This document shows positions 1 through 64,000 of a stretch of DNA of 64,000 nucleotides, one piece after another. The notes under the pieces were generated by a model. The model made no database searches, had not been told where the DNA came from, and worked only from the letters and a program-made list of their open reading frames with translations. The DNA is taken from the NCBI GenBank assembly GCA_020848545.1, contig JADLHZ010000044.1:1-64000 (forward strand), written 5' to 3'. The stretch is from Deltaproteobacteria bacterium (GTDB lineage Bacteria; Myxococcota; JADLHZ01). The first letter of the stretch is position 1, and each line of letters starts with the position of its first letter. The position numbers were made by a program, and so were the translations under genes.

Positions 1-176
1 ACGGCGGCGTAGCGAGCGCTTGCTGAGGCGGAGGCACGCGACCTCCAACATGACCACGCAAATTCTCCCAATCGGCCAAATGGGAGGACCAACTCGGGCG
101 CCAAAGTATGGTTTTTCAACGGCCTGCCAGGGGCGTCCCTTTCTGAGATCGTCGCCGTGGCCACGAGTGAGACAGG

Positions 177-716
177 TCAGTCCCAGGAGAACTCGAAGAT
201 CACGGCCTCGTCGGTCATCCGATGCGTGCCGCGCACGTTCTTCGCCTTCGTCACCTCGAGCGCCGCCGTGCATGAGCCGAGAAAGCTCTCGGCGCAGCCC
301 GGGCGGCGCAGCGTTCGGTGATGGCGCACGAGCAAGCGAGCACCCTTGTCGCCCATCATCTCGGCGGTGGCGTCGCCGGCGTCGCGAAACTGCGACCACA
401 CGCGCGCGGCGATGCGCACGAGGTTCTGCGGGCCGGCGAGGCGTCCGAAGAACGCGTGCGTGCGCTTGGTCATCGCCACCTGCTGATCGTGGCCGATCGC
501 CCGCACTCTCTCGGCGCCGTACTTTTCGGCGATGGCGCCGATGACGTCGGCGAGCAGGTCCTCCGGCACCCACGCCGCCGCGTGCAGCCCCGCAAGCACG
601 CCTTGCATGTGCGTGCTCAGCTTGGCGAGGATCACTTGCGATCCGTCCTTGCCGAGCTGCTTCTCGACGATCTCGAGGTAGCTGAGGACGACGGCGCCTT
701 TGATGTTCTCCGCCAC
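177..716 (-). CDS. TIGR02265/DUF2378-like protein
   Basis: This is a 179-residue protein, last gene of the leftward operon that begins near 4415. Seen: an N-terminal ENIKGAVVLSYLE segment, a middle helical part, and a C-terminus with RRPGCAESFLGSCTAALE followed by AVIFEFSW just before the stop. That pattern (KG start, a Cys/Gly-rich helix, and a closing acidic FEFSW strand) matches my recollection of the Myxococcales-restricted TIGR02265 (DUF2378) family, which has about 180 residues and no assigned biochemistry. The start is taken as GTG at 716, 5 nt after the stop of the upstream gene; extending further upstream would run through that gene. No signal peptide or membrane segment is visible. 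The family call is from pattern only. Confidence 0.72.
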   Translation of the reverse strand: MAENIKGAVVLSYLEIVEKQLGKDGSQVILAKLSTHMQGVLAGLHAAAWVPEDLLADVIGAIAEKYGAERVRAIGHDQQVAMTKRTHAFFGRLAGPQNLVRIAARVWSQFRDAGDATAEMMGDKGARLLVRHHRTLRRPGCAESFLGSCTAALEVTKAKNVRGTHRMTDEAVIFEFSWD

Positions 717-721
717 TGTCG

Positions 722-2596
722 TCAGCCCCCGAGGATCGCCGCGGCTTCGAGCCATGCCGGGTGCCCGCCGAACTTCGCCTTCAGCTTCGCGAGCTGCGCC
801 CGGCTGATCGCTTTGCGACGGGCGAGCGCGACCGCGGCGTGCGGCGCGAGCACGGGATGTGCAAGGAGACGCTGCAGCGCCGCGGGCTTCGTGTCCTTCG
901 CGAACGCGGCGAAGAGGCCCGGTGGCGGCTTCTGGCCGAGCCGGATCGCCCCGAGCGCGCGCAGGGTCGGGCTCTTCGCCGCCGCCGCTGACGTCGGATC
1001 GCCGCCCAGGAGATCCGCGAGCGGCAACAGCTCGCCGCCGCCGCCGAGCTCGGCGATCGCGCGAAGCTCGAGGGTAGTGAAGGGGATCGCCACGCCGCCA
1101 GGCCAACGATCGATCAGCGCCGCGTCGAGCCCGAGGAGCAACGCTTTTTCGAGCGGCTGCTTGCTCTTCACCGCCGCGGCGACGCGCACCATCGCTGCGC
1201 CGGCGTGGTGCGACGGCAGCTCTTTGAGCTCCTTGACGACCGCCGCGCGATCGCCTCGCTTCAGCGCCGCCGCCGCGAGCAGCACGCGGGCGTCGTCGGT
1301 CGCGCGAAGAAGTTTCTTTGTCCCATCTTCGCCGCGCGCGAGGAGCACGCGGGCGGCGGCTTCCTTGGCGACGGGATCCTGCGGCGCGAGCGCTTCGGCC
1401 GAGTCCGCGTGGAGCGGCGCCTCGTTCAGCGCCCCAGCCGAGAGCGCGAGCAACGCCGACAGCGCGTGCAGGGATCCCCGGCTGGCCGGCGTCAAGAGCG
1501 GCAGCTCCGCCGCGGTGTCGGCGAGCTCGCGCGCGGACGCGAGATCCTTCGTGCACAGCGCGTCGTGGCGCACGCGCGTCGCGATCGCCGCGATCGTGTC
1601 GTTGGCCGCGAGCTTCGTCACGTAGGGCTCGGCCTCGATACAACGCCCGACGCGCGAGAGGGCCTCGACGCGCGCACGGAGCACGCGAACGTCACTGTCC
1701 GGCAGCGCCGCGAGCGCCGTCAACGCGGCGTTGGCGTCGCCGGCGCCGACGAGCGCGCGGGTGTAGATCTGCGCGTGCTGCGGCGGCGCCCCGAGGAGCG
1801 CGTTCGCGACCTTCGGGTTCAGCATGCCGCGCACCTCGCGCAGCATCGCCTTGATCCGCACGCTCGCTGGCGCTCTCTGCGCTTCGGCCTCGAGCGCCCG
1901 CACGGCGTTCGGGTCGCCACGCTCGGCGATCGCGTCCATTTGCTTCATGGCGCGGTCTTCAGGCACCGCGTCGCTCGCCTCACCGCTGATCCGCTTCTCC
2001 ATCGCCTGCAGCTCGCTCTTGCCGTCGCTGCCGCCGCGCTCCATCGCCCGCTCGACGGCCTCGCCGACGTCGCCGTTCGGGTTCCTGGCGAGCTCCGCTT
2101 GCAGCGCGAACGCGCCGCCCGGCGTCTTCCCCGGCGGCATCTTCAGCAAGCGCTCGACCTTCGCTTCCGCGTTGGGGCCGGCGGCAGGGCTGGCGGTCGG
2201 CGCAGCGGGCTTCGTTGCGACCGGCGCGTCCTTCTCCGCCCAGCGCATGATGAAGCGCAGCCCGAGCAGCAGGGCGATGAGCAGGCCGAGCGCGAGGCCG
2301 ATCTTCTTCAACGGTCCGCGCATGTCGCGCGTCTCCTTCGGCGGCGACGGGCGCATCTGCGTCATCCGCGTCGTCGGCGGCGCCGGCGCTTTTTTCTGGG
2401 TGTCGAGCTCGAGCGTGGACGCTTGTTGAAAGGGCGTTGGCAGCGGCTTCTTCGCCCCCGGCGGCTGCGGGGGCGCGGTGATCAGCGGGCTCGTCTTCGC
2501 GTCGAAGAGCTGCTCGCCGACGGGCCCGCCGCACTTCGTACAGAACAGCGCGGTCTCGTCGGGGACGGGCGTTTGGCAGGACGGGCAGGTCGTCAT
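722..2596 (-). CDS. Zinc-ribbon, single-TM, helical-repeat protein
   Basis: A 624-residue protein. Seen: an N-terminal zinc ribbon (Cys4, Cys7, Cys19, Cys22), a proline-rich linker to about residue 95, one membrane helix at about 98-117, then an Ala/Leu-rich helical region to the C-terminus that reads as TPR/HEAT-like solenoid. The likely topology is a cytoplasmic ribbon with an external solenoid, but the sequence does not prove it. The ATG at 2596 overlaps the stop of the upstream HD gene by one base (TGATG), which indicates translational coupling. The same design (small N-terminal module, one TM, long helical domain) recurs in the gene at 23346. No function can be assigned. Confidence 0.85.
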   Translation of the reverse strand: MTTCPSCQTPVPDETALFCTKCGGPVGEQLFDAKTSPLITAPPQPPGAKKPLPTPFQQASTLELDTQKKAPAPPTTRMTQMRPSPPKETRDMRGPLKKIGLALGLLIALLLGLRFIMRWAEKDAPVATKPAAPTASPAAGPNAEAKVERLLKMPPGKTPGGAFALQAELARNPNGDVGEAVERAMERGGSDGKSELQAMEKRISGEASDAVPEDRAMKQMDAIAERGDPNAVRALEAEAQRAPASVRIKAMLREVRGMLNPKVANALLGAPPQHAQIYTRALVGAGDANAALTALAALPDSDVRVLRARVEALSRVGRCIEAEPYVTKLAANDTIAAIATRVRHDALCTKDLASARELADTAAELPLLTPASRGSLHALSALLALSAGALNEAPLHADSAEALAPQDPVAKEAAARVLLARGEDGTKKLLRATDDARVLLAAAALKRGDRAAVVKELKELPSHHAGAAMVRVAAAVKSKQPLEKALLLGLDAALIDRWPGGVAIPFTTLELRAIAELGGGGELLPLADLLGGDPTSAAAAKSPTLRALGAIRLGQKPPPGLFAAFAKDTKPAALQRLLAHPVLAPHAAVALARRKAISRAQLAKLKAKFGGHPAWLEAAAILGG

Positions 2597-3180
2597 CAGC
2601 TTTTGCGGCTCAGCGTTTCGAGCTCGGTGACGACCCGATCCAGCTCGCGCAAGAGCGCGGCAGGTGTTGGATCGCCGGCGGCGTCGGCGTACGCGGTGGT
2701 CAGCGCGCGATAGTACCAGAGCGAGCCGTCCTTGCCGCCAGAGAAGCGCGACCACAGCGCGTCGCCCTGCGTGCGATAGTCCGTGAGGATCGAGCGCGCG
2801 TTGTGCAGCTTGTCGGCGGCCGAGACCAGGCGCACGGCGCGCGGCGTCTTCTTCACATGTGCGACGTAGCGCTCTTTGCGCTCCCTCCACGGCGGCTTCG
2901 GCACGACGTCGGTGTCGGTGCAGCCGTCGACGATCATGCCAACCGTCTCGCCGAAGCGGCGCACGATCTCGACGAGTGTGTCATGGCCGCCTTGATCCTC
3001 GACGGCGTCGTGGAGCAGCGCGGCGATCGCTTCGTCTTCGCTGCCGCCGTGCTCGAGGACGATCGCCGAGACGGCCATCAAGTGCGCGAGGTACGGAATC
3101 TCGGTGCCCTTGCGGACCTGGTTTTCGTGCAGCTCGCGCGCGAACGAAAAGGCGTCGGCGTAGCGCGGTGTCAATTTCAT
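2596..3180 (-). CDS. Stand-alone (p)ppGpp-hydrolase-type HD protein (SAH-like)
   Basis: A 194-residue HD-domain protein that looks like the hydrolase domain of RelA/SpoT enzymes without synthetase or regulatory parts. Seen: Arg23, His33, the His57-Asp58 pair, Glu61-Asp62, and Asp123 with Asn127 in AADKLHNARS. The spacing from His33 to His57 to Asp123 is nearly that of Rel hydrolase domains. Family knowledge: such small alarmone hydrolases (Mesh1-like) use Mn2+ to remove the 3'-pyrophosphate of (p)ppGpp. That this protein does so is inference; other nucleotide substrates are possible. It overlaps both neighbours by one base (TGATG at each end), so it is co-translated with the thioredoxin/TPR gene and the zinc-ribbon gene. 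Confidence 0.82.
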   Translation of the reverse strand: MKLTPRYADAFSFARELHENQVRKGTEIPYLAHLMAVSAIVLEHGGSEDEAIAALLHDAVEDQGGHDTLVEIVRRFGETVGMIVDGCTDTDVVPKPPWRERKERYVAHVKKTPRAVRLVSAADKLHNARSILTDYRTQGDALWSRFSGGKDGSLWYYRALTTAYADAAGDPTPAALLRELDRVVTELETLSRKS

Positions 3181-4415
3181 CAGAGCGTCCCCAGGATCTT
3201 CTCGAGCTTTTGCAGGCGCCGCTGCACCCCGAGCGACGGCGGTTGCTTGCTCAGCACGTCTTTCGCCGCCGCATACGCTTGCTTGGCCTTCGCCTTGTCT
3301 CCGGACTTCTCTTGGATCTCGCCTTCGAGCATCAAGACGACGGCGGCGCGCGGCCCGTAGACCTTCGCACGCGCGCGGGCGACCGCGGCTTTGGCATTCT
3401 CGAGATCGCCCTTCTTCAAGTAGGCGTGCGCGAGGCGCGCGGGCGGGTTGTAATCCTGTGGCGCGATCTGCTCGCTCGCGGTGAGCATCTTGATCGCGTC
3501 GTCTGGCCGGTCGAGCCCGAGGTACGCTTCGGTGCGGTGCGCGTCGAAGGTGCGCGCCGTCTCCGGATCCGGCGCGCTCTTCGCCGCGTCTTCGAGCAGC
3601 TGCAGGCGCGCCTGCTTCGTCGCGATCGCCGCTTCTTGGTCGCCGAGCGCTTCGTGCAAGGACGTGAGGGTGGCGAAGAGATCGCTCTTGTCGTCGACGT
3701 TCAGCTCCGGCGACTTCAGATCTTCGATCAGCGCGGCCTTCAAGCGTTCGAGGGTCTTCTTGTCCGCCGGCTCCTTCTCCATCGCGCACTCGGCGGCGGT
3801 GGCGCGAAGGCTCGGGGCGAAGTAGGTGCCGGCGGCGCCTTTGGCGAAGCGCTCACCTTCGAGCGCGCACTGATCGGCGCGGCCGTCCTGCCAGTACATG
3901 AGCACGAGCGACACCGCCGCGCGGCCGATCTGCGCCGGTGTCAGGCCCTTCTCGCCGAGCGCGGCTTGATAGAGCTTCATCGCCTCGGGGCGAGCGCCGG
4001 AGGTGAGCGCGGCATCCGCCTTCGTGATCGTCGACGACTTCTTCTCGGCGGCGGCGCTGCTCACGAAGGCGGCGAACTCCTGCGCCGTCGCGCTGCCGGC
4101 GAGGCGCGAGAGCACGCGCTCGCCCTTGCTGTCGAGCACGAGGAAGGTGGGCCACACGCTCGGCTTGAAGCGGGCGACGAGCGCTTGGTTCTGATCTTTC
4201 TCGGTGTCGATCGCCACGAAGACGGCGGTCTTGGCGAGCGCCTGCACGCGCGCGTCCTTGAAGACGTAGTGCTTCATGCTCAAGCAGCTGTGGCACCAGG
4301 GCGCCCACAGATCGACGACGATCGCCTTCTTCTCGGCCTGCGCGCGCTTCTGAGCGGCGGCGAAGTCGTCTTCGTGGATCGTGAGGGCGGACAAGACGAT
4401 CGCGGCGACAATCAT
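3180..4415 (-). CDS. Exported thioredoxin-fold protein with TPR-like tail
   Basis: A 411-residue protein, first gene of the leftward operon. Seen: a short hydrophobic N-terminus (MIVAAIVLSAL) that may be a signal peptide, then a thioredoxin fold with the active site WCHSC (Cys41, Cys44) and the cis-Pro segment VWPTFLVLD, then about 250 residues of alpha-helical repeats containing recognisable TPR-type pairs (for example RLAHAYLKKGDLENAKAAV). Thioredoxin_7/DsbD-gamma-like domains usually reduce or isomerise disulfides in the envelope. The ATG at 4415 is preferred because longer frames overlap the divergent rluA-type gene starting at 4462. The 46-bp gap between these starts must hold both promoters or leaders. 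Confidence 0.85.
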   Translation of the reverse strand: MIVAAIVLSALTIHEDDFAAAQKRAQAEKKAIVVDLWAPWCHSCLSMKHYVFKDARVQALAKTAVFVAIDTEKDQNQALVARFKPSVWPTFLVLDSKGERVLSRLAGSATAQEFAAFVSSAAAEKKSSTITKADAALTSGARPEAMKLYQAALGEKGLTPAQIGRAAVSLVLMYWQDGRADQCALEGERFAKGAAGTYFAPSLRATAAECAMEKEPADKKTLERLKAALIEDLKSPELNVDDKSDLFATLTSLHEALGDQEAAIATKQARLQLLEDAAKSAPDPETARTFDAHRTEAYLGLDRPDDAIKMLTASEQIAPQDYNPPARLAHAYLKKGDLENAKAAVARARAKVYGPRAAVVLMLEGEIQEKSGDKAKAKQAYAAAKDVLSKQPPSLGVQRRLQKLEKILGTL

Positions 4416-4461
4416 GCGCCCAGGCGTGACACGCGCACCGGAGTCGCGGCAAGAGGCGCGC

Positions 4462-5421
4462 GTGACCGAAAAAGCACCCGTGATTGTCGACGCTGCGCTG
4501 GCCGGCGCGCGCTTGGACGCCACCGTCAAGAAGGCCTTCGCGCTCAGTTGGAACGATGCCCGCCGCTACATCGAGAGCGGCAAGGTGTTCATCGGCGAGG
4601 CGCGGATGACCAACGGCGCGCGGATCGTGAAGGAAGGCGACGCCATCGCGTTGCGCATGAACGTGCCGAAGCCGCTCGCTTTCACCGACCTACGCAAGGA
4701 GCAGATCGTCCACCTCGACGACGACCTCATCGTGCTCGACAAGCCGCCGGGCCTGCTGGCGATCCCCTTCGAAGGCGAGAAGGACACGCTGCAGTCGCGC
4801 GCGCAGACGTACTTGGCGCGGGTCGAAAAAGTGAAGAAGGCCGAGACCCTCGGCGTCGTGCATCGCATCGACAAAGACACGAGCGGGCTCATCGTCTTTA
4901 CGCGCACGTTCAGCGCGAAGACGGCGCTCGCCGAGCAGTTCCGCCTGCACACGGCGACCCGCGCGTACCTGGCGATCGTCCATGGCGACGCGCAGGGCGG
5001 GACGGTGAAGTCCTCGCTCGTCGGCGATCGCGGCGACGGCCTGCGCGGATCCTGGGAGCAAACGGCGATGGCGAAGCGCGGCGAGAAGCGACCGCGCGAG
5101 GCGCAGAAAGCCGTGACGCACTTCAGCGTGAAGGAGCGGCTGCGCGGCGCGACCTTGCTCGAGTGCCGCTTGGAGACCGGCCGCACGCACCAGATCCGCA
5201 TTCACGCGAGCGAGGCCGGTCATCCGATCTTGGGCGAGCATGTCTACGTCCGCGAATTTCGGGGCAAGCCGCTCTTCGCGCCGCGCCTGATGCTGCACGC
5301 GTTCGGGCTCGGCTTCCTTCACCCGCGGACGAGGAAGGCCGTGAGCTTCGAGCGGGGACCTCCGCAAGACTTCGAGGCGGTCGCGGCGCGGCTCCGAGAG
5401 GCGAGGAGCGACGCTCCTTAG
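4462..5421 (+). CDS. RluA-family 23S rRNA/tRNA pseudouridine synthase
   Basis: A 319-residue protein. Seen: an N-terminal S4-type RNA-binding segment (about residues 12-70), then the pseudouridine synthase core with the signature HRIDKDTSGL, whose Asp137 is the expected catalytic aspartate, and the later RTHQIRIH motif. The family isomerises specific uridines in rRNA or tRNA. Which site this paralogue modifies (RluC, RluD or other) cannot be told from sequence alone. GTG at 4462 is preferred over the ATG at 4381 because the latter would overlap the start of the divergent thioredoxin gene; the S4 domain also begins just after it. The gene ends converging on the hypothetical gene at 5418. Confidence 0.92.
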   Translation: MTEKAPVIVDAALAGARLDATVKKAFALSWNDARRYIESGKVFIGEARMTNGARIVKEGDAIALRMNVPKPLAFTDLRKEQIVHLDDDLIVLDKPPGLLAIPFEGEKDTLQSRAQTYLARVEKVKKAETLGVVHRIDKDTSGLIVFTRTFSAKTALAEQFRLHTATRAYLAIVHGDAQGGTVKSSLVGDRGDGLRGSWEQTAMAKRGEKRPREAQKAVTHFSVKERLRGATLLECRLETGRTHQIRIHASEAGHPILGEHVYVREFRGKPLFAPRLMLHAFGLGFLHPRTRKAVSFERGPPQDFEAVAARLREARSDAP

Positions 5422-6173
5422 TGAACGACCGCCGTGACCTTCGCGCGGTTCATGCGCCGCACGAAGCGCTTGAACGCTTTTTCGTGGCCGCGATCGTTCT
5501 GCAGCACGGCGTGGAAGAACAAGCGCAGCTGCTCGCGCGCCGAGTCACCGAGTAAGCGCTCGACCTCGCCTTGCCCCGGCTGAAAGTCGACCGAGTAAAG
5601 CGCGCCTTGCTTGCTCGCACGCACGGCGAAGGTGACCGGCGTTTGAAAGTCGCCGAAGTCATCGAAGTAGAGCGTGAACGAGCCGTCGTCGGTCAGCCGC
5701 TGCGTCACGTCGACGCGCTTGCCGCGCCGCCACGACTGCACGATGCGGCTCATTTTCTTCTGCCAAAAATCGAGGCGCTCGCCCTGGCCGAGCGGCGGCA
5801 TCGTGAAGCGCGTGGGCCGCTTGTCGAAGCGGATGAAGATCTGCACCGCGCCAAAGAGCGAGTCGAGCTGCGACTTCACCTTCGCCCAGATCGTCTTCTT
5901 CTCGTCCTCTTTGGCTTCTTTCGCCGCGAAGTAGTCGGTCAGGCGAAAGAGCAGGCGCTCGCGCTGCTGTTGGTCGAGCTTGAACAGGCCGCCCTTCAAG
6001 AGCTCTTGAAACTCCGGCTCGAGCTCGCCGACGTCGTCCTGATCCATCTGCGCGGCGAGGCCTTCGAGCGCCGCGTTCGACCCGAGGCTCGACGCTTGGC
6101 CTGTGCTGGCTTTGACGACTCTGCGCACCATCTCGGGTCGGTTATCGGCGGCTGGGTCGCTGCGTTGCGCCAT
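5418..6173 (-). CDS. Hypothetical protein, basic C-terminus
   Basis: A 251-residue protein that I do not recognise. Seen: an N-terminal acidic helix-rich part with Gln/Glu, a middle part (residues about 90-200) with beta-like alternation including RFTMPPLGQGERLDFWQKKM and SFTLYFDDFGDFQTPVTFAV, and a basic end with FKRFVRRMNRAKV. There is no signal peptide or membrane helix. It overlaps the stop of the RluA-type gene by 4 bases in convergent orientation and is divergent from the FAD oxidase, 21 bp apart. The codon use and strong amino-acid patterning support a real gene. Confidence 0.8.
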   Translation of the reverse strand: MAQRSDPAADNRPEMVRRVVKASTGQASSLGSNAALEGLAAQMDQDDVGELEPEFQELLKGGLFKLDQQQRERLLFRLTDYFAAKEAKEDEKKTIWAKVKSQLDSLFGAVQIFIRFDKRPTRFTMPPLGQGERLDFWQKKMSRIVQSWRRGKRVDVTQRLTDDGSFTLYFDDFGDFQTPVTFAVRASKQGALYSVDFQPGQGEVERLLGDSAREQLRLFFHAVLQNDRGHEKAFKRFVRRMNRAKVTAVVH

Positions 6174-6194
6174 GAACGGTGGTATGGCGCGCAG

Positions 6195-7637
6195 GTGTTC
6201 GATTTGCCTGCCGAATGGCCGAGATGGGCACCCCCGCCGGCCACCTTGGACGCGCTGTGTCTGGCGCTCGCGGCGGCGCTGAAGCGGCCGATCCAAAGCC
6301 AAGACTTCGCCGATCTCTCGCGCGACGAATCCGGCGCCGGCAGCTTCGCGCCGCACGTGGCGGTGTTTCCTGAGTCGACCGCCGAGGTCGCGGCGGTGAT
6401 GCGGATCGCGTCGCAGTATTCGGCGCCGGTGACGCCGCGCGGGGCCGGCAGCGGCAAGAGCGGCGGCGCGCTGCCGGTGCACGGCGGCATCTTGATGGCG
6501 ATGACCGAGATGCGGCGCCTCGTGCAGATCGCGCGCGCCGATCACTATGCGATCGTCGAGCCGGGCGTGCTGCTCGGCGACTTTCAGCGCGCGGTGCTCG
6601 CCGAGGAGCGCTGCTTTCCGCCGGATCCGGCGTCGGCAGATTTTTGCACCGTCGGTGGCGCGGTCGCCGAGAACGCCGCCGGCCCGCGCGCGTTCAAGTA
6701 CGGGACGACGAAGGACTACGTGCTCGGCATGACGGCGGTGCTCGCGAGCGGCGAGGTGCTCGAGCTCGGGCGCAGGACGCAGAAGGGCGTCGCGGGATAC
6801 GATTTGGCTGCGCTGCTCTGCGGCTCCGAAGGCACGCTCGCGGTCATCACCGAGCTGACCTTGGGGCTAGTGCCGCGGCCGCTCGGGGTCGAGACCGCGC
6901 TCTTCTGCTTCAAGGACGTGCGTGCGGCGGCAAGCGCGGTCGTGCGCATCGTCGACGCGGCGATCCACCCGGCGACGCTCGAGCTGCTCGACCCCGCGGC
7001 GCTCGACAGCGTGCGCGCCGACGTCGCCGGAATGATCGATCCCGCGGCGCGCGCGTGCCTCATCGTCGAGCTCGAAGGCGACGCGTCGCTCGCCGCGATC
7101 GAGCGCGCAGCGGCCGTCGCGAGGGCAGACGCGTGCATCATCGCCGCAGACGATGCGCAGCGCCGGCGGATCTGGGACGTGAGGAAGCGGGTTTCGATCG
7201 CACTGAAGCAAGCGTATGCGCACAAGGTCAGCGAGGACATCGTGGTGCCGCCGAGCGCGGTCCCGCAGATGATCGACGCCGTCCAGGCGATCGCGGCGAC
7301 GGAGGGGCTCGCGGCCGCGACCTATGGCCATGCGGGCGACGGTAACCTGCACACGAATTATCTCTGGAACAGCGAGACGGACCACGCGCGGGTCGATCGC
7401 GCGCTTGCGGCGACGTATCGCGCTGCCGTCGCCTTTCACGGCACGATCACCGGCGAGCACGGCGTCGGCCTCGTCAAGCGCGAGTACCTCGGCCTCGAGC
7501 AGGCGCCGCCGCTCATCGCGCTGCAACGCCGCGTGAAGGCGACCTTCGATCCGCAGGGGATCTTGAACCCGGGGAAAATGTTTCCGAGCGAGCGCAACGC
7601 CGTGATCGCTGCGCAGGCCGGAGGCCAGCATGCGTGA
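6195..7637 (+). CDS. GlcD-like FAD-binding 2-hydroxyacid dehydrogenase
   Basis: A 480-residue flavoprotein of the FAD-binding oxidase/GlcD family (glycolate or D-lactate oxidation is typical). Seen: the PCMH-type FAD motif PRGAGSGKSGGALP, the segment FPPDPASADFCTVGG with AENAAGPRAFKYG, then the FAD-linked oxidase C-terminal motifs GHAGDGNLHTNYL, TGEHGVGLVKREYL and FDPQGILNPGKMFP. These span the whole family architecture. The substrate is not fixed by sequence. GTG at 6195 is the first sensible start after the divergent gene at 6173. The stop overlaps the start of the lipoprotein gene by 8 nt, suggesting co-translation. No glcE/glcF partners are adjacent. Confidence 0.9.
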   Translation: MFDLPAEWPRWAPPPATLDALCLALAAALKRPIQSQDFADLSRDESGAGSFAPHVAVFPESTAEVAAVMRIASQYSAPVTPRGAGSGKSGGALPVHGGILMAMTEMRRLVQIARADHYAIVEPGVLLGDFQRAVLAEERCFPPDPASADFCTVGGAVAENAAGPRAFKYGTTKDYVLGMTAVLASGEVLELGRRTQKGVAGYDLAALLCGSEGTLAVITELTLGLVPRPLGVETALFCFKDVRAAASAVVRIVDAAIHPATLELLDPAALDSVRADVAGMIDPAARACLIVELEGDASLAAIERAAAVARADACIIAADDAQRRRIWDVRKRVSIALKQAYAHKVSEDIVVPPSAVPQMIDAVQAIAATEGLAAATYGHAGDGNLHTNYLWNSETDHARVDRALAATYRAAVAFHGTITGEHGVGLVKREYLGLEQAPPLIALQRRVKATFDPQGILNPGKMFPSERNAVIAAQAGGQHA

Positions 7638-8379
7638 GCGTCTTTGGCTGCTGCTGCTGCTGCTGCTGCTCGCCGCTTGCAAGACCGGCCCGGTGATCGT
7701 CGAGGGCGGTCCGGCGCACCTCGCGATGGCGACGCCGTTCGCGGAGACCAGCGGCTTTCAGAGCCCGGTCGGCGTCGGGCGGCCGTTCTTTCTTCTGCTG
7801 CAACGCGAAGACAGCGGCGCGACGACTGCCGCGGCCGAGCTCGCGTTTCAAGTGAGCGGCGGCAGCTACCGCGCGCTGCAGGTCGGCGCCGGCCAGTACC
7901 TCGTGTGGCTCGATGAGGAGGCGGACTATCGCTTCGCGGTCTTGCGCTACAACGTCGTCGTCGGGCTCGAGCCGATTGTGCGGGCGCACCCGGTCGTGCG
8001 GCTCCGCCTGGCCGCGACGGCGATCGTCGAGACGACCGTCGAGGCGTGTACGGCGCGCACAGAAGTGGCGATCGCCGATCTCGTGCTGCATCCGAACCAG
8101 GTCGCGCGGGTGACCATCGTCGGCCTCGACGCGAGCCAGCTGCCAACGAGCGGCTTCTTGCCGATCGAGTTTCGCGCCTTGCCGCTGCAGCTTCGGGTCG
8201 AGAGCGAGTCGATCTTCTCCGGCGGCACGCCGAACCAGCTCGTCTTGCGGCCGGCGGCCGAGCTCGGCGGCAAGGCGGTCATCGACGTGGCCGTGAAGGA
8301 GTCGAGCGCGGCGCTGCAGATCACGATCCCGACCGATCCCGAGGAGGCGCCGTGCGAACCGGCGCCGCTGCCCGAGTGA
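7630..8379 (+). CDS. Hypothetical lipoprotein
   Basis: A 249-residue protein with a classic lipoprotein signal: a Leu-only hydrophobic stretch followed by LLAACK, so Cys17 should be lipidated. The mature part is largely beta-strand in character (alternating Val/Leu with short loops) and ends in an acidic Pro-rich tail. No family was recognised; an Ig-like or surface beta-sandwich domain is possible but unproven. It overlaps glcD-like upstream by 8 nt and its TGA overlaps the GTG of rsmI (GTGA), so the three genes are probably one transcript. Confidence 0.82.
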   Translation: MRERLWLLLLLLLLAACKTGPVIVEGGPAHLAMATPFAETSGFQSPVGVGRPFFLLLQREDSGATTAAAELAFQVSGGSYRALQVGAGQYLVWLDEEADYRFAVLRYNVVVGLEPIVRAHPVVRLRLAATAIVETTVEACTARTEVAIADLVLHPNQVARVTIVGLDASQLPTSGFLPIEFRALPLQLRVESESIFSGGTPNQLVLRPAAELGGKAVIDVAVKESSAALQITIPTDPEEAPCEPAPLPE

Positions 8380-9218
8380 GCGCCCAAAAGGGCACCCTCA
8401 TCGTCGTCGCGACGCCGCTCGGCAACCTCGGCGACTTGTCGCCGCGCGCGTCAGAAGCGCTGCAGACGGCCCACGTCGTCTTCGCCGAAGACACGCGCGT
8501 CACCGAGACGCTGCTTCGTCACGTCGGATCGCACGCGCGCTGCGTGAGCCTGCACGCGCACAACGAGAGGGATCGAACCCAAGCTGTGCTCGACGCGCTC
8601 GCGGCCGGTGAGCGCGCGGCGCTCGTCAGCGACGCCGGCACGCCGCTCGTCTCGGATCCCGGCGCCCACGTGGTCGCTGCGGCCGCCTCCGCCGGCTACG
8701 CCGTCACGAGCGTGCCCGGTCCATCGGCCGTCGTCACCGCGCTCGCGGCCAGCGGCTTTCTCGCCGTGCCCTTTGCGTTCTTCGGCTTCGTCGAACGGAA
8801 GGGCGAAGCGCAGACGCGCCAGCTCGCGGCGATGCGGCAATTCTCGGGCACGATCGTCGTCTTCGAAACGAAGGAGCGCATCCACGATACGCTGGGGCTG
8901 CTCGCTGAGATGCTCGGCGAGGGCACGCCCGCCCTCATCGGTCGCGAGCTGACGAAGCTGCACGAGACCTACTACCGCGGCACGCTCGCGGAGCTCGCCG
9001 CCGAGCTCGCCGACACGACGCTGAAGGGCGAGATGACCCTGGTCGTCGCCCCGCGCGCCGCCGCGCACCAAGGCTTGGAAGATCGCGACGCCGTCGTCCG
9101 CGAGCTGCAAGCCGACGCGTCACGCCCGCTGCCGGTGCGCGTGAAGGAGCTGGTGCTGCGGACGGGAATGACGCGGAAAGATGCGTACCGAGCGCTCAGC
9201 GAGGCGAAGAGTGAATGA
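8376..9218 (+). CDS. rsmI: 16S rRNA (cytidine-1402-2'-O)-methyltransferase RsmI
   Basis: A 280-residue protein of the tetrapyrrole-methylase-fold RsmI family, which 2'-O-methylates C1402 in the decoding centre of 16S rRNA. Seen: the N-terminal ATPLGNLGDLS, then EDTRVTETLLRH, the motif HAHNERDR, LVSDAGTPLVSDPG, the S-adenosylmethionine-site segment VPGPSAVVTALAASG, and FFGFVERKG. All are hallmark blocks of RsmI in the right order and the length is normal. The start is GTG at 8376, overlapping the TGA of the lipoprotein gene; an earlier in-frame GTG at about 8352 is possible but would lie deeper in that gene. Confidence 0.94.
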   Translation: MSAQKGTLIVVATPLGNLGDLSPRASEALQTAHVVFAEDTRVTETLLRHVGSHARCVSLHAHNERDRTQAVLDALAAGERAALVSDAGTPLVSDPGAHVVAAAASAGYAVTSVPGPSAVVTALAASGFLAVPFAFFGFVERKGEAQTRQLAAMRQFSGTIVVFETKERIHDTLGLLAEMLGEGTPALIGRELTKLHETYYRGTLAELAAELADTTLKGEMTLVVAPRAAAHQGLEDRDAVVRELQADASRPLPVRVKELVLRTGMTRKDAYRALSEAKSE

Positions 9219-9255
9219 GGTGATGAGTCCCACTCGATCGTCGCCCTTCGTGTGC

Positions 9256-9678
9256 TCAGGCTTCGTCCGCGCTCACCAAGCCCAACCGTCTCCGCCACTC
9301 GTCGCGTTCGAGCTGGGCGCGCGCTTCGAGCTCTTCGTAGGCGCCGAGTAGGCACGCGAGCGCGCTGACGCGATCGGCGGCGCGGGCGTCGAGCGGGCCG
9401 TGGACCAGGGCTTCGGCGAGGATCGCGCCGCTCGGCCCAGTGTCGCGCAGGAGCTCGAGCGCGAGGCCGCGTTGGCGCTGGCGGTGCTCTAGGCGGGCGC
9501 CGTCGACGGTCGCCTCGCGCGTGAGCTTGCGCAGGCCGCGCATGCTCGCGACGTACGACGCCGGCGACGGGCGCGCGAGGAAGGGCAGAAGTGCGTCGTT
9601 CACTGCCGTGGCTTCGACGTCGTCGAGGCGTGCGCTCGTCTCGAGCAACGCACGGGCGTAACGAGCGGCTGAGCTCAC
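9256..9678 (-). CDS. Small helical protein of the MotA/MotB-like cassette
   Basis: A 140-residue, strongly helical, charged protein with no membrane segment or signal peptide. I do not recognise its family. Its ATG overlaps the TGA of the MotB/OmpA-like gene (ATGA), placing it as the last gene of a four-gene overlapping cassette. Seen: Arg/Glu/Ala-rich amphipathic segments such as RGLRKLTREATVDG and AYEELEARAQLERDEW, the latter coiled-coil-like. A soluble partner of the channel complex is a reasonable guess from position, nothing more. DUF2894-type proteins hold a comparable place in some proteobacterial MotA/OmpA clusters, but I could not match residues. Confidence 0.72.
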   Translation of the reverse strand: MSSAARYARALLETSARLDDVEATAVNDALLPFLARPSPASYVASMRGLRKLTREATVDGARLEHRQRQRGLALELLRDTGPSGAILAEALVHGPLDARAADRVSALACLLGAYEELEARAQLERDEWRRRLGLVSADEA

Positions 9679-10322
9679 TTCTTCGCCCCGTCATCGGCGA
9701 CGGCGTGGAGCGGCACGAGCAAGACTTCGATGCGCCGGTTCTTCTGCCGGCTCGCGTCGTCCTGATTCGGAACGCGCGGGTGATGCGGCCCGAAGCCCGC
9801 GGCGACGACTTTCGCTTGCGGCAACGCGCGCGCCCCGGACAATGCTTCGGCCACGCTGACGGCGCGCGCGGTCGAGAGCTCCCAGTTCGACGAGAAGCGC
9901 GCCGTCGTGCGCAGCGGCAGATCGTCCGTGTGGCCGGCGATCATCACCATTTGATCCGGCTCGGCCGCGAGCAGCTCGGTGAGCGGCGCGGCGAGCGCGG
10001 AGAGGAAGCGCTTGCCCTCGGGTTTGAGCTCGGCAGAGCCCGAATCGAAGAGCACCTCGCCTTGCAAGATCACCTTGCCGTCTTCCACCTCGACCGCTGC
10101 GGCGCTCGCAAACGCGCTCAAGCGTCGCTCGACCCGCGCCTTGTCTTCGCGCACGCGCTCGAGCTCCAAGCGCTTCGCTTCGAGCGTGCCGAGCGTGCGC
10201 TGCTGCTTCACCAGGGCGACGAGCGCGATGAAGAAGAACGCCGCGAAGACGAGGACCATCGCGTCGACGAAAGGCGGCCAAGAATTGAGCGCGAGGCGGC
10301 GCTTGTTCGACCGCTCACGCAT
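9675..10322 (-). CDS. MotB/ZorB-like OmpA-domain protein
   Basis: A 215-residue inner-membrane protein with MotB layout. Seen: a short basic N-terminus, one TM helix at about 17-39 that begins with Asp20 (PPFVDAMVLVF), where MotB, ExbD and ZorB carry their ion-binding aspartate; a coiled-coil linker of about 45 residues; and a C-terminal OmpA-like peptidoglycan-binding domain with FDSGSAELKPEG, GHTDDLPLR, NWELSTARA, GFG and RRIEVLL. It should anchor a MotA-like channel to peptidoglycan. It overlaps the upstream MotA-like gene by 8 nt and the downstream small gene by 4 nt. There are no flagellar genes around, so flagellar rotation is unlikely to be its job. Confidence 0.9.
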   Translation of the reverse strand: MRERSNKRRLALNSWPPFVDAMVLVFAAFFFIALVALVKQQRTLGTLEAKRLELERVREDKARVERRLSAFASAAAVEVEDGKVILQGEVLFDSGSAELKPEGKRFLSALAAPLTELLAAEPDQMVMIAGHTDDLPLRTTARFSSNWELSTARAVSVAEALSGARALPQAKVVAAGFGPHHPRVPNQDDASRQKNRRIEVLLVPLHAVADDGAKK

Positions 10323-11871
10323 CGTTCGCGACCTCGCTCGAGGCTTCGCCGTCGGAGGAGAACGTTGGTGGCGCGGCGCGGCCGAGCATCGCGCGCAGGG
10401 CGTCGACGCTGCTCCCCAGGCGGGCGAGCTCGCTGAAGATCGCCGCGTCGAGCTCTTCGTCCTTCGGATCCGTCGCGAGCAAGGCGATCTGCTCGGTGAG
10501 CGCACGCACGTCCGGCAAGAGCGTGGTGGCGATCGACTCGCTCGCCGGGCGCAGCGCTTCGGCCGCTTGCGTGAGGCCGGTCGTCGCATCGCGCAGCGCA
10601 CCCGCCGCTTCCACATGGGCGTCGCTGATGCGCGTGGCCTGCAGCTCGATCGCGTGCGTCACTTGCTCGGCGGCGATCGCCAAGCGCTCCTCGGCGCGCG
10701 TTCCGGCGGCGGCGAGCGAGGCTTCGAGCGCTGCGAGCGTTTCGCCGGTGGCGTTCTGCATCGTGGTGCCGAGCGCTTGCGCGGTCGCCTGGCCGAGCTC
10801 CGCCATCGCCTGCGTCGTCGCCTGGGTCACGCGGTCGAGCGCTTGCGACGCCTCGCCCATGCGCTGGCCGATCGTCGTGATCGCCCGGGTCGCTTCGCCG
10901 GTGAAGGTCGCCGTCGCGTGCAGCGTTTGATCGGCGATGACCTGCGTCGCGTGCGCGGCGCCTTCAGCGAACGCCGTGGTCGCGTTCTCGGCGCGCTCGG
11001 CGAAGATGCCGGTCGCCTCCTTGGCGCGGTCGCTGAACGCCTGGGTGGCCGCCACGGCCTGCGTTTGCAAAGCGTGTGTGGCGCTCAGGAGTCCGCGTTG
11101 CAGCTCCCCTACGAGGGCCGCTTGGGTCTCGCCTTGGCGTGCGTGCACGCGATCGAGCGTCACGGCGATCCGATCGAGCAATTCGAGCACGCGCGGATCG
11201 GCGTTCGTGCCTTGGTGCGGCCACAGCTCCGGCACGAGCCCATGCGCGGTCGCTTCGTCGAGCTCGGCGACGAGGCGCGCCTGCAAGAGCACGACGTCGG
11301 CAGAGAGCAGCGAGAAGCCGAGCGTCAACAGGATCGCCACGATGCTCGCGCCGAACGCGACCTCGAGGCTGGACAGCGGCGCGACGAGGCGGACGAGCGC
11401 GGACGCATCATCGGCGAGCAGCGGGGCCACGCTCGAGAACGCCGTCTGCATGCCGAGGAAGGTGCCGACGAGGCCGACGAGGATCGTGGTCGCGACGAGC
11501 TGGCGGCCGAGCTGGCCCTCTTGCTCGAGCGCGGCGTCGGTGGCGTCGCGAAGGGCGCCGAGATCGGGTTCGGCACGGCGGGCCGCGAGCCGCGCGAGCT
11601 TCTCCTTGCGCACAGAGAGGAGCCCGCTCGTGCCGTTCGCGAGCTGCGTGAGCTCGCCGGTGAAGCGGTGCTTCGCTGCGAGCAGGCTGCGGGCGCCGGC
11701 GACGCCGATGGCGATGAGGATCGCGAGGACGAAGACGCCCAAGTAGGCACCGTGGCCGATGAGCTGGACGGCGGCGCGGAGCGCGAAGACGAGGCCGAGC
11801 CCGATGAGGACGAGCGCGGCGAGCTCCCGCCGATCACGCGAAGAGACCGAAGCAGATGGATCAGAAGTCAC
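10315..11871 (-). CDS. MotA/TolQ/ExbB-like channel with long helical tail
   Basis: A 518-residue protein. Seen: two TM helices near residues 15-37 and 42-63, then the MotA/ExbB core with a TM at about 127-147 (LVGLVGTFLGMQTAF) and another at about 172-192, followed by roughly 300 residues of almost pure Ala/Thr/Gln/Glu amphipathic helix with repeating TQAF/ATxxF elements. The core should form an ion channel with the MotB-like protein encoded next. The long cytoplasmic tail recalls ZorA of Zorya defence systems and DUF802-type proteins; no nuclease or helicase effector lies nearby. The ATG overlaps the stop of the 201-residue gene (ATGA). Confidence 0.87.
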   Translation of the reverse strand: MTSDPSASVSSRDRRELAALVLIGLGLVFALRAAVQLIGHGAYLGVFVLAILIAIGVAGARSLLAAKHRFTGELTQLANGTSGLLSVRKEKLARLAARRAEPDLGALRDATDAALEQEGQLGRQLVATTILVGLVGTFLGMQTAFSSVAPLLADDASALVRLVAPLSSLEVAFGASIVAILLTLGFSLLSADVVLLQARLVAELDEATAHGLVPELWPHQGTNADPRVLELLDRIAVTLDRVHARQGETQAALVGELQRGLLSATHALQTQAVAATQAFSDRAKEATGIFAERAENATTAFAEGAAHATQVIADQTLHATATFTGEATRAITTIGQRMGEASQALDRVTQATTQAMAELGQATAQALGTTMQNATGETLAALEASLAAAGTRAEERLAIAAEQVTHAIELQATRISDAHVEAAGALRDATTGLTQAAEALRPASESIATTLLPDVRALTEQIALLATDPKDEELDAAIFSELARLGSSVDALRAMLGRAAPPTFSSDGEASSEVANDA

Positions 11872-12473
11872 GAATACGCCTCCGCAGTGTCCAGTAGAGC
11901 CCGCGCTACGTCGAGGAAGGGCCGCCCATCGGGCATCAAGCGGTCTTCCTGTGTCGTCGATTCGGGAGCGCTCTGCAGGCGCAGGCGCACGAAGGTCGCG
12001 AGCCGCCGCTCCATGAGCTGCAAGAGATCGAAGCTCGTGTCGAGCGTGGCGATCGCTTCTTGCATCGCGGCGCGCGCGGCCGGCTGCGTCTCGATGGCCG
12101 CGGCTTCGGCAAATGCGCGCCAGTCGGCCGCGAGCATTTTCCTGAGGACGTGCGCCTTCGCCGGCACCAGGCCGAGCGCGTCGACCTGATCCCAGCGCGC
12201 TTGGCCGTGCGAGAGCGCGCGCAAGAGCTGCTCGTCACTCTGCTTGGCGAGCTCCCGAAGCAGCGCCGCGGTGCGCCGGCGCAAGAGCTTCAACCGCGGC
12301 TGATCGAGCGGGTCCTCGGTGGTCCCGCGAGCGTCCGGCGGGCCGAGTGGGCTGACGATCTTGCAGAGCGCGCGGCGATCGCCCGGAAGCGAGCGGCAAC
12401 GGGCGTAGAGCGTGCTGAGGGTCCCGTACTTGAAGCCGCGCCCGGTTGGTTCACGCATCGGGGGTTCATGCAT
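11868..12473 (-). CDS. Hypothetical first gene of MotA/MotB-like cassette
   Basis: A 201-residue soluble, helical protein of unknown family. Seen: helical blocks rich in Arg/Leu/Ala, such as KLLRRRTAALLRELAKQSDE and LQLMERRLATFVRLRL, and a basic N-terminus containing two cysteines. There is no signal or TM. It overlaps the MotA-like gene by 4 nt, so it is probably stoichiometric with the channel. In some proteobacteria a DUF3348 gene precedes a similar MotA/OmpA pair, but residues do not match clearly enough to claim that. ATG at 12473 and a second ATG five codons later are both possible starts; the divergent gene at 12535 leaves a 61-bp promoter space. Confidence 0.75.
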   Translation of the reverse strand: MHEPPMREPTGRGFKYGTLSTLYARCRSLPGDRRALCKIVSPLGPPDARGTTEDPLDQPRLKLLRRRTAALLRELAKQSDEQLLRALSHGQARWDQVDALGLVPAKAHVLRKMLAADWRAFAEAAAIETQPAARAAMQEAIATLDTSFDLLQLMERRLATFVRLRLQSAPESTTQEDRLMPDGRPFLDVARALLDTAEAYS

Positions 12474-12534
12474 CGGGAGCGTTGAAGACGAAATCCTGAG
12501 CCCTTTGTCAATCCTCGGCTACATTCGCGGGAGA

Positions 12535-13377
12535 ATGAACGCGTTGACCGAAGCTCTGCTCATCGAGATCGAAGAAGTCCTCGCGATCGTCAACGAGCGT
12601 CGTGCCGATCAGGTGGCGCGCTTCGATACGGACCTCGCGGAGCTCTCGGGCCTGCGCGCGGCGCTGCAAGAAGGCCGCGGCATGGAAGACGCACGCATCA
12701 AGGTGCGGGCGCTGAAGCAGCGGCACCAGCCCTCGGAAGATCGCAAGGCGCTGCTGAAGACCCAGGACGTGCGCGTGCGCATGCGAGCGCCGCAAGATCC
12801 CGTCGGGCAGCCGCCCCCGCGCACCGAGAAGCCCATCGTGCGGCAAGCGCCGAGCCGCGTCGTCGTCTTGGGATCGATCCAGCGCGAGCTCTCGCAGCTC
12901 GACGGGCGCATCGTCGAATTGCTCGTCGACGAAGGCGAGTCGAAGTCCGGGCCCGAGGTGTGCTTCTTGAGCGATCTGCGCGCCGGGCTGCTCGCGGTGC
13001 AGAAGGAGCTGCCGGAGCACGACGTGCTCTTGCAGCTCGTCAATGATCACGTCGAGGCCGTCGAGGCGACGTTCAAAGATCTGCGGACCGGCGGCATCGC
13101 GCGGGCGCGGCGCTTCTTCGAGCACGATCGCGAGCTGCTCGGGCGCTTGAAGGCGATGGTGCGCGCCGACGGGCAGAAGAAGAACGACGCGGTGAAGACC
13201 GTCGAGAAGCTGTCCGAGGCGCTGCAAAAGGCGCGCAAGACGCTCGACGCGCCGCCGGCCGACGTCTCGAAGATCTCGCGCGAGCTCGAAGACACGCTGC
13301 TCACGATCCACAAGGTGCTGCACGAGCGCGGGTTCGTGGCGGCGCGCTCGCTCCTGTTCTCAGCGCTCCGGAGCTGA
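12535..13377 (+). CDS. Helical hypothetical protein
   Basis: A 280-residue soluble protein, helical throughout except for a Pro/Arg-rich linker at about residues 80-105 (for example RMRAPQDPVGQPPPRTEKP). No family recognised. The C-terminal half has heptad-like Leu/Lys spacing (EKLSEALQKARKTLD, SRELEDTLLTIHKVLHERG), suggesting coiled coil or helical bundle. It starts with ATG at 12535 behind a GGGAGA ribosome-binding-like stretch and is divergent from the MotA/MotB-like cassette. That shared promoter region is the only hint of a link between the two units. Confidence 0.8.
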   Translation: MNALTEALLIEIEEVLAIVNERRADQVARFDTDLAELSGLRAALQEGRGMEDARIKVRALKQRHQPSEDRKALLKTQDVRVRMRAPQDPVGQPPPRTEKPIVRQAPSRVVVLGSIQRELSQLDGRIVELLVDEGESKSGPEVCFLSDLRAGLLAVQKELPEHDVLLQLVNDHVEAVEATFKDLRTGGIARARRFFEHDRELLGRLKAMVRADGQKKNDAVKTVEKLSEALQKARKTLDAPPADVSKISRELEDTLLTIHKVLHERGFVAARSLLFSALRS

Positions 13378-13409
13378 GGCGCACTGCTTCGGATCGGCGC
13401 CGGCCGCAG

Positions 13410-14054
13410 CTACAGAGAGACGTCGGCATGACGCGGAGCGCTCGCCACTGCGACCGGCGCCGTCAATTGCGGATCGTGCGTCGTCGCGAACATGGGCGAG
13501 AGCAGGCGCAGCAAGCTCTCGGTGCGCAAGGTCTGCTCGCTGCGATCCTTGCTGTCGAAGGCGATCGCGGCGGTGACAGTCTCGATCGTCTGATACGCGA
13601 GCCAGGCGTCGCCGTGGCGATCGGCGGTGTCGAGGGGCGTCGTCGACAGCGACGCGAGCAGATCGATGTACGCCGCGCGCGCTGCTTGCAACCCGGCGCT
13701 CGGGCCGAACATCTTCTCGACCTCGACCAGGATCTTGCGCATTTGCGGGCGGCGGCCGAGGAGCTCGGTGCGCTTTTGCACGAGCGACTTCAGCGTCGTC
13801 GAGTCGGCGCAGGCGAGGTGGCCTTTGAGCTCGTCGATGTCGCGCTCGGCTTCGTGCTCGGCGAGGGCGAGCAGCAACGACGCCTTGTTCGGGAAGTACT
13901 GGTAGAGCGAGCCGATGCTCACGCCAGCCACCTCCGCGACGCGGTTCGTGGTGAGGCCAGAGAGGCCCTCTTGCTCGAGCACCCGCGCGGTGGCTTCGAG
14001 GCAGGCGTTGACCGTGGCTTGAGAACGCGACTGTTTGGGCTTCTTTCGCAGCAT
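13410..14054 (-). CDS. TetR-family transcriptional regulator
   Basis: A 214-residue regulator. Seen: an N-terminal TetR helix-turn-helix with LTTNRVAEVAGVSIGSLYQY followed by FPNKASLL (about residues 34-60), and an all-helical ligand-binding half. The first ATG that directly precedes the basic segment RKKPKQSRSQATV is used (14054); an in-frame upstream start near 14132 would add 26 unusual residues. It is divergent from the TPR-DcrB-peroxygenase operon (start 14240), so that operon is its most likely target, together with itself. The 185-bp gap holds the inverted repeat at 14070-14111. The ligand is unknown. Confidence 0.92.
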   Translation of the reverse strand: MLRKKPKQSRSQATVNACLEATARVLEQEGLSGLTTNRVAEVAGVSIGSLYQYFPNKASLLLALAEHEAERDIDELKGHLACADSTTLKSLVQKRTELLGRRPQMRKILVEVEKMFGPSAGLQAARAAYIDLLASLSTTPLDTADRHGDAWLAYQTIETVTAAIAFDSKDRSEQTLRTESLLRLLSPMFATTHDPQLTAPVAVASAPRHADVSL

Positions 14055-14069
14055 GCGAGTGTTTTCGCA

Positions 14070-14111
14070 CTTGACGGGGTCCTTGGCCGTCCTCGTGTTG
14101 CGTGCGTCAAG
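14070..14111. promoter_or_regulatory. Inverted repeat between tetR and TPR operon
   Basis: The 7-base arms CTTGACG (14070-14076) and CGTCAAG (14105-14111) form an inverted repeat in the intergenic region just upstream of the TetR start. It is a candidate operator for the TetR protein, or it may simply mark two opposed -35-like TTGACG boxes. The arms are short and the 28-nt spacing is larger than typical TetR operators, so this is weak. Confidence 0.22.
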
Positions 14112-14239
14112 CCGCGTTGCCAACGCTGACAAGCCAGCTTGCGTAGCTCCGATGTAGGTCTCGCGTGTTTAGAGAAAGCCTAGCGGCGCACAGGCACTTC
14201 GGGCAGCTTGTCCGTCTCACCCATATCAAGGAGCGGCGC

Positions 14240-15292
14240 ATGGCAGACGAAGAGAAGTGCACCTGCGGGATGCAGCTCGGCAAGAAGCTCGCGGCGGTGG
14301 AGCATCTAATTTCGCAGTCGCCGCGGCTCGTCGGCGCCGGTCAGACGATCAACATCGACCTCCGCTCGAGCTCGCCGTGGTCGATGCAGCACACGTACAT
14401 CGAGTTCAAGTCGACCTACGGCCTCGAAGACAAGCGCGGCGTCGACGTGCGCCTCGACGCGGGCGGCGAGCGCTTCACCATCGACGGAAAAGACGGCGCC
14501 ATGCGCGGGCTGCAAGCGGCGATCGAGCAGCGGCACCTCGTGCACATGATCGAGGACGCGCAGCAGGCGTATGAGACGGCGAACGTCGACGCCAAGTGGC
14601 TGCAAGAAGCGCTCGCGGCGATGAAGAAGGCGGGCGACGGGCAGAAGCCGCTCGATCCGAGCTTGCGCGACGCGTGGCGCTTGTTGCCGCGGGCGACGGG
14701 GCTGCGCGAGAAGGCGAGCGGGCTCTATGACCTTCTCGTGCGGATCGACCGCTCGGTCGAGCGTTGGTTCGTGCCCTTCTCCGGCTTGTCGAGCGCCGAG
14801 ATCGAAGAGCGCCTGAGCCACGCCGAGCAAGCCGAGCGCAAAGGCGAGGTGGAGACCGCGCTGCATGAGCTCGAGGATCTCGTCGACATCGCGCCCGAGC
14901 ACGGCGGCGCGCAGCACGCCCTCGGCTGGCTGCTCGTCACGCGCTATCCGGAGACGCGGATCGGACAGGCGCAGAAGGCGCTGGAGAAGGCGGTTCAGCT
15001 GGCGCCGACGAAGGCCGCCGCGCACCACTGCTTGGGCGACGTGCACTTCACGCGCGGCGAGCTCGCGCAGGCGAAGCTTTCGTATCATCGCGCGCTCGAG
15101 CTCGGGCGCGAGGCGCTGTCGTTGTCGTTGTTCGGCCTCGGCCAAGTCGCCGAGCTCGAGAACGATTGGCAAGCGGCGCGCGGCTTCTATGTGCGCGCGG
15201 CGCGGGCCGAGACGCAGCCGGAAGCGCGGCGGATCATCGATCTGTCTGCGACGCGGCTCGAGCGAAAAGTGGCGCTGGCGAAGAAGAACTGA
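14240..15292 (+). CDS. TPR protein with Cys-containing N-terminal domain
   Basis: A 350-residue soluble protein. Seen: an N-terminal EEKCTCGMQLGKKL motif, a beta-rich segment at about 40-85 (including SSPWSMQHTYIEFKSTYG and DVRLDAGGERFTIDGKD), then a helical linker, then at least three TPR units from about residue 205 (for example LEKAVQLAPTKAAAHHCLGD and LSYHRALELGREALSLSLFG). No TM or signal. It is probably a scaffold or adaptor. GGAG sits 5 nt before the ATG at 14240. It leads a three-gene operon with the DcrB-like and peroxygenase-like genes (14 nt gap, then 4-nt overlap). Confidence 0.83.
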   Translation: MADEEKCTCGMQLGKKLAAVEHLISQSPRLVGAGQTINIDLRSSSPWSMQHTYIEFKSTYGLEDKRGVDVRLDAGGERFTIDGKDGAMRGLQAAIEQRHLVHMIEDAQQAYETANVDAKWLQEALAAMKKAGDGQKPLDPSLRDAWRLLPRATGLREKASGLYDLLVRIDRSVERWFVPFSGLSSAEIEERLSHAEQAERKGEVETALHELEDLVDIAPEHGGAQHALGWLLVTRYPETRIGQAQKALEKAVQLAPTKAAAHHCLGDVHFTRGELAQAKLSYHRALELGREALSLSLFGLGQVAELENDWQAARGFYVRAARAETQPEARRIIDLSATRLERKVALAKKN

Positions 15293-15306
15293 GAGGGAGA
15301 ATCACC

Positions 15307-15780
15307 ATGAGCCATACACTGCGTGGATTACGCTTCGATGCTCCGAATGATTTCTCGCCGGATGAAGCGATCTTGTCGCTGCGCGCGCCGATGCCGGATC
15401 TGAAGACGCCGCTGGCGATGAACCGGGCGCTCACGGTGCGGCCGAACTTGATCGTGCACCGGCGCATGGTGGCCGACGGCACGAGCGTGGAGATGATCTG
15501 CGGCGAAGTGTGCGCCGAGCTCGCCAGCGCGATCCCGAGCATGGAGAACATGGCGACGGCACGGATGAAGTTCAAAGACGGCGCCGTCGGCATGTTGGTG
15601 AGCTTCGACTTCGCCGCCACCGAGCACGCGAAGGTGCGGCAGTTTCAGGCGTTGCGCCTCGATGCTTCGCTGCTGACGACGATGACGCTGTCGGTCGACG
15701 CGACGACGCTGACCGATGAGCTGACCAAGCACTGGCTCGACGTGTTGGCGTCGGCGAGCTTGGTCGAGGCCGGCTTATGA
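15307..15780 (+). CDS. DcrB/DUF1795 (Eag chaperone-like) protein
   Basis: A 157-residue protein. Seen: a short N-terminal strand pair (LRGLRFDAPNDFSPDEA), the segment RPNLIVHRRMVADGTSVEMICGE split by loops, a central helix, then beta strands with AVGMLVSFDF, VRQFQALRL and LTTMTLSVDATTLTDEL ending in a helix. This order of elements is that of the DcrB/DUF1795 fold (PF08786), which includes the Eag chaperones that load type VI secretion effectors. No T6SS gene is in the window. It overlaps the next gene by 4 nt (ATGA), suggesting it works with that protein. The fold assignment is from pattern and should be treated as moderate. Confidence 0.68.
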   Translation: MSHTLRGLRFDAPNDFSPDEAILSLRAPMPDLKTPLAMNRALTVRPNLIVHRRMVADGTSVEMICGEVCAELASAIPSMENMATARMKFKDGAVGMLVSFDFAATEHAKVRQFQALRLDASLLTTMTLSVDATTLTDELTKHWLDVLASASLVEAGL

Positions 15781-16613
15781 AGGTCGGCGCAGGGCCGCAG
15801 ACCTTCGACGCCGCGCTGCTCGAGGCGATGTCGGCGAGCGTGCCGTGCCCGTTCATGGCGGCGATGACCAAAGAGGGCCGCTTGCCGGTCGATCGCGACG
15901 GCATGGTCGACTTCGCTGCTTTGCGAGCCGCGTTGAAGCAGGTCGGCATCAGCTTTACGCTTCGCGAAGTGCTCGTGCGGGGGACGAAGTCGGCGGAGAC
16001 CGAGCGGCTGAAGCAGGCCGGTTCGCTCCTCGCCGGGATGGAAGTGAACGCCCTCAACATCACGAAGCTCCACGACACGCCGCTCATGCACTCGGGCGAT
16101 CTGAAGATTCGTCGCGGCGGTTTTCATCAGGAGCGGCTCGATTGGCTGCTTGGGTTCTCGAGCGACGGAAAGACGCTCTCGCTGAAGGACGTGGCGGCGG
16201 CGGAGAAGGCAGCGGCGAAGGCCGATCCGGGCTTCAAGGGGCAGGCGATCGCGGTCGTCGAGCTCAGCGCGCTCGTGCGCTTATTCGGCACGAAGAACGC
16301 GGCCGGCGAGCTCAGCATGACGAAGGACGCGCTCGTCAGCCTCTTTCGCGACGCGAAGTTTCCCGATGGGTTCAAGAAGGGATCGGTCGGGGCGCCTGGG
16401 CTGCTCGCGAACATCGCGACGATCGCGTTTCATCAGATCTTCTCCTCGAGCGGGCGCTCGGCGGCCTCGCTCGACAAGGCCGTCGGGCGGTCGGCCGCGA
16501 TGGATCAATCGGCGATCTCCGGCCTCGGCAAGGCGATCTGCCCCGCCGGGATGCGCCCTGCGATCCCGCCCGCGACCGACGCACAGCTGCAGGCGTTGCA
16601 CACGAAGGCGTAG
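15777..16613 (+). CDS. Heme-thiolate peroxygenase/chloroperoxidase-like (Peroxidase_2) protein
   Basis: A 278-residue protein that resembles fungal-type heme-thiolate peroxygenases (PF01328). Seen: VPCPF at residues 22-26, where the family has its PCP heme-ligand cysteine, followed by EGRLPVDRDGMVDF (family: HGYLPRDG); then NITKLHDTPLMHSGD at about 95-109, aligning with the EHDASLSR region; then LLGFSSDGKTLSLKDVAAAE and ELSMTKDALVSLFRDAKFP, both with family-like counterparts. The acid-base Glu of the EHD motif is not obvious, so activity is uncertain. There is no signal peptide. It overlaps the DcrB-like gene (ATGA), unlike any fungal setting. Confidence 0.62.
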   Translation: MKVGAGPQTFDAALLEAMSASVPCPFMAAMTKEGRLPVDRDGMVDFAALRAALKQVGISFTLREVLVRGTKSAETERLKQAGSLLAGMEVNALNITKLHDTPLMHSGDLKIRRGGFHQERLDWLLGFSSDGKTLSLKDVAAAEKAAAKADPGFKGQAIAVVELSALVRLFGTKNAAGELSMTKDALVSLFRDAKFPDGFKKGSVGAPGLLANIATIAFHQIFSSSGRSAASLDKAVGRSAAMDQSAISGLGKAICPAGMRPAIPPATDAQLQALHTKA

Positions 16614-16633
16614 CGGGCTCGGTCCGCGTCGGC

Positions 16634-16664
16634 GGACTTCGATGGACTTCGATGGACTTCGATG
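16634..16664. repeat. 10-bp tandem repeat, three copies
   Basis: Three perfect copies of GACTTCGATG lie just downstream of the peroxygenase-like gene. They are non-coding and probably a slippage product. The surrounding 16614-16848 gap holds no gene, only this repeat and the CCCCGGTCCCTTTTC motifs. Confidence 0.8.
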
Positions 16665-16783
16665 GACGCGCTGGAAGCCCTTGGCGCGGTTGGTCATTCG
16701 CAGGTCGACCTTCCGTTGCGCTTTGACTCGCTTGCTTCTGCGACTTCCGATCGCGGCGCCTGCATGCTGCGGCCGAATCGCCT

Positions 16784-16837
16784 CCCCGGTCCCTTTTCGT
16801 TTCTTCGCCGCGGGTCCTTTCTCCCCGGTCCCTTTTC
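16784..16837. repeat. Repeated CCCCGGTCCCTTTTC motif near transposase
   Basis: Two identical 15-base copies (16784-16798 and 16823-16837), with a degenerate copy between them (GGGTCCTTTCTCC near 16811), sit 12 bp beyond the 3' end of the Y1-type transposase gene. A near-match lies in the stem-loop at 32506-32528. This could be a REP-like repeat family mobilised by the adjacent RAYT-type transposase. Only a genome-wide count would show that. Confidence 0.5.
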
Positions 16838-16848
16838 AGCGTCCTTTT

Positions 16849-17682
16849 TCAGCGTGGGTCGGCCCAGACGTACGCCGCGAGCGCGTGCTTGAGCCGGCCG
16901 CCGCGGGGAAGGGTGATCGGCGGATCGGCGCTCGTGTGCAGCTCGGCGAAGGACGTGAAGGCGTCGACCTCGATGTAGCGCGCACGCGTGCTCGACTCAG
17001 TGATCTTGCAGCGCACGACGTTCATGGCGCCGAAGTGCTTCGCCGCATTCGTGAATAAGTATTCGAGGCAGTGCGCGATCTCGGTCGGCGTTGCGAGCGC
17101 GTGTAAATGGTAACGCTCCGCAAACACAGGGCCGATCCAACCAGGGCGATCATGGAATGCCCCCGACCGCGGATCGAGCGAGCCGCCTGCCTCGCGCACG
17201 CTCGCCGCGTTGAGTGAACGGGCCAAGCTGATCGCGATCTTCTGAATCCCGCGCGCGAGCCATTTCTTCCCGTCGACCTCGCACAACATGTGCACGTGGT
17301 CGCCGAGCACCGCGTAGTGCACGAGCCGAAAGCCATCACCGTCACGCTCGGCGTCAGCCGGCTGCCTCACGCGCGGCGTCGCACGAGAAACGAAGCGAAA
17401 GCGCGAAAAAGCGCGCTTCACGAGGGAATAGTTCTTGCGGCTGCGCAGACTCGGCACCCCACGTCGTAACTTCAATGTCACGTGCACAGCCGTCTTCTCC
17501 CCAAGCACCGGCCGTTTGACGTGCGGCGCCACCTTCTTCGCCCCAGGCGGCTTCGGCGGCCGACCAGGGCCACGCTTGATGTCACGCGCTCTCACACCGG
17601 CGATGCGCTCGGAGATCTGACGATTCACTGCACGCTCGGATCGTCCGAACGGCAACATCGCCTGGCGCGGAATGCGTTTCAT
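16849..17682 (-). CDS. Y1_Tnp-type (REP-associated tyrosine) transposase
   Basis: A 277-residue protein. Seen: a basic N-terminus with the AT-hook-like RGPGRPPKPP (about 38-47), then the Y1 transposase core with GDHVHMLCEVDG (His129-x-His131, the HUH metal-binding pair) and VFAERYHLHAL, whose Tyr191 is a candidate nucleophile, followed by EIAHCLEYLFTNAAKHFG. RAYT and IS200/IS605-like enzymes nick single-stranded hairpins. No IS ends or TnpB partner are visible, so it is a domesticated or REP-associated type rather than a full IS. ATG at 17682 is chosen, matching the switch from AT-rich leader to coding sequence. Confidence 0.78.
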   Translation of the reverse strand: MKRIPRQAMLPFGRSERAVNRQISERIAGVRARDIKRGPGRPPKPPGAKKVAPHVKRPVLGEKTAVHVTLKLRRGVPSLRSRKNYSLVKRAFSRFRFVSRATPRVRQPADAERDGDGFRLVHYAVLGDHVHMLCEVDGKKWLARGIQKIAISLARSLNAASVREAGGSLDPRSGAFHDRPGWIGPVFAERYHLHALATPTEIAHCLEYLFTNAAKHFGAMNVVRCKITESSTRARYIEVDAFTSFAELHTSADPPITLPRGGRLKHALAAYVWADPR

Positions 17683-17795
17683 GCGAATAATTATATGCGG
17701 ATCTATTGATTTGTCAACGAGGGCGGAGTAGATTGTTGAAAATGACGAGGGGAGAGCAGGACGGCTCCAAACCGGAGACATGCCTGACATCCGGC

Positions 17796-17859
17796 GTGGC
17801 GGCGTGGCGGCGTGGCGGCGTGGCGGCGTGGCGGCGTGGCGGCGTGGCGGCGTGGCGGC
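17796..17859. repeat. 8-bp tandem repeat GTGGCGGC x8
   Basis: Eight perfect head-to-tail copies of GTGGCGGC, 64 bp in all, in non-coding DNA. It is a simple-sequence tract of the kind that changes copy number by slippage. It is not a CRISPR: the units are contiguous without spacers. Confidence 0.95.
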
Positions 17860-18091
17860 AGTCGTTCACGTCACACGCAGCGATCGCACCGGCAGCTCCG
17901 CATATAGGCCAGCACGGAGGTGATTCGAAGCATTGAGCGGCTATGGCCGGCGCACAGCAGAGGTCATTCGAAGGGACACGCAGGAGGTGTAAGAAGCAAG
18001 GTCATTCGCGCGCCCGACACGCCGCGCAGAATGAACCAAGGTCGCTCTAAGTGCTGTATTGAGAATCCGCGCCGGCAGGATGCTCATGCTC

Positions 18092-18167
18092 GCCCGGGCG
18101 ATCGCGCGAAGCCCAGGCGATCGCACGAGGCCCAAGCGATCGCACGAGGCGGAAGCGATCGCGCCGC
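18092..18167. repeat. 19-bp tandem repeat with GCGATCGC core, four copies
   Basis: Four degenerate 19-bp units begin at 18092, 18111, 18130 and 18149. Each contains the palindrome GCGATCGC; the two middle units differ at only one base. The array abuts the stop of lysC at 18173. GCGATCGC is also the core of the cyanobacterial HIP1 repeat and contains a Dam-type GATC site; whether that matters here is unknown. Confidence 0.85.
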
Positions 18168-18172
18168 GGCGC

Positions 18173-19564
18173 CTACGCCTTCTCGAGCTCGAACGCCGCG
18201 TGCACGGCAGCCATCCCCTTCGGCACATCGTCCTCCCGCACCACGCACGAAATATTAATCTCCGATGCGCCCTGCGAGATCATCTCCACGTTGCACTCGG
18301 CGTCCCCGAGCGTCTTGAACATCTTTCCGGCCGTCCCCGGCGTGTACTTCATACCCTCGCCGACGATCGCCAGGATCGCTCGGCCGGCTGACACCGTGAC
18401 CTGCCCGAGCCCCAACGCCTCGAGCTCCATCTTCGCGCGCTCGGCGTCGTCCTTCTTCTCGATCGTGCACGAGATGCTGACCTCGCTCGTCGACACGAGA
18501 TCGACCACGACCGCCTGCTTCTCGAGGGCCGAGAACACGCGGGCCAAGAAGCCGTGCGCGTTGACCATGCGGTTCGACTCGATGGTCAGCACCGTGATCC
18601 CGCGCTTCGCGGTCACCGCCGTCACCTGACCGGGATCGTCGTCGTACCTCGTGATCACGGTGCCGGCCGCATCAGGTTTGAAGGTGTTCTTGATCCGGAT
18701 CGGCACGTTTGCAGCGACGACGCGCTCCATGGTGAACGGGTGCAGCACCTCGGAGCCGAAGTAGGTGAGCTCCGCCGCCTCCGCTGCCGAGATCCGCGGC
18801 AACGCGCGCGCGGCGGGGATCTTCCTGGGATCGGCGGTGAAGATGCCGTCGACCTCTTTCCACACCTGCATCTCGTCGCAGCGCCCTGAGCCGAGCCCGG
18901 CCGCGATCATGGCCGTCGTGAAGTCGGTGTAACCGCGGCCGACGGCGCGCAAGAGCCCGCGCGGCACCATGCCGAAGAAACCAGTGACCACCGGGATCTC
19001 CGATCCCTTCGGCGCGACGACCTCGGCGAGCCGCGTCTGGAGCCGCTTGAAAAACGCCGGGTCGACCTCGGCTTCGTCCTCCGGCACGACCAGTGACAGA
19101 TCGTGAAACACGGTCTCGTGACCGCGATCCGCGATGACCGCCGCCAACACCCGCGCGCTCAGCCGCTCGCCGACCGCCATGATGTTGTCCTGCGAGCGCG
19201 GCGACAGCTCGCGGATCACGCGGATCGCGCGCAGGAACGAGCGCAGCTTCTTGAGCTCGTCGCGCACGAACGCGATCGTCTCCTCACGCCGAGCGGCGTC
19301 CTTCACCGCGCCCTCGACGGCGTGCACGTGATTGCGATCGATCTTGTCGATCTGCGGATCGAACGACGCGCCCTTCAACGCGACGTCGGCCGCTGCCAAG
19401 AGCAAGCTCGTCGTGCCTTCGCTCTTCGTCGTCCCGCTCATCGCCGAGACGACCGCGATCACGGGCTGCTTCTTCTTCGTGCGCTCGACGATCTCGGCGA
19501 CGCTCTGCAGGCGATCGGCGTTGCCGACGCTGGTGCCGCCGAACTTTTGGACGATGATTCCCAT
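18173..19564 (-). CDS. lysC: Aspartate kinase (monofunctional, two ACT domains)
   Basis: A 463-residue aspartokinase, first step of Lys/Thr/Met and diaminopimelate synthesis. Seen: KFGGTSV at residues 6-12, SAMSGTT, the catalytic-domain motif VGERLSARVLAAV, VTGFFGMVPRGLLRAVGRGYTDFTTAMIAAGL, DGIFTADPRKI, then ACT-type regulatory segments (TVLTIESNRM onwards and ILAIVGEGMKYTPG). The length and layout match aspartokinase III rather than the shorter alpha/beta type. Feedback control through the ACT domains is expected. The start is ATG at 19564, directly before GIIVQKFGG. It is preceded on the same strand by the GNAT gene (108 bp gap). Confidence 0.94.
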   Translation of the reverse strand: MGIIVQKFGGTSVGNADRLQSVAEIVERTKKKQPVIAVVSAMSGTTKSEGTTSLLLAAADVALKGASFDPQIDKIDRNHVHAVEGAVKDAARREETIAFVRDELKKLRSFLRAIRVIRELSPRSQDNIMAVGERLSARVLAAVIADRGHETVFHDLSLVVPEDEAEVDPAFFKRLQTRLAEVVAPKGSEIPVVTGFFGMVPRGLLRAVGRGYTDFTTAMIAAGLGSGRCDEMQVWKEVDGIFTADPRKIPAARALPRISAAEAAELTYFGSEVLHPFTMERVVAANVPIRIKNTFKPDAAGTVITRYDDDPGQVTAVTAKRGITVLTIESNRMVNAHGFLARVFSALEKQAVVVDLVSTSEVSISCTIEKKDDAERAKMELEALGLGQVTVSAGRAILAIVGEGMKYTPGTAGKMFKTLGDAECNVEMISQGASEINISCVVREDDVPKGMAAVHAAFELEKA

Positions 19565-19672
19565 GGCGCCACCTACTCTCAGCGCATGACGCGTCGCAAG
19601 ATCAACGTGGAGCAGTAGACCGACATGCGGCACGCTTCGCGCGGGATCTCCCCCTCGTGCAGTCGAGCGGCG

Positions 19673-20512
19673 TCATGATCGTCCGCGCGCCGTGATCGCG
19701 CGCTCCATACGCACGTGCGGGATCGCCACCTCGTCGAAGAGATCCGAGGTCACGGCGTAGCCGAGCCGCGCGTAGAAGCCGATGACGTGCGCGCGCGCGT
19801 TCATCCACACGCGCGTCACGTCGTGCCGGCGCGCTTCACGCTCCAACGTGCGGACGAGGACGCGGCCGATGCCTGAGCCTTGCAGATCGGGCAGCACGGC
19901 CATCTGGCGCAAGCGTCCGACACCGTCGCCGCCGGAGAGATCGAGCGCGACCGTACCGACGACGCGGCTGTCGACCAGCGCGCAGACGTAGATCGCCGAC
20001 TCCAGCGCGTCCGGCTGAAAGTCCTTGCGTGCGACCCCGAGCGGCGCGCGGAGGACAGCGTAGCGCAGCTCGAGCGCGTCGCGGAACACGGGATCGCCGG
20101 GCTCGGCGAGGATCAGGGTCGGGGCGATCGGCAACACCTCGCGCGTGCGCCATCCCTCGGCCTCGGCGCGCGCGTCGCGCTCGGACAGATAGCGCGGCAA
20201 GTCCGCCGGCGGCGATCCGGCGAGCGCGCGCAGCTCCGCGGTCTGTTCCTCGATCGGCGGGAGGCCCATCGCCCGGCGGCGCAGCGCGAGATCTTCGGGC
20301 ACCGCGATCGGCAGGGGCGACAACGCGCCGCTCGCGTCCCAGTCGTGCGCGGTGCCGTACCATTGCGCGCGGCCTTCGAGCGCGCGGATGCGATCATCGA
20401 GCGTGGCGGCGCTGCGGCGATCGGCGGGGCCGCGCGGTCCGAGCAGCAACGTGCTCCGCAGCGCCCGCAGCTCCGCGGGCGAGGACGCCGTCTTGTCACG
20501 TATCGCCTTCAC
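19673..20512 (-). CDS. GNAT acetyltransferase with N-terminal extension
   Basis: A 279-residue protein. Seen: a GNAT domain at about 130-279, with LQGSGIGRVLV as the acetyl-CoA loop, GVGRLRQMAVLPD before it, and the usual FYARLGYAV and IPHVRMERAI near the end. The first ~125 residues are polar, without a recognised domain. The start is uncertain: GTG at 20512 is the last one before the frame runs antisense into the FAD oxidase remnant. It is divergent from the truncated lactone oxidase (98 bp apart). Substrate unknown. Confidence 0.8.
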   Translation of the reverse strand: MKAIRDKTASSPAELRALRSTLLLGPRGPADRRSAATLDDRIRALEGRAQWYGTAHDWDASGALSPLPIAVPEDLALRRRAMGLPPIEEQTAELRALAGSPPADLPRYLSERDARAEAEGWRTREVLPIAPTLILAEPGDPVFRDALELRYAVLRAPLGVARKDFQPDALESAIYVCALVDSRVVGTVALDLSGGDGVGRLRQMAVLPDLQGSGIGRVLVRTLEREARRHDVTRVWMNARAHVIGFYARLGYAVTSDLFDEVAIPHVRMERAITARGRS

Positions 20513-20609
20513 AGGTGGCGCTCGCTCGCCGCTTTTGTCGCGATCGTCAAGCACACGACGGCAGCCAAGTGAATTTGCCGATCCGATACCGCCGGCGGAG
20601 GGCACCGCC

Positions 20610-21731
20610 ATGCGAGTCAGCGCGGACACCGTCTCGTCCGACATCGGCGCGACCGAGATCGGCATCGCTCCGCCGCTGAGCGCGCGCAGCCGCTTGCCGC
20701 TCAGCTTCCGTGAGGCCGCGAACGAGAGCGGCGCCGTCGATGGCTTCGACGCCACCGTCGCCACGGGCAACGTGAGCGGCGCGCGGACGCGCTCCCGCCC
20801 CGAGCCCGTGGTGCCCGGCCCGATCCCGGAGGCCGATCAGCCACGCGACGCTGCGCGCGACATCGCCCGCGTCGTGACGATCGTCGTTGGCCTCGGCGCG
20901 ATCGGCATCATCACCGAAGTGGAGATCCGCGCGGTGCCGGCGTTCAACTTGGAAGAGCACGTGCGTCGCACGACCTTCGAGGACGCCTTCGACCAGGCGC
21001 ACATCGAGGAGCGCGTCGCCGCCCACGATCACTTCCAGATGATCTGGACGCCGCACGCCGACACCACCTTTCTCGTCGAGCGCGATCGCACCGATCTGCC
21101 GGCGTCGGCGCCAGAGTGGGCGGACGCGCCGCGCGAGGAGAACCCGCTGCGCCTCCTCGCCGCGAACGCGGCGCTCGGCCTGAGCGCGATCCGCGCGCTG
21201 CGTCCCCTGATGATGCGCTTGCTCTCGGAGACCGCGCGATCGGAGATGCTGCACCGCGGCCGCAGCGACGCGATCCTCACGCGCCCGGCTGGCCCCATGC
21301 AGCGCGAGACCGAGTACGCGTTCCCGATCGCGCGCGCGTCGGAGGCGATGTACGCGCTGCGTGAAGCCGTCGAGGAGGAAGGGCTGCTCATGAACTTTCC
21401 GTGTTGCATGCGCTTCGTCCGCGGCGACGACATCATGCTCAGCCCCGCCAACCGTAGCGTTTCTGGGGGTGAAGGCGGCGGCGACTCGGCGTACATCTCG
21501 GTGCTGTTGACTGGGAGCAGCGAGGAAGACGATCGCGTCATGCACGTCGTCCAGCGCGTGATGCGCGAGCACGGCGGCCGGCCGCATTGGGGCAAGGAGC
21601 TCGATCTCACCGCGGCCGAGGCCCGAGAAGAGTACGGCGAGCGCTACGATCGCTTCCGCGCGCTGCTCGACGTGCTCGATCCGACCGGGACGTTTCGCAA
21701 TCCGTACATCGATCGCTTCTTCCCGCGCTGA
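20610..21731 (+). pseudogene. N-terminally truncated sugar-1,4-lactone oxidase (ALO-type)
   Basis: The C-terminal ~280 residues of this 373-codon frame read as an L-gulono/D-arabinono-1,4-lactone oxidase: VVGLGAIGIITEVEIRAVPAF, AHDHFQMIWTPHADTTF, and the closing HWGKELDLTA and LDPTGTFRNPYIDRF. The N-terminal FAD-binding PCMH domain is missing: only about 85 atypical residues precede, with a possible trace of the family's ATGTHG block in ATVATGNVSG. Family members are about 430 residues with an intact PCMH domain. An ATG at 20610 has GGAGG 8 nt upstream, so the fragment may still be translated, but a functional flavoprotein is unlikely. Confidence 0.65.
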
Positions 21732-21798
21732 TCCTCGACGGCCGCCCTTGACCGCTGCGCGCACCCCGCAGCATGGTCCGTCAGCAAAAGGAGCGGCG

Positions 21799-23346
21799 AT
21801 GAGCAAGCGCGCGTTGATCAGTGTGTCGGACAAGTCCGGGCTCGTCGACTTCGCCGAGGTACTCCTGCGCCACGGCTACGAGATCGTCTCGACCGGCGGC
21901 ACGATGAAGGCGCTGGCGGCGCAGGGCCTCGCGGTCACTTCGCTCTCGGACGTCACCGGCCATCCCGAGATCTTGGACGGCCGGGTGAAGACGCTGCACC
22001 CGGCGATCTTCTCGGGCATCCTGGCGCGCGACACCGACGAGCACATGCAGACGATCGCGAAGATGGGCTACAAGCCCTTCGACCTCATCTGCGTGAACCT
22101 CTATCCCTTCGTCAAAGCGTCGCGAAAGCCGGGCATCAGCGACGAGGACCTCATCGAAGAGATCGACATCGGCGGCCCGTCGCTCTTGCGGGCCGCGTGC
22201 AAGAACCACGCGCGCGTCGTCGTCGTGAGCGATCCGGCCGACTACGCCGACGTCATCGCCGGCTTGGAAGCGCACAAAGGTCGGCTCGCGGCCGATCTGC
22301 GCCAGCGCCTCGCGATCCGCACTCTGTATCGCACGGCGGCCTACGACGCGCAGATCGCGCAGACGCTCGCGGCGCGCGCCGATCAACCGGTGCACGACCT
22401 GCGGCAAGTCGCGTTCGGCTATGAGCACGCGTACAGCCTGCGCTACGGGGAGAACCCTCATCAGACGGCGGCCGCGTTCATCGATCCCTTGGCGCCGCAC
22501 TCCTTGCTCGAAGCGGCGAAGCTGCAAGGCAAAGCGCTCTCTTACAACAACTTGCTCGACACCGACGCCGCGCTGCGCATCTTGCTCGACACCGAGGGCG
22601 CCGCCTGCGTCATCGTCAAGCACAATAGTCCATGTGGTGCAGCGAGCGCAGCGACGCTCGAGCAGGCTTACGTGCAGGCGCTCGCGAGCGATCCGAAGAG
22701 CGCGTTCGGCGGCATCGTCGCCATGTCGCAAAAGGTGGACGAAGCGTTGGCCAAGCGTTTGTCCGAGATCTTCTTGGAGGTGATCGTCGCGCCGGAGTTC
22801 TCGCCGCAAGCCAAGGAGCTCTTGCAGGCGAAGAAGAACGTGCGCCTGCTCGAGCTGAAGGACTGGCGCGGGTTGAAGCCGGCGCGGATCGAAGCGCGCC
22901 CGATCTTGGGCGGCGCGCTCGTGCAAACGCCGGACAGCGCCGTGAAGTTCGAGCCGAAGCTCGTCACGCAGCGCGCGCCGACGGCGAGCGAGCAGAAGGC
23001 GCTGATGTTCGCCTGGACCGTCTGCCGCGGCGTCAAGTCGAACGCGATCGTCCTCGCGCGGCCGGACGGCGACGTGGTGGCGACCGTCGGCATCTCGGGC
23101 GGCCAGACCTCGCGCGTCGACGCCGTCGAGATGGCGATCAAGAAGGCCGGCGATCGCAGCAAGGGCGCCGTGCTCGCTTCCGATGCGTTCTTTCCGTTCT
23201 CGGACAACATCGAGATCGCCAACGCGGCCGGAGTCGTCGCCGTGATCCAGCCGGGCGGCAGCGTGAAGGACGACGAGGTGATCGCGGCCGCGAACAAGTT
23301 CGGCATGGCGATGCAGCTCACCGGCGTTCGGCACTTTCGACACTGA
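21799..23346 (+). CDS. purH: Bifunctional AICAR transformylase / IMP cyclohydrolase
   Basis: A 515-residue PurH, catalysing the last two steps of IMP synthesis. Seen: the N-terminal IMP cyclohydrolase (MGS-like) part with ALISVSDKSGLVDFA, STGGTMKAL, HPAIFSGILA and DIGGPSLLRAACKN, then the transformylase part with LRYGENPHQTAA, the catalytic Lys-His in VIVKHNSPCGAA, SAFGGIVA and SDAFFPFSDNIE. Order and length are normal. GGAG lies 6 nt before the ATG. The stop overlaps the start of the GYF/TM gene (TGATG), and purD follows that, so the three form one operon. Confidence 0.97.
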   Translation: MSKRALISVSDKSGLVDFAEVLLRHGYEIVSTGGTMKALAAQGLAVTSLSDVTGHPEILDGRVKTLHPAIFSGILARDTDEHMQTIAKMGYKPFDLICVNLYPFVKASRKPGISDEDLIEEIDIGGPSLLRAACKNHARVVVVSDPADYADVIAGLEAHKGRLAADLRQRLAIRTLYRTAAYDAQIAQTLAARADQPVHDLRQVAFGYEHAYSLRYGENPHQTAAAFIDPLAPHSLLEAAKLQGKALSYNNLLDTDAALRILLDTEGAACVIVKHNSPCGAASAATLEQAYVQALASDPKSAFGGIVAMSQKVDEALAKRLSEIFLEVIVAPEFSPQAKELLQAKKNVRLLELKDWRGLKPARIEARPILGGALVQTPDSAVKFEPKLVTQRAPTASEQKALMFAWTVCRGVKSNAIVLARPDGDVVATVGISGGQTSRVDAVEMAIKKAGDRSKGAVLASDAFFPFSDNIEIANAAGVVAVIQPGGSVKDDEVIAAANKFGMAMQLTGVRHFRH

Positions 23347-25313
23347 TGACTGACCACTGGATGGTGCGCGAGAAGGACGGGCTCATCGTCGGCCCGTTCA
23401 CGACCGACGAGCTCGGCAAGGCGATCGCGCGCCGCGAGTACACGACGCAGACCTTCGTCAACCACAACGGCTCGGCGTACCGGCCGGTCGGCGATTGGCC
23501 GCAGCTGCAGGCGTTCAAGGCGGCGCCGGCGCGCGATCTGAAGCCGGTGCTCCTGCCGATCGCAGGCGTCGCAGCGGCGATCTTCGTCGCGCTCGTCATC
23601 TACCTCGTGGTGACGGCCAAGAAAGACGGCGCAGGCGCAAACGCCGGCGATCCGCTGATCGAAGATCTCGTGCGCGAGTGGCCTGACGCGCTCGTCGCCG
23701 CATCCGCCGATGAAGCGCGCGAGCTCACCGGCACCGATCCCGCGGGTTGCGAGCGCAAGGCGGTCTACTTGCTGCAGAAGAGCTCCGGCGACGATGCGGC
23801 GCTGCGGGCGCTCGCGGTGTGCTCGGCGCTCGCCGATCGCTTCGGGTTGCAGAAGCATCGCGACGCCTTGCTCGACGTGCTCGAGAAGCGCGGCGTCGAG
23901 CGCTACGGCCTCGAGATCGGCGCGCTCTTGTCGATGCATCCGACGGGCGATCGCGGGGCGCGTGCAGAGCAGTTGCTCAGAGCCACGAAGGAGCCGGTGG
24001 CGGCGGAGCTGCTCGCGGATCTCCTGATCGATCGCTTGCCTGCCAAGCCGACGCTGACGGACGAGCCCGCGTTCACGGCCGCGTGGTTGGCGATCGAGGC
24101 GATCAAGGGCCGCCCCGTCCACTCCGCGCTCGCCGCAAAGTGGGCGATCAAGAGCGCGCACTTCGCAGTCGACGCAAAGATCATGGAAGCAGAGGTGGAT
24201 GAGCCGTCGACGGCCGCGGGCGCCATCATGCATCTGCGGCTGACCTTCGCGTGCGAGTGGGGCGTGCGCGTCTTGTCTGCGATCGCGAAGAAGCCGGTCG
24301 TGCCTCCGGCCGCGCTCATCGAGCTCGGCCTGCAAGCGGCCGCGTGCGGCGTGCCCGAAGCGGCGGCGTCGATCACGGCTCATGTAAAGGACAGCGATCC
24401 GGCGCAGGCGCGCGCGGCCAAGCACGGTCTCGCGGCGATCAAGATGGGGTTTGGCGATCCGGTCGGTGCTGCGGCTGTGCTCGCAGACACCGACGCGCCG
24501 GCGGAGCGCTCGCTCGAGGCCGGAGCGGCGGCGTATGTGCGTGGTGTGCTCGCCCTTGCCCGCGGTGACGCTGAAGCGGCCGGGCGCAGCTTTCAAACGG
24601 CGGCCTATGATCGCGGGCTCGGCCAGCTCGCGGGCGCCTACGTGGGCTTGTACGTCGCTGAGAAGCTGCAGAAAGTGACGCCGACCGAAGGGCTGCCGGC
24701 GGGCTACGGGCCGGCCGGCCCGTTCATCGACGCGCTGCTCAGCGACAAAGTCGACGATGTGCGCCTGGATCCCTTGTTCGACGCGCCGGACGCCTTGCAC
24801 GCGCTGAACCCGGCGAAGATTCCCTTGCTCCCGGCGATCGTCGGCGCCGCGGTCGAGCGGGTGCGCAAGAAGCCGACGCTCACCGAGAGCGATCGCGCGC
24901 TCATCGCCCTCTTCGAGGTGTGGCAGGGAAAGACGCCGAAGGGTCGCGCCGCGGGCGAAGGGGGGACGCTCGTCGCTGCGCTCATCGCGATGCAGCACGG
25001 CCAGATGCAGGACGCGTTGAAGGCGCTCGATCGTTTGCTGCGCACGGCATCCGACGATCCGCCGCTTGGCCTCGCCAGCCTGCGGGCGCGGATCATGGAG
25101 CGCATCGCGCCCGAGACCTCGGACGAAGTGTGGGCGCAGCTCGCCGAGCAGAACGAAGAGCTCGAGCCGGCGGCGGAGATGGCGGCCGCGCGGGCGGCGC
25201 TGCGTGGGGGTGACAAGGCGGGCGCCGAAGATCGCTATCGTGCGCTGTATTTTTCCAGGGAAGCGCCGTTCGAAGCGATGCGAGCGTTGGCGCTCATCGG
25301 GGAGGCGAAGTGA
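23346..25313 (+). CDS. GYF_2-like, single-TM, helical-repeat protein
   Basis: A 655-residue protein lying between purH and purD. Seen: an N-terminal GYF_2-like module (residues about 4-55: WMVREKDGLIVGPFTTDEL, with the GPF core and a Trp51 near its end), one TM helix at about 67-90, and a C-terminal 560-residue Ala/Leu helical region with TPR-like spacing. GYF modules bind proline-rich peptides. Here the module would be cytoplasmic if the basic residues flanking the TM are read by the positive-inside rule, but they do not decide. It overlaps purH by one base (TGATG) and purD by 4 nt (GTGA), so it is locked into the purine operon. Its role there is unknown. Confidence 0.86.
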   Translation: MTDHWMVREKDGLIVGPFTTDELGKAIARREYTTQTFVNHNGSAYRPVGDWPQLQAFKAAPARDLKPVLLPIAGVAAAIFVALVIYLVVTAKKDGAGANAGDPLIEDLVREWPDALVAASADEARELTGTDPAGCERKAVYLLQKSSGDDAALRALAVCSALADRFGLQKHRDALLDVLEKRGVERYGLEIGALLSMHPTGDRGARAEQLLRATKEPVAAELLADLLIDRLPAKPTLTDEPAFTAAWLAIEAIKGRPVHSALAAKWAIKSAHFAVDAKIMEAEVDEPSTAAGAIMHLRLTFACEWGVRVLSAIAKKPVVPPAALIELGLQAAACGVPEAAASITAHVKDSDPAQARAAKHGLAAIKMGFGDPVGAAAVLADTDAPAERSLEAGAAAYVRGVLALARGDAEAAGRSFQTAAYDRGLGQLAGAYVGLYVAEKLQKVTPTEGLPAGYGPAGPFIDALLSDKVDDVRLDPLFDAPDALHALNPAKIPLLPAIVGAAVERVRKKPTLTESDRALIALFEVWQGKTPKGRAAGEGGTLVAALIAMQHGQMQDALKALDRLLRTASDDPPLGLASLRARIMERIAPETSDEVWAQLAEQNEELEPAAEMAAARAALRGGDKAGAEDRYRALYFSREAPFEAMRALALIGEAK

Positions 25314-26599
25314 AGGTCATCGTGCTCGGCTCGGGCGCGCGAGAGCACGCGATCGCCGTCGCGTTGAAGCGCTCGCGGGCCGTCAGCGAGGTGATCGTCG
25401 CGCCAGGCAACGCGCTGACCGCCCTCGACGCGAAGAACGTCGCGTGCAGGCCGGCCGATCCCGAGGCGGTGTTGCAGCTGGTGCTCGCCGAGCGCGCGGA
25501 CTTCGTGGTCGTCGGTCCGGAAGCGCCGCTCCTCGCCGGCGTCGTCGATCGGCTGCACGCGTACGGTGTGCCGGTGCTCGGGCCCACGCAAGACGCGGCG
25601 CTGCTCGAAGGCTCGAAGGCACACAGCAAGAAAGCGATGGTCGAAGCCGGCGTGCTGACCGCGGGCTATCACACCTTCAAGGATCTCGACGCGTGCTTGG
25701 AGCACATGCAGATTCACCCCGCGGCTTACGTGGTCAAAGCCGATGGCCTCATGGCGGGGAAGGGCGTCATCGTGGCCGACGACGTGACGCAGTCGATGGC
25801 GGCTGCGAAGGAGCTCTTCGCCGCGGGGCAGACGGTCGTCATCGAGCGGCGGCTGCGCGGAAAAGAAGCGTCGCTCATCGCGCTGACCGACGGCTGCGAT
25901 TACCGCTTGTTTCCCATCGCGCGCGATCACAAGCGGCTGATGACCGGCGACAAGGGCAAGAACACCGGCGGCATGGGCGCGTTCTGCCCGGTCGCGCTCT
26001 CGGCCGCCGAGTTCGAGGGGCAGCCGGTGCTCACGGACACGGCGCTCGCCGAACGCGCGATCGCGCCGATCCTCGCGTGGCAGCGGCGGCGGAAGCAGCC
26101 GTACCGCGGCTTCCTCTACGCAGGCCTCATGTTCGACGCCGGTAAGCCGCACGTGCTCGAGTACAACGCGCGCCTCGGCGATCCCGAGACGCAGGTCTTG
26201 CTCTCGGCGATGGACGGCGACGTGCTCCCGGCGTTCTACGCCGCGGCCCACGGCGACTTCGCTGACTCCGATTGGCCCGATGCGTCCGGCGCTGCGGTCT
26301 GCGTCGTGCTCGCGGCGGAGGGCTATCCCGACGCTCCGAAGAGCGGCGCGCGCATCGACGGGATCGGCCGCGCCCGTGAGCAGCCGGGCGTGCTCGTGTT
26401 CGGCGCCGGCGTCGCGCGCGACGGCGATGCGTTCGTCACGAGCGGCGGCCGCGTGCTGTCGGTCGTCGGCCACGGTGCGACGATCGACGTCGCGCGGCAG
26501 CGGGCGTACGCGGCGGTCGAGTGTATTGCGTTCGCGGGGATGCAATTCCGTACCGACATCGCGGCGCCGCCGAGCGTGGGCCGTGGAAAACCACAATGA
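25310..26599 (+). CDS. purD: Phosphoribosylamine-glycine ligase
   Basis: A 429-residue GAR synthetase (step 2 of purine synthesis). Seen: VLGSGAREHAIA at the N-terminus, VVVGPEAPLLAGVVD, the ATP-grasp domain with VVKADGLMAGKGVIV, EASLIALTDG, RDHKRLMTGDKGKNTGGMGA, and the signature EYNARLGDPETQVLLS. Length is normal. The GTG start at 25310 overlaps the TGA of the GYF/TM gene. Together with purH this makes a split purH-X-purD operon. Confidence 0.96.
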   Translation: MKVIVLGSGAREHAIAVALKRSRAVSEVIVAPGNALTALDAKNVACRPADPEAVLQLVLAERADFVVVGPEAPLLAGVVDRLHAYGVPVLGPTQDAALLEGSKAHSKKAMVEAGVLTAGYHTFKDLDACLEHMQIHPAAYVVKADGLMAGKGVIVADDVTQSMAAAKELFAAGQTVVIERRLRGKEASLIALTDGCDYRLFPIARDHKRLMTGDKGKNTGGMGAFCPVALSAAEFEGQPVLTDTALAERAIAPILAWQRRRKQPYRGFLYAGLMFDAGKPHVLEYNARLGDPETQVLLSAMDGDVLPAFYAAAHGDFADSDWPDASGAAVCVVLAAEGYPDAPKSGARIDGIGRAREQPGVLVFGAGVARDGDAFVTSGGRVLSVVGHGATIDVARQRAYAAVECIAFAGMQFRTDIAAPPSVGRGKPQ

Positions 26600-26721
26600 A
26601 CAGGAAGAATGGAAGAAAGAAAGGCGAGCGACGATCGAAGAACCTTTCCACAGTCATGCAGGATTCGTTGTGCTCCTCTTAAACGGCGATCTTCCACCTT
26701 CCGTTCTTCCCTTCGTCCTGT
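26600..26721. repeat. Imperfect 25-bp inverted repeat between purD and lptF
   Basis: A purine-rich left arm (26600-26624) and pyrimidine-rich right arm (26697-26721) are complementary at about 21 of 25 positions, with 72 bp between. The region is clearly less GC-rich than the surroundings. It could be a long RNA hairpin, a terminator/processing structure, or a remnant of a small non-autonomous element. The arms begin ACAGGAAG and end CGTCCTGT. No open frame lies inside. Confidence 0.55.
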
Positions 26722-26748
26722 GAAAACTCCCCCCGCGGTCGAAGCCCA

Positions 26749-27834
26749 TTGAATACGCTCACCCGCTACGTCCTCCGCGAGCTCCTCTGGCCACTCCTCG
26801 CCACGATCGCGCTCCTCATCGTCGTTGGGTCGACCGCGCAGCTCGTGAAGATGGCGAACGAGATCTCCGGCGTTGGCCTCTCGCTCGGCGAGCTCGTCGG
26901 CGCGTTGCCCTTCGCGTTGCCCACCTTCTTCGCGCGCGGGCTGCCGATCGCGTTCTTGCTCGCGATGCTCGTCGCGTTCGGGCGCATGGCGGAGGAGCGC
27001 GAGCTCTTGGCGTTGGCAGCGAGCGGCATCTCGATGCGCCGCTTGCTGACCGTGCCGCTGATCATGGGCACCTTCCTCACGGCGTTCGGCTTCCTCATGA
27101 CGATCTGGGCCGAGCCGCGCGCGCTCGAGCACCTGCGCAATCGGCTCGTCGAGAGCGCGGCGGACTATTTTTCTCGCACGCTCGAGCCGGGCGTCATTCA
27201 CGATCAGCTCTCGGGCTTCATGCTCTACTTCGGCGCGCGTGACGAGGACGGCGAGGTGCACGACGTGGTCATCGCCGACGAGCGCGATCCCACGCACGCA
27301 CGCCTGCTCACCGCCAGCTTCGGCCGCATCGAGCTCGCCGGCGGATCGCGGCTCTCGTTCTTGCTGAAGAGCGGCGAGCTGCAAGAAGGCGCGGCGCAGG
27401 ATCCCACGTTTCGCCGCATCACCTTCGACGAGCTCGATTGGCGCTTGGACATCGGCTTCTTCGTCTGGCGCGCGGTCTCGCAGATCCCGATGGTCAATGC
27501 GCTGCCGCTCTCGGAACTCTACCGGCGCACGCAAGAAGGCGAGCAGGCCGATCGCGATTGGTACACGACCTGGCTGCATCGCAAGTTCACGTATCCTTTG
27601 GCGAACCTCATCTTCGTGCTGCTCGTCTTTCCGGTGACGACGGTGCTCAGCCGGCAGTCGCGGCTCCTCGCGTACGTCGCCGCGGCGGGGATGGTCGCGG
27701 TCTACTTCACCATGGCCGAGGCGACGGCCACGCTCATCCGCCTGGGCTTCTCGGCGGCGGCGGCCACGTGGTTTCCGAACCTGCTCTTCCTCGCCATCGG
27801 CGCCGCGCTGACGACCATGCGGGTGCGCCGGTGA
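26749..27834 (+). CDS. lptF: LPS export permease LptF
   Basis: A 361-residue YjgP/YjgQ-family permease. Seen: an N-terminal RYVLRELLWPLL followed by TM helices (about 15-35, 58-80, 100-120), a periplasmic beta-jellyroll region (about 140-265, with FMLYFGARDEDGEVHDVVI), and three C-terminal TM helices from about 280. LptF pairs with LptG and LptB to extract lipopolysaccharide from the inner membrane. The start is TTG at 26749. It precedes lptG with a 4-nt overlap (GTGA). Which of the pair is F and which is G is set here by order and is less certain than the family. Confidence 0.9.
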   Translation: MNTLTRYVLRELLWPLLATIALLIVVGSTAQLVKMANEISGVGLSLGELVGALPFALPTFFARGLPIAFLLAMLVAFGRMAEERELLALAASGISMRRLLTVPLIMGTFLTAFGFLMTIWAEPRALEHLRNRLVESAADYFSRTLEPGVIHDQLSGFMLYFGARDEDGEVHDVVIADERDPTHARLLTASFGRIELAGGSRLSFLLKSGELQEGAAQDPTFRRITFDELDWRLDIGFFVWRAVSQIPMVNALPLSELYRRTQEGEQADRDWYTTWLHRKFTYPLANLIFVLLVFPVTTVLSRQSRLLAYVAAAGMVAVYFTMAEATATLIRLGFSAAAATWFPNLLFLAIGAALTTMRVRR

Positions 27835-28949
27835 GTCGGCTCACGCGCTACCTGGCGTTCGAGTATGCGTTGATGTGTGCGGTCGCCTACGCGTCGCTGC
27901 TCTTGTTCTTCTCGATCTTCGAGCTCGCCGAGTTCGCGCGTTTGGCGGCGATGGCGAAGAAGGACTTCTCGATCGCGCTCTCGCTCACCGGCTGGAACCT
28001 CGCCGTCATCAGCACCGAGGTCGGGCCGCTCGCGGCGCTCGTGTCGGTGGTGCTCGTCGGCACCTCGATGTCGCGGCGGGGCGAGATCATCGCCGTGCTC
28101 TCGGCCGGCATCTCGCCGCTACGGCTCATCGCGCCGGTGCTGATCGTCGTCGTCGGCTATGCGGCGATGATGTTCGTGATGAACGATCGGGTGATGCCGC
28201 ACGCCGTCGAGCGCATCGACTCGATCATGATCGGCGAGCTCGGGCGGCGCACGCAGACGACGGCGTACTTCTCGTCGCCGCGGCAGTGGTTCAAGGTCGG
28301 CGACAAGTTCGTGCGCGTGGCCGAGGTGGACGCTGCGGCGCAGACCTACTACGGCGTGCAGGTGCTCGAGCTCGAGCTCGGCCGCGTGCGCCGGAAGATC
28401 CAGTCGTCGCGCGTACTGGCGCTCGGCAGCGAGCTCGTCGGCCACGACGTGACCATCGAGCGCTATCCAAAAGAGTACGACAAAAAGCCCGACGACCTCA
28501 CCTTCGAGAAGACGAGCGAGATGATCTTGCCGCTCGAGCGCCGCTTCAACGCGTTCCTCGATCTGTCGGCGCGGCCGCAGAAGATGACGCTGTGGGAGCT
28601 CGACGACGTGTACAAGCTGCGCAGGCGCCAGGGCTACGATCCGCGCCTCTACCAGAACGAGTTCTACGGGCGCATCCTGTTTCCGATCGTCATCGTCATG
28701 CTGACGCTCGTCGGCGCCACCTTCGCGTTCACGCCGCAGATGAAGCGCTCGTTCGTGCGCGCGATCTTGGAGATGCTGGCGATCACCTTGGTCGCCTTCG
28801 TCTCGCGGCAGGTGTTTCGCTCGTTCGCCAACAGCGGGGTCGTGTCGCCGCAGATGGGCGCCATCGGGCCGGCGCTCGTCCTCTTGCTCGTCGCGCTCTC
28901 TCGCCTGCGGGTGATGCTGCTCCCGGCCGTGGCGCGAAAAAATGTGTAG
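27831..28949 (+). CDS. lptG: LPS export permease LptG
   Basis: A 372-residue YjgP/YjgQ-family permease, partner of the preceding gene. Seen: TRYLAFEYALMCAVAY at the N-terminus, TM helices at about 10-32, 60-80 and 98-118, a periplasmic jellyroll domain from about 130 to 270, and three C-terminal helices (ILFPIVIVMLTLVGATFAF, then two more). The GTG start overlaps the TGA of lptF. The presence of an lptFG pair implies a lipopolysaccharide-bearing outer membrane. Confidence 0.9.
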   Translation: MSRLTRYLAFEYALMCAVAYASLLLFFSIFELAEFARLAAMAKKDFSIALSLTGWNLAVISTEVGPLAALVSVVLVGTSMSRRGEIIAVLSAGISPLRLIAPVLIVVVGYAAMMFVMNDRVMPHAVERIDSIMIGELGRRTQTTAYFSSPRQWFKVGDKFVRVAEVDAAAQTYYGVQVLELELGRVRRKIQSSRVLALGSELVGHDVTIERYPKEYDKKPDDLTFEKTSEMILPLERRFNAFLDLSARPQKMTLWELDDVYKLRRRQGYDPRLYQNEFYGRILFPIVIVMLTLVGATFAFTPQMKRSFVRAILEMLAITLVAFVSRQVFRSFANSGVVSPQMGAIGPALVLLLVALSRLRVMLLPAVARKNV

Positions 28950-28993
28950 CCACGCGGAGGTAAAACGCCGAAAACGCCGGACGGAGTACCCCG

Positions 28994-31312
28994 GTGCGCC
29001 ATCTGTCTCTGACCCTTGCTGCCGCGTGCCTCTGCGCGTTGCTCGCCTGCCAGCCGCCAGGCCCTGAAGGGACCGGGGAAACCTACGTTCCGGGGGGCGG
29101 ACCCCAGGGAGTTTCCGGTGTTTCCGGCGAGAGCGGCGAGACCGGCGTGACGGGCAAGACGGGTCCGACCGGCAAGACCGGCCCCACGGGCAAGACGGGG
29201 CCGACCGGCCAAGCCCACGGCCCGAAGCTGGTCACGCCCGAGGCCGTGCAATTCGGCTACAGAAAGGACGGCGCCACTTTCGCGATGCCGTTCACCGCGC
29301 AGACCTTGCACCTCGAGAACGCGGGCGACGAGCCGACCCCGGCGCTGACCTTGAGCATCGAAGACGGCGCGTGGGTGGCGGTGTCGAACACGAACCTCGG
29401 CGTCATCGCGCCTGGCCAAGGCGCCGACATCACTGTCACCCCCACGATCGCAGCGGGGCAGGGCGAGCGGATCATGAGGGCGACGCTGCGACTGAAGGGC
29501 GGCGCGATAGACGTGACGGTGCCCGCCTACGCGGCGATCGGCCACGCGAACCTGCCGGACCAGATCCCCTTCAGCGACGACGATTGGGCGCACCGAGCCG
29601 TGGCGCCGTTGCCGCGCGCGCCGCACCCGACGTGGCCGCAAGCCGAGCAGTACAAGGCGCACGTGCACATGTCGGTGGCGAAGGATTTTCGCAAAAGCGC
29701 GCGCACGGTCGACGCGATCATCGCGCTGCACGGCTTCGGCGGCATCCTCTCGGCAACGGTGCCGGCGCACGACTACGTGGAGCAAGCGGCGTACTCGCAC
29801 CGCAACGCGATCCTGATCGTGCCGCAAGGGAAGTACAACTACGCCGGCGACGACTTCGGCCAGCTCCGCCAGCAGGACGGCGTTCGCAAGCTGGTCGAAG
29901 AAGCGATCATCGTCTTGTACCGCGACGGCGCCATCACGCACCCGGTGATGGGCAAGGTCGCGATCAGCTCGCACTCGGGCGCTTACGTGAGCCTCGCCGA
30001 CATGACGACGAAGAGCGGCGTTCCAGGCGGCCTGGCCGGCGTCTATCTCTGCGACTCGATGTACGGCCTCGCCGACGCGTACGAAGCCTACGCCGAGTCG
30101 CAGGCCGGCCGCTTCGTCACGAACTATCAGAACATCGGCGACAACAGCGGCGCGGACGAGCCGGGCGTCGAGAGCAAGGCGTTGCAGCCGAAGCTCGTCG
30201 CGAGCGGCTTGCAGACCGCGCTGATCGTCGATCGGCCGTTGCCGGAGATCTTGGCCGCGACCGACAACGTCTTTCACGACACGATCAACAACCACGGTAT
30301 GACGCCGGAGTATCAATACAACCTCGGCGAGTATTGGCGCGCGTCTTTGCTCGAGCCGTCGGTGACGCCGACGCCGCTTCTGCGCTCGGCTTCGTTGGTC
30401 GCAGGAACGCTGCACGTGGCGTTCTTCGCCGAGCCTTCGAGCGTCGCCACTGTTTATCGCGTCTACGGCTCGACCGACGGCACGACCTTCACCTTGCTCG
30501 GCGAGGGCGACGGCGGCACGAGCCTCCTGCGCTCCCTCGATGTGCCGGTGACGGGCGCGGGGTTCTACGTGCGCATGACGGCGTCACGCGACGACCTCGG
30601 CGAGGGCCCGGCGGGCGACACCTACTTCGTGCGCGCGGGAAGCGGCGGCGGCCGCGTGGTGATCGTCGACGCCTTCGATCGCTACTTCGACGGCAAGATG
30701 AACCAGGAGTACCACGACTTCGCGGCGCGGCTCGGCGCCGACGTCGCCGCGACGGACAGCGTGGTCGCCTGCGCCGACGAAGCGTTCGAGACCGGCGGCT
30801 GCAGCGTGAGCGGCGCCGACATCGTCGTGTGGATGGCCGGCTTGAACAGCTCGCAGAACCCGCCGGTGCCGGTGGGCTCGCGCACGCCGCTGACGGCCTT
30901 CCTCGAGAGCGGCGGCCGCTTGATCATGACCGGCGCCGAGATCGGCTTTCAGATGAGCGGCGACGCGTTCCTGTCCGGCAAGCTCAAGGTCGCCTACGCG
31001 GGCGGCGACGACTCCGGATCGTCGGTGGCGATCGGCGCCGGCGCGCTGACGTCCATCCCCGCGTTCAGCTTCGGCGGGCTCGACAGCTACGCCGTCGACT
31101 ATCCGGACATCTTCCCGCCGGCGAGCGGCGCTTCCACGGTGCTGAAGTACACAAACGCATCCGGCACGAGCGCGGCGGTGCTCTTCAAAGGTGCGTTCAA
31201 GAGCGGCGCGCCAGCGGGCGCCGTGCTCTCGGTCGGCTTTCCGCTCGAGACGATCACGCCCGCGGCGACGCGCGGGTCGGTCGTGCGTGCGTTGATCGAC
31301 GGTGTGCGCTAG
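28994..31312 (+). CDS. Collagen-tract lipoprotein with alpha/beta-hydrolase-like domain
   Basis: A 772-residue exported lipoprotein. Seen: signal peptide ending LLACQ (Cys19 lipidated), a collagen-like Gly-X-Y tract at about 38-75 built on Gly-Lys-Thr-Gly-Pro-Thr, a beta-sandwich-like segment (about 85-175), then an alpha/beta-hydrolase-like domain with ALHGFGG and a candidate nucleophile in SSHSGAY (Ser at the centre), and from about 565 a Rossmann-like domain (RVVIVDAFDRYFDG, VVWMAGLN, ESGGRLIMTGAE). The last part recalls myxobacterial domains found beside golvesin-like modules. GGAG lies 7 nt before the GTG start. Its lipobox and tract match the gene at 32650. Confidence 0.82.
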   Translation: MRHLSLTLAAACLCALLACQPPGPEGTGETYVPGGGPQGVSGVSGESGETGVTGKTGPTGKTGPTGKTGPTGQAHGPKLVTPEAVQFGYRKDGATFAMPFTAQTLHLENAGDEPTPALTLSIEDGAWVAVSNTNLGVIAPGQGADITVTPTIAAGQGERIMRATLRLKGGAIDVTVPAYAAIGHANLPDQIPFSDDDWAHRAVAPLPRAPHPTWPQAEQYKAHVHMSVAKDFRKSARTVDAIIALHGFGGILSATVPAHDYVEQAAYSHRNAILIVPQGKYNYAGDDFGQLRQQDGVRKLVEEAIIVLYRDGAITHPVMGKVAISSHSGAYVSLADMTTKSGVPGGLAGVYLCDSMYGLADAYEAYAESQAGRFVTNYQNIGDNSGADEPGVESKALQPKLVASGLQTALIVDRPLPEILAATDNVFHDTINNHGMTPEYQYNLGEYWRASLLEPSVTPTPLLRSASLVAGTLHVAFFAEPSSVATVYRVYGSTDGTTFTLLGEGDGGTSLLRSLDVPVTGAGFYVRMTASRDDLGEGPAGDTYFVRAGSGGGRVVIVDAFDRYFDGKMNQEYHDFAARLGADVAATDSVVACADEAFETGGCSVSGADIVVWMAGLNSSQNPPVPVGSRTPLTAFLESGGRLIMTGAEIGFQMSGDAFLSGKLKVAYAGGDDSGSSVAIGAGALTSIPAFSFGGLDSYAVDYPDIFPPASGASTVLKYTNASGTSAAVLFKGAFKSGAPAGAVLSVGFPLETITPAATRGSVVRALIDGVR

Positions 31313-31322
31313 ATCGTCCTCC

Positions 31323-32339
31323 ATGCACGTGTCGGACGGTGTCATCGATGCGATCGGCAACACTCCGCTCATCCGCTTGCCGCGGCTCTCCACCGCGATC
31401 GGTCGCGAGATCTACGCGAAGGCGGAGCACTTGAACCCCGGCGGCTCGATCAAGGATCGCGCCGCGAAGTACATGGTGCTCGAGGCCGAGAAGGACGGGC
31501 GCTTGAAGCCCGGCGGCACGATCGTCGAAGGCACCGCCGGCAACACCGGCATTGGCCTCGCGATGGTGGCGCTCGCGCGGGGCTACAAGGCGCTCATCGT
31601 GATGCCGAACAACCAGGCCGCCGAGAAGTACACGTACTTGCACGCGCTGCGCGCCGAGCTCGTCACCGTGCCGCCGACGAAGTTCGCGGACCAAGCGCAC
31701 TTCTATCACACCGCGCGGCGGCTCGCGGAGGAGCGCAACGCCCGGGGCGAGAGCGCGTTCTGGGCCGATCAATTCGAGAACGAAGCGAACGCGCGCGCGC
31801 ACTACGCGACAACTGGGCCGGAGATCTGGCGCGCGATGGACGGGCGCGTCGACGCATTGGTGCTGTCGAGCGGCACGGGCGGCACCATCGGCGGCACGTC
31901 GCGCTACTTGAAGGAGCAGGACGCGCGCGTTCGCGTGGTGCTCGCCGATCCCGCGGGGTCGGGCCTCTACAGCTTCGTGAAGCGTGGCGAGTGGAAGAGC
32001 GAAGGATCGAGCATCACCGAAGGCATCGGCATCATGCGCAGCACGGCGAACTTCCGCCAGGGCAAGATCGACGACGCGCTCTTCGTCAGCGATCAGAAGA
32101 TGATCGACATGGCGCACTGGTTGCTCGCGCACGAAGGCTTGTTCGTCGGCACGTCGGCGGCGCTGAACGTGTGGGCGGCGGCGACGGTGGCACGTGGGCT
32201 GCCGGCCGGTGCGCGGGTGGTGACCTTCATCTGCGACGGTGGCCAGCGCTATCAGAGCCGCGTGTTCGATGAGGCGTGGCTGAAGGAAAAAGGGCTCACG
32301 CCGAAGGCGACCGAGCTCGATGCGATCTTGGCGGCCTAG
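31323..32339 (+). CDS. cysK: Cysteine synthase A-type PLP enzyme
   Basis: A 338-residue O-acetylserine sulfhydrylase family enzyme. Seen: IGNTPLIRLP at the start, the PLP lysine in GGSIKDRAA (Lys44), the substrate loop TAGNTGIGLA (residues 71-80; many CysK have TSGNTG), TGPEIWRAMDGRVD, and the phosphate-binding SSGTGGTIGGTSRYL. The closest pattern I know is the CysK branch with an EGTAGNTG loop found in many proteobacteria. It makes cysteine from O-acetylserine and sulfide. ATG at 31323 is 10 nt after the stop of the collagen-tract gene. Some related enzymes act in transsulfuration (cystathionine beta-synthase), so the exact substrate is not certain. Confidence 0.88.
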   Translation: MHVSDGVIDAIGNTPLIRLPRLSTAIGREIYAKAEHLNPGGSIKDRAAKYMVLEAEKDGRLKPGGTIVEGTAGNTGIGLAMVALARGYKALIVMPNNQAAEKYTYLHALRAELVTVPPTKFADQAHFYHTARRLAEERNARGESAFWADQFENEANARAHYATTGPEIWRAMDGRVDALVLSSGTGGTIGGTSRYLKEQDARVRVVLADPAGSGLYSFVKRGEWKSEGSSITEGIGIMRSTANFRQGKIDDALFVSDQKMIDMAHWLLAHEGLFVGTSAALNVWAAATVARGLPAGARVVTFICDGGQRYQSRVFDEAWLKEKGLTPKATELDAILAA

Positions 32340-32361
32340 ATCTTCAGTGGAAACGAAAGGG

Positions 32362-32437
32362 TGGTGGAGATGAACGGGATCGAACCGTCGACCTCCGCAA
32401 TGCCATTGCGGCGCTCTCCCAGCTGAGCTACATCCCC
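32362..32437 (-). tRNA. tRNA-Ala (GGC)
   Basis: A 76-nt tRNA on the minus strand with all four stems. The acceptor pairs GGGGATG with CATCTCC (one G-T), the D-arm reads GCTCAGCTGGGAGAGC, the anticodon stem CCGCA/TGCGG encloses ATGGCAT with anticodon GGC, the T-arm contains GGTTCGATCC, and CCA is encoded at 32362-32364. Confidence 0.97.
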
Positions 32438-32505
32438 GGGCCCTTCGGACGCTCGCTGACCTCGCACACTTCTTTCGTACTTTCAAGGCGTCCGGTGCGC
32501 CACGT

Positions 32506-32528
32506 GAAAACGCTCCCGGTCCGTTTTC
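32506..32528. terminator. Stem-loop downstream of SUMF1 lipoprotein gene
   Basis: A 7-bp stem GAAAACG/CGTTTTC with a 9-nt loop (CTCCCGGTC). It lies between the tRNA-Ala gene and the 3' end of the leftward lipoprotein gene, so it may terminate that transcript. The loop plus right arm carries CCCGGTCCGTTTTC, close to the motif repeated at 16784-16837. Confidence 0.4.
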
Positions 32529-32649
32529 GCTTTCAGTGTGCGATCGTTTGCGCGATGGAATCCCCTTTCGTTCCACAACGGCGCACCGTCGAGCTCGAGC
32601 GCCGCAAGTGTTGCCCAGTGACGGCCACGGAACCGGGAACCGGCACCCG

Positions 32650-33945
32650 CTACGGCGCCTGACAGCACCGAAAGCCGATCTCGTAGAACATGAACGGATC
32701 CCCGTGCACGGTGATGTTCCCCTGGCACGTCCGCGCTTCGGCCCAATAGCGACCCTTCAGATTCCCATGAAAGTTCGTCGTCCCGCCGCTGCGCCGGCGC
32801 GTCCACTCCTCGATGCTCCCCGTGAGATCATAGACGCCCGCGGCCCCAACGCACGCCGCGCGGCTTCCGGAGGGCTCGGCTTGATAGATGCTCTCGACGT
32901 GGTCCACCGATGCTGGCGCCGTCATCGCGGCGTTCGCGAAGTGGTCCGGCTTGTTCTCGTGGGTCGCCTTGTTCGCCGAGTGCGGCCAATTGCCGATCAA
33001 CGTCTCGTTGTGCGTCTTGTACGACTTCCCCGTGTTGCACTTCGTGTGATCGAGCGTGTTGCCGTAGACGTACTTGTACCCCTGCGGTCCGGCGCAGGCG
33101 AAGGTCCACTCGTCGTCGTAGCAGAGCCGCTTGCCACGCGCCTGGCACCACGCCTCGGACTCGTTGAAGTCGTACTGTACGAACGGATACTCGCCGAGCT
33201 TGTTCGGCGCTTCGTACTTGTCCATGCAGACGTCTCCAGACGGAGCGTTCACGAGCACCATGTCGCTCGGGCAGGTACCGTTGCTCACCGCCGTCGCCAC
33301 GAAGGTCACAGTCAGTGTGAACGGACCGGCGAGCGCCTTCGATCCGTTCCACCAGGTGTCGGCGACGATGTAATAGATCTTGCCCCCTTCGAGGGTGTTG
33401 ACGAAGCCCACGTTGTTCCGCGCGATGCACGCGTCCTTCGACTTGCTGTCGAGCAGGTGCACGTCGATGTCGATCTGATCGCCGGAGACATCGTCCACCG
33501 ACACGCTCAGTGTTCCGTTGTCGGGCGCTTCGAAGGTGTAGACGAGCTCCGGTCCCTTCTCGCTCGTCACCGCGGCGCACGGCGTATAGACGTCGGCCAC
33601 CGAGAAGCCACCGGTCGCCGTGTTGCCGGTGAGCGTCGCGGGAAAGGTGTCGATGATGAACGGGTGATCCCAGCTGCCATCTTGGAACGGCGGCGTGCTC
33701 GTCGGTGCCGTAGGGCCGGTGGGACCTGTGGTGTTCGTCGGGCCGGTCGGGCCCGTGCTCGAGGTCGGGCCGCTCTTGCCGGTGGCGCCGGTCTTCCCCG
33801 GGATCGCCGGTGGCGTGCCCAGGCCCGGATCGTCCGTCGCCGAAGCGTCCTGCGGCGCGAAGGTGTCCGATGACGGCGCCGCGCCGGGCGGTTGGCACGC
33901 GGCCATGGCGAGGACCGCGCACGCGAAGAGTGATGTGGGTCGCAC
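32650..33945 (-). CDS. Collagen-tract lipoprotein with SUMF1/FGE-type domain
   Basis: A 431-residue lipoprotein. Seen: signal peptide ending MAACQ (then PPG, as in the gene at 28994), a low-complexity Gly-X-Thr/Pro collagen-like tract at about 48-86, a beta-rich domain (about 95-230) resembling bacterial pre-peptidase C-terminal domains (GNTATGGFSVADVY, GTLSVSVDDV), then a SUMF1/formylglycine-enzyme-like domain: MVLVNAPSGDVCMDKYEA, WCQARGKRLCYDDEW, GVYDLTGSIEEW and the terminal IGFRCCQA. Such surface C-type-lectin-fold domains often bind ligands rather than act on sulfatases. GTG at 33945 with GGAGGA 8 nt upstream sets the start. Confidence 0.85.
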   Translation of the reverse strand: MRPTSLFACAVLAMAACQPPGAAPSSDTFAPQDASATDDPGLGTPPAIPGKTGATGKSGPTSSTGPTGPTNTTGPTGPTAPTSTPPFQDGSWDHPFIIDTFPATLTGNTATGGFSVADVYTPCAAVTSEKGPELVYTFEAPDNGTLSVSVDDVSGDQIDIDVHLLDSKSKDACIARNNVGFVNTLEGGKIYYIVADTWWNGSKALAGPFTLTVTFVATAVSNGTCPSDMVLVNAPSGDVCMDKYEAPNKLGEYPFVQYDFNESEAWCQARGKRLCYDDEWTFACAGPQGYKYVYGNTLDHTKCNTGKSYKTHNETLIGNWPHSANKATHENKPDHFANAAMTAPASVDHVESIYQAEPSGSRAACVGAAGVYDLTGSIEEWTRRRSGGTTNFHGNLKGRYWAEARTCQGNITVHGDPFMFYEIGFRCCQAP

Positions 33946-34070
33946 CTGGGTCCTCCATTGCGCGTTATCGGCGGGAGTCAATCCCGGTTGTCGTCTGTAC
34001 GCCATTTGCCGAGGAACGTGAGCTATTTTTCAGAAGGGCGGCGCGGCGAAGCCCGTGCGACACTGCCGTC

Positions 34071-35774
34071 ATGTGGCACGCGCTCGGAGGTCCCCGGGGC
34101 GGGACGATCTCGGCCCTCTGCGAGCTGCCGGACGGCGCTTGCCTCGCCGCCGTCAACGGCGAGCACGCGGCGCGCGGCAAGGTGATCGTCGCGCGCCAAG
34201 AGCGTGGCGGCCGCTTCGAGCCGTGCGGCGCTCTCCCGCAATATATAGATGTCTACGGCTTCGCTGCGCGTGCGGACGAGATCGTCGCGGGGACGGCGAC
34301 CGGCGTCTACCGATCGCAGGATCGCGGCGCGACTTGGCAGCCCGAGAAACCCGGACCGACCCAAGGCTACGTCGTGGCGCTCGCGATCGACGGCGCTGGC
34401 CGGGTCTTCGCCGGATCGCACGGGCAGGGTGTGTGGCGGCGTGAGCCCGGTGGCTGGAGCGCGCTCGCGCAGGCGCCGAAGGGGGTGCGTTCCCTCGCGG
34501 CCGAGAGCGGCGCGCTCTACGCCCAAGCCGAGGGCGCCGCGTGGCGATCCCGCGGCCACGACGCGTGGACGCGTTTGACGCCGCCCGGCGATTCGATGAG
34601 CGCGTTTTTCGGCGGTGCGATCGCGGTGCGCGGCAACGACGTCGCGGTTGTCATCAAAGGCGAAGCGTGGCTCTCGCGCGACGGCGGCGTCACGTGGCGA
34701 TCCGTCGAAGGCTCGCGCGGGCTCGCGCACGCCGCTTTCTCTGGCGACACGCTTTATCTCGGCGGCACGTATGGCTTGCACCGCTGCGATCTCGGAGGCG
34801 GCGCGCGCGCGCGTGTCTTCGCCAATGAGGTCACCGCGCTCCTCGTGCGACGCGACGGTGGCGTCCTCGCCGGCACGCGCAGCGGCCAGATCATCGAGAA
34901 CGGGCACGCGGTGTTGTGCGAGGGATCGATCCGCCTCGTGCACATCCTCGGCGCGAGCGTCGACGCGGCTGGTGTGCTCACCGCCGAGAGCGCCGCGGGA
35001 TCGTTCGCCTCGCGCGACGCCGGCGACACCTGGCAAGCCATCCCGATCGACTTCGACACCGTGCCGGCGCCGTCGCCGAAGCTCGGCTCGCAAGAGACGA
35101 CGGCGTTCGCGATCGCGCCGAACGGCGATCACTGGCGCGCGACGCATGGCGAGCGACTCTCGCTTTACCGCGGCTCACCGGACAGCGACATCATGGAGTC
35201 GGCGAACGTGCACGAGAACCTCGTCGAGCGATCGCGCGACGGCGGCAAGACGTGGGAGACCATGCACGACGCGCTGCGGGTGAGTGCGATCGCGTGCGAC
35301 ACCGACGGCAACGTCTGGTTCGCAGGCAGCGGGCTCCAGGTTTGGCGTGGTGATCGCTTCGAAGAGGTGCTCGCGCGGGCGACCGGCGCGTTCATCTTCG
35401 ACGGCGACGGGCGCACGATCGTCAGCGCCGGCGCCGAGACGTTGATCGCGGACAAGGGCAGCAAGGAGTTTCGCGCGATCGCTCGCCGCTACAGCGAGCG
35501 CGGTGCGTGGGGCGCCGTCGAAGGCAACGCGTCGACCTTCATCGCCTTCGCGCGCGATCGCGAGGGCCGGGTGTGGGGTGCGACGCGCGGCCCCGACGGC
35601 GGCGTCTTCCGCCTCGCCCCTGACGGCAAGAAATGGGAGTCGCACAACGCCGGGCTCATGGTGGTTCCCGGCGTCGGCTCGCAGTCGGTGAGCCCCACGA
35701 GCATCGCGGTGTTGAACGACGGCCGGCCGATCGTCGGCACCGAAGCGCACGGCTTGTGGCGGTGGGATCCCTAG
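34071..35774 (+). CDS. Asp-box (BNR) beta-propeller protein
   Basis: A 567-residue protein made of WD/BNR-like repeats. Seen: four clear Asp-boxes, SQDRGATW, SRDGGVTW, SRDAGDTW and SRDGGKTW, spaced through the chain, each preceded by beta-strand pairs. This is the pattern of sialidase/photosystem II stability-factor-like propellers. No sialidase active-site arginines are apparent, and there is no signal peptide, so it is probably a binding or scaffolding propeller. ATG at 34071 is chosen; the frame is open further upstream into the promoter region of the divergent lipoprotein gene. It converges on the YfhO-like gene (5 bp between stops). Confidence 0.85.
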   Translation: MWHALGGPRGGTISALCELPDGACLAAVNGEHAARGKVIVARQERGGRFEPCGALPQYIDVYGFAARADEIVAGTATGVYRSQDRGATWQPEKPGPTQGYVVALAIDGAGRVFAGSHGQGVWRREPGGWSALAQAPKGVRSLAAESGALYAQAEGAAWRSRGHDAWTRLTPPGDSMSAFFGGAIAVRGNDVAVVIKGEAWLSRDGGVTWRSVEGSRGLAHAAFSGDTLYLGGTYGLHRCDLGGGARARVFANEVTALLVRRDGGVLAGTRSGQIIENGHAVLCEGSIRLVHILGASVDAAGVLTAESAAGSFASRDAGDTWQAIPIDFDTVPAPSPKLGSQETTAFAIAPNGDHWRATHGERLSLYRGSPDSDIMESANVHENLVERSRDGGKTWETMHDALRVSAIACDTDGNVWFAGSGLQVWRGDRFEEVLARATGAFIFDGDGRTIVSAGAETLIADKGSKEFRAIARRYSERGAWGAVEGNASTFIAFARDREGRVWGATRGPDGGVFRLAPDGKKWESHNAGLMVVPGVGSQSVSPTSIAVLNDGRPIVGTEAHGLWRWDP

Positions 35775-35779
35775 CCGCC

Positions 35780-38011
35780 TCAGTACGTGAGCTTCAGATC
35801 GAGCACGACGCGACCTTCGGGCACGTGCACGGCTTTGAACGCCACGTTCGCGCGCTCGATCGGCGCCGACATGCCGTTCACCTCGGCGCGCCAGCCAGAG
35901 AAAAAAGTATCGGCGATGTAGAAGTAGCCCGGGGCGTCGACTTGCAGCTCGTAGCGGAGAGAATCCAGGCCACGTGCAAACGCGACGACGCTGCCGCGGC
36001 CGGGCCCGAGCGCTTGCAGGGTCGGCGACGTCGCGAGCAGCGCCGCCTCGGCGAGCTCTTGCGGCGTGTGCGCGTCGATCCACGCGAACGCTTCGCTGTC
36101 GTCTTTCACCGCCGCGAGCGTGCGCGGAAAGCTGCCCACCCCCGGCACATCCGAACAGCGCACGGCGATGAGCGGCGGCGCTTCGGCGAGCGTCGGGCAG
36201 CGGTCGCGCGAGTATGGCCCGCCGTCGGCCGTGAGCTGCACGCGTTCGAAGAAGGTGAAGAGCGAGACGCGGTGTAGCGCGAGCAAGCGCAAGAAGCGCA
36301 CATCGAGCATCGCTTGCTTCGGCGCCGTGCCGACGAAGCGATCCGGTTGGCCGCCTTGCGACGGATCGATCGCCCACAGCGCCGCCGCGTAGCCGTTCAA
36401 CGCGTACAGGTGCTTCGGGTTGAACGAGCCGAGGTAGCGCATGTCCAAGATGCGGAGCGCGCCGGACCAGTTCGGAAACAAGATGTCGTCGTTGCTGAAG
36501 TGCCGGCGATCTTCGCTCTGCGAGACGCGCTGCACCTCTGCCATCGGCGTGCCGGGCGTGAGCGGCAGCGTGATCGCCCGCACTTCTTTGCGCAGCGCGA
36601 GCGAGAACATGCGGTTGTTCAGCGCCATCGACACGAACGCGATGCCGGCGAGCCCGAACGTGCGCCACCAGCGCGCCGCTGGCTTCTCGGCGAGCCCGGT
36701 CGCGGCGACGATGAATACCAGCGCGAAGGCGACGTCGACCCAGGCTTCGACGAAGCCCGCGCCGAACACGACGCGCACCACGGCGACCGCGGCGACGAGC
36801 GCGACGATTCGAAGACCGGGCTTCTCCTCGAAGGCGAAGCGATCGATCGCCAGCGCCGCCAGTGCGATGAGCAGCGCCTGCACGTGCGGCGCGAGGTGGC
36901 GCGAGAAGTCGACCGCTGAGATGCCCGGGATTGCGCAGACGAGCTTCGGCAGGCCGAAGGTGATGACCAGCGTCAGCGCCGCCCAGCCGTAGCCGAGCTC
37001 GCGGCGCTTGAGCTGCGGAATGACCGACACAGCGAGCGCGATCGCGGCGAGCGTGCCGATAGAGTCCGGCTGCGCGCTCGCGAAGGTGGGTCCCGTGAGG
37101 CGCTGCCAGTATCCAACGAGCCCCTGCGCGGCGCCGGCGACGCAGGTGAACACTTGCCGCGTCGACCAAAACTCGTCGAGGCGAAAGATGACGGGCGACC
37201 ACGCGAACCACGTCAGCAGAAAGCCGAGCGCGACGACGAGCCCGAGCGCCACGGAGCGGCTGCGCGTCGCCAGCGCAGCGCACACCGCCTCGAGCCCGAT
37301 CGCAAAGCACAAGACGAGCTGCGATTGCAGGAAGCTGAGCAGGCCCGCGAGCACGCCGAGCGCGAGGCAGAGCACAGCGGCCGCAGCGAACGACAGGCGC
37401 TTCGTCTCCGCCGCGAGCAAGAGCACGAGGAACCACGGCGCGAGCAACCCGACTTCGAGCACCGGATGATCGATGAGGCCGGTCAAATGCGGCGCCAGGG
37501 CAGCGGCCAAAGCGGCACAGGCCTGCGCCACGATTGATCCGCCAAGCAGCGCGACGAGCAAGACGATGCCGAGCGTCCACATGAACACACGAAAGAAGAT
37601 CAGAAGATCGCGGCCTTGCTCGCCCGGCCAGAGCCGCGTCCAGAGCGCCGACGGCGAATAGCGCCCGTTGTGGCCGTCGAAGATCTCCGGGATCCCCGAG
37701 CCGATGTACGGGTTCCACACGTGAAAGCCGCGGGCGTTCAGGTAGCTCGACGGCGCTTCCACGATCGCGGTCGCGCCGGGATCGGTGTGCGGCGCGCCGC
37801 GGTAGTCGGCCTCGCACGCGAGATCCGGCGCGCCCGTGCGGCAATCCGGGCGCAGGTTCGGCACCGACGCCGTCGGCGAATACGTGTACCAAGGCAGCAA
37901 GATCGCGCCCCAGAACGGCAGGGTGGCGAGGAGCGAGAGCAGCGTCGCGCGACGGACCGTCTTCAGGCGCGCATCCGGTTCATCGCGTCGAGCGCCGCCA
38001 CCTTGTAGCAC
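35780..38011 (-). CDS. YfhO-like polytopic membrane protein
   Basis: About 730-743 residues with a dozen or more TM helices through the N-terminal two thirds, then a soluble C-terminal region. Seen: an early periplasmic loop with WNPYIGSGIPEIFDGHNGRYSPSAL split over ~25 residues, PALLPW-type features near the start (ILLPWYTYSP), and a C-terminal segment YFYIADTFFSGWRAEVNG, which is typical of YfhO proteins (PF09586) implicated in glycosylation of lipoteichoic acid or other surface polymers. No ATG is near the start: GTG at 38011 overlaps sthA by 49 nt, while CTG at 37966 would overlap the sthA stop as CTGA. Start uncertain. Confidence 0.82.
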   Translation of the reverse strand: MLQGGGARRDEPDARLKTVRRATLLSLLATLPFWGAILLPWYTYSPTASVPNLRPDCRTGAPDLACEADYRGAPHTDPGATAIVEAPSSYLNARGFHVWNPYIGSGIPEIFDGHNGRYSPSALWTRLWPGEQGRDLLIFFRVFMWTLGIVLLVALLGGSIVAQACAALAAALAPHLTGLIDHPVLEVGLLAPWFLVLLLAAETKRLSFAAAAVLCLALGVLAGLLSFLQSQLVLCFAIGLEAVCAALATRSRSVALGLVVALGFLLTWFAWSPVIFRLDEFWSTRQVFTCVAGAAQGLVGYWQRLTGPTFASAQPDSIGTLAAIALAVSVIPQLKRRELGYGWAALTLVITFGLPKLVCAIPGISAVDFSRHLAPHVQALLIALAALAIDRFAFEEKPGLRIVALVAAVAVVRVVFGAGFVEAWVDVAFALVFIVAATGLAEKPAARWWRTFGLAGIAFVSMALNNRMFSLALRKEVRAITLPLTPGTPMAEVQRVSQSEDRRHFSNDDILFPNWSGALRILDMRYLGSFNPKHLYALNGYAAALWAIDPSQGGQPDRFVGTAPKQAMLDVRFLRLLALHRVSLFTFFERVQLTADGGPYSRDRCPTLAEAPPLIAVRCSDVPGVGSFPRTLAAVKDDSEAFAWIDAHTPQELAEAALLATSPTLQALGPGRGSVVAFARGLDSLRYELQVDAPGYFYIADTFFSGWRAEVNGMSAPIERANVAFKAVHVPEGRVVLDLKLTY

Positions 38012-39366
38012 TCGGCGAGCGTCGGATAGTTGAAGACCGTCTGCACGAAGTAGTCGAGCGTGCCCTTCAGCGACATCACGGCTTGCCCGATGTGCACGAG
38101 CTCGCTCGCGCCTTCGCCGATGATGTGTACGCCGAGCAGTTCCTTGGCCTCTCTGTGGAAGATGAGCTTCAAGAGCCCGGTCGCGTCGCCGATGATCTGC
38201 CCGCGCGCGATCTCTTTGTAGCGCGCGACGCCGATCTCGTACGGCACGTTCGCCGCGGTGAGCTCCTCCTCGGTCTTTCCGACCATCGACATCTCGGGGA
38301 TCGTGTAAATGCCGTATGGAAAGAGCGCGGGGACGCTGTGCGCGCTGGCGCCGAACGCGTGCGACGCCGCCATGCGCCCTTGCTCCATCGCCGTCGACGC
38401 CAGGCTCGGAAAACCGACGACGTCGCCGACGGCGTAGATGTGCGGCACGCGCGTCTGAAAGTGTGCGTTTACTTCGATGCGGCCGCGCGCGTCGGCGCTG
38501 AGGCCGGCATGCTCGAGGCCGAGCGCTGTGGTGGCGCCCTGCCTGCCGGCACAGTAGAGGGCGAGCTCGCTGGTGATCGTCTTGCCGCTCTTCAGGCGCG
38601 TGCGGACGGCGTCGGTCTTCGCCTTCGGATCGATGGTGATCGACTCGACTGCTTCGCCGAGGCGCATCGTCAGCCGTTCGTCGCGCAAGTGATAGACGAG
38701 CGCGTCGACGAGCTCGCGATCGACGAAGGGGAGCAGCTTTTCCCTCTGCTCGACCAAGGTGACGCGCGAGCCGAGCGCCGCGAACATGCTCGCGTACTCG
38801 CAGCCGATGACTCCGGCGCCGATCACGCACAAGGTCTTCGGCAAGCGGTCCATCGCCATGATGCCGTCGGAGTCGAGCACGTGGCGGTTGTCGACCTCGA
38901 CCATCGCGACCGGCGCTGGCTTCGTGCCGACGGCGATGACGAACGCGCGGGCGCTGAGCAAGAGCGCGGTGCCGTCGCCCTCCACCTCGATCGATCGCGG
39001 ATCCTTGAAGCGCGCCGTGCCGACGTGAAAGTCGACGTCGTTTCTCTGGAGCTGATCCTTGATGATCTCGATCTCGCTTTGGATGACGCTCTCGCAGCGG
39101 TGCAAGAGATCGCGCGCGGTGATGTTGCGCTTCACCTTGTACGACTCCCCGTAGTGCGTACGCTCGTGATAGCCCGAGAGGTGCAGCACGGCTTCGCGCA
39201 GCGTCTTCGACGGGATGGTGCCGGTGTTGACGCAGACCCCGCCCACGGAGCCCGCGCGATCGACGATGGCGACGCGCTTGCCGAGCTTCGCCGCGCAGAT
39301 GGCCGCCTTCTGCCCGCCGGGCCCGCTGCCGATGACGACGAGATCGTAGTCGAGGACGTCAGACAC
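37963..39366 (-). CDS. sthA: Soluble pyridine nucleotide transhydrogenase
   Basis: A 467-residue FAD flavoprotein that equilibrates NADPH and NADH in the cytosol. Seen: FAD motif VVIGSGPGGQKAA, the segment GGVCVNTGTIPSKTLREA, in which Cys45 is kept but the second redox cysteine of lipoamide dehydrogenases is Thr50 (as known for SthA), the NAD(P) motif VIGAGVIGCEYASMF, and the FAD-closing IYAVGDVVGFPSLAS. The C-terminal dimer domain ends YPTLAECYKVAALDAMNR. The missing disulfide argues against lipoamide dehydrogenase. GTG start at 39366. The YfhO-like gene begins at or inside its 3' end. Confidence 0.92.
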   Translation of the reverse strand: MSDVLDYDLVVIGSGPGGQKAAICAAKLGKRVAIVDRAGSVGGVCVNTGTIPSKTLREAVLHLSGYHERTHYGESYKVKRNITARDLLHRCESVIQSEIEIIKDQLQRNDVDFHVGTARFKDPRSIEVEGDGTALLLSARAFVIAVGTKPAPVAMVEVDNRHVLDSDGIMAMDRLPKTLCVIGAGVIGCEYASMFAALGSRVTLVEQREKLLPFVDRELVDALVYHLRDERLTMRLGEAVESITIDPKAKTDAVRTRLKSGKTITSELALYCAGRQGATTALGLEHAGLSADARGRIEVNAHFQTRVPHIYAVGDVVGFPSLASTAMEQGRMAASHAFGASAHSVPALFPYGIYTIPEMSMVGKTEEELTAANVPYEIGVARYKEIARGQIIGDATGLLKLIFHREAKELLGVHIIGEGASELVHIGQAVMSLKGTLDYFVQTVFNYPTLAECYKVAALDAMNRMRA

Positions 39367-39574
39367 GCGCCCGCATCATCGTTCTCAATCGCGCAGCGCG
39401 CAATAGCCGCCGGGGATCGTGGCGACGACGGTGCCGCCGTCCGGCATGGACGCGAGGCTCGCTTGCGGCGTAGACAGCACACGCGTCGACGGGTCGTCGG
39501 GCGCTGCGAGAATGTGGACCGGCACGCCGGGAGAAAAGGTCGAGTCGGACCGCGTGTCAATCTACGCTCGGCCG

Positions 39575-40558
39575 ATGCGCCTCCTCTTTATCTTCCTCGC
39601 CTCCTGCGCGGCTCCGGTCGTCTTCATGGGACCTGCTTCGGCGCCGATGGTCATCCGCATCACCGATGAGCGGTGCGTCGACGGCAAGCGCGCCGCCATG
39701 ACCAGCGCTGAAGCCGAGCAGGTGTTCGTCGAGTTTCGTGCGGACATCGAGAAGCAAGTGCCGATCGAGCCGCTGCGCACGCCGAGGTCGCTCGACGACG
39801 TGCTCGAGATCCTGCGCCGAGATCAGATCGATCTCTTCGCGCACGGCGTCGCCTTTGCCGGCAAGGAGCAAGGCACGCGCGCGCGGGTGTTGGAGGCACA
39901 GCTCGAGCTCGCCTGGGGTGAAGCGTTGGTGATGGTGGCGCAGCTCTTGGAGCGCCAATTCGCCGAGGTCGCGATGCAGTCGCTGCGGCAACGGGCGCGC
40001 GCCGCGATTGGCCAGACGACGAGCTTCGAGACGAAGACGATGCTCGAGCTCTCCGAGAACCTCCAGAAGTCGCGGCGCGCCATCGACGCGATGTGGGTGC
40101 TCGCGCCCGTGCACATCGAGCGCGGCGCCCAGATGGCGCTGAAGCTCTTGCAAGACGTGCCCGACGATTATCACGGCTACCGTGTCGCGGCGGACTACTT
40201 CCGGCTGCGCGCCGACTGGAAGAGCTTCGACAAGATGGTCGAAGAGGTGGCGAAGCGAAAGCCGGACAGCACGGGCCTCCAGTTCTTGCTCGGCGTCGCC
40301 GCGGTGGATCGCTTCGGCGATCGAGAGCGCGGCGCCGAGAAGCTGCAAAAAGCGATCGCCGGTGATCCGAAGTTCGCCAAGGCGCAGGCGATGCTGCTCC
40401 TGCTCGCTGACACCCCGAACGCGAGCTACGAGGCGCTCGTGGCGCTGCACAAGGTCAACCCATCGCACCAGCTCGTGGTGCTCGCCGGCCCGGCGATCCT
40501 GGCGGTGTACAACGCGTGGAAGGCGCGCGGCGGCGAGCAGGGCGAAGGTCAGCTGTAG
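39575..40558 (+). CDS. Hypothetical lipoprotein with helical-repeat domain
   Basis: A 327-residue protein. Seen: MRLLFIFLASCAAP, a short lipoprotein-type signal with a candidate lipobox Cys11; a thioredoxin-less N-terminal segment with EDQIDLFAHG-like helices; and a C-terminal half with TPR-like pairs (QMALKLLQDVPDDYHGYR, AEKLQKAIAGDPKFAKAQAM). Family not recognised. A longer frame from 39419 is open, but it adds low-complexity residues and the signal peptide would be internal. It converges on the GNAT gene, with 3 bp between stops. Confidence 0.78.
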   Translation: MRLLFIFLASCAAPVVFMGPASAPMVIRITDERCVDGKRAAMTSAEAEQVFVEFRADIEKQVPIEPLRTPRSLDDVLEILRRDQIDLFAHGVAFAGKEQGTRARVLEAQLELAWGEALVMVAQLLERQFAEVAMQSLRQRARAAIGQTTSFETKTMLELSENLQKSRRAIDAMWVLAPVHIERGAQMALKLLQDVPDDYHGYRVAADYFRLRADWKSFDKMVEEVAKRKPDSTGLQFLLGVAAVDRFGDRERGAEKLQKAIAGDPKFAKAQAMLLLLADTPNASYEALVALHKVNPSHQLVVLAGPAILAVYNAWKARGGEQGEGQL

Positions 40559-40561
40559 ACG

Positions 40562-41104
40562 CTACCGGTCGTAGCGCTTCACGTAACGCACGACATCGCG
40601 CGGCTCGGCCCCGAGGTTCGGCAGCACCTGGTGCTTCTTCAAGATCGTGTCGCGCTGCATGCCGCACTTCTCCATCACGCGGATCGACGCCGCGTGATCG
40701 ATCGCGCAGGTGGCCGAAACGCTGCGCACCGTCCGCACGCTCGGCGCGAGCTCGAGCATCGCCGACAGCGCCTCGGTCGCGAAGCCCTTGCCCCACGCGT
40801 CGCGTGCGAAGACGTAGCCGGTGAAGAGCTCGGCCTTCGACTCGGGGTGCAGGCCGGTCGAGCCGAGCAGGCGCAGATCATCCCGGGCGAAGACCAGGTA
40901 CGAGAAATCTTCGTTCTGGACCCAGCCGGCCGTCGCGAAGCGCAGGTAGGCGAGCGTGTCGTCGACGGTCGCGTGGGTCGCCCACGACATGAAGCGGGTG
41001 ACGGATGGGTCGCTCGTGAAGCGCTCGAACATCGCGGCGGCGTCAGCGAGCTGTGGCCGCCGCAAGATCAGGCGCTGCGTCTCTAGGCGCTCGGGGTAGA
41101 GCAT
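40562..41104 (-). CDS. RimJ/RimL-type GNAT acetyltransferase
   Basis: A 180-residue N-acetyltransferase. Seen: ERLETQRLILRRPQLADAAAMFE at the start (the RimJ/RimL hallmark, split here for length: ETQRLILRRP), GYVFARDAWGKGFATEAL with the acetyl-CoA loop WGKGFAT, then ATCAIDHAASIRVMEKCGM. These enzymes acetylate protein N-termini, ribosomal proteins or small molecules; the substrate is unknown. ATG at 41104 is preferred to TTG at 41143, because the domain begins right after it. Confidence 0.9.
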   Translation of the reverse strand: MLYPERLETQRLILRRPQLADAAAMFERFTSDPSVTRFMSWATHATVDDTLAYLRFATAGWVQNEDFSYLVFARDDLRLLGSTGLHPESKAELFTGYVFARDAWGKGFATEALSAMLELAPSVRTVRSVSATCAIDHAASIRVMEKCGMQRDTILKKHQVLPNLGAEPRDVVRYVKRYDR

Positions 41105-41160
41105 CGCTGCATCGCTAGCACGGATCTGGATGTGGGCGGGCAACGGCGTTACGAGGAAGC

Positions 41161-41442
41161 ATGAGCAAACGAGCCATCGTGCTATCGCTGGGCCTCGCCG
41201 TCATCGCGATCGCGACGAGCGCGCTCGCCATCGAAGGATCGCCGATGCAGGAGCGCCGCCGCTGGAGCCAGTTCTGCGAGCAGAGCCGCGTGCAGAAGGC
41301 CGAGTTCAAGGACGCGTTCGAGTCCTTCAACTCGCGTATCAAGGTGCTCGGTGGGGAAGGCTGGGAGCTCGTGACCATGGCGCTGCAAGACGACGACGGC
41401 GGCACGCGGCTCGCTGCCTGCTTCAAACGCGAGACGCGTTGA
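41161..41442 (+). CDS. Small secreted protein, DUF4177-like
   Basis: A 93-residue protein with a signal peptide (MSKRAIVLSLGLAVIAIATS, predicted cut after ALA at about 21-23) and a small mature domain. Seen: KVLGGEGWELVTMAL followed by CFKRETR, the pattern of DUF4177-like domains (GxEGWELV then FKR). Two Cys residues (CEQSR and ACFKR) could form a disulfide. GAGGAA lies 5 nt before the ATG. It is followed by the phospholipase-type gene after 78 bp. Function unknown. Confidence 0.75.
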   Translation: MSKRAIVLSLGLAVIAIATSALAIEGSPMQERRRWSQFCEQSRVQKAEFKDAFESFNSRIKVLGGEGWELVTMALQDDDGGTRLAACFKRETR

Positions 41443-41520
41443 GTGGACGGAGCCGACCCAGCGGACTGAACGGCGCAGAAACGAACGCGAAAGCGCCGCC
41501 CTGACCGCGTCTAACGAGAG

Positions 41521-42816
41521 ATGCGATCCCTCACCGGCCTGATGCTCCTCTGCGTCTCGTGCACGGCCAGCCCGCCCCGCACCGAGGCGATCATGCGCGA
41601 CCAACGCCTCGCGTGCGCGTTCGCCGCCGGTGCGATGCCGAAAGACACCTTGGGCGAAGACGTGCGCCTCGGCGACAAGATGCCGATCGATCACATCGTG
41701 CTCTTGATGCAGGAGAACCGCTCCTTCGATCACTACTTCTCTCGCTTGGAGGGTGTGCGCACCGTCGGCGACGATCTCCAGCTCACCGGCACCGACGGAC
41801 AGCCGCTACAGCGCGTGCACGAGACCCGCTACTGCGTCGACGACATCAGCCACAATTGGAACGCCGCGCACCGGCAGTGGAACGGCGGCGCCAACGACGG
41901 CTTCGGCCGCGTGCCGGGCAGGAACGATCCGGCGCGCGCGCTCGCCTACTACGACGAGCGCGACATTCCGTATTACTACGCGCTCGCGCGTACCTTCGCG
42001 GTGAGCGACATGCACTTCGCGTCGCTGCTCGGTGGCACTTGGCCGAACCGCATGTTCTACCTGGCCGGCAGCTCGTACGGCGTCATCCGAAACACCATCG
42101 CGCCGGCCGAGGACGCGCGCGGCAATCCGGTGCGGACGATCTTCGAGGCGCTCGACAGCAAGGGCATCGACTTTCGCGTCTATGTCCGCGCCGACGCGCC
42201 GTCGATGCTGCTCTTCTTGCCGACCTACGGGCGCTACGCCGATCGCGTGGTGCCCATGGAGCGCTACTTCAGCGATCTCGCCGACGGGACGCTGCCGCCG
42301 TTTGCCATGGTCGAGCCGGCGTTCATCGGCCAGCACCAAAACGACGAGCACGCGCCGACCAACATCCAGTACGGCCAGCAGTTCACGAGCACCGCCATCA
42401 ACGCCCTCATCGCGTCGCCGTTGTGGCGGCGCTCGGCGCTCTTTTTGTCTTATGACGAGAACGGCGGCTTCTACGACAGCGTGCCGCCGCCGCCCGCGTG
42501 CGCGCCGGACGACGCCCCGGACCTCGAGCCGACGAGCGAGCCCGGCGTCTTCGATCGCCTGGGCTTTCGCGTGCCGATGATCGTCGTCTCGCCCTTCGCG
42601 CGCCGCGGCTTCGTCTCGCACCGCGTGACCGATCACACGAGCCTCCTGCGCTTCGTGGAGGCCCGCTTCTCACTGCCGGCGTTCACCGCGCGCGACGCGA
42701 ACGCCGAGGCGCCCTTCGAGATGTTCGACTTCGAGCATCCTGAGTACGACGTGCCGGCGCTGCCCGAGGCGGTCGTCGATCCCGCGGCCGACGCAGCGTG
42801 TAAGGCGCGGCGCTGA
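41521..42816 (+). CDS. Phospholipase C-type phosphoesterase
   Basis: A 431-residue exported protein of the bacterial phosphoesterase/phospholipase C family (PF04185, acid-phosphatase AcpA relatives). Seen: a signal with LLCVSC, likely a lipobox (Cys14); the metal-binding motif HIVLLMQENRSFDHYFS; then DISHNWNAAHRQWNGG, SDMHFASLLGGTWPNRMF, an acidic FLSYDENGGFYDSVPPP and a C-terminal RVPMIVVSPFARRGFVSH with DHTSLLRFVE. The set of metal ligands appears complete. Substrates may be phospholipids or phosphomonoesters. It is shorter than the two-domain PlcH/PlcN type. The stem-loop at 42820 follows its stop. Confidence 0.92.
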   Translation: MRSLTGLMLLCVSCTASPPRTEAIMRDQRLACAFAAGAMPKDTLGEDVRLGDKMPIDHIVLLMQENRSFDHYFSRLEGVRTVGDDLQLTGTDGQPLQRVHETRYCVDDISHNWNAAHRQWNGGANDGFGRVPGRNDPARALAYYDERDIPYYYALARTFAVSDMHFASLLGGTWPNRMFYLAGSSYGVIRNTIAPAEDARGNPVRTIFEALDSKGIDFRVYVRADAPSMLLFLPTYGRYADRVVPMERYFSDLADGTLPPFAMVEPAFIGQHQNDEHAPTNIQYGQQFTSTAINALIASPLWRRSALFLSYDENGGFYDSVPPPPACAPDDAPDLEPTSEPGVFDRLGFRVPMIVVSPFARRGFVSHRVTDHTSLLRFVEARFSLPAFTARDANAEAPFEMFDFEHPEYDVPALPEAVVDPAADAACKARR

Positions 42817-42819
42817 GCT

Positions 42820-42856
42820 GACTTTTGTCGGCGTCCCGACGCCGCTGTAAAAAGTC
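42820..42856 (+). terminator. Strong stem-loop after phosphoesterase gene
   Basis: An outer stem GACTTTT/AAAAGTC and an inner stem CGGCGT/ACGCCG with a CCCG loop, beginning 4 nt after the stop codon. The A-rich 3' side is not a classic U-tract on the plus strand, so termination efficiency is unclear, but the placement fits a transcript end. It may act as an RNA 3'-end protector. Confidence 0.5.
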
Positions 42857-42894
42857 GGTACCGGCCGGCGCTTTATCCGCGGCGATAACGCGGC

Positions 42895-44652
42895 ATGACC
42901 GAGCCGCTGCGTCTCTTCAACGGACATCTGCGTATCGACGCGACCGCGCCGGATGGAGTCGCGAGTGAGATCGGTCTCGCTGATGCGCTCGCCCAGGCGA
43001 CGCGGCTCGCGACGATGCCGACTGTCGATCTCTTCGACGCGCGCGCGGGTCATTCGTTCGCCTTCGGTGCCGGCGGCGCGAGCAGCTTCGGCGCCGAGTC
43101 GGTGTATCGCGCGTTGGACCTCGGCCGCGAAGTCTCGGCGGCGCGGACGCTCGGCGATCGCCTCGATGCGATGGCGACGGCGACCGTCGATCCCTTGATC
43201 GGCCGCCCGCTGGCGCTCGCGGTGGCGCCGTCTTTTGCGCTGAGCGCCACCGTTCGCTTGCCGGGAGACGAACGCTTCAGCGAGACCGCCAGCGTGCGGA
43301 TGAGCGCTGCTGCCGCCGCGCGGGTCGACGGATCGGAAGGCGCGCTCCGATCGCTCTCGGGATGGATCGCGCAAGCGAGGTCGCTCGAGGTTGCGGCGAA
43401 CGAAGCGAGCGAGGCGATCTACGCAGACATTGCCTATTTTCGCTCGAGCCGAGACATCGCCGAGCTGCGCGCGGCGCTCGCTTCGCGGGACCCGAACCGC
43501 ATCGTCGCGGCCGCGGCGCCCGTGCTCCTCCATCTCGCTCAGACCGAACGGAACATCGCCAGCGTGGGCCGCGTGCTCGCGGACGGTGGGGAGCTCATCG
43601 ACGGGTTGGCAGGCGCGAGGATCACGCTGGGCGCCGCCGCCGCCGTCCGCGGCGCCTTCGAGATCGATCGCACGATTCGCATGCGCGTCGCCGAAGTGAG
43701 CACCGACACCGCCACAGCCCGGCTGACGATCGCGGCGACGCTCGGCGCCATCTCACCGCTGCAAGCGCCGGAAGGCACGCTGCCGCCGATTCCCGGTATG
43801 GCGGCGGTGCGCTCGCTCATGGTGTCCGCCACGGCAATCGCGACGGCGTCGATCGAAGGCCTCGCCGAGCTTCGCGGCCTCATCGGCGATGCGGCGCGGC
43901 TCGCTGAAGACGCAGGCGCCCTCACGCACGAAGCACGAACGACGCCGCGCCGTTACGAGGATCGCGGCGAAGCCGAGCGCGCGCAGCAGCGAATCGCCGA
44001 CATCGAAGCACGCGGCTCCGCGCTCGCCGCCCGCGCCGAGCGGGTTGCCGACGAGCTCTTCGTGCGGACCGCCGCCGGCCTGCGCGTGCGTGAAGCGACG
44101 GGCATCGGCTTCGCCATTCGCGCGGTCGGAGCGCAGCTCGACGGCAGCGTCGGCGCGTTTCGCTATCGTCTCGCCGTCACGCTGCACAACTTGGTCGGCA
44201 CGCTGCCTGGAGTCCGCACCGATTACCGCGCGGGTGAAGACGAGTCCGGCGCGCCAGCGCTCGTCGCACGCACACCCGTGGCAGAGGACGTGTTCTCGAC
44301 CTTCTACCCGTTTCGGCTCTCGGTCGACGCCGCGCTCGGCATCGACGACGAGATCCGCGGGCATCGCGCGAGCGTGGAGCTGCGCGGCGGGATCGACTCT
44401 TCGGCGGCGGCGATGGCGGGGTATGCCGCGGTGCGGGGACGCATCGATGGGTTCTCGCTCACGGGTGGCGTCGTGTTCCCCGACCTGCGCCGGACTGGGA
44501 CGCTCGCGCCGCAGCTCACCATTGGGCTCGGCCTCGAGAGCGAGTCGGCGTCGCTGACGCTTTCCGCCGGCGCCGACGCGTCGATTCTGAGCGGCGATCC
44601 GCGCGCGCTCCACGGTCTGCACGCTGGGCTGAGCGGCCGGCTGTCCTTCTAA
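42895..44652 (+). CDS. 585-residue protein of unknown family
   Basis: I do not recognise this protein. Seen: a soluble N-terminal region, then about 160-390 of Ala/Glu/Arg-rich amphipathic helices (for example AEDAGALTHEARTTPRRY and RAQQRIADIEARGSALAAR) consistent with coiled coil, and a C-terminal ~180 residues of alternating beta strands with glycine-rich turns (LSVDAALGIDDEIRGHRAS, TIGLGLESESASLTLSAG) ending in LSGRLSF. The terminal Phe and amphipathic strands recall outer-membrane beta-barrels, but there is no signal peptide. The ATG at 42895 follows a weak Shine-Dalgarno. The gene is isolated between divergent/convergent units. Confidence 0.72.
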   Translation: MTEPLRLFNGHLRIDATAPDGVASEIGLADALAQATRLATMPTVDLFDARAGHSFAFGAGGASSFGAESVYRALDLGREVSAARTLGDRLDAMATATVDPLIGRPLALAVAPSFALSATVRLPGDERFSETASVRMSAAAAARVDGSEGALRSLSGWIAQARSLEVAANEASEAIYADIAYFRSSRDIAELRAALASRDPNRIVAAAAPVLLHLAQTERNIASVGRVLADGGELIDGLAGARITLGAAAAVRGAFEIDRTIRMRVAEVSTDTATARLTIAATLGAISPLQAPEGTLPPIPGMAAVRSLMVSATAIATASIEGLAELRGLIGDAARLAEDAGALTHEARTTPRRYEDRGEAERAQQRIADIEARGSALAARAERVADELFVRTAAGLRVREATGIGFAIRAVGAQLDGSVGAFRYRLAVTLHNLVGTLPGVRTDYRAGEDESGAPALVARTPVAEDVFSTFYPFRLSVDAALGIDDEIRGHRASVELRGGIDSSAAAMAGYAAVRGRIDGFSLTGGVVFPDLRRTGTLAPQLTIGLGLESESASLTLSAGADASILSGDPRALHGLHAGLSGRLSF

Positions 44653-44770
44653 CCGCGCTGGTCCGGCGGCGGCGATCGGGGCGCACCGCGACGCACGACT
44701 GCCGTGCACGAACGCCACAGAGGTATCGGAAGTGCGGCGACAGCGCGGGCGACGCCAACGTGAATTTCGA

Positions 44771-46276
44771 CTACTCCGACAGCCCCAACCAAAGCATCAA
44801 CGCCCCGAACCCCGCCGTCACCGCTGCGCCGGTGATCGCCGCCGTCATCCACAGCTGCCGATCACGCTCCGCTGTCGTTACATCCGCGGGAGCCGCGTCC
44901 TCCCTCGCCCTCAACGCGTCCCACCGCTGCGTCGCCATGATCGCCAAGACCGTGGACAACGCCGTAAATCCGAACGCGGTCCCCGCCACCGTCGCCGCCG
45001 CCGAGAACGCGGCCGGCTTCAGCGACGGATTCATCGCCCGCGGCGGCGTGCTCGCCGGCGCTTGTTTCACGAGCGCCGGCGGTCGCGCGGAAAATCCGCG
45101 GTAGTAGCTCGGGCTGTACGCCGCCTGAAACCATCCGACCTCCAGCGCCGCGAGCAGGCTCCCGCGCGCGACCGGCTCTCCCGCGCTGTCGCCGAGGAGC
45201 GCGAGATCACGCGTCTCTCCCGGCGCGAGCGAGAAGGTGCTTTCACCGCGCGCGTGGCGCAGGTGCAGCGCCCTCGCCGCCGGCACGAACATGCGAAACG
45301 GCCGGAAGCCTTCGACGTGCGCGTCGGCGAGGCGCAGGCCGTCGTCGCGCTCTACGTAAAAGTGGCCGAGCTCGTCGGCTTGCCCGCGCAAGATCGCCAT
45401 GCGCGTGAGCCAGCGATCGTCGACGAGCGGCACGCGCGGATCGGTCGGCGGTGCGCTCACCCGCAGATCGACGCGCGCGCGCGGATCGCTCATGCGGCTG
45501 CGGGCGGACATCACGAAGGCGTAGACCTCGTCGTAGCTCACGCGCCCGTCCTGATCGGCGTCGGCGGCGCCGCTCAACGCGCTCAGCACCTCGTGCGAGA
45601 ACAGGCCTGATTCGACCCGGCTCCATTCGTGCGTCTCGGAGTCGGCGCTCGCGGCGAGCAGCGTGCCGACGTGCGGATACGCCGCGAGCGTCGGCCGGAG
45701 CTCCTGGGCGCCGAGCGCGACGAGCTCGGCGTTCTTCTCGCCGCGCCCCCCGACGACCGCTTCAGCGTGGCACGCGTCGATCACCAAGTGCATGAAGTCC
45801 GCGTCGAGCGCTTGCACGATCTCTTGGTAGAGCAGCATCTGCGTCAGCTTGCCGTCCGCGAGCGTCAGATGCACGACGCCTTCGCTGTCGGAGGCGCCGT
45901 GGCCGCTGTAGGTGAAGAACACGATCGGTGAGTCGCCGCGCCGCCGCGCCTCTGCGATGCTCGTCCGTATCGCAGCGACGGTGCGGCGCAGCTGCGCGAG
46001 CGTGGGCGCCTTCGGCTCGCTGTCGCCGAGGCGCGCCGCTGTCGCCGCGTCCGGGTTCGTCAAGAGCACGCTCGCTTCGGCGAACGGGCGAAAGAACACG
46101 TGGAACTTCAACGCGTCGTCGTCCGCGTAGCGAAGCTCGCGCAAGCCGGAACCTTCTGGCGCCGCGTTGTAGCCGACGTGCAGTGCGTAGACCGCGACCT
46201 TCGCGTCGGCCGCGCGCGCGTAGCCCCAGAGGAGCCCGCAGAGAAGCGCGCAGACGATGGCGGCGGTGCGCCTCAT
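44771..46276 (-). CDS. Exported caspase-like (C14) protease with EF-hand loop
   Basis: A 501-residue protein. Seen: signal peptide or N-terminal anchor (MRRTAAIVCALLCGLLWG), a caspase-fold domain with the catalytic pair His126 (FTYSGHGASD) and Cys169 (VIDACHAEAV), then an EF-hand-type loop DADQDGRVSYDE at 239-250 with acidic residues in the 1, 3, 5 and 12 positions, a beta-rich domain (about 260-390), and two C-terminal TM helices (about 428-450 and 478-498). Some metacaspases and bacterial caspases need Ca2+, so the loop may regulate it. It overlaps the upstream gene by 4 nt (ATGA) and ends a five-gene operon. Confidence 0.86.
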   Translation of the reverse strand: MRRTAAIVCALLCGLLWGYARAADAKVAVYALHVGYNAAPEGSGLRELRYADDDALKFHVFFRPFAEASVLLTNPDAATAARLGDSEPKAPTLAQLRRTVAAIRTSIAEARRRGDSPIVFFTYSGHGASDSEGVVHLTLADGKLTQMLLYQEIVQALDADFMHLVIDACHAEAVVGGRGEKNAELVALGAQELRPTLAAYPHVGTLLAASADSETHEWSRVESGLFSHEVLSALSGAADADQDGRVSYDEVYAFVMSARSRMSDPRARVDLRVSAPPTDPRVPLVDDRWLTRMAILRGQADELGHFYVERDDGLRLADAHVEGFRPFRMFVPAARALHLRHARGESTFSLAPGETRDLALLGDSAGEPVARGSLLAALEVGWFQAAYSPSYYRGFSARPPALVKQAPASTPPRAMNPSLKPAAFSAAATVAGTAFGFTALSTVLAIMATQRWDALRAREDAAPADVTTAERDRQLWMTAAITGAAVTAGFGALMLWLGLSE

Positions 46277-46824
46277 CGCTCTCCGATCGTGACGGCTTGC
46301 TCTCTGATCATGGCCTCGCCAAGGTCCTGCCGCAGGGCTGGCGCCCGTGTAAAGTACGCGCGCACGGTGAGCATCCCTACACGTGTCAGCTTCACGCCCA
46401 TCGGCAAGGTGACGACGCCCGGGCCGAGGCGCGTCGATGGGTCGGCGTCGGTGCGAGGCGTCACCCACTCGACGTCGCCTCCTGGCCACTCGAGCTGCAC
46501 GGCGGTGAACGGGCGGTCGGCCGGGGCTTGCACGTCGATCATCAGCACGGCGCCGTCGGTGCACGGGCCGGCGCAGCGGCCAGCGATCGTCGCTTGCAGC
46601 GGTCCATCGCCGCGTGCGCCGAAGTCGTCGGTTGGCGCCCGTGTGAGCATGAACGCGAGCGCGAGCGTGATGGCGGCGGCCGCCGCGATGAGCCCGCGCG
46701 CAAGGAATGGGACGACCTTCGGATCGCGCGAGAAGCCGAGGCGCTCAGCGATCGCTTCTTTGTCGGCCACCGACAGCTTCTCCGGCGATGCCAGCGCCCG
46801 TCGGACGAGGCGTTCATTGTTCAT
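46273..46824 (-). CDS. Membrane-anchored small protein, possible anti-sigma factor
   Basis: A 183-residue protein. Seen: an N-terminal cytoplasmic part of about 45 residues with helices (ERLVRRALASPEKLSVADKEAIAERLG), one TM helix at about 45-63 (GLIAAAAAITLALAFML), and an extracytoplasmic beta-sheet-like domain (GAVLMIDVQAPADRPF, GVVTLPMGVKLTRVGMLTV). A gene directly after an ECF-like sigma gene with this topology is the usual place for an anti-sigma factor, but no ZAS/HxxxCxxC motif is present, so the role is inferred from position. It overlaps sigma by 11 nt and the caspase gene by 4 nt. Confidence 0.75.
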   Translation of the reverse strand: MNNERLVRRALASPEKLSVADKEAIAERLGFSRDPKVVPFLARGLIAAAAAITLALAFMLTRAPTDDFGARGDGPLQATIAGRCAGPCTDGAVLMIDVQAPADRPFTAVQLEWPGGDVEWVTPRTDADPSTRLGPGVVTLPMGVKLTRVGMLTVRAYFTRAPALRQDLGEAMIREQAVTIGER

Positions 46825-47404
46825 CGTCGTTCTCCTTCTTCCACAGCCCGAGCGTTGCCAGGTGTTCCTTCAGCGCGTGCATGAGCTTGTCGTCGAGCAA
46901 GCGTACGCGCTTGCGCCCGACGCCCATCGCGTTCGCCACGTCCCGCTGCGATTTTTCCTCGTCGTAGCGCAAGCAGACGAAGCGCCGTGTCTCGTCGTCT
47001 TGACCAGCGACGAAGCTCTTGGCTGCGGCGCACAGCTTGGTGGCGAACGGATCCGGCGGCTCGTGCTCGTCGGTGAGGGTCTCGATCGCGGCCGCATCCT
47101 CACGTGGCCGCTCCTTTCGCAAGGTGTCGACGAGCACGTTGCGCGCGAGCTGCAGGAGATAAGGCTCGAGCGGTCGCGAGTCGTCGTAGCTCGTGCGCGC
47201 GGCGGCCGCGAACGCGCGCGCGAACACGTCGTGGACCACGTCGGTCTCGAGATCGCGCCGTGCGAGCCAAGCGCGACGGCCGTCGACGAGCCGCACGCCC
47301 TTCGTGACGATGCGATGCACGGCGTCGATGTGCCGCCAGTACACGGCTTCCAGCGCGGCTTTGTCGCCGCGTTTGTACCCGCGCTGCAGCTCCTCATCGT
47401 TCAC
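46814..47404 (-). CDS. ECF-like RNA polymerase sigma factor
   Basis: A 196-residue sigma-70-family protein without a region 1.1. Seen: a sigma-2 part with RGDKAALEAVYWRHIDAVH and VVHDVFARAFAAA and a sigma-4 part with ETRRFVCLRYDEEKSQRDVA and VGRKRVRLLDDKLMHALKEH, in which the helix-turn-helix is apparent. It probably directs transcription of its own operon and others. The start is GTG at 47404, 7 nt from the upstream stop. ECF sigma genes next to caspase-like proteases are an arrangement I associate with Myxococcota, but the target promoters here are unknown. Confidence 0.87.
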   Translation of the reverse strand: MNDEELQRGYKRGDKAALEAVYWRHIDAVHRIVTKGVRLVDGRRAWLARRDLETDVVHDVFARAFAAAARTSYDDSRPLEPYLLQLARNVLVDTLRKERPREDAAAIETLTDEHEPPDPFATKLCAAAKSFVAGQDDETRRFVCLRYDEEKSQRDVANAMGVGRKRVRLLDDKLMHALKEHLATLGLWKKENDDEQ

Positions 47405-47411
47405 GGTCTCC

Positions 47412-48221
47412 TCAGAGCTTCGGCATCCAACCGAGGGCGACGCCCGGGATCGGCAGCACCGAAACGAAGTTCTTGCGGTCGTCGACAATGAACGGCACGC
47501 CGAAGGTCAGGCTGAGATCGATGAAGAAGCCGCCCTTGTGCATCCACTGCGCACCCACCTCGAACATCATGTTGCCGTATCGATACCCGTTCGACGTGGG
47601 AAGGATCGGCACCATCGGCAGGCGAACGCCGACCGAGATGTAGGGGGTCCACGCGGACGGCAGGATGAACACGCGAAACGCGCCCGCGAGGCTGGCGAGC
47701 GCGACCGCATCCCAATAGAGCGTGAGCTGAATGTGCCGGTGCGGGATGGTGTGCAAGCCGACGCCGACGAGCAACGGACCGGGTCCGCTCACCGAGAAGC
47801 CGAACCAGCGCCGATCGCGGATCCGCGCGGCGGCGAGCGCCGGATCTTCGAGCTTCAACTTGGCGTTCGGATCATCGACCAGCAGATCGCGGGTCGACGC
47901 GCGCTTCTGAAAGCTCGGTTTGTCGGCGAGCGTCGGATCGAGCTCGAGCGCCCGCAGATAATAGAGCCGTTGGCGCGCGTGATCGCCCTGCGCGCCGAGC
48001 TCGTCGCCGATGCGCACGAGCTGCGACGAGAGCAGCGCCCGTGCCTCGGTGTTCTTCGGATCTTGGTAGAGGCCGAGCTCCAGCTGCCGGACGGCGCCAT
48101 AGAGATCGCCCTCGCTCAGCCGCCGATGTGCTTCGCCGATGAAATCGATCGATGCGGCGGGTTGCGACGCCGGCTGCGACGCGGGATCGGCGAGGGCACA
48201 GATCACGATGAAGGTCAGCAT
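47412..48221 (-). CDS. Secreted TPR/outer-membrane-beta-like protein
   Basis: A 269-residue protein with a short N-terminal signal (MLTFIVICALADPA), a Gln/Pro/Ala linker, a TPR-like helical segment at about 30-105 (HRRLSEGDLYGAVRQLELGL, with RALELDPTLADKP), and a C-terminal ~150-residue part made of amphipathic beta strands and aromatic girdle residues (RWFGFSVSGPGPLLVGVGLH, TPYISVGVRLPMVPILP, GAQWMHKGGFFIDLSLTFG) ending in VALGWMPKL. That end resembles an outer-membrane beta-barrel. GAGGAA precedes the ATG at 48221. It overlaps the CSLREAI gene by 7 nt. Confidence 0.76.
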   Translation of the reverse strand: MLTFIVICALADPASQPASQPAASIDFIGEAHRRLSEGDLYGAVRQLELGLYQDPKNTEARALLSSQLVRIGDELGAQGDHARQRLYYLRALELDPTLADKPSFQKRASTRDLLVDDPNAKLKLEDPALAAARIRDRRWFGFSVSGPGPLLVGVGLHTIPHRHIQLTLYWDAVALASLAGAFRVFILPSAWTPYISVGVRLPMVPILPTSNGYRYGNMMFEVGAQWMHKGGFFIDLSLTFGVPFIVDDRKNFVSVLPIPGVALGWMPKL

Positions 48222-50941
48222 GCGCGGTTCCTCCGTGAGCGCAAGGCGATGAGAAGAAGGGTGACCATCCAGAGCGGCGGCGTGTCGGACGCTTGGCAGC
48301 TCCGCACCCACGGCTTGTCGCGGATGGGGTCGCCGCGCCCGAGGATCACGAAGTCTTCCGGCTCGGGATACAAGACGGCGCGCGCCTCGAACTCGGGGAC
48401 GTGCAGCGGGATGGTGTCGAAGGCGAACTGCACGCTCGTTGGGCCGATCCCGTTCGACGTCGCCTCCTCAGCCTTGACGACGATCGTTCCGAGCAACCGG
48501 CCGCCGATCGGAACGTACCCTCTTGGGTAGCTCGAGAGCCTTTGGTCCGGTTCCGCGATGCGCGTCGGTTGCTGCCGCACTTCGTGCAGATCGGCTTCGC
48601 CGTGCAGCGTCAGGTAGAAAGGCGGCACGTTCTCGGGCAGGTCGAACGCGGCTTCGAGTTGGATCGTGGAAGTGCTGTGCTCGGGCTGGCTTCGCAATGA
48701 GATGCGCAGATAGTCCTCGTAGCGCAACGGCTCGGGCAACGTCAGCGGAATAGGCGCGCGCAGTCCCTGGGCAACGACTACGCCGGCGGCGTTGCTGATG
48801 ACGACGTACGACTCAATCACTGCGGTTGACGGGAGCGCTTGCACTTGCCCGACGATCACGAACGTCGCAGCGGCGTCGATCGTCACGCGCGGGCAGCTTT
48901 GGGCGGAGGTCGCGCAATTGAAGCTCATCGAGCTGCCGCCGGCCACGCGAAGCGCGAGGGCGACTCTGTGCCCCTCGGGCGGCGTGGCAGTCAGACTGCA
49001 CTTGAAGTCACGTTGAAAGGCAAAGCGCCGCGTGGCCGAGCAGTCGATCGTGACGCCGATATCGGGTGCGCCGTTCGCGGCCGGCGCGGGCGGGTCGACG
49101 ACCTCGATCGCCTTCGTGATGGCGTTGTTCGCCGCGTTCGGATCGATCGTCTTCGTAGAGCTGTCCGAGGCGCGCGCGGTAGCTGCGGCAGAGAGAGAGG
49201 TGTTCCCGGCGTCGCTGGGTGCCTTGTAGCTGCCTGACACGCAGCGACTTACGCCGGGTCCGAGGCCGATCACCTTGCTTCTCCCGTCGGAGCACGTTCC
49301 GTCCCAAGCGCTTTGCAAGGTGTTCGTTGCGCTCACACAGACCACGGGTGCCGTGTCGGGTCCGTGGTTGTCCACGCACACCCTGAGGGACTTGGTCTCG
49401 CCTTCGATGATCGGCGTGTCGATTTCGAGCCGCACGCCGACATCAGCCTCGAGCGCCGCGAAGGTGACGGTCGCTAATGCGCTGTCGTTCGTGCGGTCGG
49501 TGTTGCCGTACTCTCTGGCCAGCTTCAGCTGGAACGCGGAGGAGCCGGCGCCGAGGCTTTGACTCGTCGCGCTTCTGGTGAAGTGCAGGGTCTCGCCTGG
49601 CGGCACGTCGAAGGGCGTCGTCAAGTTCGGCGGGCAAGCGGCGCCGGCGCTCGCGGCACAGCTCAGCGGTGCGATCCCGCTCGGAAACTGGAGCAGCACT
49701 CCGCTGGCGGTCGCGGCGCCGACCGCGCTCACTTCGAAGGTGAGGTCGTAGGCTTCGCCGAAGCGCACGGGGCCCGTCGGCGCCGAGACGACAGCGATCC
49801 GAGGGTCGACGATCTCCACGTTGTCGAGCGCGCCGGGATCGCAGACGCCGCGCAAGCGGCCGGCGAGATCCGGCTCGGCGCAGCCGTTGAGGATCGGGCT
49901 CACGCTGAGGGTCGCGTCGACGATCGGCGCCGAGGGAGCCGGCGTCGCGAGCGTGGTCGCACGCACGTACTGGCCGTTCAACGTCGCGCGCGCGCCGACC
50001 TGCGCGAGCGGCGTGAAGCGATCGTGCGGGCCAATGGTCGCCGTGAAGCCGCCGACGAAGTCGAGCGCGTTGTAGTCGGCCGAACGAACGAAGCCCGTCG
50101 TGTTCGCCGGCGTGTTGCCGGCGAAGAGGCTCGAGGCCACCCGCATCTGCGTCGAGCCCGCGAGCACGGCGCCGGCGCCTGCCGTGTTCTGCGAGAAGGT
50201 CACGCTGTGGATGTGAGCCGTCGTGCCGATCGCGTAGATCGCGCCGCCGTCGCCGCTCGTCGTCGTGTTCAGGTCGAAGAGGCTCGACATCACGCGCAGA
50301 AGCTGCGCGACGGCGATCATGTGGATCGCGCCACCGTCGTTCGCCGCCGTGTTGTCGACGAAGCTCGAGCGCAGCACGTCGAGCGCGCCGCTCGTGTGGA
50401 TCGCACCGCCGTCGTTCGTGGCGGTGTTTCCTTCGAAGACGGAGTCGGCGACGGCAACGGCGCTCGTCGTCGTGCCCTCGATCGCCGCGCCGTCGCTGGC
50501 AGAGAGATCGGCGAAGACGCACTGGCTGCAGGTGAAGACGCCCGTCGTGTGGATGGCGCCGCCCGGGTTGTTGGCGAAGCGCACTTGAAACGCGTCGAGT
50601 TGGGCGTTCGCCGTCAGCAGCCGCGTTGCCAGCGCGCCCGTGAGCGTCTTGCATCCGCCGGTCAGGACCGTGTGCGCGATGATGTCCGGCAACGGGCTCG
50701 TCACCGCGATCGAGGGGCCCGGCACGTCGTTCAGATCGATCTCGCCGCCAGCGAAGTTCGCGGCCGCGATCGCCTCGCGCAAGGAGCAGTGCGCCGCGTC
50801 GCAGCTCCCGTCGAACACGTCGTCGGCGCTGTTCACTCTAAACGCGAGCGGCGCCCCCGACGGCACCGCGACGCAGTCGAGCGGACCAGCGGCGGCGATG
50901 CGGGCGAGGGCGAACGTCGCGAGCACGAGGAGAGCGCGCAT
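48215..50941 (-). CDS. CSLREAI-type surface protein with parallel beta-helix repeats
   Basis: A 908-residue exported protein. Seen: signal peptide (MRALLVLATFALARIAAAG), the CSLREAI motif at residues 52-58, beta-helix-type repeats with GGAIHTT/GGAIHTS/GGAIHMI/GGAIYAI every 30-40 residues (about 125-260), then a series of Ig-like or DUF11-like beta-sandwich domains (with GEAYDLTFEVSAVG, and CVDNHGPDTAPV), and a C-terminal hydrophobic segment followed by RSRRNRAC. The tail matches the layout of MYXO-CTERM sorting signals (Cys, hydrophobic helix, Arg-rich end), though the usual Gly-Cys pair is not clear. First gene of the caspase operon. Confidence 0.83.
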   Translation of the reverse strand: MRALLVLATFALARIAAAGPLDCVAVPSGAPLAFRVNSADDVFDGSCDAAHCSLREAIAAANFAGGEIDLNDVPGPSIAVTSPLPDIIAHTVLTGGCKTLTGALATRLLTANAQLDAFQVRFANNPGGAIHTTGVFTCSQCVFADLSASDGAAIEGTTTSAVAVADSVFEGNTATNDGGAIHTSGALDVLRSSFVDNTAANDGGAIHMIAVAQLLRVMSSLFDLNTTTSGDGGAIYAIGTTAHIHSVTFSQNTAGAGAVLAGSTQMRVASSLFAGNTPANTTGFVRSADYNALDFVGGFTATIGPHDRFTPLAQVGARATLNGQYVRATTLATPAPSAPIVDATLSVSPILNGCAEPDLAGRLRGVCDPGALDNVEIVDPRIAVVSAPTGPVRFGEAYDLTFEVSAVGAATASGVLLQFPSGIAPLSCAASAGAACPPNLTTPFDVPPGETLHFTRSATSQSLGAGSSAFQLKLAREYGNTDRTNDSALATVTFAALEADVGVRLEIDTPIIEGETKSLRVCVDNHGPDTAPVVCVSATNTLQSAWDGTCSDGRSKVIGLGPGVSRCVSGSYKAPSDAGNTSLSAAATARASDSSTKTIDPNAANNAITKAIEVVDPPAPAANGAPDIGVTIDCSATRRFAFQRDFKCSLTATPPEGHRVALALRVAGGSSMSFNCATSAQSCPRVTIDAAATFVIVGQVQALPSTAVIESYVVISNAAGVVVAQGLRAPIPLTLPEPLRYEDYLRISLRSQPEHSTSTIQLEAAFDLPENVPPFYLTLHGEADLHEVRQQPTRIAEPDQRLSSYPRGYVPIGGRLLGTIVVKAEEATSNGIGPTSVQFAFDTIPLHVPEFEARAVLYPEPEDFVILGRGDPIRDKPWVRSCQASDTPPLWMVTLLLIALRSRRNRAC

Positions 50942-51119
50942 GTTCAAGCACTACGGCCGCGCGAAAAATTTGGGCCCCACGCCTCGCGACGATGTGTGCC
51001 GATGTGTGTGCTACAGGCGAGCGACCCGGTATAAATGTTGTGGGCCACGCCGCGCGCGCTAAATTTCCCTGAGGACCGGCCGTATTTAATAGATATCCAG
51101 AGACGGAGCGCAGAGGCAG

Positions 51120-52823
51120 ATGGCAAGACTCGGCGAGCTACTCGTTCAGAACAACATGATCACGGCTGCGCAGCTGAACCAAGCGCAGGATCAATTGAAG
51201 AAGGACGGCACGCGCCTCGGCACGGCGCTGACCAAGCTCGGCATCCTGCAAGAGCAGGAGTTGATGAGCTTCATGTCGAAGCAGTATCGCGTGCCGGCGA
51301 TCAACCTCTCCGACTTCGAGATCGACACCGACGTCATCAAGCTCATCCCACAGGAAGTGTGCGAGAAGCACATGCTCATCCCGGTGAACCGCGCCGGCGC
51401 GTCGTTGATCGTGTCGATGGCCGACCCCTCGAACATCTTCGCGATCGACGACATCAAGTTCCTCACCAACCTGAACATCGAGGTCGTCGTCGCGCCGGAA
51501 GCGCAGATCAAGAAGGCGATCGAGAAGTACTACGTCAACGCCGGCTCGGCCGCGTCGTACGAAGAGGTGATGGACGGGCTCGACGAGAGCGAGATCGACT
51601 TCAGCGGCGAGGACGAAGGCGAAGTGAACGTCGTCGATCTGGAGAAGAGCGCCGAGGACGCGCCGGTCGTCAAGCTCGTGAACCTGATCCTCATCGACGC
51701 CATGAAGAAAAACGCGTCCGACATTCACGTCGAGCCCTACGAGAAGGAGTTCCGCGTCCGTTACCGCATCGACGGCATGCTCTACGAGATGATGCGGCCG
51801 CCCATGAAATTGCGAAACGCGCTCGTGAGCCGCATCAAGATCATGAGCCAGCTCGACATCTCCGAGCGCCGCTTGCCGCAGGACGGCCGCATCAAGCTGA
51901 AGCTCGGCAAGGGCAAAGAGATGGACTACCGCGTCTCGATCTTGCCGACGCTCTTCGGCGAGAAAGTCGTGCTCCGCCTCCTCGACAAGTCGAACCTCCA
52001 GCTCGACATGACCAAGCTCGGCTTCGAGCAGAAGCAGCTCGAAGAGTTCCTGCACGGCATCCACAAGCCCTACGGCATGGGCCTCGTCACCGGGCCCACG
52101 GGCTCCGGCAAGACGACGACGCTGTATTCAGCGCTCTCAGACCTGAACAAGATCGACAAGAACATCTCGACGGCCGAAGATCCGGTCGAGTTCAACCTGC
52201 CTGGCATCAACCAAGTGCAGATGCACGAAGACATCGGCTTGAACTTCGCAGCCGCGCTGCGCTCGTTCCTCCGCCAAGATCCGAACATCATCATGGTCGG
52301 CGAGGTGCGCGACTTCGAGACCGCCGAGATCGCGATCAAGGCGTCTTTGACCGGCCACTTCGTGCTCTCCACTCTGCACACGAACGACGCGCCGTCGACG
52401 GTGACGCGCCTCTTGAACATGGGCATCGAGCCCTTCTTGGTGACGGCGTCGCTGAACGTCATCGTCGCGCAGCGTTTGGCGCGCAAGATCTGCAAGGACT
52501 GCAAGGCCGAGGTCGAGGTGCCTCCGGCCACGCTGAAGGACATTCAGGTGCCCGCGGCGCAGATCGGCAAGTTCGCGACCTTCAAGGGCAAGGGCTGCGC
52601 GAACTGCTCGAACACCGGCTACAAAGGCCGCGTCGCGGTGTACGAAGTGATGACCTTCGCCGATCCGCTGAAGGAGGTCGTGTTGAACGGCGCCGCCGCC
52701 AGCGATTTGAAGCCGACGGCGATCAAGCACGGCATGCAGACCTTGCGCATGTCGGCGAACAAGAAGCTGATGGAAGGCGTGACGACGGTCGAAGAGGTCG
52801 TGCGTATTTCGATCGCAGATTGA
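51120..52823 (+). CDS. pilB: Type IV pilus extension ATPase PilB
   Basis: A 567-residue secretion-ATPase-family motor that powers pilus extension. Seen: an N-terminal MshEN-like region (GELLVQNNMITAAQLNQA, IPQEVCEKHMLIPVN), the T2SSE core with Walker A GPTGSGKTTT at about 325-334, the Asp box TAEDPVEFNLPGINQ, Walker B IIMVGEVRDFETAE at about 389-402, the His box STLHTNDAP, and the tetracysteine zinc motif CKDC...CANC (about 456-496). All catalytic boxes are intact. It starts a cluster with pilT, pilC, pilS and pilR in the order known from Myxococcus xanthus. Confidence 0.97.
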   Translation: MARLGELLVQNNMITAAQLNQAQDQLKKDGTRLGTALTKLGILQEQELMSFMSKQYRVPAINLSDFEIDTDVIKLIPQEVCEKHMLIPVNRAGASLIVSMADPSNIFAIDDIKFLTNLNIEVVVAPEAQIKKAIEKYYVNAGSAASYEEVMDGLDESEIDFSGEDEGEVNVVDLEKSAEDAPVVKLVNLILIDAMKKNASDIHVEPYEKEFRVRYRIDGMLYEMMRPPMKLRNALVSRIKIMSQLDISERRLPQDGRIKLKLGKGKEMDYRVSILPTLFGEKVVLRLLDKSNLQLDMTKLGFEQKQLEEFLHGIHKPYGMGLVTGPTGSGKTTTLYSALSDLNKIDKNISTAEDPVEFNLPGINQVQMHEDIGLNFAAALRSFLRQDPNIIMVGEVRDFETAEIAIKASLTGHFVLSTLHTNDAPSTVTRLLNMGIEPFLVTASLNVIVAQRLARKICKDCKAEVEVPPATLKDIQVPAAQIGKFATFKGKGCANCSNTGYKGRVAVYEVMTFADPLKEVVLNGAAASDLKPTAIKHGMQTLRMSANKKLMEGVTTVEEVVRISIAD

Positions 52824-52849
52824 ATGGCGAGACTGCAATCGCGGATTGA
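52811..52849. repeat. Short duplication spanning pilB stop
   Basis: The end of pilB, ATCGCAGATTGA (52812-52823), is repeated 26 bp later as ATCGCGGATTGA (52838-52849) in the pilB-pilT gap. It looks like a small local duplication that left the pilB stop intact and a second in-line stop downstream. It has no evident function. Confidence 0.6.
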
Positions 52850-52864
52850 TAGGAGTCCCTCTCG

Positions 52865-54004
52865 ATGACCGACGGCGCCCCGCTCCCGACCGGCAACACG
52901 CAACCGCAGGCGATCTCGCTGCACCAGCTCTTGAAGGTGATGGTCGAGAAGGGCGCGAGCGACATGCACATCACGACCGGCACCGCGCCGCAGCTGCGCA
53001 TCGACGGCGAGCTCGTGCCGCTGAAGACGAACCCGATGTCACCGACCGAGACGAAGCAGCTCTGCTATTCGATCTTGACCGACGCGCAGAAGCACAAGTT
53101 CGAGGAAGAGAACGAGCTCGACCTCTCGTTCGCGGTGAAGGGCCTCTCGCGCTTTCGTGCGAACATCTACATGCAGCGCGGCGCCGTGGCGGCGGCGTTT
53201 CGTACCATTCCGTTCAAGATCCTGAGCTGCCAAGAGCTGAACCTGCCGCAGACGATCTCCGACTTGACGAACAAGCCGCGCGGGCTCGTGCTCGTCACCG
53301 GGCCGACCGGCTCCGGCAAGACGACGACGCTCGCGGCGCTCATCGACAAGCTGAACCAGGAGATGCACGGGCACATCCTGACGATCGAAGACCCGATCGA
53401 GTACCTGCACCCGCACAAGAACAGCGTCGTCAACCAACGCGAGGTCGGCGCCGACACCCAGTCGTTCAAGCGCGCGCTGAAGTACGTCTTGCGCCAGGAT
53501 CCTGACGTCGTCCTGGTCGGTGAAATGCGCGACCTCGAGACGATCGAGGCGGCGATGACCATCTCCGAGACGGGCCACCTGTGCTTCGGCACGCTGCACA
53601 CGAACTCGGCGGTGCAGACGATCAACCGCATCATCGACGTGTTCCCGGCGCACAGCCAGCCGCAGGTACGCGCCCAATTGTCCTTTTCGCTGGAAGCGGT
53701 CGTATCCCAAATTCTCTTGCCGAAGATCGGCGGCGGCCGCTGCATCGCCGTCGAGGTGATGATCCCGAACGCCGCGATCCGCAACCTCATCCGCGAAGAC
53801 AAGATCCACCAGCTCTACTCGCAGATGCAGGTCGGCCAGTCGAAGTTCGGCATGCAGACGATGAACCAGTCGCTCGCGCAGTTGGCGCAGAAGCGGATCA
53901 TCTCGCCGGAAGTCGCGTACAATGCGTCGAGCGATCCGGACGAGCTGCGGAACATCATGAGCGGCGGCGCCCCGAGCGGCGGACCGCCGAGGAGACCGGC
54001 TTAG
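52865..54004 (+). CDS. pilT: Type IV pilus retraction ATPase PilT
   Basis: A 379-residue hexameric ATPase for pilus retraction. Seen: LHQLLKVMVEKGASDMHITTG at the N-terminus (split: the SDMHI motif is diagnostic), Walker A GPTGSGKTTT at about 146-155, the Asp box ILTIEDPIEYLH, Walker B VVLVGEMRDLETIEAAMT at about 215-232, the His box TLHTNSAVQTI, and the PilT-typical AIRNLIREDKIHQLYSQMQ near the C-terminus. GGAG lies 9 nt before the ATG. Retraction supports twitching motility. Confidence 0.97.
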   Translation: MTDGAPLPTGNTQPQAISLHQLLKVMVEKGASDMHITTGTAPQLRIDGELVPLKTNPMSPTETKQLCYSILTDAQKHKFEEENELDLSFAVKGLSRFRANIYMQRGAVAAAFRTIPFKILSCQELNLPQTISDLTNKPRGLVLVTGPTGSGKTTTLAALIDKLNQEMHGHILTIEDPIEYLHPHKNSVVNQREVGADTQSFKRALKYVLRQDPDVVLVGEMRDLETIEAAMTISETGHLCFGTLHTNSAVQTINRIIDVFPAHSQPQVRAQLSFSLEAVVSQILLPKIGGGRCIAVEVMIPNAAIRNLIREDKIHQLYSQMQVGQSKFGMQTMNQSLAQLAQKRIISPEVAYNASSDPDELRNIMSGGAPSGGPPRRPA

Positions 54005-54114
54005 TCGTGCGATGCGAATAGGCGACTCGGTCGCCAAGGATGAAGCTGGCCAGCTGATGCGATAAAATGTCTTTTCCGCATCGCGGCAGCTGGCAAGCGA
54101 TAGGAGACGAAGCG

Positions 54115-55323
54115 ATGCCTGCATTCATTTGGGAAGCGCGGACGCGTGCCGGTGAGGTGAAGAATGGCACGATGGTCGCCGACACCATCGAGGCAGTGCA
54201 GCAACGCCTGAGACAACAGTCGCTGCAGCCGCAGTCGGTGAAGAAGCAGCCGCTCCAGATCAAGCTGAAGCTCCCGCAGTTCGGCAGCGGCGTGTCGAGC
54301 AAAGACCTCGTGCTCTTCACCCGTCAATTCTCGACGATGATCGACGCCGGCCTGCCGCTCGTGCAGTGCCTCGACATCTTGGGCAACCAGAACGACAACC
54401 CGGCGTTCAAGAAGGTGCTGCTCGACCTGAAGTCGACGGTCGAGACAGGCACCACCTTCGCCGAAGCGCTGAAGAAGCACCCGAAGGTCTTCGACACGCT
54501 CTTCGTCAACCTCGTCGCCGCCGGCGAGACGGGCGGTATCCTCGACACGATCATGAACCGCTTGAGCGCGTACATCGAGAAGAACATCAAGCTCGTGAAG
54601 CAGATCAAAGGCGCGATGACTTACCCCTTGGTCGTCTTGAGCGTGTCGTTCGCGGTCGTGTCGGTCTTGTTGCTCTTCGTCATCCCCACCTTCGAGAAGA
54701 TGTTCAAGGACATGGGCGGGACCTTGCCGGGTCTCACCCAGGGGCTCATCGACATCTCGCAGTGGCTGCAGGCGTGGGCGATCTTCATCTTCCCGGCGAT
54801 CGCGGCGATCGTCGTGGCGGGCATTCGCTTCAAGCAGACGAAGCGCGGCACCGAGATCTTCGATAAGACCATTCTAAAGGCGCCCGTGTTCGGCGACATC
54901 GTGCGCAAGGTGGCCGTCGCGCGCTTCACGAGCACGATGGGCACGATGCTCTCGTCGGGCGTGCCGATCTTGGACAGCTTGGACATCGTCGCACGCTCGG
55001 CGGGCAACACGGTCGTCGAGCAGGGCATCCTCTTCGTCCGCGCCAAGATCAGCGAAGGTAAGACGATGGCGCAGCCGCTCGCCGACACCAAAATCTTCCC
55101 GCCGATGGTCGTGCAGATGATCGCCGTCGGCGAGTCGACCGGCGCGCTCGACAAGATGCTGACGAAGATCGCCGACTTCTACGAAGAAGAGGTCGACGAA
55201 GCCGTCGCGGCGATGACCTCGCTCATCGAGCCGTTCATGATGGTGTTCTTGGGCGGCCTCCTCGGCACGATGATGATCGCGATGTACCTGCCGATCTTCA
55301 CCATGGCCGGCTCGCTCAAGTGA
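54115..55323 (+). CDS. pilC: Type IV pilus inner-membrane platform protein PilC
   Basis: A 402-residue platform protein of the GspF family. Seen: an N-terminal cytoplasmic domain ending LVLFTRQFSTMIDAGLPLVQ, the first GspF repeat, a TM helix (about 170-195), the second repeat with TLGTMLSSGVPILDSL-like text (FTSTMGTMLSSGVPILDS), and C-terminal LIEPFMMVFLGGLLGTMMIAMYLPIF. Two GspF repeats with three TM helices are complete. The ATG at 54115 has GGAG 9 nt upstream; the 110-bp gap after pilT has no gene. Confidence 0.96.
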   Translation: MPAFIWEARTRAGEVKNGTMVADTIEAVQQRLRQQSLQPQSVKKQPLQIKLKLPQFGSGVSSKDLVLFTRQFSTMIDAGLPLVQCLDILGNQNDNPAFKKVLLDLKSTVETGTTFAEALKKHPKVFDTLFVNLVAAGETGGILDTIMNRLSAYIEKNIKLVKQIKGAMTYPLVVLSVSFAVVSVLLLFVIPTFEKMFKDMGGTLPGLTQGLIDISQWLQAWAIFIFPAIAAIVVAGIRFKQTKRGTEIFDKTILKAPVFGDIVRKVAVARFTSTMGTMLSSGVPILDSLDIVARSAGNTVVEQGILFVRAKISEGKTMAQPLADTKIFPPMVVQMIAVGESTGALDKMLTKIADFYEEEVDEAVAAMTSLIEPFMMVFLGGLLGTMMIAMYLPIFTMAGSLK

Positions 55324-55333
55324 TCCGCACTTC

Positions 55334-56917
55334 GTGAGCTCGCTCCGCGACAAGCTCGTCGGCCTCGTCGCATTTCGGCTCGCCATCGCCGCCGTCGCGC
55401 TCGCGACCATCGCCACGAGCGACTTCGTGTTCGAGCCGGACGCCGAGCTCGCGTTGCCGTTTCAAGTGTCGCTCGCGGTCACCGTGGTGTTCGTCTCGGC
55501 GCTCGGCAACGCGGTGGCGATCCGCTTGGGCGTCGTGCACAGCGTGGTCGCGGCGCTGCAGGTGCTCGTCGATCTCACGCTGCTCTCGGTCGTCGTTTGG
55601 TACACGGGCGCGTCGGCGAGCCCCTTCGCGTTTCTCTACTGCATCGTCGTCATCGAAGCGGCCGGCGTCTTTCCGCGCTTCGCGACGATGATCGCGGCGG
55701 CGCTCTGCGCGGCGACGCTGATCGTCTTGGCGGCAGTGCACGCCTGGATCTCGGCCGGCACCGTCGTCGCGCTGCGCGCCAACGTGGCGCCGCTCGCCGC
55801 ACAGGTCGCCGCCGTCGTGACGGTGGCATGGCTCGCCTCGTCCTTGGCGCTCGAAGGCTCGCGGATCAAGGCGCGGCTCGAGCGCACGGAAAGCGCCCTC
55901 GCGCGCCTCGGCGATCTGCACGAGCGCGTGCTGCTCGGCTTGTCGAGCGGCATCGTCAGCGTCGACGCCACCGACGTCATCGGCTTCATCAACCCGGCCG
56001 CCGGGGAGATCTTGAACGTCGACAGCGTGGCCGCGCTCGGCAAGCGGCTCGTCGACATCGCGCCGATGCTGGTGCGCCTCACCCCTTCCGATCGCGGCGA
56101 GACGCAGCTCGAGCTCGGCGGCAAGACGCGCACGCTCGGCCTCAGCGTCGTGCCGCTGCTCGGCGAGGGCGGCGCGCCCGTCGGCCGCACGCTGATCTTC
56201 AGAGACCTCACCGAGATCCGCGAGATGGAGGCGCGCGCGCGCACGAACGAACGCCTCGCGAGCCTGGGACGGCTGGCGGCGAACCTCGCGCACGAGATCA
56301 GGAATCCGCTCGGCTCACTCTCGGGAGCCATCGAGATGATCGCGCAGAACGAACGGCTGCGCGACGACGAGCGCGCGCTCACGGCGATCGTGCTGCGCGA
56401 CGTTGCCCGCCTGAACGCGCTCGTCACCGACTTCCTCGAGTACGCTCGGCCGCAAACCGCCGAGCGCGTGGCGTGCGACCTCGGGGTCATCGCCGACGAG
56501 ACCGTGCGCATGTTCGGCCACGACGCGAGCGTTGGCGCACGGCAGCTCGCGTTGACGCGGGGCGAGGGCTCGCTCGAAGTGTTGGTCGATCCGGGGCAGA
56601 TCAAGCAGCTCTTGTTCAACTCGCTCAGAAACGCCGTGCAAGCGACCGACGGCAACGACGGCCGCGTTGAGGTGCAGGTGCGCCGCGAAGAGCCCCACGT
56701 GCTGCTCGCCGTGCGCGACAACGGGAGCGGCATCTCGGATGAGGCCGCTGAGCGCGTGTTCGAGCCGTTCTTCTCCGCCGGCAAGCGCTCGACGGGCCTC
56801 GGCCTCGCGATCGTCGCGCAGCTCGTGCAGCAGAACGAAGGGCAAGTCAGCGTGCGCCGCGAGGCCGGTTCGACCGCCTTCGAGTACCGCTTCCGCGCCA
56901 GCACGAGATCGCGGTAG
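55334..56917 (+). CDS. pilS: Pilus sensor histidine kinase PilS
   Basis: A 527-residue membrane kinase. Seen: about six hydrophobic helices in the first 180 residues, a PAS-like segment (about 195-300, with LSSGIVSVDATDVIGFINPAAGEI), then HisKA with the phosphoacceptor His320 in LAHEIRNPLG, and an HATPase domain with LFNSLRNAVQATDG (N-box), DNGSGISDEAAERVFEPFF and STGLGLAIV (G-boxes). PilS proteins control pilA transcription through PilR and sense pilin levels. GTG start, 10 nt after pilC. Confidence 0.93.
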   Translation: MSSLRDKLVGLVAFRLAIAAVALATIATSDFVFEPDAELALPFQVSLAVTVVFVSALGNAVAIRLGVVHSVVAALQVLVDLTLLSVVVWYTGASASPFAFLYCIVVIEAAGVFPRFATMIAAALCAATLIVLAAVHAWISAGTVVALRANVAPLAAQVAAVVTVAWLASSLALEGSRIKARLERTESALARLGDLHERVLLGLSSGIVSVDATDVIGFINPAAGEILNVDSVAALGKRLVDIAPMLVRLTPSDRGETQLELGGKTRTLGLSVVPLLGEGGAPVGRTLIFRDLTEIREMEARARTNERLASLGRLAANLAHEIRNPLGSLSGAIEMIAQNERLRDDERALTAIVLRDVARLNALVTDFLEYARPQTAERVACDLGVIADETVRMFGHDASVGARQLALTRGEGSLEVLVDPGQIKQLLFNSLRNAVQATDGNDGRVEVQVRREEPHVLLAVRDNGSGISDEAAERVFEPFFSAGKRSTGLGLAIVAQLVQQNEGQVSVRREAGSTAFEYRFRASTRSR

Positions 56918-56926
56918 GACCCGCCG

Positions 56927-57598
56927 GTGCGCGTCTTGTCGATCCAAGTCGGCCGCCCGCGAACCGTCGAGCACGAGGGCGACGTGGTCACGAGCGGCAT
57001 CTGGAAGGCGCCCGTCGAAGGCCCGGTGTGGCTGCGCACGCTGAACCTCGACGGCGACCAGCAGGCCGATCTCACCGTGCACGGCGGCCGCGACAAAGCG
57101 CTCTACTCGTATTCACACGACGCCTATCCCGCGTGGCGAGCGTTGCGGCCGAACGACGTGTTCGAGAACGGCGCGCTCGGCGAGAACCTGACGGTCGACG
57201 TGATCGACGAGAAGAAGGTCTGCATCGGCGACGTCTACGCGCTCGGCGCGGCGCTCGTGCAGGTCTCGCAGCCGCGCCTGCCTTGCTACAAGCTCGGGGT
57301 GAAGTTCGACGATCCGCAGATCCTGCGCCAGTTCATCACGCTCGCGCGCCCCGGCGTATACTTTCGCGTGCTGCAAGAGGGCCAAGTGCAGAGCGGCGAC
57401 GAGCTTCGCTTCGTCTCGCGCGAGCCAGTCGAAGTCAGCGTCGCCGAGGTGTTCGTGCTCGCGGCGCACGGCAGCGACGACGAAGCGCTGCTCGAGCGCG
57501 TGCTGCGCGTGCAGGCGATGCCGGAGCAGTGGCTGAGCAAGGCCGCGAAGTGCCTGCGTCTCGCCCGCCCAAGTTGGCGACCCGGTCGCCCGGAGTAG
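56927..57598 (+). CDS. MOSC-domain protein (YiiM-like)
   Basis: A 223-residue protein placed between pilS and pilR. Seen: VLSIQVGRPRTV at the N-terminus, NLDGDQQADLTVHGGRDKALYSYSHD, where MOSC proteins have the GDxQADLxxHGG signature, then ALGENLTV, RIGD-like IGDVYALG and the Cys-containing QPRLPCYKL. This family (YiiM) binds molybdenum cofactor and can reduce N-hydroxylated substrates or transfer sulfur. Nothing about it is linked to pili. It lies 9 nt from pilS and 33 nt from pilR, so it is probably co-transcribed. GTG start. Confidence 0.92.
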   Translation: MRVLSIQVGRPRTVEHEGDVVTSGIWKAPVEGPVWLRTLNLDGDQQADLTVHGGRDKALYSYSHDAYPAWRALRPNDVFENGALGENLTVDVIDEKKVCIGDVYALGAALVQVSQPRLPCYKLGVKFDDPQILRQFITLARPGVYFRVLQEGQVQSGDELRFVSREPVEVSVAEVFVLAAHGSDDEALLERVLRVQAMPEQWLSKAAKCLRLARPSWRPGRPE

Positions 57599-57631
57599 CT
57601 CGTCACCGCGAGATGGTGGTAGACCGTCTGG

Positions 57632-59023
57632 GTGGCCGCCGTCCTAGTCGTCGACGACGAACAATCGATGCGCGAGATCTTGACGATCTTCCTGAAGAAG
57701 GAAGGTCACGACGTCACGGCCTGCTCCGCGGTCGCCGAAGCCACCGCGAAGATCCAAGAACGCGAGTTCGAGCTCGTCATCACCGACTTGCGTATGCCCG
57801 ACGGCACCGGCCTCGACGTCCTGCGGCAAGTGAAGGAGCGGCGGCCGGAGACGCAGGTCATCATCGTCACCGCCTTTGCGACGATGGAGAATGCCGTCGA
57901 GGCGATGCGGCTCGGCGCTTACGACTACCAGCTGAAGCCGTTCAAGCTGAACGAGATCCGCTTGGTCGTGCAGAACGCGCTCGAGAAGGGCGCGCTCATC
58001 CGCGAGAATCGCGCGCTGAAGAAGCGGCTGCAGCAGCGGCAGGGCGCGCTCGTCGGAAAGAGCGCGGCGATGCAGCGGGTCTACGAGCTCATCGACAAGG
58101 TGGCCAAAGCGAAGACGAACATCATCGTCGCCGGCGAGAGCGGCACAGGCAAAGAGCTCGTCGCCCGCGCGATCCACGAGCAGAGCGAGCGCGCGAAGGG
58201 TCCGTTCATCGCGGTCAACTGCGGCGCGATCCCGGAGACGCTCGTCGAGAGCGAGTTCTTCGGCTACAAGCGCGGCGCCTTCACCGGCGCGGTGCAAGAC
58301 AAGGAGGGCCTCTTCGAAGCAGCCGACGGCGGCACGCTCTTCCTCGACGAGGTCGGCGAGCTGCCGCAGTCGATGCAAGTGAAGCTCTTACGGGCCTTGC
58401 AGGAGCGCATGATCAAGCGCGTGGGCGCCACCGATCAGAAAGCGGTCGACGTGCGCGTCATCGCCGCCACCAATCGCGATCTCGCCGCAGAGGTAAAGGC
58501 GGGGCGCTTCCGCGAAGATCTTTACTATCGCTTGAACGTGATCGCGATCCGCCTGCCGCCGCTGCGTGAGCGCAAGGACGACATCGCGATCTTGGTCGAG
58601 CACTTCGTGCAGAAGTTTCGCGCCGAGCAGCAAAAGGACGTGCGCGGCTTCTCGCCGGACGCGCTGCGCTTGCTCTTGGACCATCGCTTCGGTGGCAACG
58701 TGCGCGAGCTCGAGAACATCGTCGAGCGCGCCGTCACGCTGAGCGACGCCGCGATCATGGGCGCGAACGTGCTGCCGGGTGAGGTGAGCCACGCAGCGCC
58801 GTCCGGGGCTCCGTTCGTCAGCATCGACGACGCCGGCTTTTCGCTCGAGAAGACGCTCGACGCGATGGAGCGGCGCTTGCTCGAGGAGGCGTTGGCGAAG
58901 ACTGGCGGCAAGAAGAAGAAGGCCGCGACGTTGCTCGGGCTCACCTTTCGATCGTTGCGCTACCGGCTCGAGAAGCACGGGCTCGGCGGCGGCGCGGCCG
59001 AGGAGAGCGACGAGAGCGAGTGA
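57632..59023 (+). CDS. pilR: Sigma-54-dependent response regulator PilR
   Basis: A 463-residue NtrC-family regulator. Seen: a receiver domain with the phospho-Asp52 (ITDLRMPDG), the AAA+ sigma-54 interaction domain with GESGTGKELVARAIH (Walker A), GAFTGA at about 215-220, GGTLFLDEVGELP (Walker B), and RDLAAEVKAGRFREDLYYRLNV, and a C-terminal Fis-type helix-turn-helix (KKKAATLLGLTFRSLRYRLEKHG). It should activate a sigma-54 promoter such as that of pilA when phosphorylated by PilS. pilA itself is not in the window. GTG start at 57632. Confidence 0.95.
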   Translation: MAAVLVVDDEQSMREILTIFLKKEGHDVTACSAVAEATAKIQEREFELVITDLRMPDGTGLDVLRQVKERRPETQVIIVTAFATMENAVEAMRLGAYDYQLKPFKLNEIRLVVQNALEKGALIRENRALKKRLQQRQGALVGKSAAMQRVYELIDKVAKAKTNIIVAGESGTGKELVARAIHEQSERAKGPFIAVNCGAIPETLVESEFFGYKRGAFTGAVQDKEGLFEAADGGTLFLDEVGELPQSMQVKLLRALQERMIKRVGATDQKAVDVRVIAATNRDLAAEVKAGRFREDLYYRLNVIAIRLPPLRERKDDIAILVEHFVQKFRAEQQKDVRGFSPDALRLLLDHRFGGNVRELENIVERAVTLSDAAIMGANVLPGEVSHAAPSGAPFVSIDDAGFSLEKTLDAMERRLLEEALAKTGGKKKKAATLLGLTFRSLRYRLEKHGLGGGAAEESDESE

Positions 59024-59295
59024 GATCGAGCACGAGCTCTGCCGCGACATCGGCGCCGTCGCGCCGAGGCACTGCGTGGCGCGCGAGGCGACGCCGCAGC
59101 GTCGCCTCGTCGAGCAAATGAGCGAGCGCGCGGGCGGCGGCCTTCCCCAAGAGCTCCCACTGCGGCGCCATCGGGGCTTCGTACACGTCGGCGTCGACGC
59201 GCACAGGCGTGGCTCGAGCAGCCGCCGCGTGACGGCGTAGAGCGGACGCAAGTGGCCGTCCCACGGATAAGTTCAAACGAGGACGCGGGGACCGC
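59024..59295 (-). other. Gap with frameshifted coding-like remnant (possible)
   Basis: This 272-bp gap between the converging pilR and pgsA genes has minus-strand text that reads like protein in two frames: GHLRPLYAVTRRLLEP in one, then RVDADVYEAPMAPQWELLGK and AARALAHLLDEATLRRRLAR in another. One frameshift near 59215 would join them. It may be a decayed gene end or a sequencing error; no start codon with a ribosome site is clear. No family recognised. Confidence 0.3.
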
Positions 59296-59919
59296 TCAGC
59301 GCGGCGCCTGGTTCTTTGGCGCTTCCTCACGGTCGATCACGGCCTGGACGAACGCACGGAAGTAGCGAAAGCCGCTCCACACGCTGAGGACCAGCGACAT
59401 GTACGTAAACGCGAGGCCGAGATCGTGGAAGCTCGCGTCGACCTCGGTGAAGTAGAGATCGAGCGTGTAACGATAGTGCAGGAGCAGCCCGACGCAGCCG
59501 ATCAGCTGAAACGACGTCTTCATCTTGGCGCTGTCGCTCGCTGAGATGATGAGTCCCTCGCCGGCGGCGATCGCGCGCAGGCCGGTGACGGCGAGCTCGC
59601 GCGTCAGCACCACGACGACGACCCACGGCGGGATGCGGCCGAGCGGGATCAGATAGACGAAGAGCAGGAGCACGATGAGCTTGTCGGCGAGCGGATCGAT
59701 GAACTTGCCGATCATGCTCACTTGGCCGGAGAGGCGCGCGAGGAAGCCGTCGAGCACGTCGGTGACGCTGGCGATCGAATAGATCAGCGCCGCCCAGCAG
59801 CAGTTCACCGGCGAATCATGCTCGACGAACCACAGGATCAGCGGGATCGTCGCGATGCGCGCGTACGTCAGCAGATTCGGTAGGTTCGTCAGCTCTTGTC
59901 TGAGGCGGCCACGTGCCAT
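59296..59919 (-). CDS. pgsA: CDP-diacylglycerol-glycerol-3-phosphate phosphatidyltransferase
   Basis: A 207-residue membrane enzyme of phosphatidylglycerol synthesis. Seen: LPNLLTYARIATIPLIL (the typical PgsA start), and the CDP-alcohol transferase signature with Asp54, Asp57, Gly58, Ala61, Arg62, Gly71, Asp75 and Asp79 in the exact family spacing. About five TM helices follow, with VVVLTRELAVTGLRAIAA. The only oddity is a longer C-terminal hydrophilic tail. Other CDP-alcohol transferases (PgsA2, CLS) share the motif, but the N-terminus favours PgsA. Confidence 0.93.
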   Translation of the reverse strand: MARGRLRQELTNLPNLLTYARIATIPLILWFVEHDSPVNCCWAALIYSIASVTDVLDGFLARLSGQVSMIGKFIDPLADKLIVLLLFVYLIPLGRIPPWVVVVVLTRELAVTGLRAIAAGEGLIISASDSAKMKTSFQLIGCVGLLLHYRYTLDLYFTEVDASFHDLGLAFTYMSLVLSVWSGFRYFRAFVQAVIDREEAPKNQAPR

Positions 59920-59981
59920 GGTCGGCCGCGAGCCATGTCACGAAAGTGGGGGAGAAGCTACTAGCGGATCCTTCGCGGAGC

Positions 59982-60443
59982 CTAGCGCACTAAGACCGTG
60001 ACGTTCATCCGCTCGCCCTCGGTGCCGAAGACCCCGATCGCCTTCTTGAACTTCTTCGCTGGCACGCGCACTTCGTACTCACCAGGCGACAGGATCATGA
60101 TCGTCGGCTCGCCCAAAGGATCGACCTCGCCATCGGCGACCGTGTGGCCCGTCGCGTTGACCACCTGAAACGCACCGACGAAGGGCGCAAGCTTCTTGCC
60201 GCGCTTCTGCTTGAACGCGAGCTCCACGATGACCGGCTTCTTGCCGAGCTTCGGCTTCGGCGGCTCTTCGGCGACGGCCGGCTTCGTCGCCGGATCCGGC
60301 GCCGCCGCAAGATCGACGAAGCGCTGGGCCGCGCGGCGCTCGGCCTCGGCGCGCTCTGTCTCCTCGCCGCGGCGTTGCACCACCTTGCCAATCGCGATGG
60401 CGACGATGATCACGACGACCGCGCCGGCGATCGCGAGCTTCAT
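59982..60443 (-). CDS. Small membrane-anchored protein, PEGA-like
   Basis: A 153-residue protein. Seen: one N-terminal TM helix (MKLAIAGAVVVIIVAIAIG), a charged coiled-coil-like stretch (RRGEETERAEAERRAAQRF), a Lys/Pro-rich linker, and a C-terminal beta-strand domain (KKPVIVELAFKQKRGK, PTIMILSPGEYEVRVPAKK, RMNVTVLVR) that recalls PEGA-type surface domains. It overlaps the upstream gene by 4 nt (ATGA). Function unknown. Confidence 0.74.
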   Translation of the reverse strand: MKLAIAGAVVVIIVAIAIGKVVQRRGEETERAEAERRAAQRFVDLAAAPDPATKPAVAEEPPKPKLGKKPVIVELAFKQKRGKKLAPFVGAFQVVNATGHTVADGEVDPLGEPTIMILSPGEYEVRVPAKKFKKAIGVFGTEGERMNVTVLVR

Positions 60444-60958
60444 TGCTTCTCCGAGCGCTCGATCGCCTCGAGCGCTTTTCGCTGCGACTCCTGCGCGTCC
60501 TCGCGGGCCTGCTTCGCCTTGTGCGCGTCGTCGACGATCGCTGTCGGGCTCGCGAGGCCGCCGGAGCCGAGGCCGCTCTGCTGGCGCAGGTAGGTCACGT
60601 AGAACGTCATGCACGCGGCGATGATCAAGAAGGTGGTCATCAGGCCGAGGATGCGCGTGCGCTTGCCCCGGGCGATCATGACGCCGAGGACGCAGCCGAC
60701 GAGCACGCCGCCGACACCGCCGATCGCGACCGAGGTCGGATCGATCTTGGCCGCCTGCTGCGAGAGCACTTGCGCGGCCTGCGCTTTGACCTGCGCTCGT
60801 GCTTCTTCCTTCGTCGCCGCCTTCACCTCGGTGGTGCCGTCGAGCGTCATCACCTTCATCGACGCGCGGTACTGTGGCGGCACGTCATCCAAACGATCGA
60901 CGACGACGTCGACGCCATCTTTGTCCCGGTAAGTGAAGAGTGTGCTCGCTTTGGCCAT
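60440..60958 (-). CDS. Membrane protein with DUF4124-like N-terminus
   Basis: A 172-residue protein. Seen: LFTYRDKDGVDVVVDRLDDVP at the N-terminus, which resembles the DUF4124 pattern (YRWVDxDGxxxxTD; the match is loose), a coiled-coil-like stretch (EVKAATKEEARAQVKAQAAQ), and two TM segments at about 75-96 and 102-122. A charged C-terminal coiled coil follows (DAHKAKQAREDAQESQRKAL). It is the upstream partner of the small PEGA-like gene (ATGA overlap). It is 60 bp from uvrA on the same strand. Function unknown. Confidence 0.76.
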   Translation of the reverse strand: MAKASTLFTYRDKDGVDVVVDRLDDVPPQYRASMKVMTLDGTTEVKAATKEEARAQVKAQAAQVLSQQAAKIDPTSVAIGGVGGVLVGCVLGVMIARGKRTRILGLMTTFLIIAACMTFYVTYLRQQSGLGSGGLASPTAIVDDAHKAKQAREDAQESQRKALEAIERSEKQ

Positions 60959-61018
60959 GGGCGATGCGGGAAATTTAGCGGGGAGGGCGCTCGCGCACCA
61001 TTATGTCTTCGCCTCGGG

Positions 61019-64000
61019 TCAAGCCCTCTGGCTAAGGTAACGACCGGTCGCGGTTTTTGCCGCGCGCAATGCCTTCGGCGTGCCTTCGAACACGACGCGG
61101 CCGCCATCCTCGCCGGCTTCAGGGCCGAGCTCAATGACCCAATCGGCGGCGGCGATGACGTCGGGATGGTGCTCGATGATGACGAGCGTGTCGCCGCGAT
61201 CGACGAGCCGCTCCAAGACCGCCGTGAGGCGCGCGACGTCGGCGAGGTGCAGGCCGGTCGTCGGCTCGTCGAGCACGTACACCGTCGCTTGATGCAGCGT
61301 CGTCGCCGTGAGCTCGGCGGCGAGCTTCAGGCGTTGCGCTTCGCCGCCCGAGAGCGTGTTCGATCCTTGGCCGAGCTGCAGGTAACCGACGCCGAGCGCG
61401 GCCAGCGTCTCCAGTGGCCTGGCGATCCGAGGAAACGCGGAGAAGGCGCGCGCGGCGTCCTCGGCAGAGAGGTGCAGCACGTCACCGATCGACAGGCCCT
61501 GGTAGCGGATGTCGAGCGTCGCCGGCTCGAAGCGCGCGCCGTCGCAGGCTTCGCAGGTGCGGGCGACGTCGGGCAGGAACGACATCTCGCTGACGATCAC
61601 GCCTTGGCCGTCGCACGCCGTGCAGCGCCCGCCGCCGCCGCTGTTGAACGAGAAGCGGCCGGGCCCGTAGCCGCGGATCTGCGCCTCGGGAAGCGCGGCG
61701 AACAATTTTCGCACGTCGTCCCAGACGCCGAGAAAGGTAGCCGGAACCGAGCGCGGCGTGCGCCCGATCGGCGCCTGATCGACGGCGAGCGCGCGGCGCA
61801 CGAGCTTGTGGCCGGTGAGCTTCGCGAAGGGCAGCGGCGGGGCGTCGACCACGAGATCGAGCGCTTCGCGCAACGCCGCGTAGAACACCTGGCGCACCAA
61901 GGTGCTCTTGCCGGAGCCGCTGACGCCGCACACGACGGTCAGGCGGCCGACCGGGATCCCGAGCTCGACCTCCTTCAAGTTGTGGCCCTCGGCGCCGGAG
62001 AGTCGGATCCAGTGCTCGGCCTTCGCGCGGCGGCTCGCACGCGGCGGCTCGGCGTTCAACGCGCGTGCGGTCGGTGATGCTTCGTCGCGCAAGACGTCTT
62101 TGCCGCGGCCGCTCGCGACGATCTCGCCGCCGCCACGGCCTCCGGTCGGCCCCACGTCGACGAGCCAGTCGGCGGCGCGGATCGTCTCCGCGTCATGCTC
62201 GACGACGACGACGGTCGAGCCGGTGTCGACGAGCGCACGTAGGTTGCCGATGAGCCGCTGCGTGTCGCGCGGGTGCAGGCCGATCGTCGGCTCGTCCAAG
62301 ACGTAGAGCGCGCCCGTGAGCCCGCTGCCGAGCTGCGCGCTCAGCCGCAGGCGCTGCATCTCTCCGCCGGAGAGCGTGCGCGCCGGCCGGTCGAGCGCCA
62401 GGTAGCCGAGGCCCACATTGGCGGTGAACTTCAGCCGGCGCACGAGCTCCTTGTGCGCGGCGTCGGCGATGCGCGCGGCGTCGCCGGAGAACTGCCACGC
62501 GCTGATCGCCGCGAGCGCCTTGTGAATGCTCTGCGCCGACAACGCGGGATAAGTGACGCCGAACAAGCGCACCCGGCGCGGGATCGCTGCCAAGCGCGTG
62601 CCGTCGCACACATGACACCGCGGCGCATGATCGCCGACGGGCACAGCGACGACGTCGTCGACCGACGCGGCCTCGCGCTCGTGCTTGTGGTTCTTCTCCT
62701 CGTAGAGCGCGCCGACGCCGTCGACGCCGGTGCCGAGGCACGCTCCGCACTGGCCTTGCTTCGTGTTGAAGGAGAACCAGCGCGGATCGAGCTCCGGCAG
62801 CCCGAGCCCGCAGGAAGGACACGCGCGCGCCGTCGACAGGAGCTCCTCGTCCGCCGGGCTCGACGCGCGCGGCCCGCCGTCGTGAATCCGCAGCGCCCCT
62901 GCGCCCCACGCGATCGCCCGATCGAAAACGGACCGGGGAAGCTTGGTCAGCGGCCCCACGTAGACGACGAGATCGATCGAGTGCTCCTTCGTCTTGAAGA
63001 GCTTCGGCGGCGGCTCGATCTGCACGAGCTTGCCGTCGACCCGCGCGAGGGTGATGCCGCTTCGCGACGCGTCGTTGAACACGTCGAGGTAGGTGCCTTT
63101 GCGTGCGCGCACCGCGGGCGCGTACACGGTGACGTCACGCGTTTTTCGCGCCAGCGTGTCGTAGAGCTCCTGCGCGTTCGTCGTCTGCACCGCCGTCTCG
63201 CACTCAGGGCAGTGCATGGTGCCGATCTTCGCGTAGAGCAGGCGCAGGTAGTGCGCGATCTCGGTCACCGTCGCGACCGTCGAGCTCGATCCGCCGCGCG
63301 TCGTCCGCTGCTCGAGCGAGATCGACGGCGGCACGCCGCTCACGTGGTCGACGTCCGGGCGTGGCAACGTGGGCAAGAACTGGCGCGCGTAGGGCGACAG
63401 CGTCTCCATGAAGCGGCGCTGCCCCTCGGCGAAGATCACGTCGAACGCGAGCGACGACTTGCCGCTGCCGCTCGGGCCGGTGACGACGGCGAGCGTGCCG
63501 TGCGGGATCGCGACGGACACGTTCTTCAAGTTGTGCTCGCGCGCGTGATCCACCGTGATGGCGCGCGCGGCGCTCGTCTTCTCGCGCGGCGTCGAGACCT
63601 CGCGCGCCTTGCCGAGATCGCGTAGCGCGGCGCCGGTGCGCGTCTTCGCCTTCGTCACTTCTTCGGGCGTGCCGCTCGCGACGACGCGGCCGCCGTCCGG
63701 TCCGCCGCCGGGGCCGATGTCGATGACGTGATCGGCCGCCAAGATCACCGAGAGATCGTGCTCGACGACGACGACGGTGGCGCCGTCATCGACGAGCTGG
63801 TGCAGCGCGCGGATCACGTGGACGACGTCTTCGCCGTGCAGCCCCGCGCTCGGCTCGTCGATGCAAAAGAGCGTGCCCGTCGCCGGCTCCCCGAGCGCGC
63901 GGGCGAGCTTCAAGCGCTGCGCCTCGCCGCCGGACAGCGTGCTCAGCGGTTGGCCGAGCGGTAGATAGCCGAGGCCCACGCGGCTCACCGGCGAGAGCGC
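61019..64000 (-). CDS. uvrA: Tandem-fused UvrA, 3' part (5' end beyond window)
   Basis: The frame is open to the right edge, so the protein is N-terminally incomplete here. Numbering from the Met codon at 63988: residues 1-128 are the C-terminal end of one UvrA (signature LSGGEAQRLKLARALG at 18-33, Walker B FCIDEPSAGLH at 41-51), then a short linker, then a complete second UvrA from about 142 (Walker A GPSGSGKSS at 171-179, UvrB-binding region, zinc CPSCG...CGAC, LSGGEMQRLRL, second Walker A VSGSGKST, zinc CTAC...CEAC, LSGGEAQRLKLAAEL). All ATPase and zinc motifs of the second copy are intact. UvrA finds DNA lesions for excision repair. Confidence 0.93.
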   Translation of the reverse strand, partial: ALSPVSRVGLGYLPLGQPLSTLSGGEAQRLKLARALGEPATGTLFCIDEPSAGLHGEDVVHVIRALHQLVDDGATVVVVEHDLSVILAADHVIDIGPGGGPDGGRVVASGTPEEVTKAKTRTGAALRDLGKAREVSTPREKTSAARAITVDHAREHNLKNVSVAIPHGTLAVVTGPSGSGKSSLAFDVIFAEGQRRFMETLSPYARQFLPTLPRPDVDHVSGVPPSISLEQRTTRGGSSSTVATVTEIAHYLRLLYAKIGTMHCPECETAVQTTNAQELYDTLARKTRDVTVYAPAVRARKGTYLDVFNDASRSGITLARVDGKLVQIEPPPKLFKTKEHSIDLVVYVGPLTKLPRSVFDRAIAWGAGALRIHDGGPRASSPADEELLSTARACPSCGLGLPELDPRWFSFNTKQGQCGACLGTGVDGVGALYEEKNHKHEREAASVDDVVAVPVGDHAPRCHVCDGTRLAAIPRRVRLFGVTYPALSAQSIHKALAAISAWQFSGDAARIADAAHKELVRRLKFTANVGLGYLALDRPARTLSGGEMQRLRLSAQLGSGLTGALYVLDEPTIGLHPRDTQRLIGNLRALVDTGSTVVVVEHDAETIRAADWLVDVGPTGGRGGGEIVASGRGKDVLRDEASPTARALNAEPPRASRRAKAEHWIRLSGAEGHNLKEVELGIPVGRLTVVCGVSGSGKSTLVRQVFYAALREALDLVVDAPPLPFAKLTGHKLVRRALAVDQAPIGRTPRSVPATFLGVWDDVRKLFAALPEAQIRGYGPGRFSFNSGGGGRCTACDGQGVIVSEMSFLPDVARTCEACDGARFEPATLDIRYQGLSIGDVLHLSAEDAARAFSAFPRIARPLETLAALGVGYLQLGQGSNTLSGGEAQRLKLAAELTATTLHQATVYVLDEPTTGLHLADVARLTAVLERLVDRGDTLVIIEHHPDVIAAADWVIELGPEAGEDGGRVVFEGTPKALRAAKTATGRYLSQRA

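Follow-up and report, generated by a model that had tools for sequence, protein, structure and literature searches.

The RseA-DegS-RseP and RsiW-PrsW-RasP systems resemble the locus described here in combining an ECF sigma factor, a single-transmembrane (TM) anti-sigma factor, a periplasmic site-1 cut, which in our case is proposed, and an M50 protease in the genome. Known site-1 enzymes are a serine protease (DegS), a metalloprotease (PrsW) or signal peptidase, whereas here a caspase-fold cysteine protease is encoded beside each anti-sigma factor, with a proposed role comparable to that of DegS for RseA. Among proven cases, the type III-E CRISPR system (Csx29, Csx30, CASP-sigma) comes closest: its caspase-like protease Csx29 cleaves Csx30, which inhibits an ECF-like sigma factor (PMC10028731). 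A cut of that kind is what we propose below; however, the CRISPR system is cytoplasmic, RNA-activated and tied to Cas7-11, and Csx30 does not belong to the present family of TM anti-sigma factors. Gene context has also led to a proposal of proteolytic control for ECF54-type sigma factors that neighbor CHAT or protease genes (PMC8999054), although there the action was proposed without an anti-sigma factor.

Operons of sigma-70 and metacaspase genes were reported in 2012 from Myxococcus, Anaeromyxobacter, Haliangium and Sorangium, with a suggested role in cell death (PMC3501461). As described in the available part of that report, they are very probably the same type of gene cluster as genes 3 to 5 below, and the same part makes no mention of an anti-sigma factor, export, a cleavage motif or linked exported genes. 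Sigma-metacaspase operons have thus been known since 2012; relative to the available text, what is new here is the anti-sigma identity of the middle gene and a MALT1-like motif in its linker. Neither was found described in the freely accessible literature covered; the large ECF classification (10.1093/nar/gkaa1229) may mention the group. With the paracaspase MALT1 and the metacaspases (C14B), the product of gene 5 shares the caspase fold, the His/Cys dyad and an acidic alpha1 residue, and its candidate substrate motif fits the preferences of MALT1, whereas it differs in being bacterial, exported, probably membrane-anchored and equipped with an EF-hand loop, its specificity being predicted.

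Identity of the five gene products

The window, a stretch of 64,000 nucleotides from a Deltaproteobacteria bacterium (contig JADLHZ010000044.1), carries the five genes of the locus on its minus strand (Table 1). Their frames and overlaps are real: the junctions given in the earlier note were confirmed as a 7-nt overlap of genes 1 and 2 (ATGCTGA), a 7-nt gap between genes 2 and 3, an 11-nt overlap of genes 3 and 4 and a 4-nt overlap of genes 4 and 5, and a codon-usage gene caller returned exactly the same five genes.

Table 1 Features of the five-gene locus, with positions in the window
Feature	Position	Strand	Remarks
Five-gene locus	44771..50941	-	
Gene 1, exported surface protein	48215..50941	-	908 aa
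CSLREA domain, gene 1 residues 34-62	50756..50842	-	TIGR04214, 36.9 bits, cut-off 25
Gene 2, TPR-like with C-terminal barrel-like domain (read from sequence)	47412..48221	-	269 aa
Barrel-like domain, gene 2 residues 133-269	47415..47825	-	Related to C-terminus of caspase paralogue G000:C118
Gene 3, ECF-type sigma factor	46814..47404	-	196 aa, GTG start
Gene 4, predicted single-TM anti-sigma factor, short zinc-less form	46273..46824	-	183 aa
TM helix, gene 4 residues 40-60	46645..46707	-	AlphaFold2 model, hydropathy
Candidate caspase cleavage motif F68-G-A-R71|G72, gene 4	46609..46623	-	Linker between TM helix and outer beta-sandwich
Gene 5, exported caspase, peptidase C14, probable C-terminal membrane hairpin	44771..46276	-	501 aa
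D52-D53-D54, gene 5, start of helix alpha1	46115..46123	-	Invariant in 51/51 homologues; candidate S1-pocket acids for Arg/Lys
Catalytic His126, gene 5	45899..45901	-	51/51 homologues
Catalytic Cys169, gene 5	45770..45772	-	51/51 homologues
EF-hand loop DADQDGRVSYDE, gene 5 residues 239-250	45527..45562	-	Canonical in 55/57 homologues
C-terminal helical hairpin, gene 5 residues 417-496	44789..45028	-	Structure model; probable membrane anchor

Gene 1 is laid out as a signal peptide, a CSLREA domain, three Chlamydia-type PMP repeats above threshold, a DUF11-like region and a C-terminal hydrophobic segment followed by arginines. Its earlier description as a CSLREA/MYXO-CTERM-like surface protein stands for the CSLREA part, but the C-terminus scores 12.1 bits for MYXO-CTERM (TIGR03382), below the cut-off of 15.85. 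The description of gene 2 as a TPR/barrel protein is borne out in that the gene is present, but the TPR match is weak (E 0.011) and its C-terminus is barrel-like on our reading of the sequence. This domain matches residues 432-588 of the 590 residues of the caspase paralogue G000:C118 at 32% identity (E 6e-14), within the open frame of that caspase; the paralogue's C-terminal domain is one of only two relatives of gene 2 in its own genome, both distant.

The product of gene 3, read earlier as an ECF-like sigma factor, is an ECF-type sigma factor, with Sigma70_r2 and Sigma70_r4 above the Pfam cut-offs and sigma70-ECF TIGR02937 above its own. Gene 4 alone gave zero matches in Pfam or NCBIfam, being too divergent and without a Pfam model. 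The profile of its family (48 members) gave RsiW (E 2e-6), RslA (3e-4), DdvA (4e-4) and ChrR (2e-3) as its five best PDB matches, and this single-TM protein, previously noted for its anti-sigma position, is thereby assigned by sequence to an anti-sigma factor family. An Hx3Cx2C zinc motif occurs in 25 of 49 gene 4 homologues (the long form) and a zf-HC2 match in 5 of 24. Of the features of class I anti-sigma factors (ASD/ZAS), the sequence relation to solved anti-sigma factors is present for the family, and the zinc motif is absent from the short-form gene 4 of the window. Its cytoplasmic part, about 39 residues with two helices, is one that we take to resemble class II anti-sigma factors. Anti-sigma domains that lack zinc are common (PMC7406223). 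In the AlphaFold2 model (mean pLDDT 82), helices predicted at residues 3-12 and 19-28 are followed by the TM helix, an unstructured linker and a beta-sandwich; this outer domain gave weak Ig/FN3-like structural matches (Z below 8) that are uninformative on function. Gene 4 may bind and inhibit gene 3, to which it is tied by adjacency and co-divergence; given its small cytoplasmic part and the missing zinc motif, we are less sure of such binding here than in the long forms.

The Peptidase_C14 match of gene 5 (PF00656) reaches 32.3 bits against a cut-off of 21.4. Its earlier reading as an exported caspase with a His126/Cys169 dyad and an EF-hand loop was confirmed: the dyad is invariant in 51 of 51 homologues, together with the loop residues D239 and E250 and the E217-W218 pair, the family profile matches solved EF-hands, and 52 of 57 homologues scored positive for a signal peptide. 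For the EACC1-associated caspase family (NF047832), the score was 37.2 bits against a cut-off of 140. A Foldseek search with the caspase model returned MALT1 first, then Arabidopsis metacaspase-9 and Trypanosoma brucei metacaspase 2. Metacaspases and paracaspases cleave after Arg or Lys, and an acidic residue on alpha1 forms the P1 arginine pocket in MALT1 (Asp365) and TbMCA2 (Asp95) (PMC4357240). The invariant DDD of the gene 5 family sits at this site, making gene 5 a candidate for the Arg/Lys specificity of C14B. The modeled C-terminal hairpin is probably a membrane anchor, and the caspase and the outer domain of the anti-sigma factor are predicted to face the same compartment, the comparison that the earlier note had proposed. 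In one homologue (L095), the C-terminus is instead a long stretch resembling an outer-membrane barrel with a terminal Phe.

A three-gene unit with variable exported neighbors

In order to follow the locus across genomes, we compared 57 genomes, all of the same phylum as the genome of the window, with no close relative of the latter in the searched set. A contig search of a named collection gave no matches with a single-protein query and 80 loci with an alignment of six; the matching contigs were labeled Myxococcota or Deltaproteobacteria and came from MAGs and a few isolates. About 60 loci from the compared genomes and the 80 named loci were taken, and their genes were called by a codon-usage script and labeled with iterated HMMs.

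Gene 5 homologues were found in 42 of 58 genomes and gene 4 profile matches in 45 of 58. Among the 74 caspase genes of the 80 named loci, 59 had a sigma gene no more than five genes upstream, 62 a gene 4 homologue and 51 both, and the anti-sigma/caspase junction was usually a 4-nt overlap (35 cases). A sigma gene, an anti-sigma gene or both lay near the caspase in 123 of 133 non-redundant caspase loci; conversely, 113 of 114 anti-sigma-family matches were no more than two genes away from a caspase or sigma gene, and a caspase proved to be present in 15 of 20 anti-sigma loci chosen for having none listed nearby. Distances among same-genome paralogues also correlated, at r=0.53 for caspase and anti-sigma factor (null 0.06; p=0.0005), r=0.72 for caspase and sigma factor (null 0.02; p=0.0005) and r 0.52-0.72 across the three proteins (within-genome permutation, p=0.0005). 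The shared loci and correlated divergence indicate that the three genes are inherited as a unit, of which genes 3 to 5 are one copy and which is spread across the Myxococcota. The caspase gene is divergently transcribed or alone in a few loci (L056, L059, L047). The last of these (G000:C26) holds an orphan caspase of the family with neither a sigma nor an anti-sigma neighbor. An apparent sigma/anti-sigma fusion (L146) was set aside, its sigma part being truncated, probably through a frameshift in a draft assembly.

The gene order therefore has synteny in Myxococcota for genes 3 to 5 but not for genes 1 and 2. The surface and barrel genes of the window are not conserved partners of the module: neither family adjoins other modules, and no second copy of gene 1 was found in its own genome. 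The fixed link to a surface protein and barrel that the earlier note had singled out does not hold, and of its path from surface to membrane to transcription there remain the sigma factor, the membrane anti-sigma factor and the exported caspase with its calcium-type loop. Exported neighbors as such are common, however: in 41 of 85 cases (48%), the first linked non-core gene is predicted to encode a lipoprotein, versus 142 of 1065 background genes (13%; p=2e-13), and the exported proteins linked to modules belong to many unrelated families. This enrichment across many families indicates that linkage to some exported protein characterizes the class, while the protein itself varies. In L046, a paralogous locus of the same genome, the gene immediately before the sigma gene ends, like gene 1, in a hydrophobic segment and arginines. 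A recurring lipoprotein family with a GDFSNDDLEF-like start lies directly downstream in L202, L204, L205, L207, L210 and L213, a set that belongs to a second, more distant sigma/anti-sigma/caspase group.

Candidate cleavage motif in the anti-sigma linker

Just outside the membrane, caspase-linked anti-sigma factors carry the consensus [FLW]-x-[ASPV]-[RK]-[GSA]. The pattern counted, [FLWYMVI]x[ASPVTIL][RK][GSA] within the 33 residues after the membrane, was present in 89 of 108 such proteins versus 12% of shuffled linkers (1000 shuffles, maximum 25%). It was written after the first 24 sequences had been seen; among the remaining 84 proteins, from loci whose anti-sigma factor was outside the first alignment, 68 contained it. 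Elsewhere in these proteins, 33-residue stretches matched at 7-18%, and same-phylum zinc-finger anti-sigma factors without an adjacent caspase did so in 3 of 14 cases (Fisher p=8e-6). Position P1 was R in 84 and K in 23, P1' was G in 83, S in 16 and A in 8, P4 was mainly F/L/W and P2 mainly A/P/V/S. MALT1 accepts Arg at P1 and Ser, Ala or Pro at P2, and its P1' residue must be Gly (PMC6207715), a published specificity that the linker motif matches at the sequence level. The second, more distant module set shows R-[I/L/T/M]-K-G at the same place.

In the AlphaFold2 model of gene 4, the linker holding the motif has low confidence and no secondary structure. It offers a candidate cut site in one member of the operon, as the suggestion that the protease could cut such a member had anticipated; further R/K-G/S/A sites besides R71 occur in the same protein. 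The distance of the motif from the membrane varies among homologues, which favors a linear recognition site over a packing element. The motif is also kept where no intact caspase is adjacent (L196, L211, L214 and L218), so the site may belong to a different protease, have a structural function or be cleaved in trans.

Two of these arrangements deserve description. In L196 (G000:C140), the sigma/anti-sigma pair is followed by two lipoprotein genes, the caspase is absent, and the anti-sigma factor, perhaps cut in trans, keeps FGVRS. At a locus upstream of a dnaN-like gene, L219 encodes a 769-aa caspase, and L214 and L218 have in its stead a 202-aa exported protein with 46-48% identity to the last 151 residues, the barrel-like end, of that caspase; the protease part is lost, and the sigma/anti-sigma pair and motif are retained.

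Proposed mechanism and alternatives

The MALT1-like Arg/Lys motif in nearly all caspase-linked anti-sigma factors suggests that the caspase acts as a sigma-factor switch. We propose, with a probability of roughly 0.6, that it is the dedicated site-1 protease of its anti-sigma factor, starting the destruction of the latter and freeing the sigma factor. In the resting cell, gene 4 would hold the sigma factor of gene 3 through the two helices of its short cytoplasmic part and present its beta-sandwich to the periplasm, where the exported gene 5 protein would be anchored through its C-terminal hairpin. Upon a trigger, perhaps Ca2+ at the EF-hand loop or a partner, the active caspase would cut gene 4 after R71 in the exposed linker (site 1), and a site-2 protease of the M50 type, of which the genome has clear copies, would together with cytoplasmic proteases remove the remainder. 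As a general statement, that Myxococcota employ caspases in the periplasm as site-1 proteases dedicated to ECF anti-sigma factors, with several in each genome and a MALT1-like specificity ([F/L/W]-x-[A/P/S/V]-R|G), seems to us slightly better than an even bet.

The function of bacterial caspase homologues is mostly obscure, and a large named set of caspases now has a proposed substrate, with a proposed scissile bond in the window (R71|G72) and a simple readout in sigma-dependent transcription. If the proposal is true, a class of cysteine proteases joins the site-1 proteases of ECF signaling, paracaspase-like specificity serves bacterial signaling, and inhibitor cutting by a caspase fold is an everyday bacterial envelope mechanism rather than mainly a tool of cell death or CRISPR. 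It would also provide a handle on many ECF sigma factors of myxobacteria.

The caspase could instead be an output, the sigma/anti-sigma pair governing a protease that breaks down other proteins in the periplasm or contributes to cell death while a different site-1 protease cuts the anti-sigma factor. Caspases are numerous in the genome (17 PF00656 matches), some stand apart from a sigma/anti-sigma pair, some anti-sigma factors retain the motif without an adjacent caspase, and the available part of the 2012 report suggests that metacaspases of myxobacteria serve lysis in developmental cell death (PMC3501461). A death enzyme alone, however, leaves unexplained both the paracaspase-type linker motif and the co-divergence of one caspase with each anti-sigma paralogue in a genome, and we consider this explanation unlikely, though by no means negligible. 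Retention of the motif in the four loci that lack an intact adjacent caspase would also fit a structural element or a site for another, housekeeping protease, with the gene association reflecting co-regulation only; since the linker is predicted to be disordered, the membrane distance varies and most same-phylum zinc-finger anti-sigma factors lack the motif, this appears improbable. We give still less credence to a role of the caspase in maturing the linked exported lipoproteins or surface proteins, with the anti-sigma factor sensing the cleaved product or assembly state. The lipoprotein-rich neighborhood, the surface and barrel genes within the operon of the window and the fusion of a barrel-domain relative to a caspase paralogue are in keeping with it, but the linked proteins come from many unrelated families, and motif matches in the surface protein of the window are near chance (5 found versus 3 expected).

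If the caspase is the site-1 protease, the freed sigma factor would probably activate the operon that encodes it together with the linked exported product, which in this locus means the CSLREA surface protein plus the barrel-like one. An ECF-type -35/-10 pair, suggested earlier as a feature to look for upstream of 50941, was not identified: no shared bipartite ECF motif exceeded shuffles upstream of the sigma genes or of 50941, and a search for a sigma-70-like promoter site also found none. The 178-bp divergent intergenic region there (window 50942-51119) is common to the operon and a pilB-pilT-pilC-like cluster (type IV pilus assembly) within 51120-55323, which is followed by sensor-kinase-like and response-regulator-like genes. 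The window also encodes, at 41521-42816, an exported enzyme of the phosphoesterase family (PF04185, E 1.8e-77) that resembles phospholipase C.
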